A stretch of 38,220 bases of DNA, from positions 1 through 38,220 of IMG/VR virus record IMGVR_UViG_3300010334_000121; one strand, given 5' to 3'. How positions within the stretch are numbered: the first letter of the stretch is position 1; each line of letters begins with the position of its first letter. This DNA comes from a virus. The notes below the pieces were generated by a model. It worked only from the letters and a program-made list of their open reading frames with translations. It did no database searches and had not been told where the DNA came from. The translations under genes and the position numbers were made by a program. Shown here piece by piece: positions 1-38,220 of this stretch.

Positions 1-174
1 CGGCGCGGGGCGCGGCGGGGCCGCGAGGGTGGCGACGGGAGGGCGGCGGGCTCGCGGGCGGGGCGGGCGGGCGCGGAGCTCGATCTCCCACGCCGCGCCC
101 AAGAGCAGGCCGGAGAGGAGGGTGCCTACATGCTACGCACACGCACGCGCCAGGTGGGCCAGCGTATGACGTAA
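1..174 (+). other. Very GC-rich left edge, possible 3' end of a rightward ORF
   Basis: The first 120 bases are almost all G and C, so open frames are expected by chance. The frame starting at base 1 stays open to a TAA at 172-174 and would end in a peptide containing GAELDLPRRAQEQAGEE, so this could be the tail of a rightward gene cut by the window edge. Alternatively, a purine-rich GGAGAGGAGG at 111-120 precedes an ATG at 130 that opens a 14-codon ORF ending at the same TAA. A second forward frame and a reverse frame are also open here, so no gene is asserted. Confidence 0.2.
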
Positions 175-229
175 ACGTGCGGAACCGTTGGCAAAACACG
201 TTGACACGTCTAGGGACGAACGGTACCAA
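175..229 (+). promoter_or_regulatory. Possible promoter and operator of the HTH gene
   Basis: TTGACA at 201-206 is a perfect -35 hexamer. Seventeen bases later lies TACCAA (224-229), a weak -10. Three CACGT/ACGTG half sites surround it: ACGTG at 175-179 in one orientation, and CACGT at 197-201 and 205-209 in the other. The last two are 8 bp apart and overlap the -35. That layout would suit repression by the small HTH protein encoded directly downstream, which is inference. The -10 matches the consensus at only three of six positions. Confidence 0.35.
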
Positions 230-238
230 GGGCGTCCC

Positions 239-415
239 ATGACGAACCACGACATCCTCCGCGTGTGCGTCGCGGCGAACGTCTCGCCGCCGACTGTGCG
301 TAAGTGGCTGGCCGGCAAGCCCGGCACGGAACAAGTGCGCGACCGCATCCGCGCCGCCGTGGCCCAGCTCGGGCTCGACGCGCCGCAAGCCGCGCAGGTG
401 CAGCGTGAAGGTTGA
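239..415 (+). CDS. Small helix-turn-helix DNA-binding protein
   Basis: Protein of 58 residues from the ATG at 239; a TTG at 188 would add 17 residues. The ATG is preferred because AAGGG lies seven bases upstream and because it follows the putative promoter. Residues about 3-25 hold a compact helix-turn-helix with the sequence ANVSPPTVRKWLAGKPG, the VSxxTVxxWL pattern typical of LacI-like and small phage regulators. The rest is a helix rich in R and A. It is the first gene of the rightward block and overlaps the next ORF by 11 bases. It could autoregulate or control the divergent leftward operon. No effector domain is present, so the target is unknown. Confidence 0.6.
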   Translation: MTNHDILRVCVAANVSPPTVRKWLAGKPGTEQVRDRIRAAVAQLGLDAPQAAQVQREG

Positions 416-719
416 CCTCGAGGCGCACGGCTGGACGCTTACGCCGGACGGGTGGAAGCCGCCCGCATCCTGGGGCCTCGCGGGCCGATGGGGGCGAGCG
501 CAGGCCGAGGCGCACACGCATGCGCGCGAAGCCTTCTCGGCGCTCTCCGAGCGCGGATGGGACGTGCCCGGCGAGTACCGAGGCGAACGGGTCGCGACGT
601 TGGGGCGCTACGTCCGGCACCCGGTGCACGCGCCTCGGTTCGTGGTACCTAGCACGGCCTTGCGTCGCGAGGGGCTTCCGCCCCTGCACCCGTCGACGCG
701 GCTTGTAGGGGTGCGCTAA
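405..719 (+). CDS. Hypothetical phage protein
   Basis: 104-residue protein from a GTG at 405, overlapping the HTH gene by 11 bases. Its TAA shares bases with the ATG of the next gene (TAATG at 717-721), which supports it as a translated member of the operon. The N-terminus contains two tryptophans in a GWTLTPDGWKPP stretch, the middle is an A/E/H-rich helix, and the C-terminus is basic. There is no recognisable domain, signal peptide or membrane segment. Position directly before the VirE-type ATPase hints at a role in early DNA metabolism, but that is context only. Confidence 0.55.
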   Translation: MKVDLEAHGWTLTPDGWKPPASWGLAGRWGRAQAEAHTHAREAFSALSERGWDVPGEYRGERVATLGRYVRHPVHAPRFVVPSTALRREGLPPLHPSTRLVGVR

Positions 720-2047
720 TGGCCGCGAAGAAGGGCAAGGTCGTTCGTCTTCGGCCGTCTGAGGAAGTCGAGGAGGCGCCGCGCGAGCTCGAAGGCGGGT
801 GGCTCGACCACCTGGTCTTCCGCACGCTGGCTAACGGGCGCAGGGTACCCGACGACGGCGTGACGAACGTCGTCGCGACGTTGCGGCATCATCCCGCGTG
901 GCAAGGCGTGCTCGCGTTCGACGTGTTCCGCCAGACGGTGGTGACGACGAAGCCGCCGTCGTGGCACGCGACGGATGCGCCTCCCGTGGTGCGCGCAGGG
1001 ACGTGGACGGACGCCGATAGCGTGCGCCTCATGTCGTGGCTCCGACGCGAACCAAGCTTGCAGTTGAAGGCCGGTCGAGAGACGGTCGACGCGGCCCTCC
1101 TCGTCGCGAGCGAGGGCAACCCCATTGACCCACCGCGTGCGTACCTCGACGACTGCAAGTGGGATGCAGCCTCGCGCGTCGGCGGCACGGACCCGGACGT
1201 CGTGTCTTGGTTGACGACGTACCTCGGAGTGCCCGACTCGCTCTACACGCGATGGGTCGGCCGCTGGTTCCTCATATCGGCCGTCGCGCGCATCTATGCG
1301 CCTGGCTGCAAGGTCGACACGGCCCTCGTCCTCGAGGGCGCGCAGGGCGCGATGAAGTCAAGCGCAGCCCGTGCGCTCTTCGGCGAGTGGTACAGCGACA
1401 CGCCGCTCGACCTCGCGAGCAAGGACCGGTTCGGCGCCGTTCAGGGCGTGTGGGGCTACGAGCTGGCCGAGTTCGACCAGTATTCGCGCCACGAGGCGAG
1501 CATCATCAAGGCGTTCGCGTCGAGCGCGAGCGACAAGTACCGACCACCGTACATGCGACGCGACGTCGTCGTGCCGCGACGGTGCGTGTTCTTCGCGACG
1601 ATCAATCCGGCGCAAGAGTACCTGCACGACGAGACGGGCGGCCGCCGATGGTGGCCCGTGCGCGCGGCGACGGAACACCCGATCCTCCTCGACGAGCTAC
1701 GTCGCGACCGTGACCTCCTATGGGCCGAGGCGCGCGAGCTCTACTTGTGCGGCGAGCGGTGGTATCCGACCACACCCGAAGAACACGAGGCGTGTCGCTC
1801 GGAGCAAGCCGATAGGCAATCGCGCGATGCGTGGGAAGAGCCGATTCGCGACTGGCTTCGTTCTCAGTATGGCGGCGAACTCACGATCTCGGAAGTGCTC
1901 GAAGGCGCCTTGAAGCTCGAAACGAGCCGATGGGGACGGCCTGAGCAAATGCGCGCTGGCGCCATCCTTCGTGCGCTTGGGTATGTGCGCCACCGAGTGC
2001 AACACAACGGCAGTCGTGGTTACGTCTACCGGCAGGGCGAACCTTGA
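719..2047 (+). CDS. VirE-family P-loop ATPase (SF3-like primase-helicase partner)
   Basis: 442 residues. The core carries the hallmarks of the virulence-associated E family: a P-loop at about 204-216 (LVLEGAQGAMKSS), a Walker B-like ELAEFDQ at 249-254, IIKAF and DKYRPPYMRR around 262-281, then FFATINPAQEYL at 291-302 followed by DETGGRRWWPV. In phages and plasmids this family acts as a replicative helicase, often fused to a primase. Here the first 150 residues show no obvious primase catalytic centre, so it may be the helicase part alone. The invariant GK glycine of the P-loop is replaced by methionine (AMKSS). The C-terminal 80 residues look like a winged-helix segment. It overlaps the next gene by TTGA. 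Confidence 0.85.
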   Translation: MAAKKGKVVRLRPSEEVEEAPRELEGGWLDHLVFRTLANGRRVPDDGVTNVVATLRHHPAWQGVLAFDVFRQTVVTTKPPSWHATDAPPVVRAGTWTDADSVRLMSWLRREPSLQLKAGRETVDAALLVASEGNPIDPPRAYLDDCKWDAASRVGGTDPDVVSWLTTYLGVPDSLYTRWVGRWFLISAVARIYAPGCKVDTALVLEGAQGAMKSSAARALFGEWYSDTPLDLASKDRFGAVQGVWGYELAEFDQYSRHEASIIKAFASSASDKYRPPYMRRDVVVPRRCVFFATINPAQEYLHDETGGRRWWPVRAATEHPILLDELRRDRDLLWAEARELYLCGERWYPTTPEEHEACRSEQADRQSRDAWEEPIRDWLRSQYGGELTISEVLEGALKLETSRWGRPEQMRAGAILRALGYVRHRVQHNGSRGYVYRQGEP

Positions 2048-3540
2048 TCGCCTCCCTCCTCCCCCTCCGAAACGGATACTGCGCGAGCGTCGTCATCGAC
2101 GAGGCGGCCGACCCGGTCGAGGTGCGCGCGGTGCTCTCCGTGCCTGCCGGGCGGCTCGTGGCGCTCGACGAGCCGAATGGTAGGTACAACGCGCGTCGCG
2201 TGGTTGACGACGAGGCGGCGCACGACCTCGCGGCGCAAGTCGTGCCGCTCTGGCAGGCGCACGGCGTCGAGCGCGTCCTCGTCGTGCGGCCCGAGAAATC
2301 GTGGAAGAACACCGAGCACGGCTCGGAGGCGTCGCAGCGCGTCGCCGATGTGATAGCGATGTCGTGCCCCGAGGGCATCGAGCTCCGCGCCTTGAAGGCG
2401 TGGAACAAGGGAGGGTGGACGCTCGAAGAGGTCGCCGCGCTGCCGAGCTGGCCAGCGTGGGCGAAGTACCGCGTCGCGAGAATGGCGGGCGCTCTCGCCC
2501 TCTTCGCGGCTCGAGGTGAAGCGCGCAAGGTACGCGATCCGAAGATTCTGGCGCAGGCTCATGGCATCGACGAAGGCATGGCGGGCCAAGGTGCGAACGC
2601 TGCCGCGGGGGTTACTCCTTCTCCCCCGCAGGACAAGCGCCCGCGCCTCGGGGCCCTGGGGTCGACGGCCCCAGTGGCCCCGGCGCCGAGGGAGCCGAAA
2701 CACGTCGAGCCCGGCGCTCGGATTGCGGGCTTCGATCCTGGCTCTGCATATGCGGGCCTCGCGATTGCGGAAGTCGGGCCGCTCCCGTTGCGCACGATTC
2801 ACGCGGATACGCTCTCCGTGGGCGAGCGCGTGCGCCTCGCCGAGCCGAAGGTTGTCGTGCGCGCAGACGGCTCGTCGAAAGTCACGATATTCCGGCACTC
2901 CGTGACGACGGAGCACGTCGACGCGCTCGCGCGAACCGTCGTAGCGCGGCTCCTCGAACACGACGTGACGCACCTCGTGATTGAGCACGTCGACGCGGTG
3001 TTCTTGTCGGCCGAGCGCGCGTCGGCGCACATGAGCCAGGCGACCGCCATCGCGCGCGCGTCGTGGCTTGACGGTGCGGTCGGCGAGGCCGCTCGAGCGG
3101 CGGGCGTCGAGGTCGTGCGCGTCAGCGCGTCGGCATGGCGCGGCGTCGTGCTCGGGCGCAGCAAGGCGGGATTCCAGGGCGACGAGCGCGTGAGAGCGGC
3201 TATCGACATCGGCTTCACCGGTTGGCCGATTGACGCTGACGAGCACGCGCGCGACGCGGCGGGCTTGTGCCTCTGGCTGCTACGGCCGAAGGAGAAGAAG
3301 GCCCAGAAGGCCGCTCGACGCCCGCTTGAAGTCCAGGCGCCCGAGCCGAAGCGCAAGCCGGCGCGCACGCTCGCACGCGAGGCGCGCGAGGCCGCGGGGT
3401 GCCACTGTACGCGACGCCACCGCTACGAATGCCCGCTTTACGTCCCCATGACCTATCGACCGCGTGCTACCATGCCAGACGGCCTACCCGTGGCCGAGGG
3501 CGTATCCCCTCCGTCTGAGGACGCGGGAGGCCGCTTATGA
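2044..3540 (+). CDS. RuvC-like RNase H-fold nuclease fused to an unknown N-terminal domain
   Basis: 498 residues from a TTG (TTGA overlap with the VirE gene). The C-terminal half has a RuvC-like Holliday-junction resolvase pattern: IAGFDPGSAYAGLA with Asp231, LVIEHVD with Glu314, then DADEHARDAAG around 397-406 supplying the last acidic and His residues. This would cut branched DNA before packaging. Residues 1-160 form a separate domain whose order (VVIDE, RVLVVRP, AKYRVARMAGALALFA) loosely echoes the same fold; this may be a degenerate duplication, which is inference. A Pro/Ala linker (about 185-222) joins them. A Cys/His cluster (CHCTRRHRYEC) follows near 453-463. It overlaps the terminase by ATGA. 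Confidence 0.75.
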   Translation: MIASLLPLRNGYCASVVIDEAADPVEVRAVLSVPAGRLVALDEPNGRYNARRVVDDEAAHDLAAQVVPLWQAHGVERVLVVRPEKSWKNTEHGSEASQRVADVIAMSCPEGIELRALKAWNKGGWTLEEVAALPSWPAWAKYRVARMAGALALFAARGEARKVRDPKILAQAHGIDEGMAGQGANAAAGVTPSPPQDKRPRLGALGSTAPVAPAPREPKHVEPGARIAGFDPGSAYAGLAIAEVGPLPLRTIHADTLSVGERVRLAEPKVVVRADGSSKVTIFRHSVTTEHVDALARTVVARLLEHDVTHLVIEHVDAVFLSAERASAHMSQATAIARASWLDGAVGEAARAAGVEVVRVSASAWRGVVLGRSKAGFQGDERVRAAIDIGFTGWPIDADEHARDAAGLCLWLLRPKEKKAQKAARRPLEVQAPEPKRKPARTLAREAREAAGCHCTRRHRYECPLYVPMTYRPRATMPDGLPVAEGVSPPSEDAGGRL

Positions 3541-4925
3541 GTGCCAAGCTCCTTGAAGCCCTACGCGCGGGCGCTCCGTTCGCTTGGGCATGTCAGATTG
3601 CGGGCGTCGATCCCGACGCGATGCGCGCGGCGGCGCGCGAGGACGACGAGCTCGCCGAGGAGCTCGAGGCGGCCGAAGCGGAGGGCGGTGCGAAGCGCGC
3701 GAAGGCCGCGCCGGCCGTCAACCGACCGTCGCCCACGGGCAAAGGCAAGGGCAAGGCGAAGGACGAACCCGAGGGCCTCGACGCGGCCGCGTTCGAACGC
3801 GAGGCGGCCGAGTATGGCGGCGGCGCGTATGGCTACCTCGCAGCGGTTGACGCGCGCCTCGTCGCACGCGGCTTCCCCGGTATGTCGCCGTGGTGGCGCT
3901 CGCAGGTTGAAGCGTTCTACGCGAGCGGCAAACGCTGGATGATCGTCATGGCCGGCCGCGGCGCCGGCAAGTCGACATCGCTTGTGCGCATCGCAGCCAC
4001 GGAGGCGCTGTTCACGCCGCGCACCATCCCGCCCGGTCAACGGTGGATATGGCCGTTCATCTCCGTAGCTACGAGCGACGCGCGGCGCCGCATCGTGGAG
4101 TTACAGGCCATCTTCGCGGCCCTCGGCGTCAACCTGACGCCCAAGTACCCGCAGGGCCACCCGACGCTCGAGCTCCTCGACGTGCGCGAGCAGCCCATCG
4201 CGTTCGTCTCGATTGCGAGCACCATCGCGGGCGTGTCGGGCCCGTCGACCATCGGGGCGACCATCGACGAGGAAGCGAAGCTCCGTGACAAGGCAAGCGG
4301 CGCGAACCCGTCGACGGAAATCCTCGCCTCGCTTCTACAGACGTTCCGCGCGCGGCCAGGCATCCGTGCCATTCGGTGCTCGTCGGCGTGGACGACGACG
4401 GGCAGCCACGCGCAGGCCATCGCAGACGGCGACACGTCGCAGAACCACATCGCACGCGTCGGGCCGGGCTTCGTGCCCGTGGTCGTCGACGGGCTCCTCG
4501 AGGTCGCGCAGCGCGAGGAGGCTCGCGGCGACGTCGAGAGCGCGAGGGCCATCCGCGCGCACGCGAGCACCATCACGGCCGACTCGGCCGCCATTCCGAC
4601 ATGGCTCGCGAACCCGACCATTACGGCCGTCGCGTGCCGCGACGAGGTCGACGCGATGCCCGTCGAGTCGCTTGGTGGCCTGTCGCGCGCCGCCTACTGG
4701 CTCCGCGAGAATGCCAGCGTACCGATGATGGGAGTGCATGGCTCCGCGATGGCAGGACGGCCCGACCTCGAGGGCTTCGCCCAGCGTGTGCGCGAGTTGA
4801 ACCAGCGCATCACGAGCGACCGCGACGCGCGGCTAATCCAGTTCGGCGGCCTGGGTTCGCTCGACCCACGCTCGCCGTCGCATCGGAGTGCGTCACTCAG
4901 CACGCATCGCAGGCGCGTCATGTGA
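3537..4925 (+). CDS. Terminase ATPase with N-terminal small-terminase-like HTH
   Basis: 462 residues. Residues 139-147 (AGRGAGKST) are the classic terminase Walker A, IGATIDEEA (239-247) the Walker B with catalytic acid, and CSSAW (281-285) the coupling motif. This is the DNA-packaging motor that pumps DNA through the portal. Residues 1-50 (ALRAGAPFAWACQIAGVDP, then an acidic helix) resemble the HTH of small terminases, followed by a Lys/Gly linker. After motif C about 175 residues remain, including PTWLANPTI as in other terminases, but I cannot see the three-acid RNase H-like nuclease centre. Nuclease activity may be absent, divergent or supplied by the RuvC-like neighbour. The start is fixed by an ATGA overlap. 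Confidence 0.85.
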   Translation: MSAKLLEALRAGAPFAWACQIAGVDPDAMRAAAREDDELAEELEAAEAEGGAKRAKAAPAVNRPSPTGKGKGKAKDEPEGLDAAAFEREAAEYGGGAYGYLAAVDARLVARGFPGMSPWWRSQVEAFYASGKRWMIVMAGRGAGKSTSLVRIAATEALFTPRTIPPGQRWIWPFISVATSDARRRIVELQAIFAALGVNLTPKYPQGHPTLELLDVREQPIAFVSIASTIAGVSGPSTIGATIDEEAKLRDKASGANPSTEILASLLQTFRARPGIRAIRCSSAWTTTGSHAQAIADGDTSQNHIARVGPGFVPVVVDGLLEVAQREEARGDVESARAIRAHASTITADSAAIPTWLANPTITAVACRDEVDAMPVESLGGLSRAAYWLRENASVPMMGVHGSAMAGRPDLEGFAQRVRELNQRITSDRDARLIQFGGLGSLDPRSPSHRSASLSTHRRRVM

Positions 4926-4938
4926 TACAGTGGCGCGC
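4923..4938 (+). promoter_or_regulatory. Extended -10 element before the portal gene
   Basis: TGATACAGT (4923-4931) is a TGN extended -10 with hexamer TACAGT. Its end lies seven bases before the ATG at 4939, so transcription would begin at about the start codon and give a leaderless mRNA. No Shine-Dalgarno sequence is seen. The TGA is also the terminase stop codon. A similar arrangement recurs before four other genes in this window. Confidence 0.4.
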
Positions 4939-6873
4939 ATGGCTCACCGTCAATCGCCCGAGGCCGTCACTCGCATGCTCGCCGCCGTGAAAAGCGGTGC
5001 GTCGATTCGCTCGGCCGCGCGTGAGGTAGGCATTCACCCGGCGACGGCAGGCCGTATCGTGGCCGCTACGAGCATCACGCCTGCGGGCACCTACGGTGCG
5101 CCCGAGTACCCGATGAACGCGCCCTATGGCGGCGCCATGACCGGGCCGGGCGCGGCCGACATTCCGCCGCCTGCGTGGGCCGCGGACCAGCCGACGCCGC
5201 CGCCGACGCCGCTCAAGTTCCGCGAAGGCTACCACGATAGGACGTTTCGCGCCTACTCGGCTCCACTGGCCTTTGAGGGCTGGACAGTCGACCGCATGCG
5301 CAACGCGATTGCCGTCCACGACAATGGCGTGTTCCTCGAGTCATCGCTTCTCGCGATTGCCTCGCTCCGATTCGGCCCGGTGCTCGCCGCGCTCTCGCAG
5401 CGCGTGGCGCCGATCCTCTCGCTGCCGCGCCATATCCGCGGCGGCCTGCGCGGCGTGAGCCGCATCCTCGCGGCCGAGGTCGAGGCGCAGCTCGTGCCGC
5501 GCGCGGGCTTGCTACCGAGCCCGTACTTCCCCGAGACGATTTGGGGCTCCGTCGCGGCCGACCGCGCGATGATGGGCTTCGCCGTGCTCCAGCACGTCTA
5601 CGGCGAGCCCGACCCCGAGACGGGCGTGCGGCCCGTCTATACGCGCCGCTGGCCGACGTGGGCAGTCCAGTACTACCGCTATCGGCGGACGTATGTGGCC
5701 ATTACGAACGAAGGCCCCGTCGACATCGTCAGTGGTGACGGCAAGTTCACCTTGATTGCCGACGAGGAGGAGCCGCACTTCTCGGGTGCCATTCGCGCGC
5801 TCGGTGTCGAGGTGCTCGACGGTATGCTCGCGAAGCAGGCGCGGGCCCACTACATCGACCTGTATGGCAACCCGAAGCTCGTCGGCACGATGCCCACGGG
5901 CACAGGCGTGCGCACGCCCGAGGGCGACGACTTCTTCCAGGCGTTGCAGGACGTGCGCAACCCGGACGGCATCATGGTCCTGCCCGCGGGCGCGAAGCTC
6001 GACTTCGTGCGCCTTAGTGGCGAGACGAGCGGCGTATTCAAGGACGCGCTCGAAAGCGTGTGGGCCTATGTCGCGGCCATCATCCTCGGTTCGGATGGCA
6101 CGCTCTCGCGAGGCACGGGCGTTTACTCGGCGCCCATCTTCGCGGGCGTTCGTCGTGACTTGATTGCGCGCGACCTCGCCTCGGTGGTTCGCGCGGCGAA
6201 TCAGGGCCACGTCTACCCGTGGCTTTCGTTCAACTTCCGCAACACCATCGTTTCGGCGAAGCAGATCGGCGAGTGGGTCGAGCCCGTGCTCGACATTCCG
6301 CTTCCTGACCCGGACGGCGACGCGCGCGTGAAGAGCCAGGCCGACCGCCTCGCGGCGCTCGTGGCCCAGGTCCAGGCCGAGCGCGCGGCGGGCATGCGCA
6401 TCACGCAAGAGCGTGTGCAACAACTCGCCGACGCCTTCGACGTGACGAGCCCGCCGATGCTCGCCGACCCGGTCATCGGCACGACGCCCGCGCACGACGC
6501 GACCGGTGAGAGCGTGGCCGACGCGGGGCCGATTGCGATGCTCGACACGGCCGCGGCGCGGCTCGCCGAGGAGATGACGCAACACCAGATTCCGCAGTGC
6601 GAGCATGGCAAGACGAACCGTTGCCCGGTATGCGGTATTGAGCGCGAGCGCATCCTCATCCCGCCGAGCTCGCCCGGTGCGGGCGACCATGCGTGGGGCA
6701 TCCGGTGGCGGCCTATCGGCACGGGTCGCGTGCCCGCGGACGACACGATGGGAGCGCCCGAGCCGACGCCGCAGAAGGCCAGTGAGCTTGATGACGAGGC
6801 GCCCGTGGGTGCTATCGGCATGGCGGGCAAACTGAGCGAACTCCCGGCGCCTACCGCACCGACGCTGCCATAG
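4939..6873 (+). CDS. Portal protein (Mu gp29/DUF935-like) with N-terminal HTH
   Basis: 644 residues from the ATG at 4939. The central part, from about residue 85 to 490, has the architecture of Mu gp29-type portals: a LEGWTVDRMRNAIAVHDNG-like opening (here with FEGW), a long A/L helix segment, RRWPTWAVQYYRYRR, then GTMPTGTGVRTPEGDD and LESVWAYVAAIILG. The portal forms the dodecameric ring where DNA enters the head and where the neck attaches. Unusually, residues 5-45 form an HTH (SGASIRSAAREVGIHPATAG) like that of small terminases. The C-terminus holds a cysteine knuckle (CEHGKTNRCPVCG). It probably has its own leaderless promoter. Confidence 0.85.
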   Translation: MAHRQSPEAVTRMLAAVKSGASIRSAAREVGIHPATAGRIVAATSITPAGTYGAPEYPMNAPYGGAMTGPGAADIPPPAWAADQPTPPPTPLKFREGYHDRTFRAYSAPLAFEGWTVDRMRNAIAVHDNGVFLESSLLAIASLRFGPVLAALSQRVAPILSLPRHIRGGLRGVSRILAAEVEAQLVPRAGLLPSPYFPETIWGSVAADRAMMGFAVLQHVYGEPDPETGVRPVYTRRWPTWAVQYYRYRRTYVAITNEGPVDIVSGDGKFTLIADEEEPHFSGAIRALGVEVLDGMLAKQARAHYIDLYGNPKLVGTMPTGTGVRTPEGDDFFQALQDVRNPDGIMVLPAGAKLDFVRLSGETSGVFKDALESVWAYVAAIILGSDGTLSRGTGVYSAPIFAGVRRDLIARDLASVVRAANQGHVYPWLSFNFRNTIVSAKQIGEWVEPVLDIPLPDPDGDARVKSQADRLAALVAQVQAERAAGMRITQERVQQLADAFDVTSPPMLADPVIGTTPAHDATGESVADAGPIAMLDTAAARLAEEMTQHQIPQCEHGKTNRCPVCGIERERILIPPSSPGAGDHAWGIRWRPIGTGRVPADDTMGAPEPTPQKASELDDEAPVGAIGMAGKLSELPAPTAPTLP

Positions 6874-6899
6874 AATGGCTCACACAAGCGCAACGGCTG

Positions 6900-6915
6900 T
6901 GCTATAGTCGCCCGC
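6900..6915 (+). promoter_or_regulatory. Extended -10 element in the 42-bp gap after the portal gene
   Basis: TGC-TATAGT (6900-6908) is a good extended -10. The GTG start at 6916 is seven bases beyond it, so a leaderless transcript is likely. There is no convincing -35 (TCACAC at 17 bp spacing) and no Shine-Dalgarno sequence. It is one of the two strongest members of the recurring motif in this window. Confidence 0.45.
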
Positions 6916-7440
6916 GTGAGCGCATACCGCTTGACGCAACAGATCGTCGCGGCGCACGCGGGTGGCCCCGTGGTGTGCCTCGACGACAGGGCTATCGGCC
7001 GCTCGTATGTGCTATCGAGTGCGCGACTGGACGCCTCGTACAACGAGCGCATCACGCGCGCCGCGCTTGAGCCCTCGCCGATGCTCGCGCCGCCCGACAA
7101 GTACGCGCACATCGACTTCACGCCTCCGAAGGGCGTTCGTGAGGCCGCAAAGAAGGGCCTCGAGCTCCGCGATAAGCACGGGCGCGGCGGCACGGCGGTT
7201 GGCGTCGCGCGAGCTCGCGACCTAAGCAACGGCAAGGCAATCAGCCCCAAGACGGCGCGTCGGATGAAGGCCTACTTCGACCGCCACGAGAGCGACAAGG
7301 ACGGCGAGGGGTGGAACCCCGGCGAGCCTGGCTATCCGAGCGCGGGCAAGATTGCGTGGCTGCTCTGGGGCGGCGACCCTGGGCGCGCGTGGTGCGATAA
7401 GCTCGTGAAGCAGATGAACGCCGCCGACGAGGAGAGCTGA
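6916..7440 (+). CDS. Conserved phage head-region protein with GRGGT-VGVARAR domain
   Basis: 174 residues from a GTG without a ribosome binding site, consistent with leaderless translation. The first 60 residues are unremarkable. From residue about 65 it carries a domain common in phage head operons: IDFTPPKGVREAAKKGLEL, then GRGGTAVGVARARDL, RRMKAYFDRHE, GYPSAGKIAWLLWGGDPG and a final amphipathic helix. This domain is often fused to portals or head maturation proteases. Its biochemical role is not established; a structural or assembly role in the head is inferred from position between the portal and the protease-scaffold gene. Confidence 0.6.
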   Translation: MSAYRLTQQIVAAHAGGPVVCLDDRAIGRSYVLSSARLDASYNERITRAALEPSPMLAPPDKYAHIDFTPPKGVREAAKKGLELRDKHGRGGTAVGVARARDLSNGKAISPKTARRMKAYFDRHESDKDGEGWNPGEPGYPSAGKIAWLLWGGDPGRAWCDKLVKQMNAADEES

Positions 7441-7441
7441 T

Positions 7442-9211
7442 ATGCGCGCGGAGGTTATCGGCACCACAGGCGGCACGCTCGACGTGTACGAGGCCGACCT
7501 CGATCCGTCCGTGACCATCGTCACGGTGCGCGGCCCGCTCGAGCAGCGCGCGTCGCTGCACTCGGAGTGCGGTGGCTGGACGGACGGGCACGATGCCATC
7601 GCGGAGCGCCTCTGCGCGGCTCTGTGCGAGGGCGATGTGGTGCTCGTCATCGACTCGCCTGGCGGCGCGCACGCGGGGCTTCAAGAGGCCATTCGTCGCG
7701 TGCAGAAGTGCAAAGCTGACTACGGCCGACGCATCACGGCGTACGCCGACGAGATGATCGGCTCGGCCGCCTACTGGTGGGCCGCGACGGTCGCCGACGA
7801 AATCTACTTGCCCGAGGCGGGCATCGTAGGCTCGATTGGCGCGCGCTCGTCGCACTGCTCGGAGGCCGGACACCTCGCGCAAGAGGGCGTCGAGGTGACG
7901 TACTTCGCGGCGCCCGGCGCGGGCAAGGTCGCGTTTGCGCCCGAGCTGCCGCTCTCCGAGATTGGCAAACAGCGCGGCGAGCGCGACGTGTGGATCGCTT
8001 TCGAGGCGTTCGCGTCAGCCGTGAGCTCCTCGCGCGGTCTCTCGCGTGACGACTTGATCAAGCTCGACGCAGACGCGCTCACGGGGCAGATGGCCGTCGA
8101 CGCGGGCCTCGCGGACGGCGTCGCGTCGTTCGACGACGTGCTCGCCTACGCGCTCGCGATGGCGGGCGATGAGGGTGTCGCGACCTCCGACGAAGAGGCC
8201 GCGCCGACTGGCAACAACGCAAGCGGCGTAGTGGCCGCACGGAGACTGACAATGGCAGGACAGCCCGAGTCGCCCGAGCAAGTGAAGAAGCTCGACGAAC
8301 AGGCCCGCAAGATGGCCGAGAAGAAGATGCTCGAGTCGCTCGCCGCGAAGTACGCCGACGAGCTCGCCGAGAAGCACGCCGAGAAGATGGCAGAGGCCGA
8401 GGATGAGGAGTCCGACGAGGACTCCGACGCCGACGCCGATTCCGACTCGGATGGTGGCGGCGACGGCGGTGGTGGTGACGGCGGCGGCGGCGGCGGTGGC
8501 GGCGATGACGCCGACATGGCCGAGGTCGAGGACGAGGCCGACGAAGACGAGGAGGCTCCTCCGTCGTCGAAGAAGGCGATGCCGCCCCCGAAGCGCATGC
8601 AGCCGCCTCCGGCGAAGCAGGACCGCTCGGTGGCCGCGCTCTTCGGCCTCCACGCGAGCGCCAGCGCGCCCGCGGTCAAGGCGGCGGCTCTGCCCTACGT
8701 CTCGCTCGCGAAGGCCGCTCTGAGCGTCACGGGCGCCCGCACGGTGCGCGAGGCCGAGGGTGCGCTTCGCGCTCTCGCCGACGACGCGGCCGACGCGGTG
8801 CGGATGCGCGCCGAGCTCCGCGCGAGCAAGGCGCGCGAGGCTCGTCGCGAGCGCATGGACCTCCTCCGCAAGCTCGCCTCGGCGAACCTGCCCGGCTACA
8901 CGCGCGGCGACCTGTTCGTCGACGTCGAGTCGAATGGCAAGCTCGTGCCGGTGCCCGCGCCGATGTACGACGAGATGAAGCTCTCGACGCTTCGTGGTCT
9001 CGTGAATGGCAAGCTGAAGAGCGCGCCTTCGACGCAGGTCGCGCCGTTCCAGCCCTCGCAGACTGCCGCCGTGCAGGCTGCCAACCAGGCCACGGTCGAC
9101 GTCGTCGCGCCGCAGGCCACGCAGTTCTCTGGCCGCTCTACGGCCTCGACGGACAAGCTCGCCGCGGCGGCCGCTGCACTCATGCAGATGGGCGCCTTCT
9201 CCAACGGTTGA
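7442..9211 (+). CDS. Head maturation protease (S49, SppA-like) fused to scaffold
   Basis: 589 residues. It starts one base after the previous stop, with GAGGAGAG upstream. Residues 1-235 form an SppA/S49-type serine protease: VLVIDSPGG (67-75), the nucleophile Ser108 in EMIGSAAYWW, GIVGSIGA (127-134) and TGQMAVDAGLADGV (214-227). It trims the scaffold and head proteins during maturation. Residues 271-330 are a charged coiled coil, 340-375 an Asp/Ser then poly-Gly linker, and the C-terminal 200 residues look like a scaffold with a helical LRALADDAADAVRMRAELRA stretch. The design parallels lambda gpC with its nested scaffold Nu3. Confidence 0.85.
   Translation: MRAEVIGTTGGTLDVYEADLDPSVTIVTVRGPLEQRASLHSECGGWTDGHDAIAERLCAALCEGDVVLVIDSPGGAHAGLQEAIRRVQKCKADYGRRITAYADEMIGSAAYWWAATVADEIYLPEAGIVGSIGARSSHCSEAGHLAQEGVEVTYFAAPGAGKVAFAPELPLSEIGKQRGERDVWIAFEAFASAVSSSRGLSRDDLIKLDADALTGQMAVDAGLADGVASFDDVLAYALAMAGDEGVATSDEEAAPTGNNASGVVAARRLTMAGQPESPEQVKKLDEQARKMAEKKMLESLAAKYADELAEKHAEKMAEAEDEESDEDSDADADSDSDGGGDGGGGDGGGGGGGGDDADMAEVEDEADEDEEAPPSSKKAMPPPKRMQPPPAKQDRSVAALFGLHASASAPAVKAAALPYVSLAKAALSVTGARTVREAEGALRALADDAADAVRMRAELRASKAREARRERMDLLRKLASANLPGYTRGDLFVDVESNGKLVPVPAPMYDEMKLSTLRGLVNGKLKSAPSTQVAPFQPSQTAAVQAANQATVDVVAPQATQFSGRSTASTDKLAAAAAALMQMGAFSNG
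8252..9211 (+). CDS. Nested scaffold protein from an internal start
   Basis: An in-frame ATG at 8252 (Met271 of the protease) is preceded by GGAG at 8241-8244 with a seven-base gap, a good ribosome binding site inside the coding region. The product would be 319 residues beginning MAGQPESPEQVKK: a coiled coil, acidic-glycine linker and the C-terminal helical part. In lambda the equivalent nested product (Nu3) is the free scaffold around which capsids assemble. The start is seen in sequence; that it is used is inference from family behaviour. Confidence 0.5.
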   Translation: MAGQPESPEQVKKLDEQARKMAEKKMLESLAAKYADELAEKHAEKMAEAEDEESDEDSDADADSDSDGGGDGGGGDGGGGGGGGDDADMAEVEDEADEDEEAPPSSKKAMPPPKRMQPPPAKQDRSVAALFGLHASASAPAVKAAALPYVSLAKAALSVTGARTVREAEGALRALADDAADAVRMRAELRASKAREARRERMDLLRKLASANLPGYTRGDLFVDVESNGKLVPVPAPMYDEMKLSTLRGLVNGKLKSAPSTQVAPFQPSQTAAVQAANQATVDVVAPQATQFSGRSTASTDKLAAAAAALMQMGAFSNG

Positions 9212-9225
9212 CAGGAGCCTAGACA

Positions 9226-10107
9226 ATGACCGCCACCGCACAACTCAACGGCGCCTGGACGCCGATCTCTGACCACAACGCGATTCCCGGCTGGGTCGCT
9301 CGCCCCCTCGCGGCCTCCGCGCAGGTCGGCAAGGGCCAGCTCGTCACGGTCGACCCGGCGACGGGTTACGCCTCGCTGAACGACGGCACGGTGCCGAGCC
9401 AGATCGCCGCGGGCGTCGGCGACTTCGCCGAGCTCTCCGACACCTCGAGCACGGCCGGCGCGGCCGCGGTTCGCCTCACGGAGCGATGGTTCTACGGCCT
9501 CGCGGCCTCGACCCTGTCGAATGACGGGTTCACCGATGCTGACTTCGGCGTTCCGTTCTACATCAAGGACGAGAACACGCTCGGCAAGTTGAGCAACTAC
9601 TCGGGCAGCAACCGCTCGCTCGGCGGCCTCGTGTTCGGCCTCGCGGTCGACTCTACGCCGATTGCGTGGTGCGGCCCTGTGGCCTCGCTCCTCGCGCGCG
9701 CGCAGCTTCTCGCGAACAGTGTGAACGCAGCGACGTACGACATCGCGGACGCCGCGGCGAACGCGACCATCGCGGAGCGCGCCGTCGAGCGCCAGAGGGT
9801 TCACGGCGTCGTGACGTCGGTCGAGTACATCGGTGCCGCGATTGCCGCGGACAACACGGACTACGTCACGGTGACGGTCAGCAAGCGTGACGGCGCGGGC
9901 GGCGCGGCGGTGGTGGTTGCCACCTACGACTCGCGCGCGGCGAACCAAGGCGCGGCCACGAGCTTCGTGCCGAAGGCCTTTGGTCTCTCGGCCGTCGCGG
10001 GTGCGCTCAACCTGCTCGAGACGGACATCATCACCATCACGGTCGCCAAGGGCGGCGCGGGCAAGACGATCACGGGCAACGTGCGCGTCGTGCAGAAGGT
10101 CATCTGA
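9226..10107 (+). CDS. Probable capsid decoration or head-fibre protein
   Basis: 293 residues, with an AGGAG ribosome binding site at 9212-9216, directly before the major capsid gene as is usual for decoration proteins. The N-terminal 160 residues look like a compact beta domain: GQLVTVDPATGYASLNDG, VRLTERWFYGLAAST, GVPFYIKDENTLGKL, GLVFGLAVDSTPIAWCGP. After a helical linker (about 165-200), residues 200-293 form a second beta domain (VHGVVTSVEYIGAAI to GNVRVVQKVI) that reads like an outward-facing module. It presumably coats the capsid surface and stabilises it. No enzymatic motif is present. Confidence 0.55.
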   Translation: MTATAQLNGAWTPISDHNAIPGWVARPLAASAQVGKGQLVTVDPATGYASLNDGTVPSQIAAGVGDFAELSDTSSTAGAAAVRLTERWFYGLAASTLSNDGFTDADFGVPFYIKDENTLGKLSNYSGSNRSLGGLVFGLAVDSTPIAWCGPVASLLARAQLLANSVNAATYDIADAAANATIAERAVERQRVHGVVTSVEYIGAAIAADNTDYVTVTVSKRDGAGGAAVVVATYDSRAANQGAATSFVPKAFGLSAVAGALNLLETDIITITVAKGGAGKTITGNVRVVQKVI

Positions 10108-10118
10108 GGTAGACCATC

Positions 10119-11282
10119 ATGGCAAACGTACTCCCGCTCAACATCTTCCCTGGGTTCACCGCCCACGGGCTCATCTCTGACCAGGTTCGCGAGATTGCCA
10201 CGGTCTTCAACGCGGAAGGCGTCGAGGCCCTCACGGCGATCCCCGAGCAGAGCGTGGCGTGGGCCGACCTCGGCTCGCGGTACACGCCTGGCATGATCGA
10301 CGTCAAGGTGCCTGTGCGCCTCACCTCGCTCCTCGGCTTCGAGGCGTTCGAAGGCGAGCGCAAGTACCACCAGGTCAACGTGAGCTCTGTGGCAGTGCGG
10401 CCCGCGCCGTACTCGCTCGGTCTCGAGTGGCCGATTCAGCTCACGCAGGCCGGCATTCCGCAGCTCGTCGAGTTCTACGGCGTTCAGGGCCTCGCGAATG
10501 ACGTCGTGAGCCACGCGCGCGCGCTCAAGGCCGACCTCGTGGCCTCGCTCATGTTCGCGGGCTTCACGAACTCGAGCCTCGGCCTCACGGCAAAGGCGCT
10601 CACGCTGCCGCAGCCTGGCTATCCGAGCGGTCTTCCGCTCTTCACGGACGGCTCGGCTACGCCGCAGCACTTCTCTAACCCGCTCGACAGCCGCTCCACG
10701 CGGTTCTCGAACCTGTTCTACAACGTCGGCAAGCTGACCGACAGCGGCGTTCTCGGCCAGTGCCTCTACAACATGTCGCGCGTGCCGCACCCGTCGAAGG
10801 CGAACATGACCCTCGGCCTCGGCGTCACCGACTTCGTCGGCCCGACGTCGATGCTCCCGGTGTTCATGCAGGCCGCGGTGCAGAGCCTCAGCCTCCAGAC
10901 GACGACGACGCCCGCGAACCTCGCGGTCGCCTCGACGAACCCCTTCACCCCGGAGCACGTCACGAACTCGCTCGCGTATGTGAACGCGGCCGGCCTCACG
11001 CCGTACCGCTTCCACATCGCGCCGCAGCTCGACGCGCATCCCTACGTCGTGGCCAATCCGACCAAGCAGATGTGGTTCGCGATCTCGCAGTCGCGTCCCT
11101 CGCTCAAGTGGTGCGAGATGGCCGGCCCGAATGCCACGTTCGCGCCGATGCTCACGCTCCTCGGCGACGGCACGGAGGAAGCCCGGAAGACGCGCAAGGT
11201 GCGTATGTTCGGCGACCTCGACGCGGGCGCGGCTGCGGGTCTTCCGCACTGCATCCAGATGTACACGGAGAGCACGCCCTAA
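10119..11282 (+). CDS. Major capsid protein (Mu gpT-like)
   Basis: 387 residues. The order and features fit the Mu gpT major head subunit, an HK97-fold protein that builds the icosahedral shell: an N-terminal arm, PVRLTSLLGFEAFEGERKYH, an E-loop-like stretch, YGVQGLANDVVSHARALKAD as the spine helix, GLPLFTDGSATPQHFSN, and TPYRFHIAPQLDAHPYVV with NPTKQMWFA near the end. The annotation is supported by length, by position after protease-scaffold and decoration genes, and by the same Mu-type identity of the portal. A TGAGGTAG sequence before the ATG may supply ribosome binding. Confidence 0.85.
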   Translation: MANVLPLNIFPGFTAHGLISDQVREIATVFNAEGVEALTAIPEQSVAWADLGSRYTPGMIDVKVPVRLTSLLGFEAFEGERKYHQVNVSSVAVRPAPYSLGLEWPIQLTQAGIPQLVEFYGVQGLANDVVSHARALKADLVASLMFAGFTNSSLGLTAKALTLPQPGYPSGLPLFTDGSATPQHFSNPLDSRSTRFSNLFYNVGKLTDSGVLGQCLYNMSRVPHPSKANMTLGLGVTDFVGPTSMLPVFMQAAVQSLSLQTTTTPANLAVASTNPFTPEHVTNSLAYVNAAGLTPYRFHIAPQLDAHPYVVANPTKQMWFAISQSRPSLKWCEMAGPNATFAPMLTLLGDGTEEARKTRKVRMFGDLDAGAAAGLPHCIQMYTESTP

Positions 11283-11306
11283 TTAGGGCTAGGAGAGGCA
11301 CTCACC

Positions 11307-11993
11307 ATGTCAGTCGCATACTGCACGACAGACGAAGTGTTCACGCTCGGCCTTGCCGCGGCGGCATTCGTCACTCGTCCTCGTGTGCCTGACGCGGTGA
11401 GTGCCAATCCGGCCGTCATCCGGATCAAGGCCCACGGATTGACCACCTCGGACGTGATCACGTTCGAGGCGGTCTCCGGGGGTAGTCTCCCGACAAGTAT
11501 CAGCGGTTTCCAGCCGTACTACCCAGTGCCGATTAGCGCGGATCTCATCCACGTCGCGACCACGCCCAACGGGACGCCCATCGCGTCGTGGGCGAGCACG
11601 GGCGGTGGATGGGGCGTATGCGTCGACCCGCTGCGGCGCATCGCAGCGCATGCGCTCGAGGTGAGTTCGGAGATTGACGAGCACCTGACGGCGCATGACC
11701 CGCCGCTCCTCGTCGACCCGGTCACTGGCCTCTATCCGCAGGTCATCGTGGGCCTCGCGGCGCGCATGGCGGCTCGAGCCGCGGTGACGAGCCTCCAAGT
11801 CGAGAACGCGGCCTATCGTGTGGCCGTCGACCGGCTCATGGCGCGCGAAGAGTTCGACAAGCTCCTCCTCGCCGACTGGAAGGCAGGCAAGCCCGTCCAG
11901 CCCAGGCCGACAGACGAGGACGACCTCGCCGACAACGCACCTCGAGCGGGTTACGGTCGTCCGAATGCGGGATGGTCGCGCTCCTATGTTTAA
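11307..11993 (+). CDS. Head-tail connector (DUF1320/Mu gp36-like) with an inserted domain
   Basis: 228 residues, with AGGAG at 11291-11295 as ribosome binding site. The N-terminus (YCTTDEVFTLG) and the C-terminal two-thirds (RRIAAHALEVSSEIDEHL, YPQVIVGLAARMAARAAV, DRLMAREEFDKLLLADWK) match the helical gp36/gp6-type adaptor that sits under the portal. Between them, residues about 30-105 form an extra beta-rich domain (IRIKAHGLTTSDVITFEAVSGG and following) of a kind commonly found in phage virion surface proteins. The insertion is unusual for a buried connector and might decorate the neck. It overlaps the next gene by eight bases. Confidence 0.65.
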   Translation: MSVAYCTTDEVFTLGLAAAAFVTRPRVPDAVSANPAVIRIKAHGLTTSDVITFEAVSGGSLPTSISGFQPYYPVPISADLIHVATTPNGTPIASWASTGGGWGVCVDPLRRIAAHALEVSSEIDEHLTAHDPPLLVDPVTGLYPQVIVGLAARMAARAAVTSLQVENAAYRVAVDRLMAREEFDKLLLADWKAGKPVQPRPTDEDDLADNAPRAGYGRPNAGWSRSYV

Positions 11994-12288
11994 TCGTCTT
12001 CGGCAGCACATCATCGAGATCAAGGCAGCTCCCGCGCGCGTTGCGCAGGCGAGCGCGCCGCGCATCCAGGCGAAGCTCCGCGCCGACTCGACGACGCGCA
12101 GGGGTAACGTGCCCTCGTTCGCCAAGTTCGGCGACATTCCGAGCGTAGCAGTCGCGAATGGCAACAACGTCGAAGTGACGTGCGCCGACTGGGTGATGCG
12201 CCAAGTCGACAAGCGAAGCCAGATTTCGAGCTGGGTCGGTATCATCCTTGACGAGGCTGCCGCGGAGTTCCGCCGAGGCGGGCAGTAG
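11986..12288 (+). CDS. Putative neck or tail completion protein
   Basis: 100 residues from an ATG at 11986, overlapping the connector by eight bases. The N-terminus is a basic amphipathic helix (FNRLRQHIIEIKAAPARVAQ), followed by a region of short strands (KFGDIPSVAVANGNNVEVTC) and a C-terminal helix with DEAAAEFRRGGQ. The family is not recognised. In Mu-like and other contractile phages this slot, between the connector and the tail terminator, holds small neck proteins, so a head-tail joining role is inferred. The next gene starts two bases after its stop. Confidence 0.5.
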   Translation: MFNRLRQHIIEIKAAPARVAQASAPRIQAKLRADSTTRRGNVPSFAKFGDIPSVAVANGNNVEVTCADWVMRQVDKRSQISSWVGIILDEAAAEFRRGGQ

Positions 12289-12290
12289 CC

Positions 12291-12899
12291 GTGCCGCTCG
12301 TCGCGCAACCGGGCCAGCCGTCGACGCTGGCCGTCGTCATCCAGCAAGTCATCGACGCCTTCGCCGAGCTCGGCGACGCGACGCCGATCATGGTCGGCAA
12401 ACACTACCTCGAGCACCTCGGCGCGGGCTTCGGGCCGCGCGTGCTCTTCGTGCCCGAGGCCGGTTCGGGGCGCGTCGACCGACCGATCAACCTCGGCAAC
12501 GCGGCGAGTGTCGTGCATTCGTGCGACGTCTACGTCCGAGGGCCTGAGACGGGCTCCGACGTGTCGCGCTGCGATGCGGTGTACTACCTCGCCGACCTCG
12601 TGATCAACGCGCTTATCACGGCCGCGCCTGGGCGTATCGAGTGGGGTAGTCTTCGGGACGATTCGCCGGTCAACGTCGATATGCTCGGCGCCGGGCTTGT
12701 CTTCAGCTTCACTTACGCTCGCGACGTGACGCATGCGCCGCAGCCTGCGGGACGTGGTCGCTGGAACCTCGCGGCGGCCGCTGCGTCGTCCGCAGTAGCG
12801 CGACCTGTGCTACCATCCAACCGCGGCGGGCTCGGTGCGCTGCCCGACGATTCGGCGGCCGTTGAGGCGGTCGAGGTCACTACCATCCCACAGGAGTAA
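12291..12899 (+). CDS. Putative tail terminator protein
   Basis: 202 residues from a GTG. The N-terminal 145 residues have the alternating strand-helix look of tail terminators: an opening helix (TLAVVIQQVIDAFAELG), PRVLFVPEAG, SCDVYVRG, a central helix (YYLADLVINALITA) and a closing strand (LVFSFTYARDV). The last 50 residues are a Pro/Ala-rich tail. Terminators cap the growing tail tube and sheath and dock the tail to the neck. The call rests on position immediately before the sheath gene and on overall pattern; no diagnostic motif is visible. Confidence 0.5.
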   Translation: MPLVAQPGQPSTLAVVIQQVIDAFAELGDATPIMVGKHYLEHLGAGFGPRVLFVPEAGSGRVDRPINLGNAASVVHSCDVYVRGPETGSDVSRCDAVYYLADLVINALITAAPGRIEWGSLRDDSPVNVDMLGAGLVFSFTYARDVTHAPQPAGRGRWNLAAAAASSAVARPVLPSNRGGLGALPDDSAAVEAVEVTTIPQE

Positions 12900-12904
12900 C
12901 CCCT

Positions 12905-14431
12905 ATGTCGGGCGTTTTCAGCATCTCGGTCACGGAGGCTCGCGGGCAGATCGCCATTCCCGCCGAGCTCGACAGGCTCGCAATCGTCATCGGCGCGACG
13001 AGCGCGGGCACGGGCATGAGCTCGTTCTATTCGAGTGGCGCGGCGGCCGTTGCGGCCCTCGGCTACGGCGACGCGGTCGACGCGGTCGCGCAGATCATCG
13101 AGCAGAAGCAAGCCACGGGCACGGCGCGCAAGTACCCTGTCGCGTGTTACAGCGCGACGCACGCGGACGGGACCGCGGGCTCGTTCGGCGCGATCACGAA
13201 GGTCGGCACGGGCGTCACGGTGATGAGCGCGCACTCTGGCTCGCACCCGTACGGCACTTACAAGCTCGTGATCAAGTGCGTCACGGGCGGGACCATCGGC
13301 ACGTCCGGCGTCCAGATCCGCTACTCGCTCGACGGCGGGCGCCACTACTCGCCAATCATCGCGCTCGGCACGGCGACGACGTACATCGTTCCGCATAGCG
13401 GCATTCAGGTCGACTTCACTGTTGCGACCATCGTCGCGGGCGACACGTTCTCGTGCCGCACCTTCGCGCCGCAGCCGGGCCCGGACGACCTCACGGCGGC
13501 GTTCGCGGCCATCGCGGCGTCGACCATCGACTCGGCGCTCATCGTCGTCGAGGGCGACACGTCGACGGGCAACTTCGCGGCAATCTCGTCGGGGATCGAC
13601 GCCTGCCTCGCGGTCGGCAAGCGGGTGACGGTCCTTTGCCGTACGCGCCTCCCCGACTTTGAGGCGAGCGAGACCGAGCAGCAGTGGGCCGACGCCATCG
13701 CGTCGAGCTTCCACAGTCTCTCCGACTCGCGCATTCACCTCCGCGCGTCGTATGGCCTCCTCACGGACGCCATGACGGGCAACCAGTACCTTCGCGGCGA
13801 CCTCGCGCAGTACGCGGCCGACGCCGTGCGCGTATCGCGCTCGTCGTTCCCCGACGTCCCCTCCGACCAGCCGATGGCGAACTTCACGCTCGTCGATGCG
13901 GCGGGCGTCACGGTCGGCCACGACGAAGGGCCTCGAGGCGCGGTGACGGGCCTGAGCAACGAGACGCTCGGCAACCGCTTCGGCTGCGTGATGCGCCTCC
14001 CCGACGCGACCCGTCGCGAGCAGGTCTTCTCGTGCGTGCCGTGGGTCATGTACGCCGCGGATGAGCGCATCAAGAACCTCCCGACGCGCCGCATCGCGAA
14101 TGCCATGGAGCGCGTCGCCGTGTCGGCCGGCACCTCGCAGCTCGGAGCGAAGCTCTTCTACACGCCCGCGGACGGCTCGCCGGGCTCGCAGGCGCAGCTC
14201 ACGGACGTCTCGCGGAATGCCATTCACGGCGTCATCTACCAGGCGCTCGCCGTCAACTTCACGAATGACATTCAGAACGCCAACGCGGCCGGCCTCGACA
14301 CGGGGCTTGTGCAGGTGTCGCCGTACGTCACCGTTTCGGGCGGCAACCTGCTCACGGTGTCTGTCACCCTGAGCCCGCTCGTTTTCGGCTACCTGCTCTC
14401 GCTCGACATCGTGCTCGCCATTCAGGAGTAA
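12905..14431 (+). CDS. Contractile tail sheath protein
   Basis: 508 residues with AGGAG at 12893-12897. The N-terminal region is typical of sheath subunits (ELDRLAIVIGATSAG, then VAALGYGDAVDAVAQIIE). A beta insertion domain at about 105-195 (YKLVIKCVTGGTIGTSGVQI, YSLDGGRHYSPI, IVAGDTFSC) is seen in many sheath proteins. The C-terminal part carries the interlocking region: LPTRRIANAMERVAVSAGT, VIYQALAVNFTNDIQNA, and a final strand (YLLSLDIVLAIQE) that would donate to neighbouring subunits. Sheath contraction drives the tube through the cell envelope. The tube gene follows after six bases, as expected. Confidence 0.8.
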   Translation: MSGVFSISVTEARGQIAIPAELDRLAIVIGATSAGTGMSSFYSSGAAAVAALGYGDAVDAVAQIIEQKQATGTARKYPVACYSATHADGTAGSFGAITKVGTGVTVMSAHSGSHPYGTYKLVIKCVTGGTIGTSGVQIRYSLDGGRHYSPIIALGTATTYIVPHSGIQVDFTVATIVAGDTFSCRTFAPQPGPDDLTAAFAAIAASTIDSALIVVEGDTSTGNFAAISSGIDACLAVGKRVTVLCRTRLPDFEASETEQQWADAIASSFHSLSDSRIHLRASYGLLTDAMTGNQYLRGDLAQYAADAVRVSRSSFPDVPSDQPMANFTLVDAAGVTVGHDEGPRGAVTGLSNETLGNRFGCVMRLPDATRREQVFSCVPWVMYAADERIKNLPTRRIANAMERVAVSAGTSQLGAKLFYTPADGSPGSQAQLTDVSRNAIHGVIYQALAVNFTNDIQNANAAGLDTGLVQVSPYVTVSGGNLLTVSVTLSPLVFGYLLSLDIVLAIQE

Positions 14432-14437
14432 CGCATC

Positions 14438-14923
14438 ATGGCTGGAATCACGCGAACCACGGACGTCGAGCTCGACGGCTCGACTGTGACGGTCACGTTT
14501 GGCCGTCACGAAATCAAGGCGCTCTCTGCCAGCTACGGCGACTCCCTCGAAACCGAGGTCGTCCGCATGATGGGCTCGCAGCAGCAGAACGCGAGGACCG
14601 CGGGCACCTACAAGACCGAGAGCGTGAAGATCAAGTTCCGCGCTTCGATCTTCCGTGCTGAGGTCATGCCCCTGTTCCCGACGAACGGCGGAGGCAACAG
14701 CCGAGTGCCGATCACGGTCAACTTCTCGCACCCGGACATCGGCTCGGATAGCGACCTCCTCGACGGCGCCCGTTGCACGAACTGGACGGCCGCGGCCGAG
14801 GCGTCGTCGAAGGCCCTCGAGGTCGAAACGACGTGGGAGATCTTGCAGGTCTACTGGACTTCGGACAGGAAGACGATCAACTCGCTGAACGGCATCGTGC
14901 CCTCGGGCGCGTCGGCGTTCTGA
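14438..14923 (+). CDS. Tail tube protein
   Basis: 161 residues. A single beta-rich domain with strands such as DVELDGSTVTVTFGRHEIKAL, ESVKIKFRASIF, RVPITVNFSHPD and LEVETTWEILQVYW, the pattern of tail tube proteins that stack as hexamers inside the sheath. The size is right for myovirus tubes, and the position directly after the sheath and before the tail assembly chaperones is conserved in contractile phages. The ribosome binding site is weak (AGGAG overlaps the end of the sheath gene at 14425-14429). A hairpin lies just past its stop. Confidence 0.75.
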   Translation: MAGITRTTDVELDGSTVTVTFGRHEIKALSASYGDSLETEVVRMMGSQQQNARTAGTYKTESVKIKFRASIFRAEVMPLFPTNGGGNSRVPITVNFSHPDIGSDSDLLDGARCTNWTAAAEASSKALEVETTWEILQVYWTSDRKTINSLNGIVPSGASAF

Positions 14924-14930
14924 TTAGGTG

Positions 14931-14968
14931 GCGCGCTGCGGGCTCTAGCGGGCCCGTGGCGCGCGTTT
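14931..14968 (+). terminator. GC-rich hairpin after the tube gene
   Basis: GCGCGC at 14931-14936 pairs with GCGCGC at 14959-14964, and CGGGC at 14939-14943 pairs with GCCCG at 14952-14956. The stems are separated by a two-base mismatch on each side, and the loop is eight bases. Only three T residues follow (14966-14968), so it is a poor intrinsic terminator. It may attenuate transcription or protect the abundant tube transcript. It occupies the 67-bp gap between the tube and chaperone genes. Confidence 0.4.
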
Positions 14969-14990
14969 CGTACGCAAGAGGGGTAACGAC

Positions 14991-15521
14991 ATGGCAATCG
15001 ATTGGAAGGCGCGCCTTGATGCCGCCAAGGCGGCGAAGGCTGCGGCCGAGGCCGCGTTCACGGACGACGACCGCGCCGAGGCGCAGGCCCGCGCCGAGGA
15101 GGAGACCATCCTCGCGGCTGCGCGAAAGCTCGCCGCCGAGAAGCTTGAGATCGACCTCGCGAGGCGCGAGGACGCCGCGCGCGAGGCGCTCGGGCCGCGC
15201 ATCCCGGTGCGCAGGCTCGTGCTTGAGGATCTAGGGCACTCGATGATCGTCCGCGCGCCGTCGGCCAAGGCGCATCAGGCGTGGGAGAAGCAGATCGCGG
15301 AGTCGGCTAGCAACCCGAAGATCGACCGCGCCGAAGTGACGCGCAACTACGCGCTCGCGAGCGTGTACGACTGGGATGGTGCGACGGACCTGCACGGCCT
15401 CGCGTCGGCGCAGGGCGCCGAGCTGCTCCGCTTCGTCAAGGAATACCCGGCAGTCGCGACCAGCATCGCGAACCTCGCGGCCGAGCTCGGAGGTCTCGTC
15501 CTCGCGAGCCGGAAAAGCTGA
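14991..15521 (+). CDS. Tail assembly chaperone, short form (G-like)
   Basis: 176 residues with an AGAGGGG ribosome binding site. The N-terminus is a charged alanine-rich helix (residues 1-60). The middle part has short strands (RRLVLEDLGHSMIVRAP), and the C-terminus is helical (AVATSIANLAAELGG). Genes in this slot, between tube and tape measure, encode chaperones that coat the tape measure during tail assembly; the longer G-T version is made by ribosomal frameshifting. Here a second ORF begins in the +1 frame exactly at the end of this one, and the stop follows AAA-AGC-TGA. Product identity rests on position, size and the overlap arrangement. Confidence 0.65.
   Translation: MAIDWKARLDAAKAAKAAAEAAFTDDDRAEAQARAEEETILAAARKLAAEKLEIDLARREDAAREALGPRIPVRRLVLEDLGHSMIVRAPSAKAHQAWEKQIAESASNPKIDRAEVTRNYALASVYDWDGATDLHGLASAQGAELLRFVKEYPAVATSIANLAAELGGLVLASRKS
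15510..15521 (+). promoter_or_regulatory. Putative ribosomal frameshift site
   Basis: The zero-frame codons CGG-AAA-AGC-TGA occupy 15510-15521. The run of four A at 15513-15516 lets a lysine tRNA on AAA re-pair with AAA one base downstream, entering the +1 frame (GCT-GAG-GTC), just before the stop. A -2 shift would reach the same frame; Mu is reported to use a -2 shift at its chaperone genes. The -1 frame stays open for only about 28 codons, so the usual -1 shift is less likely here. Confidence 0.45.
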
Positions 15522-15756
15522 GGTCAAGCAACTCTGCGAGCAGGGCCGCCGAGGCGTGGTCTACTCGCAGGGGGACGAAGTCGTCGGGCGCGTGAGTGCG
15601 GCGCAAGTGCGCGCCGAGCTCCTACGCGCTCACCGCGCAGGCGAAGACTCGCCCGAGGCCGAGGCCGGGGCTATCCTCGAGGCCGAGACGGCCGTCGAGA
15701 TCCACGAGATCCGTGATATGATCCGCGGGTACCTCGACGCGCTCGCGCGAGGCTAG
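15517..15756 (+). CDS. Tail assembly chaperone extension (T-like) made by frameshift
   Basis: About 79 residues in the +1 frame relative to the G-like gene, starting AEVKQLCEQGRRGVVYSQGD and ending in EIHEIRDMIRGYLDALARG. No ATG, GTG or TTG with a ribosome binding site lies at its beginning, yet the composition is protein-like, so it is probably translated as a fusion to the preceding ORF (total about 254 residues). In this family the T part binds the tape measure while the G part contacts tube subunits. The internal GTG codons near 15556 and 15592 are less likely separate starts. The tape measure gene begins 17 bases later. Confidence 0.6.
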   Translation, partial: AEVKQLCEQGRRGVVYSQGDEVVGRVSAAQVRAELLRAHRAGEDSPEAEAGAILEAETAVEIHEIRDMIRGYLDALARG

Positions 15757-15773
15757 TCGACCGGGAGGCAAGA

Positions 15774-17840
15774 GTGGCATCCGCTGAGACCGTCGTTCTG
15801 ACTTTACAGGAGCAGATCAGCGGTCCGGCGGAAGCCGCGGCGGGCGGCCTGAGCAAGCTCGAGCAGCAAATCCTCCGCGAGCAAGCCACGCTCGCGATGC
15901 TGGAAACCAAGCTCGGCAACGCGCGCCAGAAGATGGACATCCTCGCCGCGGGCACGGTCGAGCCGAAGGCGATTGCGGCCTACGAGAAGCAAGCGGCGGC
16001 CGTTGAGGACTTGAATGCTCGACTCGACCTAGCGCGCGCGAAGTTCGCCGAGCTTGCGAATGCACCCGAGCCCGACGAAAGCGCCATCACATCCGCCTCG
16101 TCGCAAGTCAACACGCTAGGAATGGCGGCATCGGCGGCGACCGAGAAACTCGCCGCGATGGGCTCGCCCGATCTCGGCGTCGTCAACGTCGCGCAACTCC
16201 AAAGCGCGAGCGGCCAGGTTGACTACTTCGGTATCAAGTGCGAGGAGCAGGTCGCTAAGATCGAAGAACTCAAAGGCCAACTCTCGGGCCTAGGTGACGC
16301 GGCCAGTGCGCCTGCGGCCGAGGTCGAAAAGCTCGGCGACGCAATGGGTGCCGCGGCCGGGCCTGCGGGCGTATCGAGCGAAGCCTTGGGCGACCTCGGC
16401 GAAGCCTCGCAACGGCTCGCCGGGCCTATGGGCGAGAAAATCGGCAAGCTTCGGCAGTTCGGCGAGGCGCTCGCGGAACTCGGGCCCGAAGCCATCGCGG
16501 CGGCCGTTGCGGTGGCCGCGGCCGTGGCTGCGATTGCGGCCATCGGCGCCGTGTTCGTCGCGGGCGTAAAGTCCGCAGGCGAGTACCGAGACGAGCTTTT
16601 GAGGCTCCAGGGCGCGGTCGGCGGTAACGCGGAAGCGGCCAAGGAACTACAGGGCGCCATTACGCAGGTCGCCTCGGGCTCCGCGCTCGCTCGCGACAAG
16701 ATTACCGACCTCGCCGGACAACTCGCGCGCGCGGGCTTGCAGGGCGCCGAGCTTCGGAACGCGCTTGAGGCCGCGGCGATTGCCTCGTCGGCCGGTGGCG
16801 ACCAGATGGCGAACGACTTCATCAAGGCCGCCGAGGCCGCGAAGAAGACGGGCGGAAGCGTCGACGAGCTATCCAAGGCCATGAAAGACAAGCTCGGCGG
16901 CGTGGCCGCCGCGCAGGCGTTGTCGTTCGGCGTTCAGATCGACAAGCTCAAAGAGAACCTCGTCGGCCTGTTTAGCGGCGCCGACATCACGCCGCTGCTT
17001 GAGGCGATGCACGCGCTTCTATCGATCTTCGACGCTACCACGGCCGAGGGGCAGGCGATGCGCGAAACCATCGGTGGCGCGATTGAGTTCATCATTGGCG
17101 CCTTGCTTCGATTGGGCACGATCTTGCTTTACGCCTATGTGGCAATCAAGAGCAACGCAGTTGCCTGGGCCGTCGTGAAACTGGCTGCGATGGGGGTCGT
17201 CGCTGCGCTCGTATTTGTCGCCGCGGTGGTTGGCGTAATCATCGCCATCATGGGCGCGGCGTGGGGTGTAATCACGATGGTGTGGGGCGCAATCGCCTAC
17301 ATCGGGATGGCGGTAGTCAATGGTCTCTCGACAGTCGGGAGCTTCCTGTACGAGTACCTGATTCAGCCTTTCGTTGACGCCTACGACGCGCTCTCGTCCT
17401 TCTCGTTGGCCGAGATTGGCAGCAACATGATCAACGGCCTAATCGGCGGCATCAAGGGCGCCGCAGGCGCATTCGTGTCGTCGATTGTTGGCGTGGTGAA
17501 AAGCGGAGTGCAGGCTGCGAAGTCCGCCCTCGGCATCGCGTCTCCGTCCAAGGTGTTCGCCGACATCGGCCTCAACACGGGCGCCGGCATGGTCCGAGGC
17601 GTCGACGCGAGCGCGGAGGACGTGCAGGCCAGCACGGAGGGCCTCGCCGACGCCGCGGTTACGGGTGCGACGGCGGGCAAGAAGGCCGCGGGCGCACTCG
17701 GCGCCAAGGGCGGCGCCTCTACAGGCTTCGCGCCGACGTTTAGCAACTGCAACTTCGTGGGCACCACGCAGCGCGAGGTCGAGGCCATGATGCGCGCGGT
17801 GTTCGAGGCTGAGTATCTCGACGCGGGAGCGGTGGCATGA
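15774..17840 (+). CDS. Tape measure protein
   Basis: 688 residues from a GTG with GGGAGG at 15761-15766. The N-terminal third is coiled coil with repeated A/L/E heptads (KLEQQILREQATLAMLETKL and on). Hydrophobic segments lie near residues 240-265 and, more extensively, 435-530, the latter presumably for membrane insertion at DNA ejection. The C-terminal part contains NMINGLIGGIKGAAGAFVSS and SALGIASPSKVFADIGLNTG, a signature often seen at the end of tape measures. By the usual 0.15 nm per residue, the tail would be roughly 100 nm long (estimate). The stop overlaps the next ATG (ATGA). Confidence 0.85.
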   Translation: MASAETVVLTLQEQISGPAEAAAGGLSKLEQQILREQATLAMLETKLGNARQKMDILAAGTVEPKAIAAYEKQAAAVEDLNARLDLARAKFAELANAPEPDESAITSASSQVNTLGMAASAATEKLAAMGSPDLGVVNVAQLQSASGQVDYFGIKCEEQVAKIEELKGQLSGLGDAASAPAAEVEKLGDAMGAAAGPAGVSSEALGDLGEASQRLAGPMGEKIGKLRQFGEALAELGPEAIAAAVAVAAAVAAIAAIGAVFVAGVKSAGEYRDELLRLQGAVGGNAEAAKELQGAITQVASGSALARDKITDLAGQLARAGLQGAELRNALEAAAIASSAGGDQMANDFIKAAEAAKKTGGSVDELSKAMKDKLGGVAAAQALSFGVQIDKLKENLVGLFSGADITPLLEAMHALLSIFDATTAEGQAMRETIGGAIEFIIGALLRLGTILLYAYVAIKSNAVAWAVVKLAAMGVVAALVFVAAVVGVIIAIMGAAWGVITMVWGAIAYIGMAVVNGLSTVGSFLYEYLIQPFVDAYDALSSFSLAEIGSNMINGLIGGIKGAAGAFVSSIVGVVKSGVQAAKSALGIASPSKVFADIGLNTGAGMVRGVDASAEDVQASTEGLADAAVTGATAGKKAAGALGAKGGASTGFAPTFSNCNFVGTTQREVEAMMRAVFEAEYLDAGAVA

Positions 17841-18472
17841 GCGAGCCGAGCACGGGCACGGTCGACCAGGCGGGCACGTTCTCGCCGGATGACTACTACA
17901 ACCGCAGCATCACGCCGCTCAATCCGTACATCAGCCACACGGAGTGGGGCCTCGTCATGATCGGCGACAACCCCGTCCCCGGCATCGTGACGGCCATTGA
18001 GGGCGCGTCGAAACCCGAGGAGTGGAGCGTCCAGAAAGGCACGAGCGCGTCAAACGCCACGACCGTGTGGAAGGGCACGAAGCTCGCTGAGTCGATCAAG
18101 ATCACGACGAACCTCTTTGACGTGCTCCAGGTCGACGCATACTACGTCTTGCGCGACCAACTACGGCCGAAGCTCGGCACGAAGCCGCCGTCGTGGATCG
18201 TGGTCAATGCGCACATCAACTGGGTAGGCATCACGCGCGTCGCGGTCGTGGACATCACGCCACCGAAGTGGATGGGCGCGTCGAATAGCTGGGAAGGCAC
18301 TGTCACGCTCATCGAATACAACCCGAGCAAGCCCGCGAAGGCCGGGCCTGCGGGCGCGGCGAAGGCAGGCAACGGTGGCGGGCAGGGCACAAGCAACAAC
18401 TCGCCCCCAAGCGCCAACCAGCAAGCGGCCGAGGAGTTCAAGCAGGCAGTCGCCGCGGCGAAGGCGGCATAG
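17837..18472 (+). CDS. Baseplate-proximal tail protein
   Basis: 211 residues beginning at the ATGA overlap with the tape measure gene. A compact domain (residues 25-165) contains EWGLVMIGDNPVPGIVTAIE, WKGTKLAESIKITTNLFDV, PPSWIVVNAHINWVGITRV and WEGTVTLIEYNP, strongly beta in character. A low-complexity Gly/Asn/Pro linker follows and the protein ends in an A/K helix. Genes directly after the tape measure in contractile phages encode tube initiator or baseplate hub proteins, so this is probably a tail-tube to baseplate adaptor. The exact family was not recognised. Confidence 0.5.
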   Translation: MSEPSTGTVDQAGTFSPDDYYNRSITPLNPYISHTEWGLVMIGDNPVPGIVTAIEGASKPEEWSVQKGTSASNATTVWKGTKLAESIKITTNLFDVLQVDAYYVLRDQLRPKLGTKPPSWIVVNAHINWVGITRVAVVDITPPKWMGASNSWEGTVTLIEYNPSKPAKAGPAGAAKAGNGGGQGTSNNSPPSANQQAAEEFKQAVAAAKAA

Positions 18473-18473
18473 C

Positions 18474-19136
18474 GTGTCCACGGTCGGCACCGCGCACGCG
18501 CACACGCTGCGCCTCACGCTGCCGCGCTACGGCCAGTGGCGCCTCGACGCGGTACTTGAGGGCGGCGACGTGCCTGCGGAGGGCTCGACGGTGTCGGCCC
18601 TCGTTGGCGACCTCGAGCTCACGGGCAAGGTGCTTCGCGCGGGCTTCGACGCGCCCGATAGGCCGCACGTCGTGCTCGTCGGCGGGCTCGGCTGGGAGAC
18701 GCCGCTTGCGGCGCCCGTGAGCTACCAGAGCGATGCGAGCGTGATGCTCTCGACCGTGCTCGACGACCTCGCGCGGCGCGCGGGCGAGACGCTTGAGCGA
18801 CCCGCCGACGTGCCGCTCGGGCTAGCCTACGCAAGCCCGGCGAGGCGCACGGTACGCGACGCGCTGAACGCGCTCGCGCTCGTCGGCTACACGCCGCCCT
18901 GGCGCGTCGACTCGGACGGCGTGACGCGCTACGGCGACCGCGTGGGCACGACCGTGACGGCGCGCTCGACCATCATTCGGCGCAACTTCGGCGTGTCGCT
19001 GCGCATCGTCGGCATCGACTCGCCCGCGGCGTTCCTGCCGGGGAACACGCTCGTCGATGGTGACGCGAACGTGCTAATCACGCGGGCAGTGGTAGACGAG
19101 GCGACGAACCGCCTCGAAGTGGAGGTGTGGTCGTGA
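18474..19136 (+). CDS. Putative baseplate hub protein (gpP-like)
   Basis: 220 residues from a GTG two bases after the previous stop. It opens with a beta domain (HTLRLTLPRYGQWRLDAVLE, LVGDLELTGKVLRAG) and continues with helices around LSTVLDDLARRAGETL and RTVRDALNALALVGYTPPW, then closes with strands (NTLVDGDANVLITRAVVDE, LEVEVW). This resembles hub subunits such as Mu gpP or T4 gp27-type proteins, on which the spike sits. The evidence is gene order (tape measure, adaptor, hub, spike) and secondary-structure pattern rather than a specific motif. It ends with a GTGA overlap. Confidence 0.5.
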   Translation: MSTVGTAHAHTLRLTLPRYGQWRLDAVLEGGDVPAEGSTVSALVGDLELTGKVLRAGFDAPDRPHVVLVGGLGWETPLAAPVSYQSDASVMLSTVLDDLARRAGETLERPADVPLGLAYASPARRTVRDALNALALVGYTPPWRVDSDGVTRYGDRVGTTVTARSTIIRRNFGVSLRIVGIDSPAAFLPGNTLVDGDANVLITRAVVDEATNRLEVEVWS

Positions 19137-19402
19137 GCTTCCTCGCTGGGCATGATTCTCAGGACACGATGATCGCGCTGCTACAGGCCGCGAATCTGAA
19201 GGCCATCACGCCGAGCGACACGACCGATGTCACGGCAGAGACCACTCGCGGCCTGTTCGTGACATCGAACGGAGGCGTGCATATCCGCACGCTCGACGGC
19301 GTGAATATCGACCTCGGCAACTGGACGAAAGGCAGCATCATTCCGATTCACGTCTCGCGCGTGCTCGCGGCAACCGCGGCGACGGTGTACGGGCTGGTCT
19401 AG
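19133..19402 (+). CDS. Small virion protein next to the baseplate spike
   Basis: 89 residues. GTG at 19133 is chosen because it forms a GTGA overlap with the hub gene; GTG at 19127 would add two residues. The sequence LKAITPSDTTDVTAETTRGL followed by FVTSNGGVHIRTLDGVNI and IIPIHVSRVLAATAATVYGL matches a widespread small phage protein seen near head or tail genes, with a single beta-sandwich look. Function is not established; a structural role at the tail tip or as a decoration is inferred. The stop overlaps the next GTG start. Confidence 0.5.
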   Translation: MSFLAGHDSQDTMIALLQAANLKAITPSDTTDVTAETTRGLFVTSNGGVHIRTLDGVNIDLGNWTKGSIIPIHVSRVLAATAATVYGLV

Positions 19403-20007
19403 TGGCTGCCGCTCCGACGCTCCGCGAGCTCGTCCTGCGCATCGTCGCCGAGGCGTTCCCCGCGCTCGTGTACGGCGTGCCGCGGACGTACGTCGTGCAG
19501 AGCGTGCGCTCGGACGGCCGCCTCGACCTCTCGCCGCCTCCCGATGCGACGATGCTGCCCGAGCTCGTCAACGTCGAGCCGTGGACGCTGAACGGCGTCA
19601 CGGTGGCGCCTACGCCCGGCACGGAGGTCGTGGTCGTGTTCCGCGACGCAAGCCCGTCGCGGCCCGTCGTGGTGGGCTACGCGCAAGGCGTCGCCGCGGC
19701 CGGTGGGTCGCCCAACGCGACGACGCCGACGCGCCTCGAGGTCGACGCGAGTGACACGGTCACGGTCGGCGCGAGCGCAAGCGCCGTCGAGCTCGCGGGT
19801 GGTGGCTCGTCGGTAGCGCGTGCGGGTGATACGGCGGGGCGGCTCATCTTCGACGCGGGCATCCAGACGCTCTACTACGCGCCGGGGCAGCTCGCACCCT
19901 ACGTCGCCGTGGAGTCGAATCAAAGCAGCCCGGTGCCACCACTGCCCACGGCGCTCGGCACAAGCATCGTCATCGACTCGGGCTCGTCGAAGGTCACAAG
20001 CGGCTAG
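19402..20007 (+). CDS. Baseplate spike protein (gpV/gp45-like)
   Basis: 201 residues from GTG, overlapping the previous TAG by one base. The N-terminal part (residues 1-100) looks like the OB fold of phage spikes: YVVQSVRSDGRLDLSPPP, VNVEPWTLNGVTVAPTPGTE, VVVVFRDASPSRPVVVGYAQ. A repetitive beta region follows (RLEVDASDTVTVGASASAVE), then GGGSSVARAGDTAGRL, reminiscent of the gpV tail. This trimeric needle punctures the outer membrane and, with Mu gp45, starts the baseplate series. No PAAR tip histidines are evident. The downstream gene has its own promoter-like element. Confidence 0.6.
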   Translation: MAAAPTLRELVLRIVAEAFPALVYGVPRTYVVQSVRSDGRLDLSPPPDATMLPELVNVEPWTLNGVTVAPTPGTEVVVVFRDASPSRPVVVGYAQGVAAAGGSPNATTPTRLEVDASDTVTVGASASAVELAGGGSSVARAGDTAGRLIFDAGIQTLYYAPGQLAPYVAVESNQSSPVPPLPTALGTSIVIDSGSSKVTSG

Positions 20008-20012
20008 CGCCG

Positions 20013-20027
20013 TGATATAGTCGCGCC
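20013..20027 (+). promoter_or_regulatory. Extended -10 element before the gpW-like gene
   Basis: TGA-TATAGT (20013-20021) lies in the 20-bp gap after the spike gene. The GTG start at 20028 is six bases from the end of the hexamer, so the transcript would be leaderless. GTCACA at 19993-19998 is a possible weak -35 at 17 bp. No Shine-Dalgarno sequence is present. Confidence 0.45.
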
Positions 20028-20438
20028 GTGGCTCGCAACGCGCCCGCAGCCTACGGGACCGACCTCGGGTGCATCCTGAGCACGGATTCCCTATTCAGCA
20101 GCACGACGGGCATCGACGTCGTGCGCCAGGACGCCTATCACCGGCTGCTCACCGATAGCGTGCTCGGGCCCGCGGGCGACGACTGGGGCTACGACTGCCG
20201 GCGCTTGCTCGGCGCGAAAGACTCGATGATCTCGGCTATCCAGCCGCTGCTCACCGAGGTGCTCCTACGCGACGAGCGAATCCAGGGCGCGACGGTAAAC
20301 GTCAAGGCGAGCTCGACGGGCACGGGCCTTCGGATCGTCACCGTGACCGCACAATGCCAGACGGCCGCGGGGCCCTTCGACCTCGTGCTCTCGATTGATA
20401 ACGTGTCAGTCTCGACGATTGACCAGCAGACGAGCTAG
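20028..20438 (+). CDS. Baseplate wedge protein (gpW/gp25/Mu gp46-like)
   Basis: 136 residues from GTG. Features match the gp25/gpW lysozyme-like wedge family: an N-terminal DLGCILSTDSLFSS, a central helix pair (ISAIQPLLTEVLLRDERIQG) and strands such as ATVNVKASSTGTGLRIVTVT and PFDLVLSIDNVSVS. It nucleates baseplate wedges and contacts the first sheath ring. The position between spike and gpJ-like genes is the conserved order gp45-gp46-gp47 in Mu. The start has no ribosome binding site but an extended -10 six bases upstream. Confidence 0.65.
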   Translation: MARNAPAAYGTDLGCILSTDSLFSSTTGIDVVRQDAYHRLLTDSVLGPAGDDWGYDCRRLLGAKDSMISAIQPLLTEVLLRDERIQGATVNVKASSTGTGLRIVTVTAQCQTAAGPFDLVLSIDNVSVSTIDQQTS

Positions 20439-20441
20439 CCC

Positions 20442-21704
20442 ATGGGTCTATTCGAGTCGTCGCAAGTGCCCGAGACCGAGGCGTCGATCCGCGCGAAGCT
20501 CATCAGCTACGCACAGGCTGCGGGCCTTCAGGTCACGTCGTGGCTCGTCGGCTCGGTAGGGCAGCAAATCCTCGAGACGATGGTCGCTGGCCTGTACGGA
20601 TACACGCAGACCGTTCCGACCATCGTGCGCGGGTTCGCTTCGCTCGACACGGCGACGGACCCCGGCGATGTCGACCCGTACGACGATACGAACGTCGCGC
20701 TGACGCCCGCGCCGGGCTTCCTCAGCAACATGGGCGCGAACGTCTATGGCACGACGCGGAACGAAGCGTCGAATGCGAGCGGCTTCGTGACGTTCACGAA
20801 CGCGGGAGTCGTCCCGCGCACGTTCGCGCCGTATGGCCTCATCTTCACGCGCTCGTATGGCAGCCCGGCGCCGACGTACACGAACACGCCCGATGCGGCC
20901 ATCTACACGGGCGTCGGAGGGACGGTGACAGTCGCCGCGGGCTCGTCGCTCACGATCCCCGTCGCGGCAATCTCGCCGGGCTCGGCGAACTCGGCGACGA
21001 TTGGCTCGCTCTCGCTCACGACGTCGCTCCTCGGGTGCTCGGCGACGAACGCGGCCGCGGTGCTCGGCACCGACCGCGAGGGCGCCGACGCCTACCGCGC
21101 GCGCTGCCGCACGGCGCCCGCGCGCACGTCGCTCGGCGGGCCGGGCGCGGCGATTAGCTACCTCGCGGCGACCCAGTACGACGGAACGCCTGTGATCAAC
21201 GGCTCGGGCACGGCGTCGAACATCACGCGCGTCTACGTCTCTTCGGATAGCACGACGGGCATCGTCGACGCGTACTACGCCTCGCCCACGGGCCCGGCGA
21301 CGGCCGAGGACGTGACGGCCGCGAACCTGAACATCACCTCGTATGCGTACGCCACGCCCGACGCCATCACGTTCACGGGAGTCGCGGCGACGGCGACGAC
21401 CATCGTGTGCAGTGGCACCGTCAAGATCAAGGCGCGTCCCGGCCTCGTCGTGGCGACGATCAAGCAGGCAATCGTGGACACGCTCGTCGACTACTTCTCG
21501 ACGATCCCCATCGGCGGCGTCGACCAGGTCGCGGGCGCAGGCGTGGTGTACGCGGCCGACATGCAGGCCGTCATCCGCACGGCCTACGTGGGCCTCTACG
21601 ACCCGATCCTGACCTCGCCGGCCGGTGCGAGCACGGCTATCGCGCTCGGCCACGTCCCCGTGCTCTCGACGTCCACGGCCTCGTGGACGGTGACGGTGGT
21701 CTGA
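20442..21704 (+). CDS. Baseplate J-like protein (Mu gp47-like)
   Basis: 420 residues, starting four bases after the gpW-like gene. It has the typical J layout: an N-terminal helical part (SIRAKLISYAQAAGLQVTSW, QQILETMVAGLYGYTQTVP), a beta domain (FVTFTNAGVVPRTFAPYGLI, GTVTVAAGSSLTIPVAAISP), the conserved DREGADAYRARCRTAPART-like stretch with GGPGAAISYLAATQYDG, and C-terminal domain III strands. It forms the outer baseplate wedge. In J proteins the segment following the RAR motif directs wedge assembly. The context (gpW-like before, gpI-like after) agrees. Confidence 0.75.
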   Translation: MGLFESSQVPETEASIRAKLISYAQAAGLQVTSWLVGSVGQQILETMVAGLYGYTQTVPTIVRGFASLDTATDPGDVDPYDDTNVALTPAPGFLSNMGANVYGTTRNEASNASGFVTFTNAGVVPRTFAPYGLIFTRSYGSPAPTYTNTPDAAIYTGVGGTVTVAAGSSLTIPVAAISPGSANSATIGSLSLTTSLLGCSATNAAAVLGTDREGADAYRARCRTAPARTSLGGPGAAISYLAATQYDGTPVINGSGTASNITRVYVSSDSTTGIVDAYYASPTGPATAEDVTAANLNITSYAYATPDAITFTGVAATATTIVCSGTVKIKARPGLVVATIKQAIVDTLVDYFSTIPIGGVDQVAGAGVVYAADMQAVIRTAYVGLYDPILTSPAGASTAIALGHVPVLSTSTASWTVTVV

Positions 21705-21705
21705 C

Positions 21706-22554
21706 GTGGCGGGCTTCGTCGGCACGTTTCAGCGGGCGATTGCGAACGCGCTCGTCGCGTTCTTGCAGGACAAGAACGTCCAGCGGCTCGTGCAATCGTT
21801 CGGGCTCGTCGAGGACGATGCGGCCGAGTCGCTCGCGCAGGGCGTACGGCTCTCGCAACCGTTACGCGCGGACACGTCGGCGCTGCCGTACCTCTCGGGC
21901 GACCGCGGCATCACGCTCTACACGACCGAAGGCGACGTTTCGCAGCGCGACCGGCTGGCGCACTGGTGGCAGCTTCACCGCATGCGCGGAACGCATCAGG
22001 GCGAGATGCGCTATGCGCACCCGTTCTTCAATGACCAGTTTGGCGGACTGCCGAAGATGCGCATCGTGCATCAGGCCGGCGACGGCTCGTCGGCTACCTG
22101 GCACACGCTCGACGCGGCCGACGTCTACACCGTTCAGCGGCACGCGCCATCGAACTGGAACTGGGATGGTGTCACTTCGGCGTGGTCGCGATTCTGGGTC
22201 ATCATCTACGTAGACACCATCGCATTCCCTGCGTCGTCGAAGTGGGATGGCGTGTGGCCGAACACGCCCTACTGGGATAATGCCTCCGACATATGGGACA
22301 GCCTGCTCACGTATGACCAAGTGCAGACGGTGCGGCACGCCATCGAAGAGTGGAAGTCGGCGCACTCAACGCTCTGGGGCATCATCCTCGCGACGGACCC
22401 GACTTCATTCAACCCGACGTCGAATCCGACCATTAGCATGGATGGTTGGTCGTCGCTGCCCGTCGGTAACTGGTATTCGACCATCGACCCCGTGACTGGC
22501 AAGCTCTCGCGACTGCCGACGTGCGCGGTCGCCTACAACCTGGGGAAAGCCTGA
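21706..22554 (+). CDS. Baseplate/tail protein I-like (gp48 position)
   Basis: 282 residues from GTG, one base after the J-like gene. The N-terminus is helical (FQRAIANALVAFLQDKNVQR), and the middle is rich in aromatic residues: HWWQLHRMRGTHQGEMRYAH, YWDNASDIWDSLLTY. The segment VQTVRHAIEEWKSAHSTLWG followed by IILATDPTSFNP is the pattern seen near the C-terminus of several tail protein I-like wedge proteins, which link J to the fibres. The family assignment is tentative; the position after gpJ and before fibre genes is the main support. The next gene begins two bases later. Confidence 0.5.
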   Translation: MAGFVGTFQRAIANALVAFLQDKNVQRLVQSFGLVEDDAAESLAQGVRLSQPLRADTSALPYLSGDRGITLYTTEGDVSQRDRLAHWWQLHRMRGTHQGEMRYAHPFFNDQFGGLPKMRIVHQAGDGSSATWHTLDAADVYTVQRHAPSNWNWDGVTSAWSRFWVIIYVDTIAFPASSKWDGVWPNTPYWDNASDIWDSLLTYDQVQTVRHAIEEWKSAHSTLWGIILATDPTSFNPTSNPTISMDGWSSLPVGNWYSTIDPVTGKLSRLPTCAVAYNLGKA

Positions 22555-22555
22555 T

Positions 22556-23158
22556 ATGACCACGAGCGTCACGCCCATCACGCCCGTCGCGACGTTCACG
22601 ACGAACGTCTACCCGCCTTTGAGTGGCACGACGATTCACGCCGTCGACCTCGAGTCGGCCGAGCAGGCGCTGTGCAACCGATGGGCGTGGTTGCTCGCGC
22701 AGCCGCGCGTGGTCGAAGTGGTGAAGGCGTCGCAGGACGATGCGACGAGCGCGCATGCGGCTATTACTACGAGCGTGCCCGCGACGACGGGCGCATTCGC
22801 GAACATGGGAACGAAGGTCACGCTCCCCGGCCTGAAGGTCGGCGACGTCGTTCAACTGCAAGCGTCCTTCTTCGCGGAGATGAGCACGGGCGCACCGGCC
22901 TACTTGCGATTCGGCAACACGCTTACGAGCCTCGCAATCAACAACTGCGTAATCGACAACAACTACACGCAGGGGCTTGGAGGAAGCACGAACTACTGGC
23001 GCACTCCTACGCCGGTCATGCTTTCCGCGTTCTTCACCGTGACGTCGACGTATATCGGCACGCAAGACGTCTACATTCAAGGTCGAGTCGACGCGGGTTC
23101 GCTGCAAATCGACGCGCCCTTCTCGCTCGTCGCCACCGTCTACCGCACCGGCCTCTAG
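22556..23158 (+). CDS. Fibre-region virion protein
   Basis: 200 residues starting just after the I-like gene. After a proline-rich start it has a helix with W-A-W (NRWAWLLAQPRVVEV), then a beta-rich C-terminal half (GTKVTLPGLKVGDVVQLQAS, PAYLRFGNTLTSLAINNCVI, VYIQGRVDAGSLQIDAPFSL) resembling a jelly-roll or fibre-tip domain. It lies between the baseplate and the LamG-bearing fibre, so it is probably a tail-fibre attachment or short fibre protein. No recognised family. AGGAG at 23156-23160, at its end, serves the next gene. Confidence 0.45.
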   Translation: MTTSVTPITPVATFTTNVYPPLSGTTIHAVDLESAEQALCNRWAWLLAQPRVVEVVKASQDDATSAHAAITTSVPATTGAFANMGTKVTLPGLKVGDVVQLQASFFAEMSTGAPAYLRFGNTLTSLAINNCVIDNNYTQGLGGSTNYWRTPTPVMLSAFFTVTSTYIGTQDVYIQGRVDAGSLQIDAPFSLVATVYRTGL

Positions 23159-23168
23159 GAGCACGCCC

Positions 23169-24623
23169 ATGGCCTTCCTCTCCCTCGTGACTGGCGTCGT
23201 CGACTCGACCGGCGAGCGCGTCGACCTCCCGCAGACGGATGGCACCTACCTCCCGATCCGGCTCAAGCTCGGCCAGAACCTCTCGGGCACGCCCGCGACG
23301 AATGGCGGGCAGACGGACGTCACGATTGACGCGGCGACCGTGAATGCGAGCTATGCGCAGGTCCAGGCCGCACTCGCGACGGCCGACGCAGACCTCGAGG
23401 TCGGCAACAGCTTCGGCGTCGCGGCCGACCACTTCTCGTCGGGCTCTGACCCGTCGCTCTCGGGCGCGCTGCGCACGTCGGGCGGCGAACTCGTCACCTA
23501 CCGCGACTCGGGCGTCGACCGCACGGCGCTCCAGGGCAGCGCGACGACCGTCACAGTGGGCAACGCCGACTCGGATGCTGACGTGCTTATCGGCACGGGC
23601 AAGGCGTTCCAAGTCACGCTGAACGGCGTCGGGACGCAGCTCGAGGTCGCCGACGTCGTCACGCTCTACCACGGCAGCACGACGCACGCGACGGCCACGG
23701 GCGAAGTCGGGCTCGACGCGACGGGGCACCTGACGGTGTGGACGAGTGGCGCTGAGAGCTCGCTCGTCGCACAGAGTGACGCGCTCTCAGGCGACCTCGG
23801 CGGCACCGTCGCGAACCCGAGCGTCGTGAAGCTGCAAGGCACGACTGTGAGCGCGGCGCCTCCCGCACTCAACAACGTGTTGACGTACAACGGAAGCAAC
23901 TGGGCCCCTGCGGCGCCTTCCGGTGGCGGCGGCGGCGCGACGGTCTACCCCGCGCTCGACAGCCACGACCTAGGCTACTGGGACTTTTCGGAGGCGTCGG
24001 GCAACTTCGCCAACCAGGGCACCGCGGGCTCCATCGATATCGTGCCCATTGCAGGGTCGACGACCTACTACGGTCAAGCGACGCCCTTCGGGAGTGGCGC
24101 CTTTATCGGCCAGAACGGCGCGGCGAGCGGCGTGACTACCGCATTCCGACCGGCGCAATTTACGATGATTGCCTTCTTTCGGCCGTTCAATTCGTTCAAC
24201 GGGTCGCAAACTACGCTTCTGGCGGTGTACGATGTTGTGGCCAACGTGACTCCCTTCGGAGCTTACTGGTTCAACTCGAGCACCAACACCGATACAATGA
24301 ACTGGTACGCTTATTTCTCGCAAACGGGTGGCGGTCACACGCAGATCGACGTGGCGGGTGGCGACCCTGGCGACTGGCGCGCGATGCCCTGGCGAGAGTG
24401 GGTAATGATGGCATTGACCTACGATGGGTCGACCTACAAGGTATATTTGAATGGCGGGCTCGTCGCTTCGCAGGCAAGCGGAACCGGCCCGGACTACAGC
24501 ACGTCGAACACGAAGATCGACCTCCGTCAGAATCTTCTTATGGGGCTCTTCCGCATCCGTGACACGGCCATGAGTGCGAGCGACGTGCGGCTCGCATACC
24601 GTCACGCGATGGGTTGGGCGTGA
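23169..24623 (+). CDS. Tail fibre with one SGDL repeat and a LamG-like domain
   Basis: 484 residues. Residues 1-200 are repetitive beta structure. Near 23778-23910 lies one copy of the fibre repeat (ALSGDLGGTVANPSVVKLQG, TYNGSNWAPA) that recurs six times in the gene at 26319. After a Gly linker, the C-terminal 225 residues form a laminin G/concanavalin-like carbohydrate-binding domain: LGYWDFSEASGNFANQG, FTMIAFFRPFNS, WVMMALTYDGSTYKVYLNGG, MGLFRIRDTAMSASDVRLAY. This is probably the receptor-binding protein. GC content in the LamG part (24120-24480) falls to about 55% by local count, against roughly 70% elsewhere, suggesting exchange. Confidence 0.7.
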   Translation: MAFLSLVTGVVDSTGERVDLPQTDGTYLPIRLKLGQNLSGTPATNGGQTDVTIDAATVNASYAQVQAALATADADLEVGNSFGVAADHFSSGSDPSLSGALRTSGGELVTYRDSGVDRTALQGSATTVTVGNADSDADVLIGTGKAFQVTLNGVGTQLEVADVVTLYHGSTTHATATGEVGLDATGHLTVWTSGAESSLVAQSDALSGDLGGTVANPSVVKLQGTTVSAAPPALNNVLTYNGSNWAPAAPSGGGGGATVYPALDSHDLGYWDFSEASGNFANQGTAGSIDIVPIAGSTTYYGQATPFGSGAFIGQNGAASGVTTAFRPAQFTMIAFFRPFNSFNGSQTTLLAVYDVVANVTPFGAYWFNSSTNTDTMNWYAYFSQTGGGHTQIDVAGGDPGDWRAMPWREWVMMALTYDGSTYKVYLNGGLVASQASGTGPDYSTSNTKIDLRQNLLMGLFRIRDTAMSASDVRLAYRHAMGWA

Positions 24624-24635
24624 TAGGATAGGAGC
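24621..24635 (+). promoter_or_regulatory. Extended -10-like element before the lysis-type gene
   Basis: TGA-TAGGAT (24621-24629) starts at the fibre stop codon and ends six bases before the ATG at 24636. Unlike the other members of this motif family it also contains AGGAG (24630-24634), though that is only one base from the ATG. A promoter here would separate the lysis genes from the structural transcript. Evidence is the motif and position only. Confidence 0.3.
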
Positions 24636-24962
24636 ATGACCGCTCACGACTTCGTCGCTGTCGTCGCCGCGCTCCTCGGGCTCGGCGGCTCGCTCGTGGG
24701 GTGGTTGGTGTCGAGGAACGTGGGTTCGCTCGACTCCACGCTTCGTGACACCACGTCGCAGCTCCGCGCAGCCGAGGGGCGCCTTCACGCCGTCGAACTC
24801 GCTCAGGTGAAGCACGAGGCGAATCTCACGGGCACGCGCGAATGGCTCGAACGTGTCGAGGACGGCATGGGCCGAATCGAGCGCAAGCTCGACCGATTAA
24901 TCAACGCGCAGGCGGCGGATGCGACCATTCCGCCGAGACTACCAAGCAGGGAGAGGGTTTAA
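24636..24962 (+). CDS. Membrane-anchored coiled-coil protein (inner-spanin or holin-like)
   Basis: 108 residues. A hydrophobic segment at residues 5-23 (DFVAVVAALLGLGGSLVGWL) is followed by a long coiled coil (residues about 30-90, with STLRDTTSQLRAAEGRLHAV and GRIERKLDRLI). One N-terminal membrane helix plus a periplasmic coiled coil is the layout of i-spanins such as Rz; XhlA-type holin partners have the reverse order. The next gene looks like a holin and the one after is a lipoprotein, as expected for an o-spanin. The stop overlaps the next ATG (TAATG). Confidence 0.5.
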   Translation: MTAHDFVAVVAALLGLGGSLVGWLVSRNVGSLDSTLRDTTSQLRAAEGRLHAVELAQVKHEANLTGTREWLERVEDGMGRIERKLDRLINAQAADATIPPRLPSRERV

Positions 24963-25171
24963 TGCTCACGACGAACCTCCGCACCTCGATTCTTGGCCTC
25001 GTGGGCGCGCTCGGCGCTGTGCTCGTCGCCGTCGGCTCGCCCCCGTGGCTCGTGGGCCTCGGGCATGCGCTGATTGCCGTCGGCACGGCAGGCGTGGGTA
25101 TCCTTGCGGCCGATGCGGCGCCTGCGCCGAAGGTCGAGGTGAAGCCCGCCGAGAGCACCGAGGCCAAGTGA
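24962..25171 (+). CDS. Putative holin
   Basis: 69 residues with two predicted membrane segments: TSILGLVGALGAVLVAVGSP (about 8-27) and GLGHALIAVGTAGVGILAAD (about 32-51), followed by a short charged tail with Pro and Glu. Small two-helix proteins in this context are typically class II holins that perforate the inner membrane and time lysis. GGGAGAGGG just upstream provides ribosome binding. The start overlaps the previous TAA and the stop overlaps the next GTG (GTGA). Family membership is not certain because holins share little sequence. Confidence 0.55.
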   Translation: MLTTNLRTSILGLVGALGAVLVAVGSPPWLVGLGHALIAVGTAGVGILAADAAPAPKVEVKPAESTEAK

Positions 25172-25536
25172 GGCACACGCTCGCCGCTACGGTGTTCGCG
25201 TTCGTGCTCGCCGGTTGCACGCGCCCGCTCGACGTGGCCGTGAGGGCCGCGAACGGGTCGCGCGAGGTCGGGATGATCGCGCACGACGCGATTGAGCACG
25301 TCTGCATCCCGGCCTACAAGGCCGCGACGCGCGAGACGCTTCCGCAGGTCGAGGCGCGGTGTGACGCGGCGTCTCGGGCCTACCGCGTGTACGCCGCGTC
25401 GTGGAGCGTGGCCGTCGTCGCCATTCAGCGTGCGCAGCTTGGGCTCTCCTCGGAGGTCGACGCCGTCGCGGCGGCCCTCGCGGCGGGCAAGGCGGCCGGC
25501 GAGCTCTCGGCGGCCGTGCAGGCGGTGGCGAAATGA
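25168..25536 (+). CDS. Lipoprotein (possible outer-spanin)
   Basis: 122 residues from GTG in a GTGA overlap. Residues 1-17 are a type II signal peptide with lipobox LAGC and Cys17 as the lipidated residue. The mature part is helical with Cys residues (HVCIPAYKAATRETLP, VEARCDAASRAYRVYAAS) and an alanine-rich end. Placement after a coiled-coil membrane protein and a holin suggests an o-spanin that fuses the outer membrane at lysis. It is longer than typical o-spanins, so other envelope roles are possible. ATGA overlap with the next gene. Confidence 0.5.
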   Translation: MRHTLAATVFAFVLAGCTRPLDVAVRAANGSREVGMIAHDAIEHVCIPAYKAATRETLPQVEARCDAASRAYRVYAASWSVAVVAIQRAQLGLSSEVDAVAAALAAGKAAGELSAAVQAVAK

Positions 25537-25709
25537 GCCCCGCGCTCCTGGCGGTGCTCACGACCGTCGCCGAGGCGTTCGGGCTGGCCGTCGAGGCCGT
25601 GGTGGACGCGGTCAAGGCGAAGCACCCCGAGCTCGACGCGGCGCCGCTGCCCGGCCTCGAGGCGGTGGACGCCGCGCGTGAGGAAGCGCGCAAGCGTCTA
25701 GGGCAGTGA
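25533..25709 (+). CDS. Small helical protein in the lysis cluster
   Basis: 58 residues from an ATGA overlap. The N-terminal half is hydrophobic and alanine/valine-rich (LLAVLTTVAEAFGLAVEAVV) and could lie along or in a membrane; the C-terminal half is charged and helical (DAAREEARKRLG). It is flanked by overlapping start and stop codons on both sides, which supports translation. No family was recognised. A role with the holin and lipoprotein is inferred from position alone. Confidence 0.5.
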   Translation: MSPALLAVLTTVAEAFGLAVEAVVDAVKAKHPELDAAPLPGLEAVDAAREEARKRLGQ

Positions 25710-25936
25710 GCGGCGACCGGCTCACGACGTGGCTTGTCACGGGCGGCGCGCTCGCTTGCCTTGTGGCGCTCGAGTTGCTCGGCACGGCGACGGTTGAGCA
25801 GGCGCCCGATCCCGTGGGCGCATGCGACGTGCTTCCCGAGGACGAATGCGCGTGCGAGCTCGACCCGGTCGTCGAGTGCCTCCTCGCGGCGACGACGTGC
25901 GAGGCCGCGCGGGCGTGCGAATCCGTGGTAGAGTAG
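25706..25936 (+). CDS. Small membrane protein with cysteine-rich tail
   Basis: 76 residues from GTG (GTGA overlap). One hydrophobic segment (residues 8-27, TWLVTGGALACLVALELLGT) is followed by an acidic C-terminal part with seven cysteines (CDVLPEDECACELDPVVEC and CEAARAC), likely outside the cytoplasm and disulphide-bonded. The C at the end of ALAC is not a good lipobox. The combination of a membrane anchor and a Cys-rich tail in a lysis cluster is compatible with an antiholin or spanin-like factor, but no function can be assigned. Confidence 0.45.
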   Translation: MSGDRLTTWLVTGGALACLVALELLGTATVEQAPDPVGACDVLPEDECACELDPVVECLLAATTCEAARACESVVE

Positions 25937-25939
25937 GCC
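25926..25939 (+). promoter_or_regulatory. Extended -10 element before the gene at 25940
   Basis: TGG-TAGAGT (25926-25934) overlaps the end of the preceding gene. Five bases separate it from the ATG at 25940, so any transcript would be nearly leaderless. There is no Shine-Dalgarno sequence. It fits the TGN-TANAGT pattern found before the portal, 6916 and 20028 genes. Confidence 0.35.
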
Positions 25940-26314
25940 ATGCTCGCCAGCGAAGAGACGCTCGTCGCGCTGAAAATGAACTCGGGCCCTCACTCGGGCG
26001 TTTCGTCGAGTACCGCGGAGAAGTCGAAGGTCGTGCTCGCGACCACTGGCACGCTCTATCGCGCGCTCGTGACGAATACGGGTGTCGCGGATGCGTACCT
26101 GTTTATTCTCGACGCGACGAGCCTGCCCGCGAATGGCGCGCTCCCCGCGCCGGGCACGGTGCCTATCCTCGTGGCGGCGGGCACGTCGAACGGTGACGAG
26201 TTCCGCTCGGGCCTCACGATGGCGACGGGCTGCACCTTGGCGCTCTCGACGACCGTCGCTTCGTTGACGCTCGTCGGCAGCAACGTGGGCCTCTTCGCCG
26301 CAATCAAGGGGTGA
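25940..26314 (+). CDS. Hypothetical beta-rich virion protein
   Basis: 124 residues. The protein is almost entirely short strands and loops: SKVVLATTGTLYRALVTNTG, ADAYLFILDATSLPANG, TVPILVAAGTSNGDEFRSGL, LALSTTVASLTLVG. This is the look of a small head or tail surface protein of a type common near fibre genes. No catalytic motif, signal peptide or membrane segment is present. It sits between the lysis group and a repetitive fibre gene and may act as a fibre accessory. The start lacks a ribosome binding site but follows an extended -10. Confidence 0.5.
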   Translation: MLASEETLVALKMNSGPHSGVSSSTAEKSKVVLATTGTLYRALVTNTGVADAYLFILDATSLPANGALPAPGTVPILVAAGTSNGDEFRSGLTMATGCTLALSTTVASLTLVGSNVGLFAAIKG

Positions 26315-26318
26315 CGGT

Positions 26319-27560
26319 ATGAGCTGGCCGAGCGGGAGTGGTAGCGCGAACGCGCTTCGCGGCGTACCCGTCGACACGACGGCGCCCACGACGGGCCAAG
26401 TGCTCGCGTACGATGGCGCGAAGTGGACGCCGTCGAGCGATGTCGACGTCTCGGGCATGACGCAGCTTACCGGCGACGTCACGGCCGGGCCGGGTGGCGG
26501 GTCACAAGCGGCGACGGTGGCCGCGCTGCAAGGGCGCGCAGTCGCGACCACAGCGCCTACGTCGGGGCAGGCGCTCGCGTGGTCAGGTAGTCAGTGGGCG
26601 CCGACGACGATTGCGGCCGCGGGCAATGCGAGCGGCGACCTCTCGGGCACCTTCCCCGGCCCCACGGTGGCGAAGATCCAGGGGACGGCCGTGGCAAACA
26701 CGGCGCCGACGACTGGCCAACTGCTCGCATACAACGGCACGCAATGGGCGCCCGCGGCGGCGCCATCTAGCGGCCTAACCCAACTCACGGGCGACGTCAC
26801 CGCGGGCCCTGGCACGGGCAGCCAGGCCGCCACGGTGGCCGCGCTACAGGGCCGCGCCGTCGCCACGACCGCGCCCACGTCGGGCCAGTATCTCGGCTGG
26901 ACGGGCAGCCAGTGGGCGCCATCGACGCCGCCTGATACGGGAATCACGCAGCTCACGGGCGACGTGACGACCGCGAGCGGGATCGGCTCGCAAGCGGCGA
27001 CGGTCGCCAAGGTCCAGGGCCGCGCAGTGGCCACGACCGCGCCGACGAACGGTCAGGCGCTTGCGTGGGTCAGTGGTTCGAGCCAGTGGGCGCCGACGAC
27101 GATCACGGCGGCGGGCTCGGCCTCGGGCGACCTCTCAGGCTCCTATCCGGGGCCGACCGTGGCCCAGATCCAGGGCCGCTCGGTATCGAGCTCGGCGCCG
27201 ACGTCGGGGCAAGGGCTCGTTTGGTCGGGCTCCGCGTGGGCGCCCGCGTCGGTCGTACAGGCCGGCGCGTTCTCCTCGTCGGGCCTCACTGGCGGCGCGA
27301 ATGCCGTGCCGTTCTTTGCGGCCAACGGCGCTGCTACTACCCTCGCCGCGCCCGCGAGCAAGGTTAATCAGGTGCTCGGATGGGACTCAAGCGGAAACCT
27401 CGCGTGGGTCGCGCAGATGGCCTCGGTGATGCTGTTCGCGGGCTCTCAGTATGTGACGGACGCATATATTATCGAGCGATACGACGTCGCACTTGAGGCG
27501 CCGAATGGCATCGTGACGCTCGATGGAACGGGCATCGACACCGCAACCGGCATCGTCTGA
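26319..27560 (+). CDS. Repetitive tail fibre shaft protein
   Basis: 413 residues starting four bases after the previous stop. Residues 15-310 consist of five full and one partial repeats of 50-56 residues, each beginning near QGRAVATTAPTSGQ and carrying a GSQWAPT tryptophan motif and a TGDVTAGPG or SGDLSG segment. Such repeats build the trimeric shaft of phage fibres. The last 100 residues are a distinct beta region (QVLGWDSSGNLAWVAQ to LDGTGIDTATGI). It probably extends from the baseplate or head; which adhesin it carries is unclear. One homologous repeat occurs in the fibre at 23169. Confidence 0.65.
   Translation: MSWPSGSGSANALRGVPVDTTAPTTGQVLAYDGAKWTPSSDVDVSGMTQLTGDVTAGPGGGSQAATVAALQGRAVATTAPTSGQALAWSGSQWAPTTIAAAGNASGDLSGTFPGPTVAKIQGTAVANTAPTTGQLLAYNGTQWAPAAAPSSGLTQLTGDVTAGPGTGSQAATVAALQGRAVATTAPTSGQYLGWTGSQWAPSTPPDTGITQLTGDVTTASGIGSQAATVAKVQGRAVATTAPTNGQALAWVSGSSQWAPTTITAAGSASGDLSGSYPGPTVAQIQGRSVSSSAPTSGQGLVWSGSAWAPASVVQAGAFSSSGLTGGANAVPFFAANGAATTLAAPASKVNQVLGWDSSGNLAWVAQMASVMLFAGSQYVTDAYIIERYDVALEAPNGIVTLDGTGIDTATGIV
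26361..27248 (+). repeat. Fibre repeat array, five full and one partial units
   Basis: In-frame units begin at 26361, 26529, 26679, 26847, 27015 and 27171, giving lengths of 168, 150, 168, 168 and 156 bp and a partial of about 78 bp. Two versions are mixed: one contains LTGDVTAGPGxGSQAATVAAL, the other ASGDLSGxxPGPTVAKI. Conservation between units is visible at DNA level, so unit number could change by recombination. Confidence 0.8.
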
Positions 27561-27573
27561 TACGGAGTAGACA

Positions 27574-28593
27574 ATGGCACTCACGGCTCTCACTTGGCGG
27601 CAGTTGCCCGTTCAGACGCTCGCGGCGGGGTACACGATTACTACGCTGCTTGACGCCATCTATACGGCGCTCGGCAGCTCGACCTACGTCAACGGCGCGG
27701 CGCGCACGCCGGGCAGTGGCGTCGCGTGGACGGTGTCGCGATTCCAGGCGGCAAGCGTGACCCAGGCCGTGTATGCCTACCCGCCGACCAACACGTTGAC
27801 GCAACAGGTGATCCTCGCGGGCGCGACGACGGCAAAGACGCCCGTCATGGCGGCCTCGGCTTCGGCCTTCGCGACGAACACGCTTTATGGTGCGCTCGCG
27901 AAGAACGCGGGCGCCTTCTCCGCGTGGGACGGCGCAACTCCGTTCACGTCGGGTCAGTTCTCAGGCTACGTCGGCGTCCACACGGTGCAGGCGACGTATG
28001 GCCTCCAGGTGCGAGTCTACGAGTCGCAAGACGGCATCTTCGTCCTGATCAACGCGGCGACTGCGTTCCAGTCGAACTACTTCTTCGCGGGTGGCTTGGT
28101 CGACCCGGAGACGGGCGACACGACCTCAGATGCTGAGTCGGACGGGAAGCTGTACGCCATCGGATCCAGCAACCTGACGTTTTCGGCAACAAACTTCGAT
28201 GGTGGGCTCCCGGTATCGACTGCGTCGAGCGGGCTTATGTTCGCGCATCAAGGCGCCAACACGGTGACGAGCACAGGCTGCAAATGTCTTGCGTTCACTC
28301 CGGGAGGCAGCACGCTTCTCGGACTGGCGCGCACGGGTCGGTATGTCGCGATGGGAACGGCATTCGGCTCGCGCGCGGGCAAGTACGCGCGTCTGCCGAT
28401 CATCGTATCCGTCACGGATACAACGCTCAACTACACCGATCCGCCGATCACCTATGGCGGGCGACTGCGCGAAATCTGCCTCACGCGCAAGGCCGTCAGC
28501 GGGGCGACGCTGCGATCAAGCGGTACGGATGTCGGCTACTACGCCGGCAACGACGTTTCCAATGCTTCGGGCTGCGTGATCCTCTCGTGCTAG
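27574..28593 (+). CDS. Virion protein of the fibre region
   Basis: 339 residues with CGGAG at 27564-27568. The N-terminus is helical (TALTWRQLPVQTLAAGYTIT, TTLLDAIYTALGSS), and the rest is strand-rich with aromatic clusters (FSGYVGVHTVQATYGLQVRV, GIFVLINAATAFQSNYFFAG). The C-terminal region (GRYVAMGTAFGSRAGKYARL, PPITYGGRLREICLTRKAVS) resembles proteins found beside tail fibres in several phages. It could be a particle-surface or receptor-binding component. The GC content of the last 300 bases is somewhat lower than the surroundings. No enzymatic motif was seen. Confidence 0.5.
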   Translation: MALTALTWRQLPVQTLAAGYTITTLLDAIYTALGSSTYVNGAARTPGSGVAWTVSRFQAASVTQAVYAYPPTNTLTQQVILAGATTAKTPVMAASASAFATNTLYGALAKNAGAFSAWDGATPFTSGQFSGYVGVHTVQATYGLQVRVYESQDGIFVLINAATAFQSNYFFAGGLVDPETGDTTSDAESDGKLYAIGSSNLTFSATNFDGGLPVSTASSGLMFAHQGANTVTSTGCKCLAFTPGGSTLLGLARTGRYVAMGTAFGSRAGKYARLPIIVSVTDTTLNYTDPPITYGGRLREICLTRKAVSGATLRSSGTDVGYYAGNDVSNASGCVILSC

Positions 28594-28603
28594 GAGTAGA
28601 GCT

Positions 28604-28789
28604 GTGCAGCAACTGATTGACGCCTACCTCGACACGCTCCCGACCTGCGCCGTGGTGTGCTTCCCCGCGGATTACGACCCTTCGAGCCTCGACCTCCACG
28701 GCCGCACCGCGGGCGTGGTGGACTACGAGATCGTCGAGTACCGCGACGCGCAAGGCGTGGTGCTCCTGCGTCATACGCTCGCCGCATGA
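28604..28789 (+). CDS. Hypothetical small protein
   Basis: 61 residues from a GTG with AGGAG at 28592-28596. The sequence (MQQLIDAYLDTLPTCAVVCF then a short strand region ending VVLLRHTLAA) shows no known domain. It is acidic and probably cytoplasmic or virion-associated. It ends in an ATGA overlap with the next small gene, which is evidence of coupled translation. It may belong with 27574 as a fibre accessory, but nothing in the sequence proves it. Confidence 0.5.
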   Translation: MQQLIDAYLDTLPTCAVVCFPADYDPSSLDLHGRTAGVVDYEIVEYRDAQGVVLLRHTLAA

Positions 28790-29058
28790 GCCGCGCCGAC
28801 TGCATCCCCTGCGAAGCCGAGTGCTCGGGTCTATCGTGTTCGTGCGCGTGTCATCGCACGGTGTTCTTGCCCGGCCCCATCGTGCAGCGCGCGGCGCCTC
28901 CGCGGACGATCTCGCTCGAAGAGGCTCGCGAGGTGGCCGTGCGCCAGCTCGTCGCCGCTGCGCGCGAAGTGCTTGGAAGCAAGGGCCCGACGCGCAAACT
29001 GGCAGAAACGAGACTCCATGACACCCTCGCAAAGCTTGACGTCCTCGGCCTCCGTTGA
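28786..29058 (+). CDS. Small cysteine-rich protein
   Basis: 90 residues from an ATGA overlap. Residues 6-23 contain seven cysteines and a histidine within 18 positions (CIPCEAECSGLSCSCACH), probably a metal cluster or tight disulphide knot. The remaining part is a positively charged helix (SLEEAREVAVRQLVAAAREV). There is no signal peptide, so metal binding in the cytoplasm is more likely than disulphides; that is inference. It lies between fibre and lysis genes and no family is recognised. Confidence 0.5.
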   Translation: MSRADCIPCEAECSGLSCSCACHRTVFLPGPIVQRAAPPRTISLEEAREVAVRQLVAAAREVLGSKGPTRKLAETRLHDTLAKLDVLGLR

Positions 29059-29209
29059 CGCGCTCGCGGAGCTCGTCGTCGAGGCCGACACGCTCGGTCC
29101 GACCGTCTCGGGCGCCGTGCGTCACGCGGCGTCGGCGTTCCTCCGCACGCGGCCCGAGCTGGCTACGCCGCGCGTGCTCGCCGTGCTAGAGGGGCCCCGT
29201 GTCCGCTGA
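29018..29209 (+). CDS. Hypothetical small alanine-rich protein
   Basis: 63 residues from an ATG at 29018, overlapping the upstream gene by 41 bases; a later start is possible but no better ATG is seen. The sequence is helical (SVDALAELVVEADTLGPTVS, GAVRHAASAFLRTRPELATP). There are no cysteines, signals or known motifs. The stop overlaps the next GTG ORF by 11 bases. Translation is supported only by frame continuity and operon spacing. Confidence 0.4.
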   Translation: MTPSQSLTSSASVDALAELVVEADTLGPTVSGAVRHAASAFLRTRPELATPRVLAVLEGPRVR

Positions 29210-29399
29210 TTCGCCCTACGCTCGTACGGAGCCGCACGCCGCGGGCACCTCAGTGCTCATCGGCGCGCTCCGTGTTACGACGCTGCCTGACGCCGAGGAC
29301 GCACGCAGGCTCGCCTCGGCGCTCGACGACGCCATCACGCGCATCGTCCGTGACGCGCTCATCCTCGAGCTCACGGGCGGCCTCTGGGGGTCTCCGTGA
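29199..29399 (+). CDS. Hypothetical small protein
   Basis: 66 residues from a GTG that overlaps the previous ORF by 11 bases. It contains HAAGTSVLIGALRVTTLPDA and an A/D-rich helix (EDARRLASALDDAITRIVRD) and ends LTGGLWGSP. No family was recognised. It forms a GTGA overlap with the lysozyme-like gene, so it is probably cotranslated with it. A regulatory role in lysis is conceivable but not supported by any motif. Confidence 0.45.
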   Translation: MSADSPYARTEPHAAGTSVLIGALRVTTLPDAEDARRLASALDDAITRIVRDALILELTGGLWGSP

Positions 29400-30010
29400 G
29401 CGACGCGGTCGCCTGGCTGCTCGGCCTCGCACTGGCCTCCGTGCCCGTCGAGCGCGCGAAGAACCCGCCCGGCTGGGAGGAGTCGCCCGAACTACGCGCG
29501 CAGCGGTACGAGCACATCGCAGCGGACCTCGCCGCGGTCGCCTACGACCCACGCGAGCGCCCCGCGTACGACGGCCCGCAAGCTCGAGCACGCACGGCGG
29601 CTCTGATGCTGGGTGTCGCAATCATGGAGTCCGGCCTCGCGCGCGACGTCGACCTTGGGCCGTGTTTCCGCGGTTCGAATGGCACGGGGCCGCGTTGCGA
29701 CCGAGGCCGGGCCTTCTGCCTCATGCAGGTTCACGCCGATGGGCCGGGCCGCACGACGCGCGAGGGCTGGACTGGCGAGGAACTCACCAGTGATAGGCGC
29801 AAGTGCTTTCGCGCGGCGCTGCACCTCATTCGCGCGTCGTTCCACTCGGCCGCAGGGGCCGACCCCACGCACCGACTTGACGCCTATGCTGGCGGCTCGA
29901 TTGCCGCGCACGGGGCCGGCGCGGCGCGGCTCGCGTTCGGTGAGGGCCTATTCGTTCGAGCGTGGCGCAAGGCGCCTCGGGATTCAGACGTGCTAGGGGT
30001 CGAGCCGTGA
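29396..30010 (+). CDS. Endolysin (SLT-like lytic transglycosylase) with N-terminal hydrophobic segment
   Basis: 204 residues from GTG (GTGA overlap). Residues 5-18 (VAWLLGLALASVPV) form a weak hydrophobic signal or signal-anchor. The catalytic domain has a transglycosylase-like layout: Glu78 in VAIMESGLARDVD, CLMQVHADG at 108-116 (the usual GLMQ motif), and LDAYAGGS at 161-168 (the AYN-G motif). It would cleave the glycan strand of peptidoglycan. Four cysteines (90, 101, 108, 137) could form disulphides after export. If the N-terminus is a SAR segment, release from the membrane would activate it. Confidence 0.7.
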   Translation: MSDAVAWLLGLALASVPVERAKNPPGWEESPELRAQRYEHIAADLAAVAYDPRERPAYDGPQARARTAALMLGVAIMESGLARDVDLGPCFRGSNGTGPRCDRGRAFCLMQVHADGPGRTTREGWTGEELTSDRRKCFRAALHLIRASFHSAAGADPTHRLDAYAGGSIAAHGAGAARLAFGEGLFVRAWRKAPRDSDVLGVEP

Positions 30011-30072
30011 TGACGTTGCTCGTGTTCTTGGCTGCCGCGTGGCTCGTCGCCGACGATATGGGGTGGATATGA
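30007..30072 (+). CDS. 21-residue hydrophobic micropeptide
   Basis: A 21-codon ORF from GTG at 30007 (or ATG at 30010) encodes one membrane segment, MTLLVFLAAAWLVADDMGW. It is locked between its neighbours: its GTG overlaps the endolysin stop (GTGA) and its own TGA overlaps the ATG of the next gene (ATGA at 30069-30072), exactly the geometry used throughout this genome. Without it there would be 58 unexplained bases in an operon that otherwise has almost no gaps. It may be a pinholin or lysis regulator. The alternative is a leader segment of no function. Confidence 0.5.
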   Translation: MMTLLVFLAAAWLVADDMGWI

Positions 30073-30650
30073 CGTCGGAGGAGCTTCGCCGGAAGGTCGC
30101 CGACTACGCGCTCTCGCTCGACGGCCTCGGCGCCGACGGGCCTCGGCGCGACGCCTACCTCGACCTCCTCTCGGGCGGTATCGAGCCTGCTCAGGTACGC
30201 GATGGCATGGCGAAGATTTCCTCGTGCGCCCTTACGGTGCGCGCTATCTGGCGCGAGCTTGGGTGTCGTGATGCGGTGCTCCTGCGGCGCTACGTCATCG
30301 GGCGCGCGATGAATGACGTGATGACCATCGGGCAGCGTGCCGGCGCATGGCGCACGGGCGTCGACGGCGACTCGCCCGGTGTCGGCGACGCCGTCATCGT
30401 GGGCGTTGACCCGAAGCTGCACGTCTACACCGTGACGGCTGGCCGCGGCGACGGCACGACGTGGACGCTCGAAAGCATCGACGGTGGCCAGGGTGCGGGA
30501 GGCTGCCATATCGCGCGGCGTACGCGCATGATGGCGCCCGACGCGACGGGGCGCCTCGTCGATACGCTCGTCGACAGCGGCACACGGCGCGTCGTGTTCG
30601 GATGGGTCGACTGCGTCGCGCTGCTTGGGCCGGTGTTCGGTGTTGATTGA
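30069..30650 (+). CDS. Putative peptidoglycan cysteine peptidase/amidase (CHAP/NlpC-like)
   Basis: 193 residues from the ATGA start. A cysteine in a helix-start context (KISSCALTVRAIWRELG, Cys53) could be the nucleophile, with His118 in KLHVYTVTAG as the partner; GVGDAVIVG before it and LESIDGGQGAGGCHI after it complete a layout seen in CHAP/NlpC-type wall hydrolases of phages and actinobacteria. This would cut peptide cross-links and complement the neighbouring transglycosylase. There is no signal peptide, so export would rely on a holin. The catalytic assignment is by pattern, not alignment. Confidence 0.5.
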   Translation: MTSEELRRKVADYALSLDGLGADGPRRDAYLDLLSGGIEPAQVRDGMAKISSCALTVRAIWRELGCRDAVLLRRYVIGRAMNDVMTIGQRAGAWRTGVDGDSPGVGDAVIVGVDPKLHVYTVTAGRGDGTTWTLESIDGGQGAGGCHIARRTRMMAPDATGRLVDTLVDSGTRRVVFGWVDCVALLGPVFGVD

Positions 30651-30801
30651 CGAGGACGCCGCGAAGCAGTTGCTCTTCGCGGAACTCGAAGACGAGATCC
30701 ACGACTGGTCGTTCGACGACCTCGCCGAGCTACTCGACTATGCGCGGTGGATTGCGCTCACCGAGCCGCACGAGCGCGCGTTCCGACGCTGCGAGAACTA
30801 G
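30640..30801 (+). CDS. Small acidic protein, last gene of the rightward block
   Basis: 53 residues from GTG at 30640 (TTG at 30643 is an alternative), overlapping the hydrolase by 11 bases and ending at TAG 30799-30801. The sequence LIDEDAAKQLLFAELEDEIH followed by WSFDDLAELLDYARWIAL is acidic and helical with aromatic residues, of the kind seen in small phage modulators. No family was recognised. Its stop abuts the stop of the converging leftward operon. Confidence 0.5.
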   Translation: MLIDEDAAKQLLFAELEDEIHDWSFDDLAELLDYARWIALTEPHERAFRRCEN

Positions 30802-31158
30802 CTAGTCGAGCCAGAGCGTCGGGTCGCACGCGGGCACCTCGCGCGCGAGCCTCGCGGCCTCAATGTGCGCCTCGTACGCAAGAGCGTCGCCCGTCTCGAC
30901 CCAGTGCTCCCACGCGGCCGCGCAGACGGTCCCCAGGCGCGTCGCGAGCGACAGGACGGCCGGAAGGTCAGCCACGGCGGCAAGGACGATTCTACGGGCG
31001 CCTGTGAGCCGCGGCGGGGCGTCGAGGACGGCGGCCCGCAACGCCTCCCGCTCGGCGTCGACCGCGGAGGGCCGACGCGCGAGCAAGAGGGTTGCGAGGC
31101 GCAGCACCGCGACGGCCTCGAGGCTGGACGCGAGGGCGTCGGCGAGCTCGGGGGTCAG
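30802..31158 (-). CDS. Hypothetical helical protein, last gene of the leftward operon
   Basis: About 118 residues if translation begins at CTG 31158-31156, which overlaps the nuclease stop as CTGA and fits the operon's habit; no ATG is available nearby, and a GTG at 31248 would overlap the nuclease deeply. The protein is almost all helix, A/L/R-rich (LADALASSLEAVAVLRLATL, IVLAAVADLPAVLSLATRLG), ending in ACDPTLWLD. No domain is recognised. The start codon choice is unusual and uncertain. It ends with TAG directly against the rightward block. Confidence 0.45.
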   Translation of the reverse strand: MTPELADALASSLEAVAVLRLATLLLARRPSAVDAEREALRAAVLDAPPRLTGARRIVLAAVADLPAVLSLATRLGTVCAAAWEHWVETGDALAYEAHIEAARLAREVPACDPTLWLD

Positions 31159-31562
31159 CGCATCGCTTGACGTATGGCCTCCTCGGCTTCCTCTACCGTC
31201 CGGACGATGGCGACGTGTACGCCGCGGCGAATGGCCGCCTCGCACCACGCGAGCTGCTCGGGTCGCACGCGGCCGGTGGGGCTCTTCAACTCGAGGCCGA
31301 AGGCGCGCCCGTCGACGGCGCCGACGAGGTCGGGGCTGCCAACGCCGAGGCCGTAGGTGATGCGGTTCGTGGTGAGCACGCGCGCGGCGGTAGCGCGGCA
31401 GTGCGGGCAGAGTTCGCGCGCGAGGAGTGGGCCGACGTTGCCGGTGTGGCCTGAGCCGACCTCGTTGCGGAAGATGGTCAGCGAGGGCAAGTCCGCGCGC
31501 TGTAGGGCGCCGACGCGGGCGAGCACGGCGCGTTCGAGCGCGGCTTCCGGTCTAGCGGGCAT
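31155..31562 (-). CDS. VRR-NUC family nuclease
   Basis: 135 residues from an ATG at 31562 with GGGGAG upstream. It has the PD-(D/E)XK-type VRR-NUC pattern: FRNEVGSGHTGNVG (31-44), GSPDLVG with Asp78, GLELKSPTG with Glu91 and Lys93, and the downstream Gln103 in RVRPEQLAWCEAA, then a closing AIVRTVEEAEEAI. These nucleases are often found in phages near helicases and replication genes and cut branched or single-strand DNA. An extra CPHC motif (52-55) could bind zinc. It overlaps the extended reading of the mom-like gene by 11 bases. Confidence 0.7.
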   Translation of the reverse strand: MPARPEAALERAVLARVGALQRADLPSLTIFRNEVGSGHTGNVGPLLARELCPHCRATAARVLTTNRITYGLGVGSPDLVGAVDGRAFGLELKSPTGRVRPEQLAWCEAAIRRGVHVAIVRTVEEAEEAIRQAMR

Positions 31563-32150
31563 GTGCTCCCCACCGTGCATAATCACCGCCACCTGTGCCT
31601 CGAATTGGATTCCCCTTGCGGAACTTCGGCTCGCGATAGCCTGCGCCGGGAAACCGCCTTTCGTAACTAGCATCTAGAGACAAAATCCGCTCCCTGTCTG
31701 AGTCTTCTCGTATGACCCAGATCCAACGATCCTTGATTTCTTGCTTCTTCTCGCCATCCCACGAACCCCCACGGCTGGGGGGGGCACCATTCGGTGCCAC
31801 GTTGGCGCCCATATCCAGTTGCATGCTCGATAGAGCGAGCCCGTGTGACCCACGGACGGATCGGAGTAGCTGACGACGGTGGTTGCTCTGGGGCATTCGT
31901 TGGCTATCCACTTGGAAGCTGACGACCACTGTCGAGATCCTCCGTTCTTTTCACCTGTAAGGCACCATCGAGCGAGCTCTAACCATTCCTTCGGAAGCCT
32001 CCTAGATGCGGGGGAGGCAAACACGATGACGCCGAAATCGTCTCGGTAGGTAAAACTTCCTCTTGCCGATGGCCCTAGATAGTGCCTTTCGGCGAGGATC
32101 GCGTCCGTTGGAAAATCGCGAATAGCGAATGGCAGCGCAGCCTGTTTCAT
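31552..32150 (-). CDS. Mom-like DNA modification protein, split at a C8 tract
   Basis: The first frame, from the ATG at 32150, encodes the N-terminal part of a Mom-like GNAT-fold protein: ILAERHYLGPSARGSF, DDFGVIVFASP, ELARWCLTGEKNGGSRQWSS, then VVSYSDPSVGHTGSLYRACN and WIWAPTWHR. In Mu, Mom converts adenines to N6-(1-acetamido)adenine and protects DNA from restriction. At eight consecutive C (31784-31777) the good frame changes: the continuation SRGGSWDGEKKQEIKDRWIW and later GYREPKFRKG lies in the -1 frame and runs to TAG at 31552. A ninth C or a -1 slip would give one protein of about 199 residues. The frame as written ends at 31674 in unlikely sequence. The region is GC-poor. Confidence 0.65.
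31777..31784. repeat. Homopolymer of eight G (C8 on the coding strand)
   Basis: Eight consecutive G on the plus strand lie where the two halves of the mom-like gene change frame. Mononucleotide tracts of this length are prone to slippage in replication and to sequencing error. The length decides whether the full-length protein can be read without ribosomal slippage (nine would restore the frame). Confidence 0.9.
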
Positions 32151-32254
32151 GTGGTCCGACCAGTCGCGCACTCCTCGCACGCAATCGTCGGCATCTCCTC
32201 GGGCGAGACGCAAAGCGCCCCGTGCTCGCACCGATGCGCCGGCAGCATCGTCAC
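32147..32254 (-). CDS. 35-residue Com-like metal-binding mini-protein
   Basis: From GTG at 32254 (GTGA overlap with the gene upstream; an ATG at 32263 is an alternative giving 38 residues) to TGA at 32147-32149, overlapping the mom-like ATG as ATGA. It contains HRCEHGALC and, 10 residues on, CEEC, so up to six Cys/His ligands in 24 residues. In Mu the small zinc protein Com is encoded directly before mom, overlaps it and is needed for its translation. The position, size and metal motif agree, but the sequence is too short to prove homology. Confidence 0.45.
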   Translation of the reverse strand: MTMLPAHRCEHGALCVSPEEMPTIACEECATGRTT

Positions 32255-32721
32255 GCGAGCCATGCTGGCCTTTCCGAGCGCGTCCAGCGCGCCCGTGTGC
32301 CCCAGGATGCGACCTTCGTGCGGTAGTAGGCCCGGTAGGCGCTGACGGCGTCGTCGCCCTTCAGCTCGACCGGCATCGCTTGGGCGAACGGCGTACGCGG
32401 TCCCTCGGGTAGCGAGTCGAGCGCGACCGCCGCTTCCTCGAGCGCGTCGGCGCTGCCATGCGTGCGGCCGTAGCGCGACGTGTACTCGGCGAGCAGCGCG
32501 CGACCGTGGGCGACGAGCCACGCGAAGTTGGCTTGTGTGGCCCCAGCCCACCGCGTGCAGGGATGCGCCTCGTGCGTCGAGCGGTAGCGCACCTCGAGGC
32601 CGACAGAGCGCGCGACGGTAGAGGCTATCTGAGCGGTTTCGAGGCACATCTTCACGACGTGAACGTCTGCGAGGGCTTGTGCTGCGCGCACGGGGTCGTC
32701 GTCGACCGCAAAAATGTTCAC
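32251..32721 (-). CDS. Conserved phage protein (DVHVVKM family)
   Basis: 156 residues from GTG at 32721 with GAAGGAG about ten bases upstream. It shows the pattern of a widespread T4-like and cyanophage protein: NIFAVDDDPVRAAQALAD, DVHVVKMCLETAQIAST, HPCTRWAGATQANFAWLV, LLAEYTSRYGRTH, TPFAQAMPVELKGDDAVSAY and RAYYRTKVA. Some family members are annotated as having a pyrimidine-dimer-glycosylase-like fold, but activity is not established. It is embedded in the DNA-metabolism operon, overlapped by GTGA on both sides. Confidence 0.6.
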   Translation of the reverse strand: MNIFAVDDDPVRAAQALADVHVVKMCLETAQIASTVARSVGLEVRYRSTHEAHPCTRWAGATQANFAWLVAHGRALLAEYTSRYGRTHGSADALEEAAVALDSLPEGPRTPFAQAMPVELKGDDAVSAYRAYYRTKVASWGTRARWTRSERPAWLA

Positions 32722-32885
32722 TTGGTTGGCTCCTTCGGGGTGTTCTCGCCACCGGTTAGGTCGATGACCATCGTGCCCTCTTCGTCGACTAGGGTTGACG
32801 AGAGGTCGAACGCGGGGCGCTCGTGGGCGCAGGGGCGGGTGGCGCGGCACTTGGGGCAGGGGGCGTAACGGGGTTCAAGTCGCAT
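32718..32885 (-). CDS. Small zinc-ribbon-like protein
   Basis: 55 residues from ATG at 32885, two bases after the previous stop. The N-terminal half has RYAPCPKCRATRPCAHERP with three Cys and a His in zinc-finger spacing (CxxC...C.H); the rest is acidic with VIDLTGGE. It ends in a GTGA overlap with the DVHVVKM-family gene. Too short for family assignment; a nucleic-acid or protein-binding accessory is the natural guess. Confidence 0.5.
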   Translation of the reverse strand: MRLEPRYAPCPKCRATRPCAHERPAFDLSSTLVDEEGTMVIDLTGGENTPKEPTK

Positions 32886-32887
32886 CT

Positions 32888-33070
32888 TCAGCCCTCCACC
32901 GGAACGCAGACGAGCGTGTCAATCGGCACCTCGGCGGGCAGGTACTCGACGGCAGCCTCGCGCGAGGCGAACACCATCGCAGCCTGCTTGTCGTGCGACC
33001 ACGCGAGATAGCCGTCGTCGTTCAGCCCGACGAAGTAGAGGCCCGCGAATGGCATCTTGAGAATCAGCAT
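32888..33070 (-). CDS. Hypothetical small protein
   Basis: 60 residues from an ATG that overlaps the upstream TGA (TGATG). It reads as one small alpha/beta unit: MLILKMPFAGLYFVGLNDDG, YLAWSHDKQAAMVFASREAA and VEYLPAEVPIDTLVCVPVEG. No motifs for catalysis or metal binding. It was hidden inside a longer out-of-frame open reading frame; the start chosen here gives normal composition and operon-style overlap. Confidence 0.5.
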   Translation of the reverse strand: MLILKMPFAGLYFVGLNDDGYLAWSHDKQAAMVFASREAAVEYLPAEVPIDTLVCVPVEG

Positions 33071-33447
33071 CACTCCTCCTCGTCCTTCGCCGCCTCGGCC
33101 GCCGCGGCGCCGAGCAGCGAGTATCCACCGATATCTCGCCAGGGACTCTCGCCCAACGCATCGCGGTCGGTGGCGATGCGAAAGAGCTTGTCGAGGACGC
33201 GCGTCACGGCCAGCGCGTCGCGGTACTGCTCGGGCCGGATGCCCGTGGGGTAGAGGATGCGCAGCACGTCGCCGGCCCGGCCGAAGCTGTCGCCGTAGGC
33301 CGCCTGCTTGACGTCGACGAGCGAGCCTAGTGCGCGGCCCGCGGCCTCGTATCGGCCCGCGGGCGGCTCGCGGGAGACGCACTCGAGGCAGCGCGTGCGG
33401 CCTCGGGCGGCGCGGAATGGGGTGCCGCAGCGGTCGCAGGGTATCAC
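33070..33447 (-). CDS. Zinc-ribbon plus DUF1599-like domain protein
   Basis: 125 residues from GTG (GTGA overlap). The N-terminus has IPCDRCGTPFRAARGRTRCL followed by EC, a CxxC...CxxC zinc ribbon. From residue 40 the sequence YGDSFGRAGDVLRILYPTGI, then RVLDKLFRIATDRDALGESP and WRDIGGYSLLG, follows a pattern known from a phage family linked to nucleotide modification (DUF1599-like): a K-RI-DK core followed by D-GY. The role may be in nucleotide pool handling. The zinc ribbon addition may be a fusion. Confidence 0.5.
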   Translation of the reverse strand: MIPCDRCGTPFRAARGRTRCLECVSREPPAGRYEAAGRALGSLVDVKQAAYGDSFGRAGDVLRILYPTGIRPEQYRDALAVTRVLDKLFRIATDRDALGESPWRDIGGYSLLGAAAAEAAKDEEE

Positions 33448-33899
33448 TTCTCCTCCTTTGCGGCGCGGAGCCGCTTGATTTCGGCGAGCTCGGCGCGCAA
33501 ATCGTCAATCTCACCGCGCATCGCGATTCCGACGAGCGATGCCCGCTCGCACCCGTCTCGGAACCGCTCGACCTCGGCCCGCGCCTCGTCGCGCTCGCGC
33601 TCAGCTCGCTCCAGCCGCCTGTGAACCTCCTCCAGCGGGTCGCCCGGCCTCGCGCTCACAAGCTGGTAATCGCAGGTGTAGTCGAAGTCGCCCTCGGGCG
33701 TCTCCACACGGTTGCACTCGCGCGCCTCGCCGTACGGCACAAGCAAGCCCCACTCGATTGCGGCAGTGTCCTCGTGCCATCCGTCCGTCGAACGGTCGCG
33801 GTGGTACTCCAGCGATGCCTCGGCCGCGTCACGAGCCTCGTCCGCGGTTTCGTGACGCGTAAACCGATCCTCGGGGTCGTAGCTGTACCAGAATGTCAC
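33444..33899 (-). CDS. Hypothetical protein with C-terminal coiled coil
   Basis: 151 residues from GTG (GTGA overlap). The N-terminal 80 residues have aromatic and acidic features (TFWYSYDPEDRFTRHETADE, WHEDTAAIEWGLLVPYGEA) seen in unassigned phage proteins. Residues 90-151 form a strong charged coiled coil (LEEVHRRLERAERERDEARA and DDLRAELAEIKRLRAAKEEK). It may be an adaptor or part of a replication accessory complex. No enzymatic motif. Confidence 0.5.
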   Translation of the reverse strand: MTFWYSYDPEDRFTRHETADEARDAAEASLEYHRDRSTDGWHEDTAAIEWGLLVPYGEARECNRVETPEGDFDYTCDYQLVSARPGDPLEEVHRRLERAERERDEARAEVERFRDGCERASLVGIAMRGEIDDLRAELAEIKRLRAAKEEK

Positions 33900-34120
33900 T
33901 TCATCCTCGCTTCTTCGCGCGTCGTCCAGTCGGCTGCCGTCGCCATCGCGGCGGCCTGAGAGTTCGCAAACGTCGAGTCGACCTCGCGCCACACCCGGCG
34001 CTCGTCGACGCGACGCAGCGCCGTGACGTACCACTGGCCGTCGTGACGTAACCACACCTCCACGCGTCGGTCGTCGCCGTCGAAGAGCCACACGCGGCGA
34101 GCTAGTTGGTCGGCGATCAT
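33896..34120 (-). CDS. Hypothetical small protein
   Basis: 74 residues from ATG at 34120, bounded by ATGA upstream and GTGA downstream overlaps. The first half is a strand-rich unit (QLARRVWLFDGDDRRVEVWL, RHDGQWYVTALRRVDERRVW), the last part helical (NSQAAAMATAADWTTREEAR). Basic overall. No family was recognised; the overlaps on both ends support translation. Confidence 0.5.
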   Translation of the reverse strand: MIADQLARRVWLFDGDDRRVEVWLRHDGQWYVTALRRVDERRVWREVDSTFANSQAAAMATAADWTTREEARMK

Positions 34121-34275
34121 CGCTTGGCCTCCAGCGCGGCTCGAAGCCGCGCCACCTCCTCGCGTAGCTCGTCGCGCTCGCGCGCCGTGCGCTCGTAGAG
34201 GCATGACTCGCACAACCGCACCCGGTCGCGCGTCAAGCAGTCCGCGTAGGCAGCGCCGCAATCTTCGCACGCCAT
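34117..34275 (-). CDS. Small zinc-finger plus coiled-coil protein
   Basis: 52 residues from ATG at 34275, overlapping the upstream stop (TGATG) and the next gene (ATGA). The N-terminal half is MACEDCGAAYADCLTRDRVR followed by LCESCL: two CxxC pairs separated by 16-17 residues, a zinc ribbon. The C-terminal half is a short coiled coil (ERDELREEVARLRAALEAK). It is one of several tiny metal-binding proteins in this operon, possibly a transcription or DNA-binding accessory. Confidence 0.55.
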   Translation of the reverse strand: MACEDCGAAYADCLTRDRVRLCESCLYERTARERDELREEVARLRAALEAKR

Positions 34276-34571
34276 CACGCCCTCCTCGCGTAGTAGGACA
34301 CGAACCCCTCGTGAATGTCATTCGACTCTTCGCGGCTAAATGCGCCTCGACAGTGCAGCCCGTTCCAGTCGGTCACTGCGCCGTCAGGACCGAGCGAGAA
34401 CACCATCGTCTCGTAGGCGCGTCTGTAGCCGATGTCCTCTTGTTCGCGGCTTCCCATTGGATACCACTCCCCCACAGAGGAAACGCGATAGGATCCCACG
34501 CGCGTATGTCGCCACCATCGGCACCGGTCGGCTCCGATGAAGTGGCCCGGAAAGTCCTTCTCTTCGATCAT
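34275..34571 (-). CDS. Hypothetical phage protein
   Basis: 98 residues from ATG at 34571 (ATGA overlap). The sequence IEEKDFPGHFIGADRCRWWR, then HTRVGSYRVSSVGEWYPMG and YETMVFSLGPDGAVTDWNGL, is conserved-looking, with many aromatic residues. It resembles unassigned phage proteins, but no function is known to me. Local GC (about 57% around 34441-34500) is lower than in the neighbours, which may indicate a later arrival. Confidence 0.5.
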   Translation of the reverse strand: MIEEKDFPGHFIGADRCRWWRHTRVGSYRVSSVGEWYPMGSREQEDIGYRRAYETMVFSLGPDGAVTDWNGLHCRGAFSREESNDIHEGFVSYYARRA

Positions 34572-34846
34572 TCTTGCTTCCCCTTCAAGCTGGCAATCTC
34601 CGCGAGATAGGCGCGCTCCCGCATATCCCAATCGAGCGCGCGTGTGTCGTAGGTGCCGACAGTTTGATCACTCAGCGCCAGGCGGCTGCGTAGTCGGACG
34701 TGCTCCGTTCTCAGGGCAATCAGTTCCGACTCCATCTCCACATAGTCAGTCACGAGCGCGTCCCATTCGCTCTCGACAAGGTGGACGCGGAACCCCTCTG
34801 CGTCGGGCAGACTGGCACGAAGGACGCGCATATCAGTCGGCCTCAT
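34568..34846 (-). CDS. Hypothetical protein with central coiled coil
   Basis: 92 residues from ATG at 34846, overlapping the dUTPase stop (ATGA) and the next gene (ATGA). It contains FRVHLVESEWDALVTDYVEM, then a coiled coil (ESELIALRTEHVRLRSRLAL) and a charged end. No family was recognised. Tight spacing between dUTPase and the next small gene indicates cotranslation. Confidence 0.5.
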   Translation of the reverse strand: MRPTDMRVLRASLPDAEGFRVHLVESEWDALVTDYVEMESELIALRTEHVRLRSRLALSDQTVGTYDTRALDWDMRERAYLAEIASLKGKQE

Positions 34847-35307
34847 GCGCGCCCCGTCGAGCCGAAGCCCCCGGCCCCGCGCTCGGTAGCGTCCAGCGCC
34901 TCGACCTCCACCGCCTCGCACCGCGCGACCGGCGAGACGACGAGCTGCGCGAGCCGCTCGCCGTGCTCGAACTCGACGGGCTCGCGCCCCAGGTTCGCGA
35001 GGCCCACGCGGATCTCGCCGCGGTATCCGGCGTCAATCGTCCCGTGCGCGCAGTGGAGTCCGCGCAGGAACAGCGACGAGCGCGGCCGGATCTCGCCCTG
35101 GTAGCCCTCTGGGATTGCGACCGCGAGGCCGGTGCGCAGCAGAACGCGCCCGCCTGGGTAGAGGCGCAGGCACGCGGGGCTTCGGGTGTAGTCGTAGCCC
35201 TCCGCGCCGTCGAGCGCGATTCGGAGGTCGAGGCCGGCGTCGCCCGCGCGCGCGTAGGCGGGCGGCGGGAGGGTGGGGTCGATGCGGCGGATGGGTAATG
35301 ACGGCAT
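34843..35307 (-). CDS. dUTPase
   Basis: 154 residues from ATG at 35307, which overlaps the methylase stop (TAATG). All five trimeric dUTPase motifs are visible: AGDAGLDL (21-28), PRSSL (75-79), GTIDAGYRGEIRV (89-101, containing the catalytic Asp), GERLAQLV (116-123) and RGAGGFGSTG (143-152, the phosphate-binding tail). The enzyme splits dUTP to dUMP and pyrophosphate, keeping uracil out of DNA and providing dUMP for thymidylate synthesis. A phage copy supports replication. This is one of the most secure calls in the window. Confidence 0.95.
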   Translation of the reverse strand: MPSLPIRRIDPTLPPPAYARAGDAGLDLRIALDGAEGYDYTRSPACLRLYPGGRVLLRTGLAVAIPEGYQGEIRPRSSLFLRGLHCAHGTIDAGYRGEIRVGLANLGREPVEFEHGERLAQLVVSPVARCEAVEVEALDATERGAGGFGSTGRA

Positions 35308-36242
35308 TAGAACAGGCTCCTTTGCTTGTCGGTAGAGAGGCACCCCGGCGAGAACCACACGCGCTCGCGGTGCGAGTTTTTGTTCGTTCCGTCGCGGCGC
35401 TGACTGCCGAAGCCGCCATGCGCCTTCCAAAACACCGCGCGCCACGACGACGGCATATCGTGCTCGCCCTCGTAGCCACAGAGTGCGATGCGAAGGCGCG
35501 TGTCGTCGCCGTGCTCGACGGCCCACGCGCGCACGTCCGCGGAGATTCCACGGCCGCCAGCGGCATAGTCAATCGCGCCGTCGCAGTACGGCGGATCGAG
35601 GAAGATTCCCGTCGTGCCATGGCGCCACGTCACGGAGTCGCCGAGCACGCGCGTCCAGTCCCCGCATGCGACGCGCACGCGACGGAGGCGAGCGGCGAGC
35701 GTGGATAGATAGGCGGCCAAGGGGATAGGCTCGTCGCCCATGCCCGCGCCGAGGTGCGGGAGCTGCCGATGCACGCCCATGCCCGCGCCGAGGTGCGGGA
35801 GCTGCCGATGCACGCCCCTGCCCGCGCCGCCGTCGTTCCACGTCTCCTCGCGGCACCAGCCCGAGCCAATCCAACCGCACAGACCATAGACCCACCATCC
35901 GGCAACCTTCGCGTCGTGGAAGTGCGGGTCACGCATCATTCGTTCACGGAAGTCGGCCTGCGCAACAAGCCAGTGGTGCCGCGCTTCGATCTCGGCCTCG
36001 TTCACGGGCACGTCGGCCCACTTCGCTACGGCCTCCGGCTCGGCCTGGAGTGCGCGCCAAAAGTTCGCAAGATAGCAGTCGCGGTCGTTGACCGTCTCGG
36101 TATGCGGCTCATGCGGTCGGCCGAGTAGGACGGCGAGCGAACCCGCGAACGGCTCGACGTAGTTCGGCACGTCGCCGAATGCCTCCCAGACGATAGGGGC
36201 CACGCGGCTCTTGCCGCCGAACCAAGGGAACGGTGCCTTCAC
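35307..36242 (-). CDS. D12-class DNA adenine N6-methyltransferase (Dam-like)
   Basis: 311 residues from GTG at 36242 (GTGA overlap with the helicase, GGAG just upstream). The usual motifs are in order: PFPWFGGKSR (4-13) for S-adenosylmethionine binding, NYVEPFAGSLAVLLGRP, NDRD (52-55), then FLDPPYCD (214-221), the catalytic DPPY. It would methylate adenine in the phage DNA, giving restriction protection or regulation. Between the AdoMet and DPPY parts, a 13-residue tandem repeat (VHRQLPHLGAGMG twice plus a partial copy) sits in the likely target-recognition region. The target sequence cannot be read from the protein. Confidence 0.85.
   Translation of the reverse strand: MKAPFPWFGGKSRVAPIVWEAFGDVPNYVEPFAGSLAVLLGRPHEPHTETVNDRDCYLANFWRALQAEPEAVAKWADVPVNEAEIEARHHWLVAQADFRERMMRDPHFHDAKVAGWWVYGLCGWIGSGWCREETWNDGGAGRGVHRQLPHLGAGMGVHRQLPHLGAGMGDEPIPLAAYLSTLAARLRRVRVACGDWTRVLGDSVTWRHGTTGIFLDPPYCDGAIDYAAGGRGISADVRAWAVEHGDDTRLRIALCGYEGEHDMPSSWRAVFWKAHGGFGSQRRDGTNKNSHRERVWFSPGCLSTDKQRSLF
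35735..35829. repeat. 39-bp tandem repeat inside the methylase gene
   Basis: Copy one is 35735-35773, copy two 35774-35812, and a partial third copy begins at 35813 with one early mismatch. The unit starts CGCCCATGCCCGCGCCGAGG and is in frame, so changes in copy number would add or remove 13 residues without breaking the protein. Confidence 0.85.
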
Positions 36243-37552
36243 TCTCCAGCCCTCCGAATCGCTGCGATCATGTCCCCACGCGCGGGCGTTTCGCCGTAAG
36301 TCCCGCGGTACCGGTGCGCCGCACTCCACGGGTTGCGCCCCTCCTCGACAGCATCGCGCACGAACCGCACAAGCCGCGCGAAGCGGTCGTCCTGACTATC
36401 CGCCTTCGCCCGCACCTCGACCAAGTCCCGCGCGAGCACTTTAGGGGGCGGCGGCGGCGGCAGTTGTGCGCCGCACGCCGAGCACACTTGGCCCCCCGGC
36501 CCCCAAGCGTGGCACTTGCGGCACTGGACGATGCTCGGCAGCTTCTCCGCGCGTCGGATCGCCTCGCCGTCGAGGTGATAGGTGCGCGCCTCGTCGGGCA
36601 AGCCGTGACGGTGGACGTTGCCGCGGAGGTCGACGACTGTACACGTCCCCTTGCCCGGTGCGACGCGACGCCCGCGCCCGATGGCCTGAAGATAGCCGCC
36701 AGCGTGGCCGAAGAGCGTGGCCAACATCACCACGGAAGCGCGAGGCACGTCGACGCCCTCGACGAACAGGCGATAACAGCACAGCACGTCAATCGACCCC
36801 GCGTTGAACGCCCGAATCAGGTGCTCGCGGTCGCGCGTGTCCGCGTCGACGTGCGCGGCTCGGATGCCCCTCTCACACAGCTTCGCCGCGCACTCCCGCG
36901 AGTGGGCGAGACTGTGGGCGAACAGGACGCCCGGCGAGCCCGCGGGCCACGCCTCGGCAGGGTCGCGCGCGAGGGCTTGGGTGGTTTCGGTCGGCGCGAG
37001 CACGCGCACCGGGGCGAGACAGCCGAGCGCGACGAGCTCGAGCGGCGACGGGCCTGGAATCAAGGCGTCGAACGCATCGCCCAACGTCGCGCCGTCCGCG
37101 CGCTCGGGCGTCGCGCTGAAACCCACATGCACAGCCGCGGGATATGCCGCACGGACGTCGGCGTAGCTTGAGGCGGCAGCGCGGTGACATTCGTCCCAAA
37201 TCACGAGGTCGGCCGCAGGCCGCTCCGTGCGGCGCGCAAACAGGGTCTGCACCGTCGCCACGACCACCGCCGGATCCGCGTCGCCCTCGGGTGCGCTGCC
37301 CATTAGAACGCCCACGCGCTGGCAGCCGTAGGAGCGTGCGCGGGCCGCGATGTCGCGGTTGATGTCGGCAAGGTGCGACACGAACACCGCGCGCCGACCC
37401 TGGGCCTCGCACCGCCTCATTAGCTCCGCGGCGACCGTGCCCTTGCCCCAGCCGGTCGGAGCCTGCACTAGTATCCTGCGCGTCCCGGTACGGAGGTGCG
37501 CGTAAAGCGCCTCCACGGCCGCGCGTTGGTCCGGGCGCAGCGTGACGCTCAC
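36239..37552 (-). CDS. SF2 DEAD/DEAH-type helicase with zinc finger
   Basis: 437 residues from GTG (GTGA overlap). Motif I is APTGWGKGT (31-39), motif II DECH (120-123), motif III SATPE (146-150), motif V VEGVDVP (264-270) and motif VI QAIGRGRR (289-296), a complete set for a UvsW/RecG-like SF2 DNA helicase. A C-terminal zinc finger (Cys344, 347, 357, 360) precedes a proline-rich linker and a helical tail. The role is probably in replication, recombination or fork restart. The P-loop reads GWGKGT rather than GSGKT. Its neighbours are the clamp-like protein and the methylase. Confidence 0.85.
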   Translation of the reverse strand: MSVTLRPDQRAAVEALYAHLRTGTRRILVQAPTGWGKGTVAAELMRRCEAQGRRAVFVSHLADINRDIAARARSYGCQRVGVLMGSAPEGDADPAVVVATVQTLFARRTERPAADLVIWDECHRAAASSYADVRAAYPAAVHVGFSATPERADGATLGDAFDALIPGPSPLELVALGCLAPVRVLAPTETTQALARDPAEAWPAGSPGVLFAHSLAHSRECAAKLCERGIRAAHVDADTRDREHLIRAFNAGSIDVLCCYRLFVEGVDVPRASVVMLATLFGHAGGYLQAIGRGRRVAPGKGTCTVVDLRGNVHRHGLPDEARTYHLDGEAIRRAEKLPSIVQCRKCHAWGPGGQVCSACGAQLPPPPPPKVLARDLVEVRAKADSQDDRFARLVRFVRDAVEEGRNPWSAAHRYRGTYGETPARGDMIAAIRRAGE

Positions 37553-38130
37553 GACTCACCGCCCGCGAACCGGCAACGGAAGTCGCCGCACGCCACGACG
37601 AGCGGCCCATCCGAGCCTCGAGGCGACGACGCGACCGCCAGGGCCTCGACGTCGCCCGCCCGAGCGACGAGCGCGAGCGCCGCGAGGTGCGCCGCGCGTA
37701 CCGACCACACGGGCGCAGGCTCGCCCGCGCCGGGCGACACGTCGACGTCGGCGGCCTCGACGGGCACGAATTCGAGCGTGGCGAGCGCGGTCCTCGACCG
37801 CTCGGCCGCGTCGGCCTCGGCGACGAGCTCGGCGTCCGTCGCCGAGCGGTACACGCCCAACTCGCCGAGGCGCACCGCGAGAACGCCGCGAGACGGGCAG
37901 GCGCCGAGGGCCGCGTCCCACGCCTCGAGCGGGACCAGATACGCCGGTCCGCGCCAGCCGCCGCCGTCCGCGAGGTCGAGCGTCACGGCGCGGTAGCCGT
38001 CCTCGGCCGCGAGCTGGGAGCCCTGCGCGACGATGCCGGCCTGGCCCTCGCCCTCGGGTGCTCCTGCAAACGCCCTCAGCGCCTTCGCCTCGAGCTTGCT
38101 GAGAACTAGGCTGTCCCCTCTAAGATCCAT
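37549..38130 (-). CDS. Sliding-clamp-like protein
   Basis: 193 residues from ATG at 38130. Segments recall the bacterial beta clamp: QLAAEDGYRAVTLDL (compare the ATDGHRLA motif), GPAYLVPLEAWDAAL, and near the C-terminus GPLVVACGDFRCRF, close to the clamp's final domain. The usual protein has about 370 residues in three domains; this one is half that, so it may be a reduced processivity factor that assembles as a higher oligomer, as in several phages. There is no polymerase in the window. The assignment rests on short matches only. Confidence 0.4.
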   Translation of the reverse strand: MDLRGDSLVLSKLEAKALRAFAGAPEGEGQAGIVAQGSQLAAEDGYRAVTLDLADGGGWRGPAYLVPLEAWDAALGACPSRGVLAVRLGELGVYRSATDAELVAEADAAERSRTALATLEFVPVEAADVDVSPGAGEPAPVWSVRAAHLAALALVARAGDVEALAVASSPRGSDGPLVVACGDFRCRFAGGES

Positions 38131-38220
38131 CAGTCGTCTCCGTGCGTCGGTAGGTCGGCGTCCGTGTCGTAGTGGCGCGCGCTGTGCGCCGAGATCCAGT
38201 AGTGGCGCCGGTCGACCGGC
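38130..38220 (-). CDS. 3' end of an unidentified leftward gene, cut by the window
   Basis: The open frame enters from the right edge and ends at TGA 38132-38130, overlapping the clamp-like ATG (TGATG). The visible 29 residues (RRHYWISAHSARHYDTDADL and an acidic tail) show no family. The upstream part of the operon, including its promoter, is outside the window. Confidence 0.5.
   Translation of the reverse strand, partial: PVDRRHYWISAHSARHYDTDADLPTHGDD

Follow-up and report, generated by a model that had tools for sequence, protein, structure and literature searches.

What does it mean that a DNA modification gene in a phage genome changes reading frame at a run of eight C? The gene lies in a virus record of 38,220 bases with 68% GC, which we refer to in its whole length as the window. 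On the minus strand, two frames meet exactly at the eight C (G8 on the plus strand, 31777–31784). The first opens at ATG 32150, stops at 31674 and encodes 158 amino acids; the second, in the -1 frame, continues past the run to a stop at 31552 and reads SRGGSWDGEKKQEIKDRW beyond it. ATG 32150 is most likely the start of the gene because it forms an ATGA overlap with a small ORF upstream, and 366 nt of the gene precede the run, which begins at a codon boundary. Joined through the run, the two frames would encode 125 + 74 = 199 residues and end 11 bases within the downstream VRR-NUC gene (ATG 31562). The first frame alone leaves a gap of 111 bases ahead of that ATG, and joining the two frames brings back the operon's overlaps. 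A preliminary description of this DNA had proposed the junction at the run, the length of the joined product and its fit to the operon, and all three agree with our frame maps, translation and family HMMs. A whole Mom domain in one open frame is absent from the record because the frame breaks at 31777–31784, and a gene model based on ORF calling alone would be too short.

Profile searches place both parts in the Mom family. The first part (31785–32150, minus strand, residues 1–122) matches Pfam Mom (PF25680) at E = 4e-14 with 53.1 bits (curated cut-off 27.1), a family that all 35 aligned relatives match as well, and PHROG 1384 (Mom-like DNA modification protein) at E = 2e-14. We built separate HMMs from the relatives' parts before and after a conserved Pro-Pro-Pro and ran them on the six-frame translation of the window. 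The N-terminal HMM found one segment at E = 1.2e-55 (next best 0.35), the C-terminal HMM one segment at E = 6.9e-17 (next best 0.43), and the two segments lie in the frames that join at the C run. The latter match answers the concern, raised in the preliminary description, that the -1 segment might have no Mom homologues. The second part (31552–31776, minus strand) contains the Q..KDRW strand and the GGDYxRW end, and its family likeness extends to the last residues, GGDYARW (GGDYKRW in relatives). By frames and alignment, the tail of the first frame beyond the run (31674–31776, minus strand) has no such likeness. Because each HMM finds a single segment and the likeness reaches the last residues, the split gene is, as judged from its sequence, one Mom-family gene with one lesion. 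The enzyme's predicted role is probably to protect phage DNA from restriction.

We then placed the lesion on a predicted structure. The model was made for a relative, L017, together with its own relatives (35 sequences, pLDDT 94). The fold best matches Mom of phage Mu (PDB 8bv8; VIA-align Z 14.2 over 153 residues, next 10.7), which, with PF25680 and PHROG 1384, upholds the earlier naming of the gene as Mom-like. Through L017, the HY pair, the SFAD Asp and S124, the serine altered in the structure of inactive Mu Mom, align with conserved residues, and the window's first part, which also aligns with Mu Mom, keeps the active-site counterparts GSRQW, HYLG and SYSDP. The frame break corresponds to the loop after residue 119 of L017. 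The product of the eight-C frame would be without strand 135–140, the last core GNAT strand, and the invariant K134, R136 and W137 (L017 numbering); given these losses, we infer that the truncated protein is almost surely inactive.

Relatives show how the site looks in intact genes. Scans of viral and genome contigs yielded about 46 related loci, with just two further relatives coming from the genome contigs, and 37 were aligned across the frame-break site. Every one is in a single frame through PTWHRL-x-PPP-(T/S)G-x-G-W...Q..KDRW. By homopolymer scan, alignment and codon comparison, the eight C make up the codons of the conserved Pro-Pro-Pro; in the relatives, other bases (G, A or T) mostly interrupt the proline codons there. 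Distinct relatives have at most 2–6 C in a row at the site, with the exception of L017, which has nine C, in frame, and is the 1 in 37 with a run of more than six. The alignment thus indicates that the run is no family feature but a repeat tract not kept in homologues. We also compared divergence before and after the run for signs of relaxed selection or an old break. Among all sequences compared, the window's second part has the lowest mean identity (0.38) and the longest terminal branch; its second-to-first-part divergence ratio ranks eighth of 36, within the range of some relatives. Megablast and protein searches in phages found no near-identical or sister virus, and neither an exact pattern search nor the terminase-like and head-protease proteins led to a sister virus. 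No Mom-bearing relative was found to share the neighbourhood. The locus extends the Mom family by a member from an uncultured phage, to which the collections searched contain no near relatives. A second, independently broken Mom-like family member is L045 (IMGVR_UViG_3300037180_000021, 3980–4540), where an internal deletion joins IPG to the YSDPS motif out of frame.

The run itself is the sole homopolymer of at least seven bases in the 38,220-base window. A first-order Markov model of the window predicts about 0.8 C or G runs of eight or more, so as such it is not unusual. Of the 329 proline codons in the other genes of the window, 100 are CCC and, since the runs of relatives are mostly interrupted, the tract can be seen as a possible outcome of three proline codons in GC-rich DNA.

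We consider it highly probable that the break is isolated and incidental: one base slipped at a run prone to slippage, in an otherwise whole gene, and this serves no regulatory role. All 37 relatives are in a single frame, conservation of the run is lacking and the window has no other long homopolymer; loss is also seen elsewhere in the family, in L045. From this pattern we infer the absence of a regulatory role. That both parts match the family, and that nothing else disrupts the gene as far as its last residues, supports the same reading. In a large survey, a lone frame break confirmed by homology was likewise read as a sequencing error or an indel mutation (PMC3711429). A point against an incidental slip is that an identical tract in a modification gene would also look like a phase switch.

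The course of events may have been as follows. The mom gene (31560–32150) is a low-GC island, at 56.5% GC versus 69–72% in the two flanking genes, a sign that it was probably acquired laterally; such an island is in keeping with an accessory gene that arrived recently and may be lost as well. In this gene the conserved Pro-Pro-Pro happens to be coded almost wholly in C; with the run at eight C, as in the record, the frame breaks and the protein is cut short. That the base was truly lost in the sampled phage has, in our estimate, a little under an even chance. A base miscounted in sequencing or assembly is a credible if less probable source; eight C are usually counted correctly in short-read assemblies, which argues somewhat against pure sequencing error. 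The preliminary description had listed decay and miscounting among its options, and with relatives intact and the run not conserved, the pair fits best.

The strongest competitor, in our judgement improbable, treats the run as a contingency tract in which replication slippage alternately activates and silences Mom across the phage population, a trade-off between protection from restriction and cost. The break does sit exactly in the window's sole long homopolymer, the second part of the gene is otherwise whole, and in another contig, L121, the frame of a phage methyltransferase likewise breaks at a G11 run. Host methyltransferase genes do switch via poly-C and poly-G tracts (PMC3711429). A contingency tract should be kept, yet only one in 37 distinct relatives exceeds six C, which gives no support to a conserved phase switch; a switch confined to this lineage is weakly possible. 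Eight C is also short for a contingency tract. An exact pattern search found no second run length in this virus, and at the codon usage given above, a fixed Pro-Pro-Pro should now and then be written with nearly three CCC codons. The earlier proposal of phase variation therefore holds as to a break at a homopolymer in a modification gene and falters on the lack of conservation. That the phage toggles its own anti-restriction modification by slippage at the run, giving mixed modified and unmodified virions, seems unlikely; more than one tract length in reads would make it notable as phase-variable modification of virion DNA. A literature search on homopolymer-switched phage genes returned nothing direct, and searches on the chemistry of Mom yielded little.

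Programmed slippage was also suggested at the outset and is in our view very unlikely. In such recoding, a programmed -1 shift of the ribosome on the eight C, or slippage there during transcription, would join the frames and so limit a costly enzyme. The required shift is indeed -1, the run is homopolymeric and Pro-Pro-Pro would be unchanged in both products of the joining. Homologues should share a shift site, however, and none of the 37 aligned relatives needs or has one. Over the 77 nt that follow the run, no stem exceeded chance expectation (z 0.88 and 0.11), with z -1.6 over 117 nt. Proline tRNAs on runs of C tend to slip by +1, and a +1 shift at this run leads to a third frame without Mom likeness. 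Known slippage tracts, moreover, are mostly of A or T (PMC3711429). With single-frame relatives, no conserved shift site and no nearby stem, we rejected programmed slippage. Two separate genes, or a two-chain enzyme with the second part made from its own start, are scarcely credible: possible starts in the -1 frame are a GTG at 31929 and inner ATGs, but ahead of the run this frame only overlaps the Mom frame, the family match starts only after the run, none of the 37 aligned relatives is split and the cut lies inside a single GNAT domain.

The broken mom gene sits in a tightly overlapping set on the minus strand. First comes a pyrimidine dimer DNA glycosylase-like gene (32251–32850; PF03013, E = 8e-7; PHROG 624), followed by a small Cys/His-rich ORF (32147–32254) with a GTGA overlap to the preceding gene and an ATGA overlap to mom, then mom itself and the VRR-NUC nuclease gene (31155–31562; PF08774, E = 1e-5), whose first 11 bases, from the ATG, are shared with the end of the joined Mom frame. 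The small ORF carries an HRCEH...C...CEEC pattern, and its size, cysteines and position recall Mu Com; it offers a lead as a candidate Com homologue, and no counterpart was found upstream of the relatives' mom genes. The same phage also encodes a Dam-like D12 adenine methyltransferase, a dUTPase and a helicase, which together with the mom set make up a cluster of DNA modification and repair genes on the minus strand. The D12 gene (35307–36242, minus strand), in which only the first 70 profile positions were matched, was considered as a second frame break, and this was rejected: it is whole in one frame, with DPPY. It contains an exact in-frame tandem duplication of 39 bases at 35734–35812, GVHRQLPHLGAGM twice, in the variable middle region of the methyltransferase. 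In L121 (IMGVR_UViG_3300028800_000010, 8001–9136), a relative of this D12 methyltransferase, the frame change at the G11 run (8664–8674) falls in the variable middle region, and in L124 the frame breaks within the same region, with no long run present.

Three known systems or groups invite comparison. The phase-variable DNA methyltransferases of bacteria (reviewed in works that PMC3711429 cites) share with this locus a poly-C or poly-G run in a DNA modification gene that is out of frame at the length recorded; here, however, the run is not conserved, the gene belongs to a phage and no second allele was found. The Mom-like group from uncultured phages (L002–L049) is 50–60% identical to the window's gene and has the same order of motifs, including PTWHRL-PPP and Q..KDRW, but its members keep one frame at the site and lie in other gene neighbourhoods. 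Mu Mom (8bv8, named methylcarbamoylase Mom; PF25680) differs in sequence, with about 18% identity in the structural alignment with L017, and the window's gene is frame-broken in the record, shorter and without Mu's N-terminal extension. The two nevertheless share the GNAT fold, the aligned HY, S124 and SFAD Asp positions and the placement of mom among small accessory genes.
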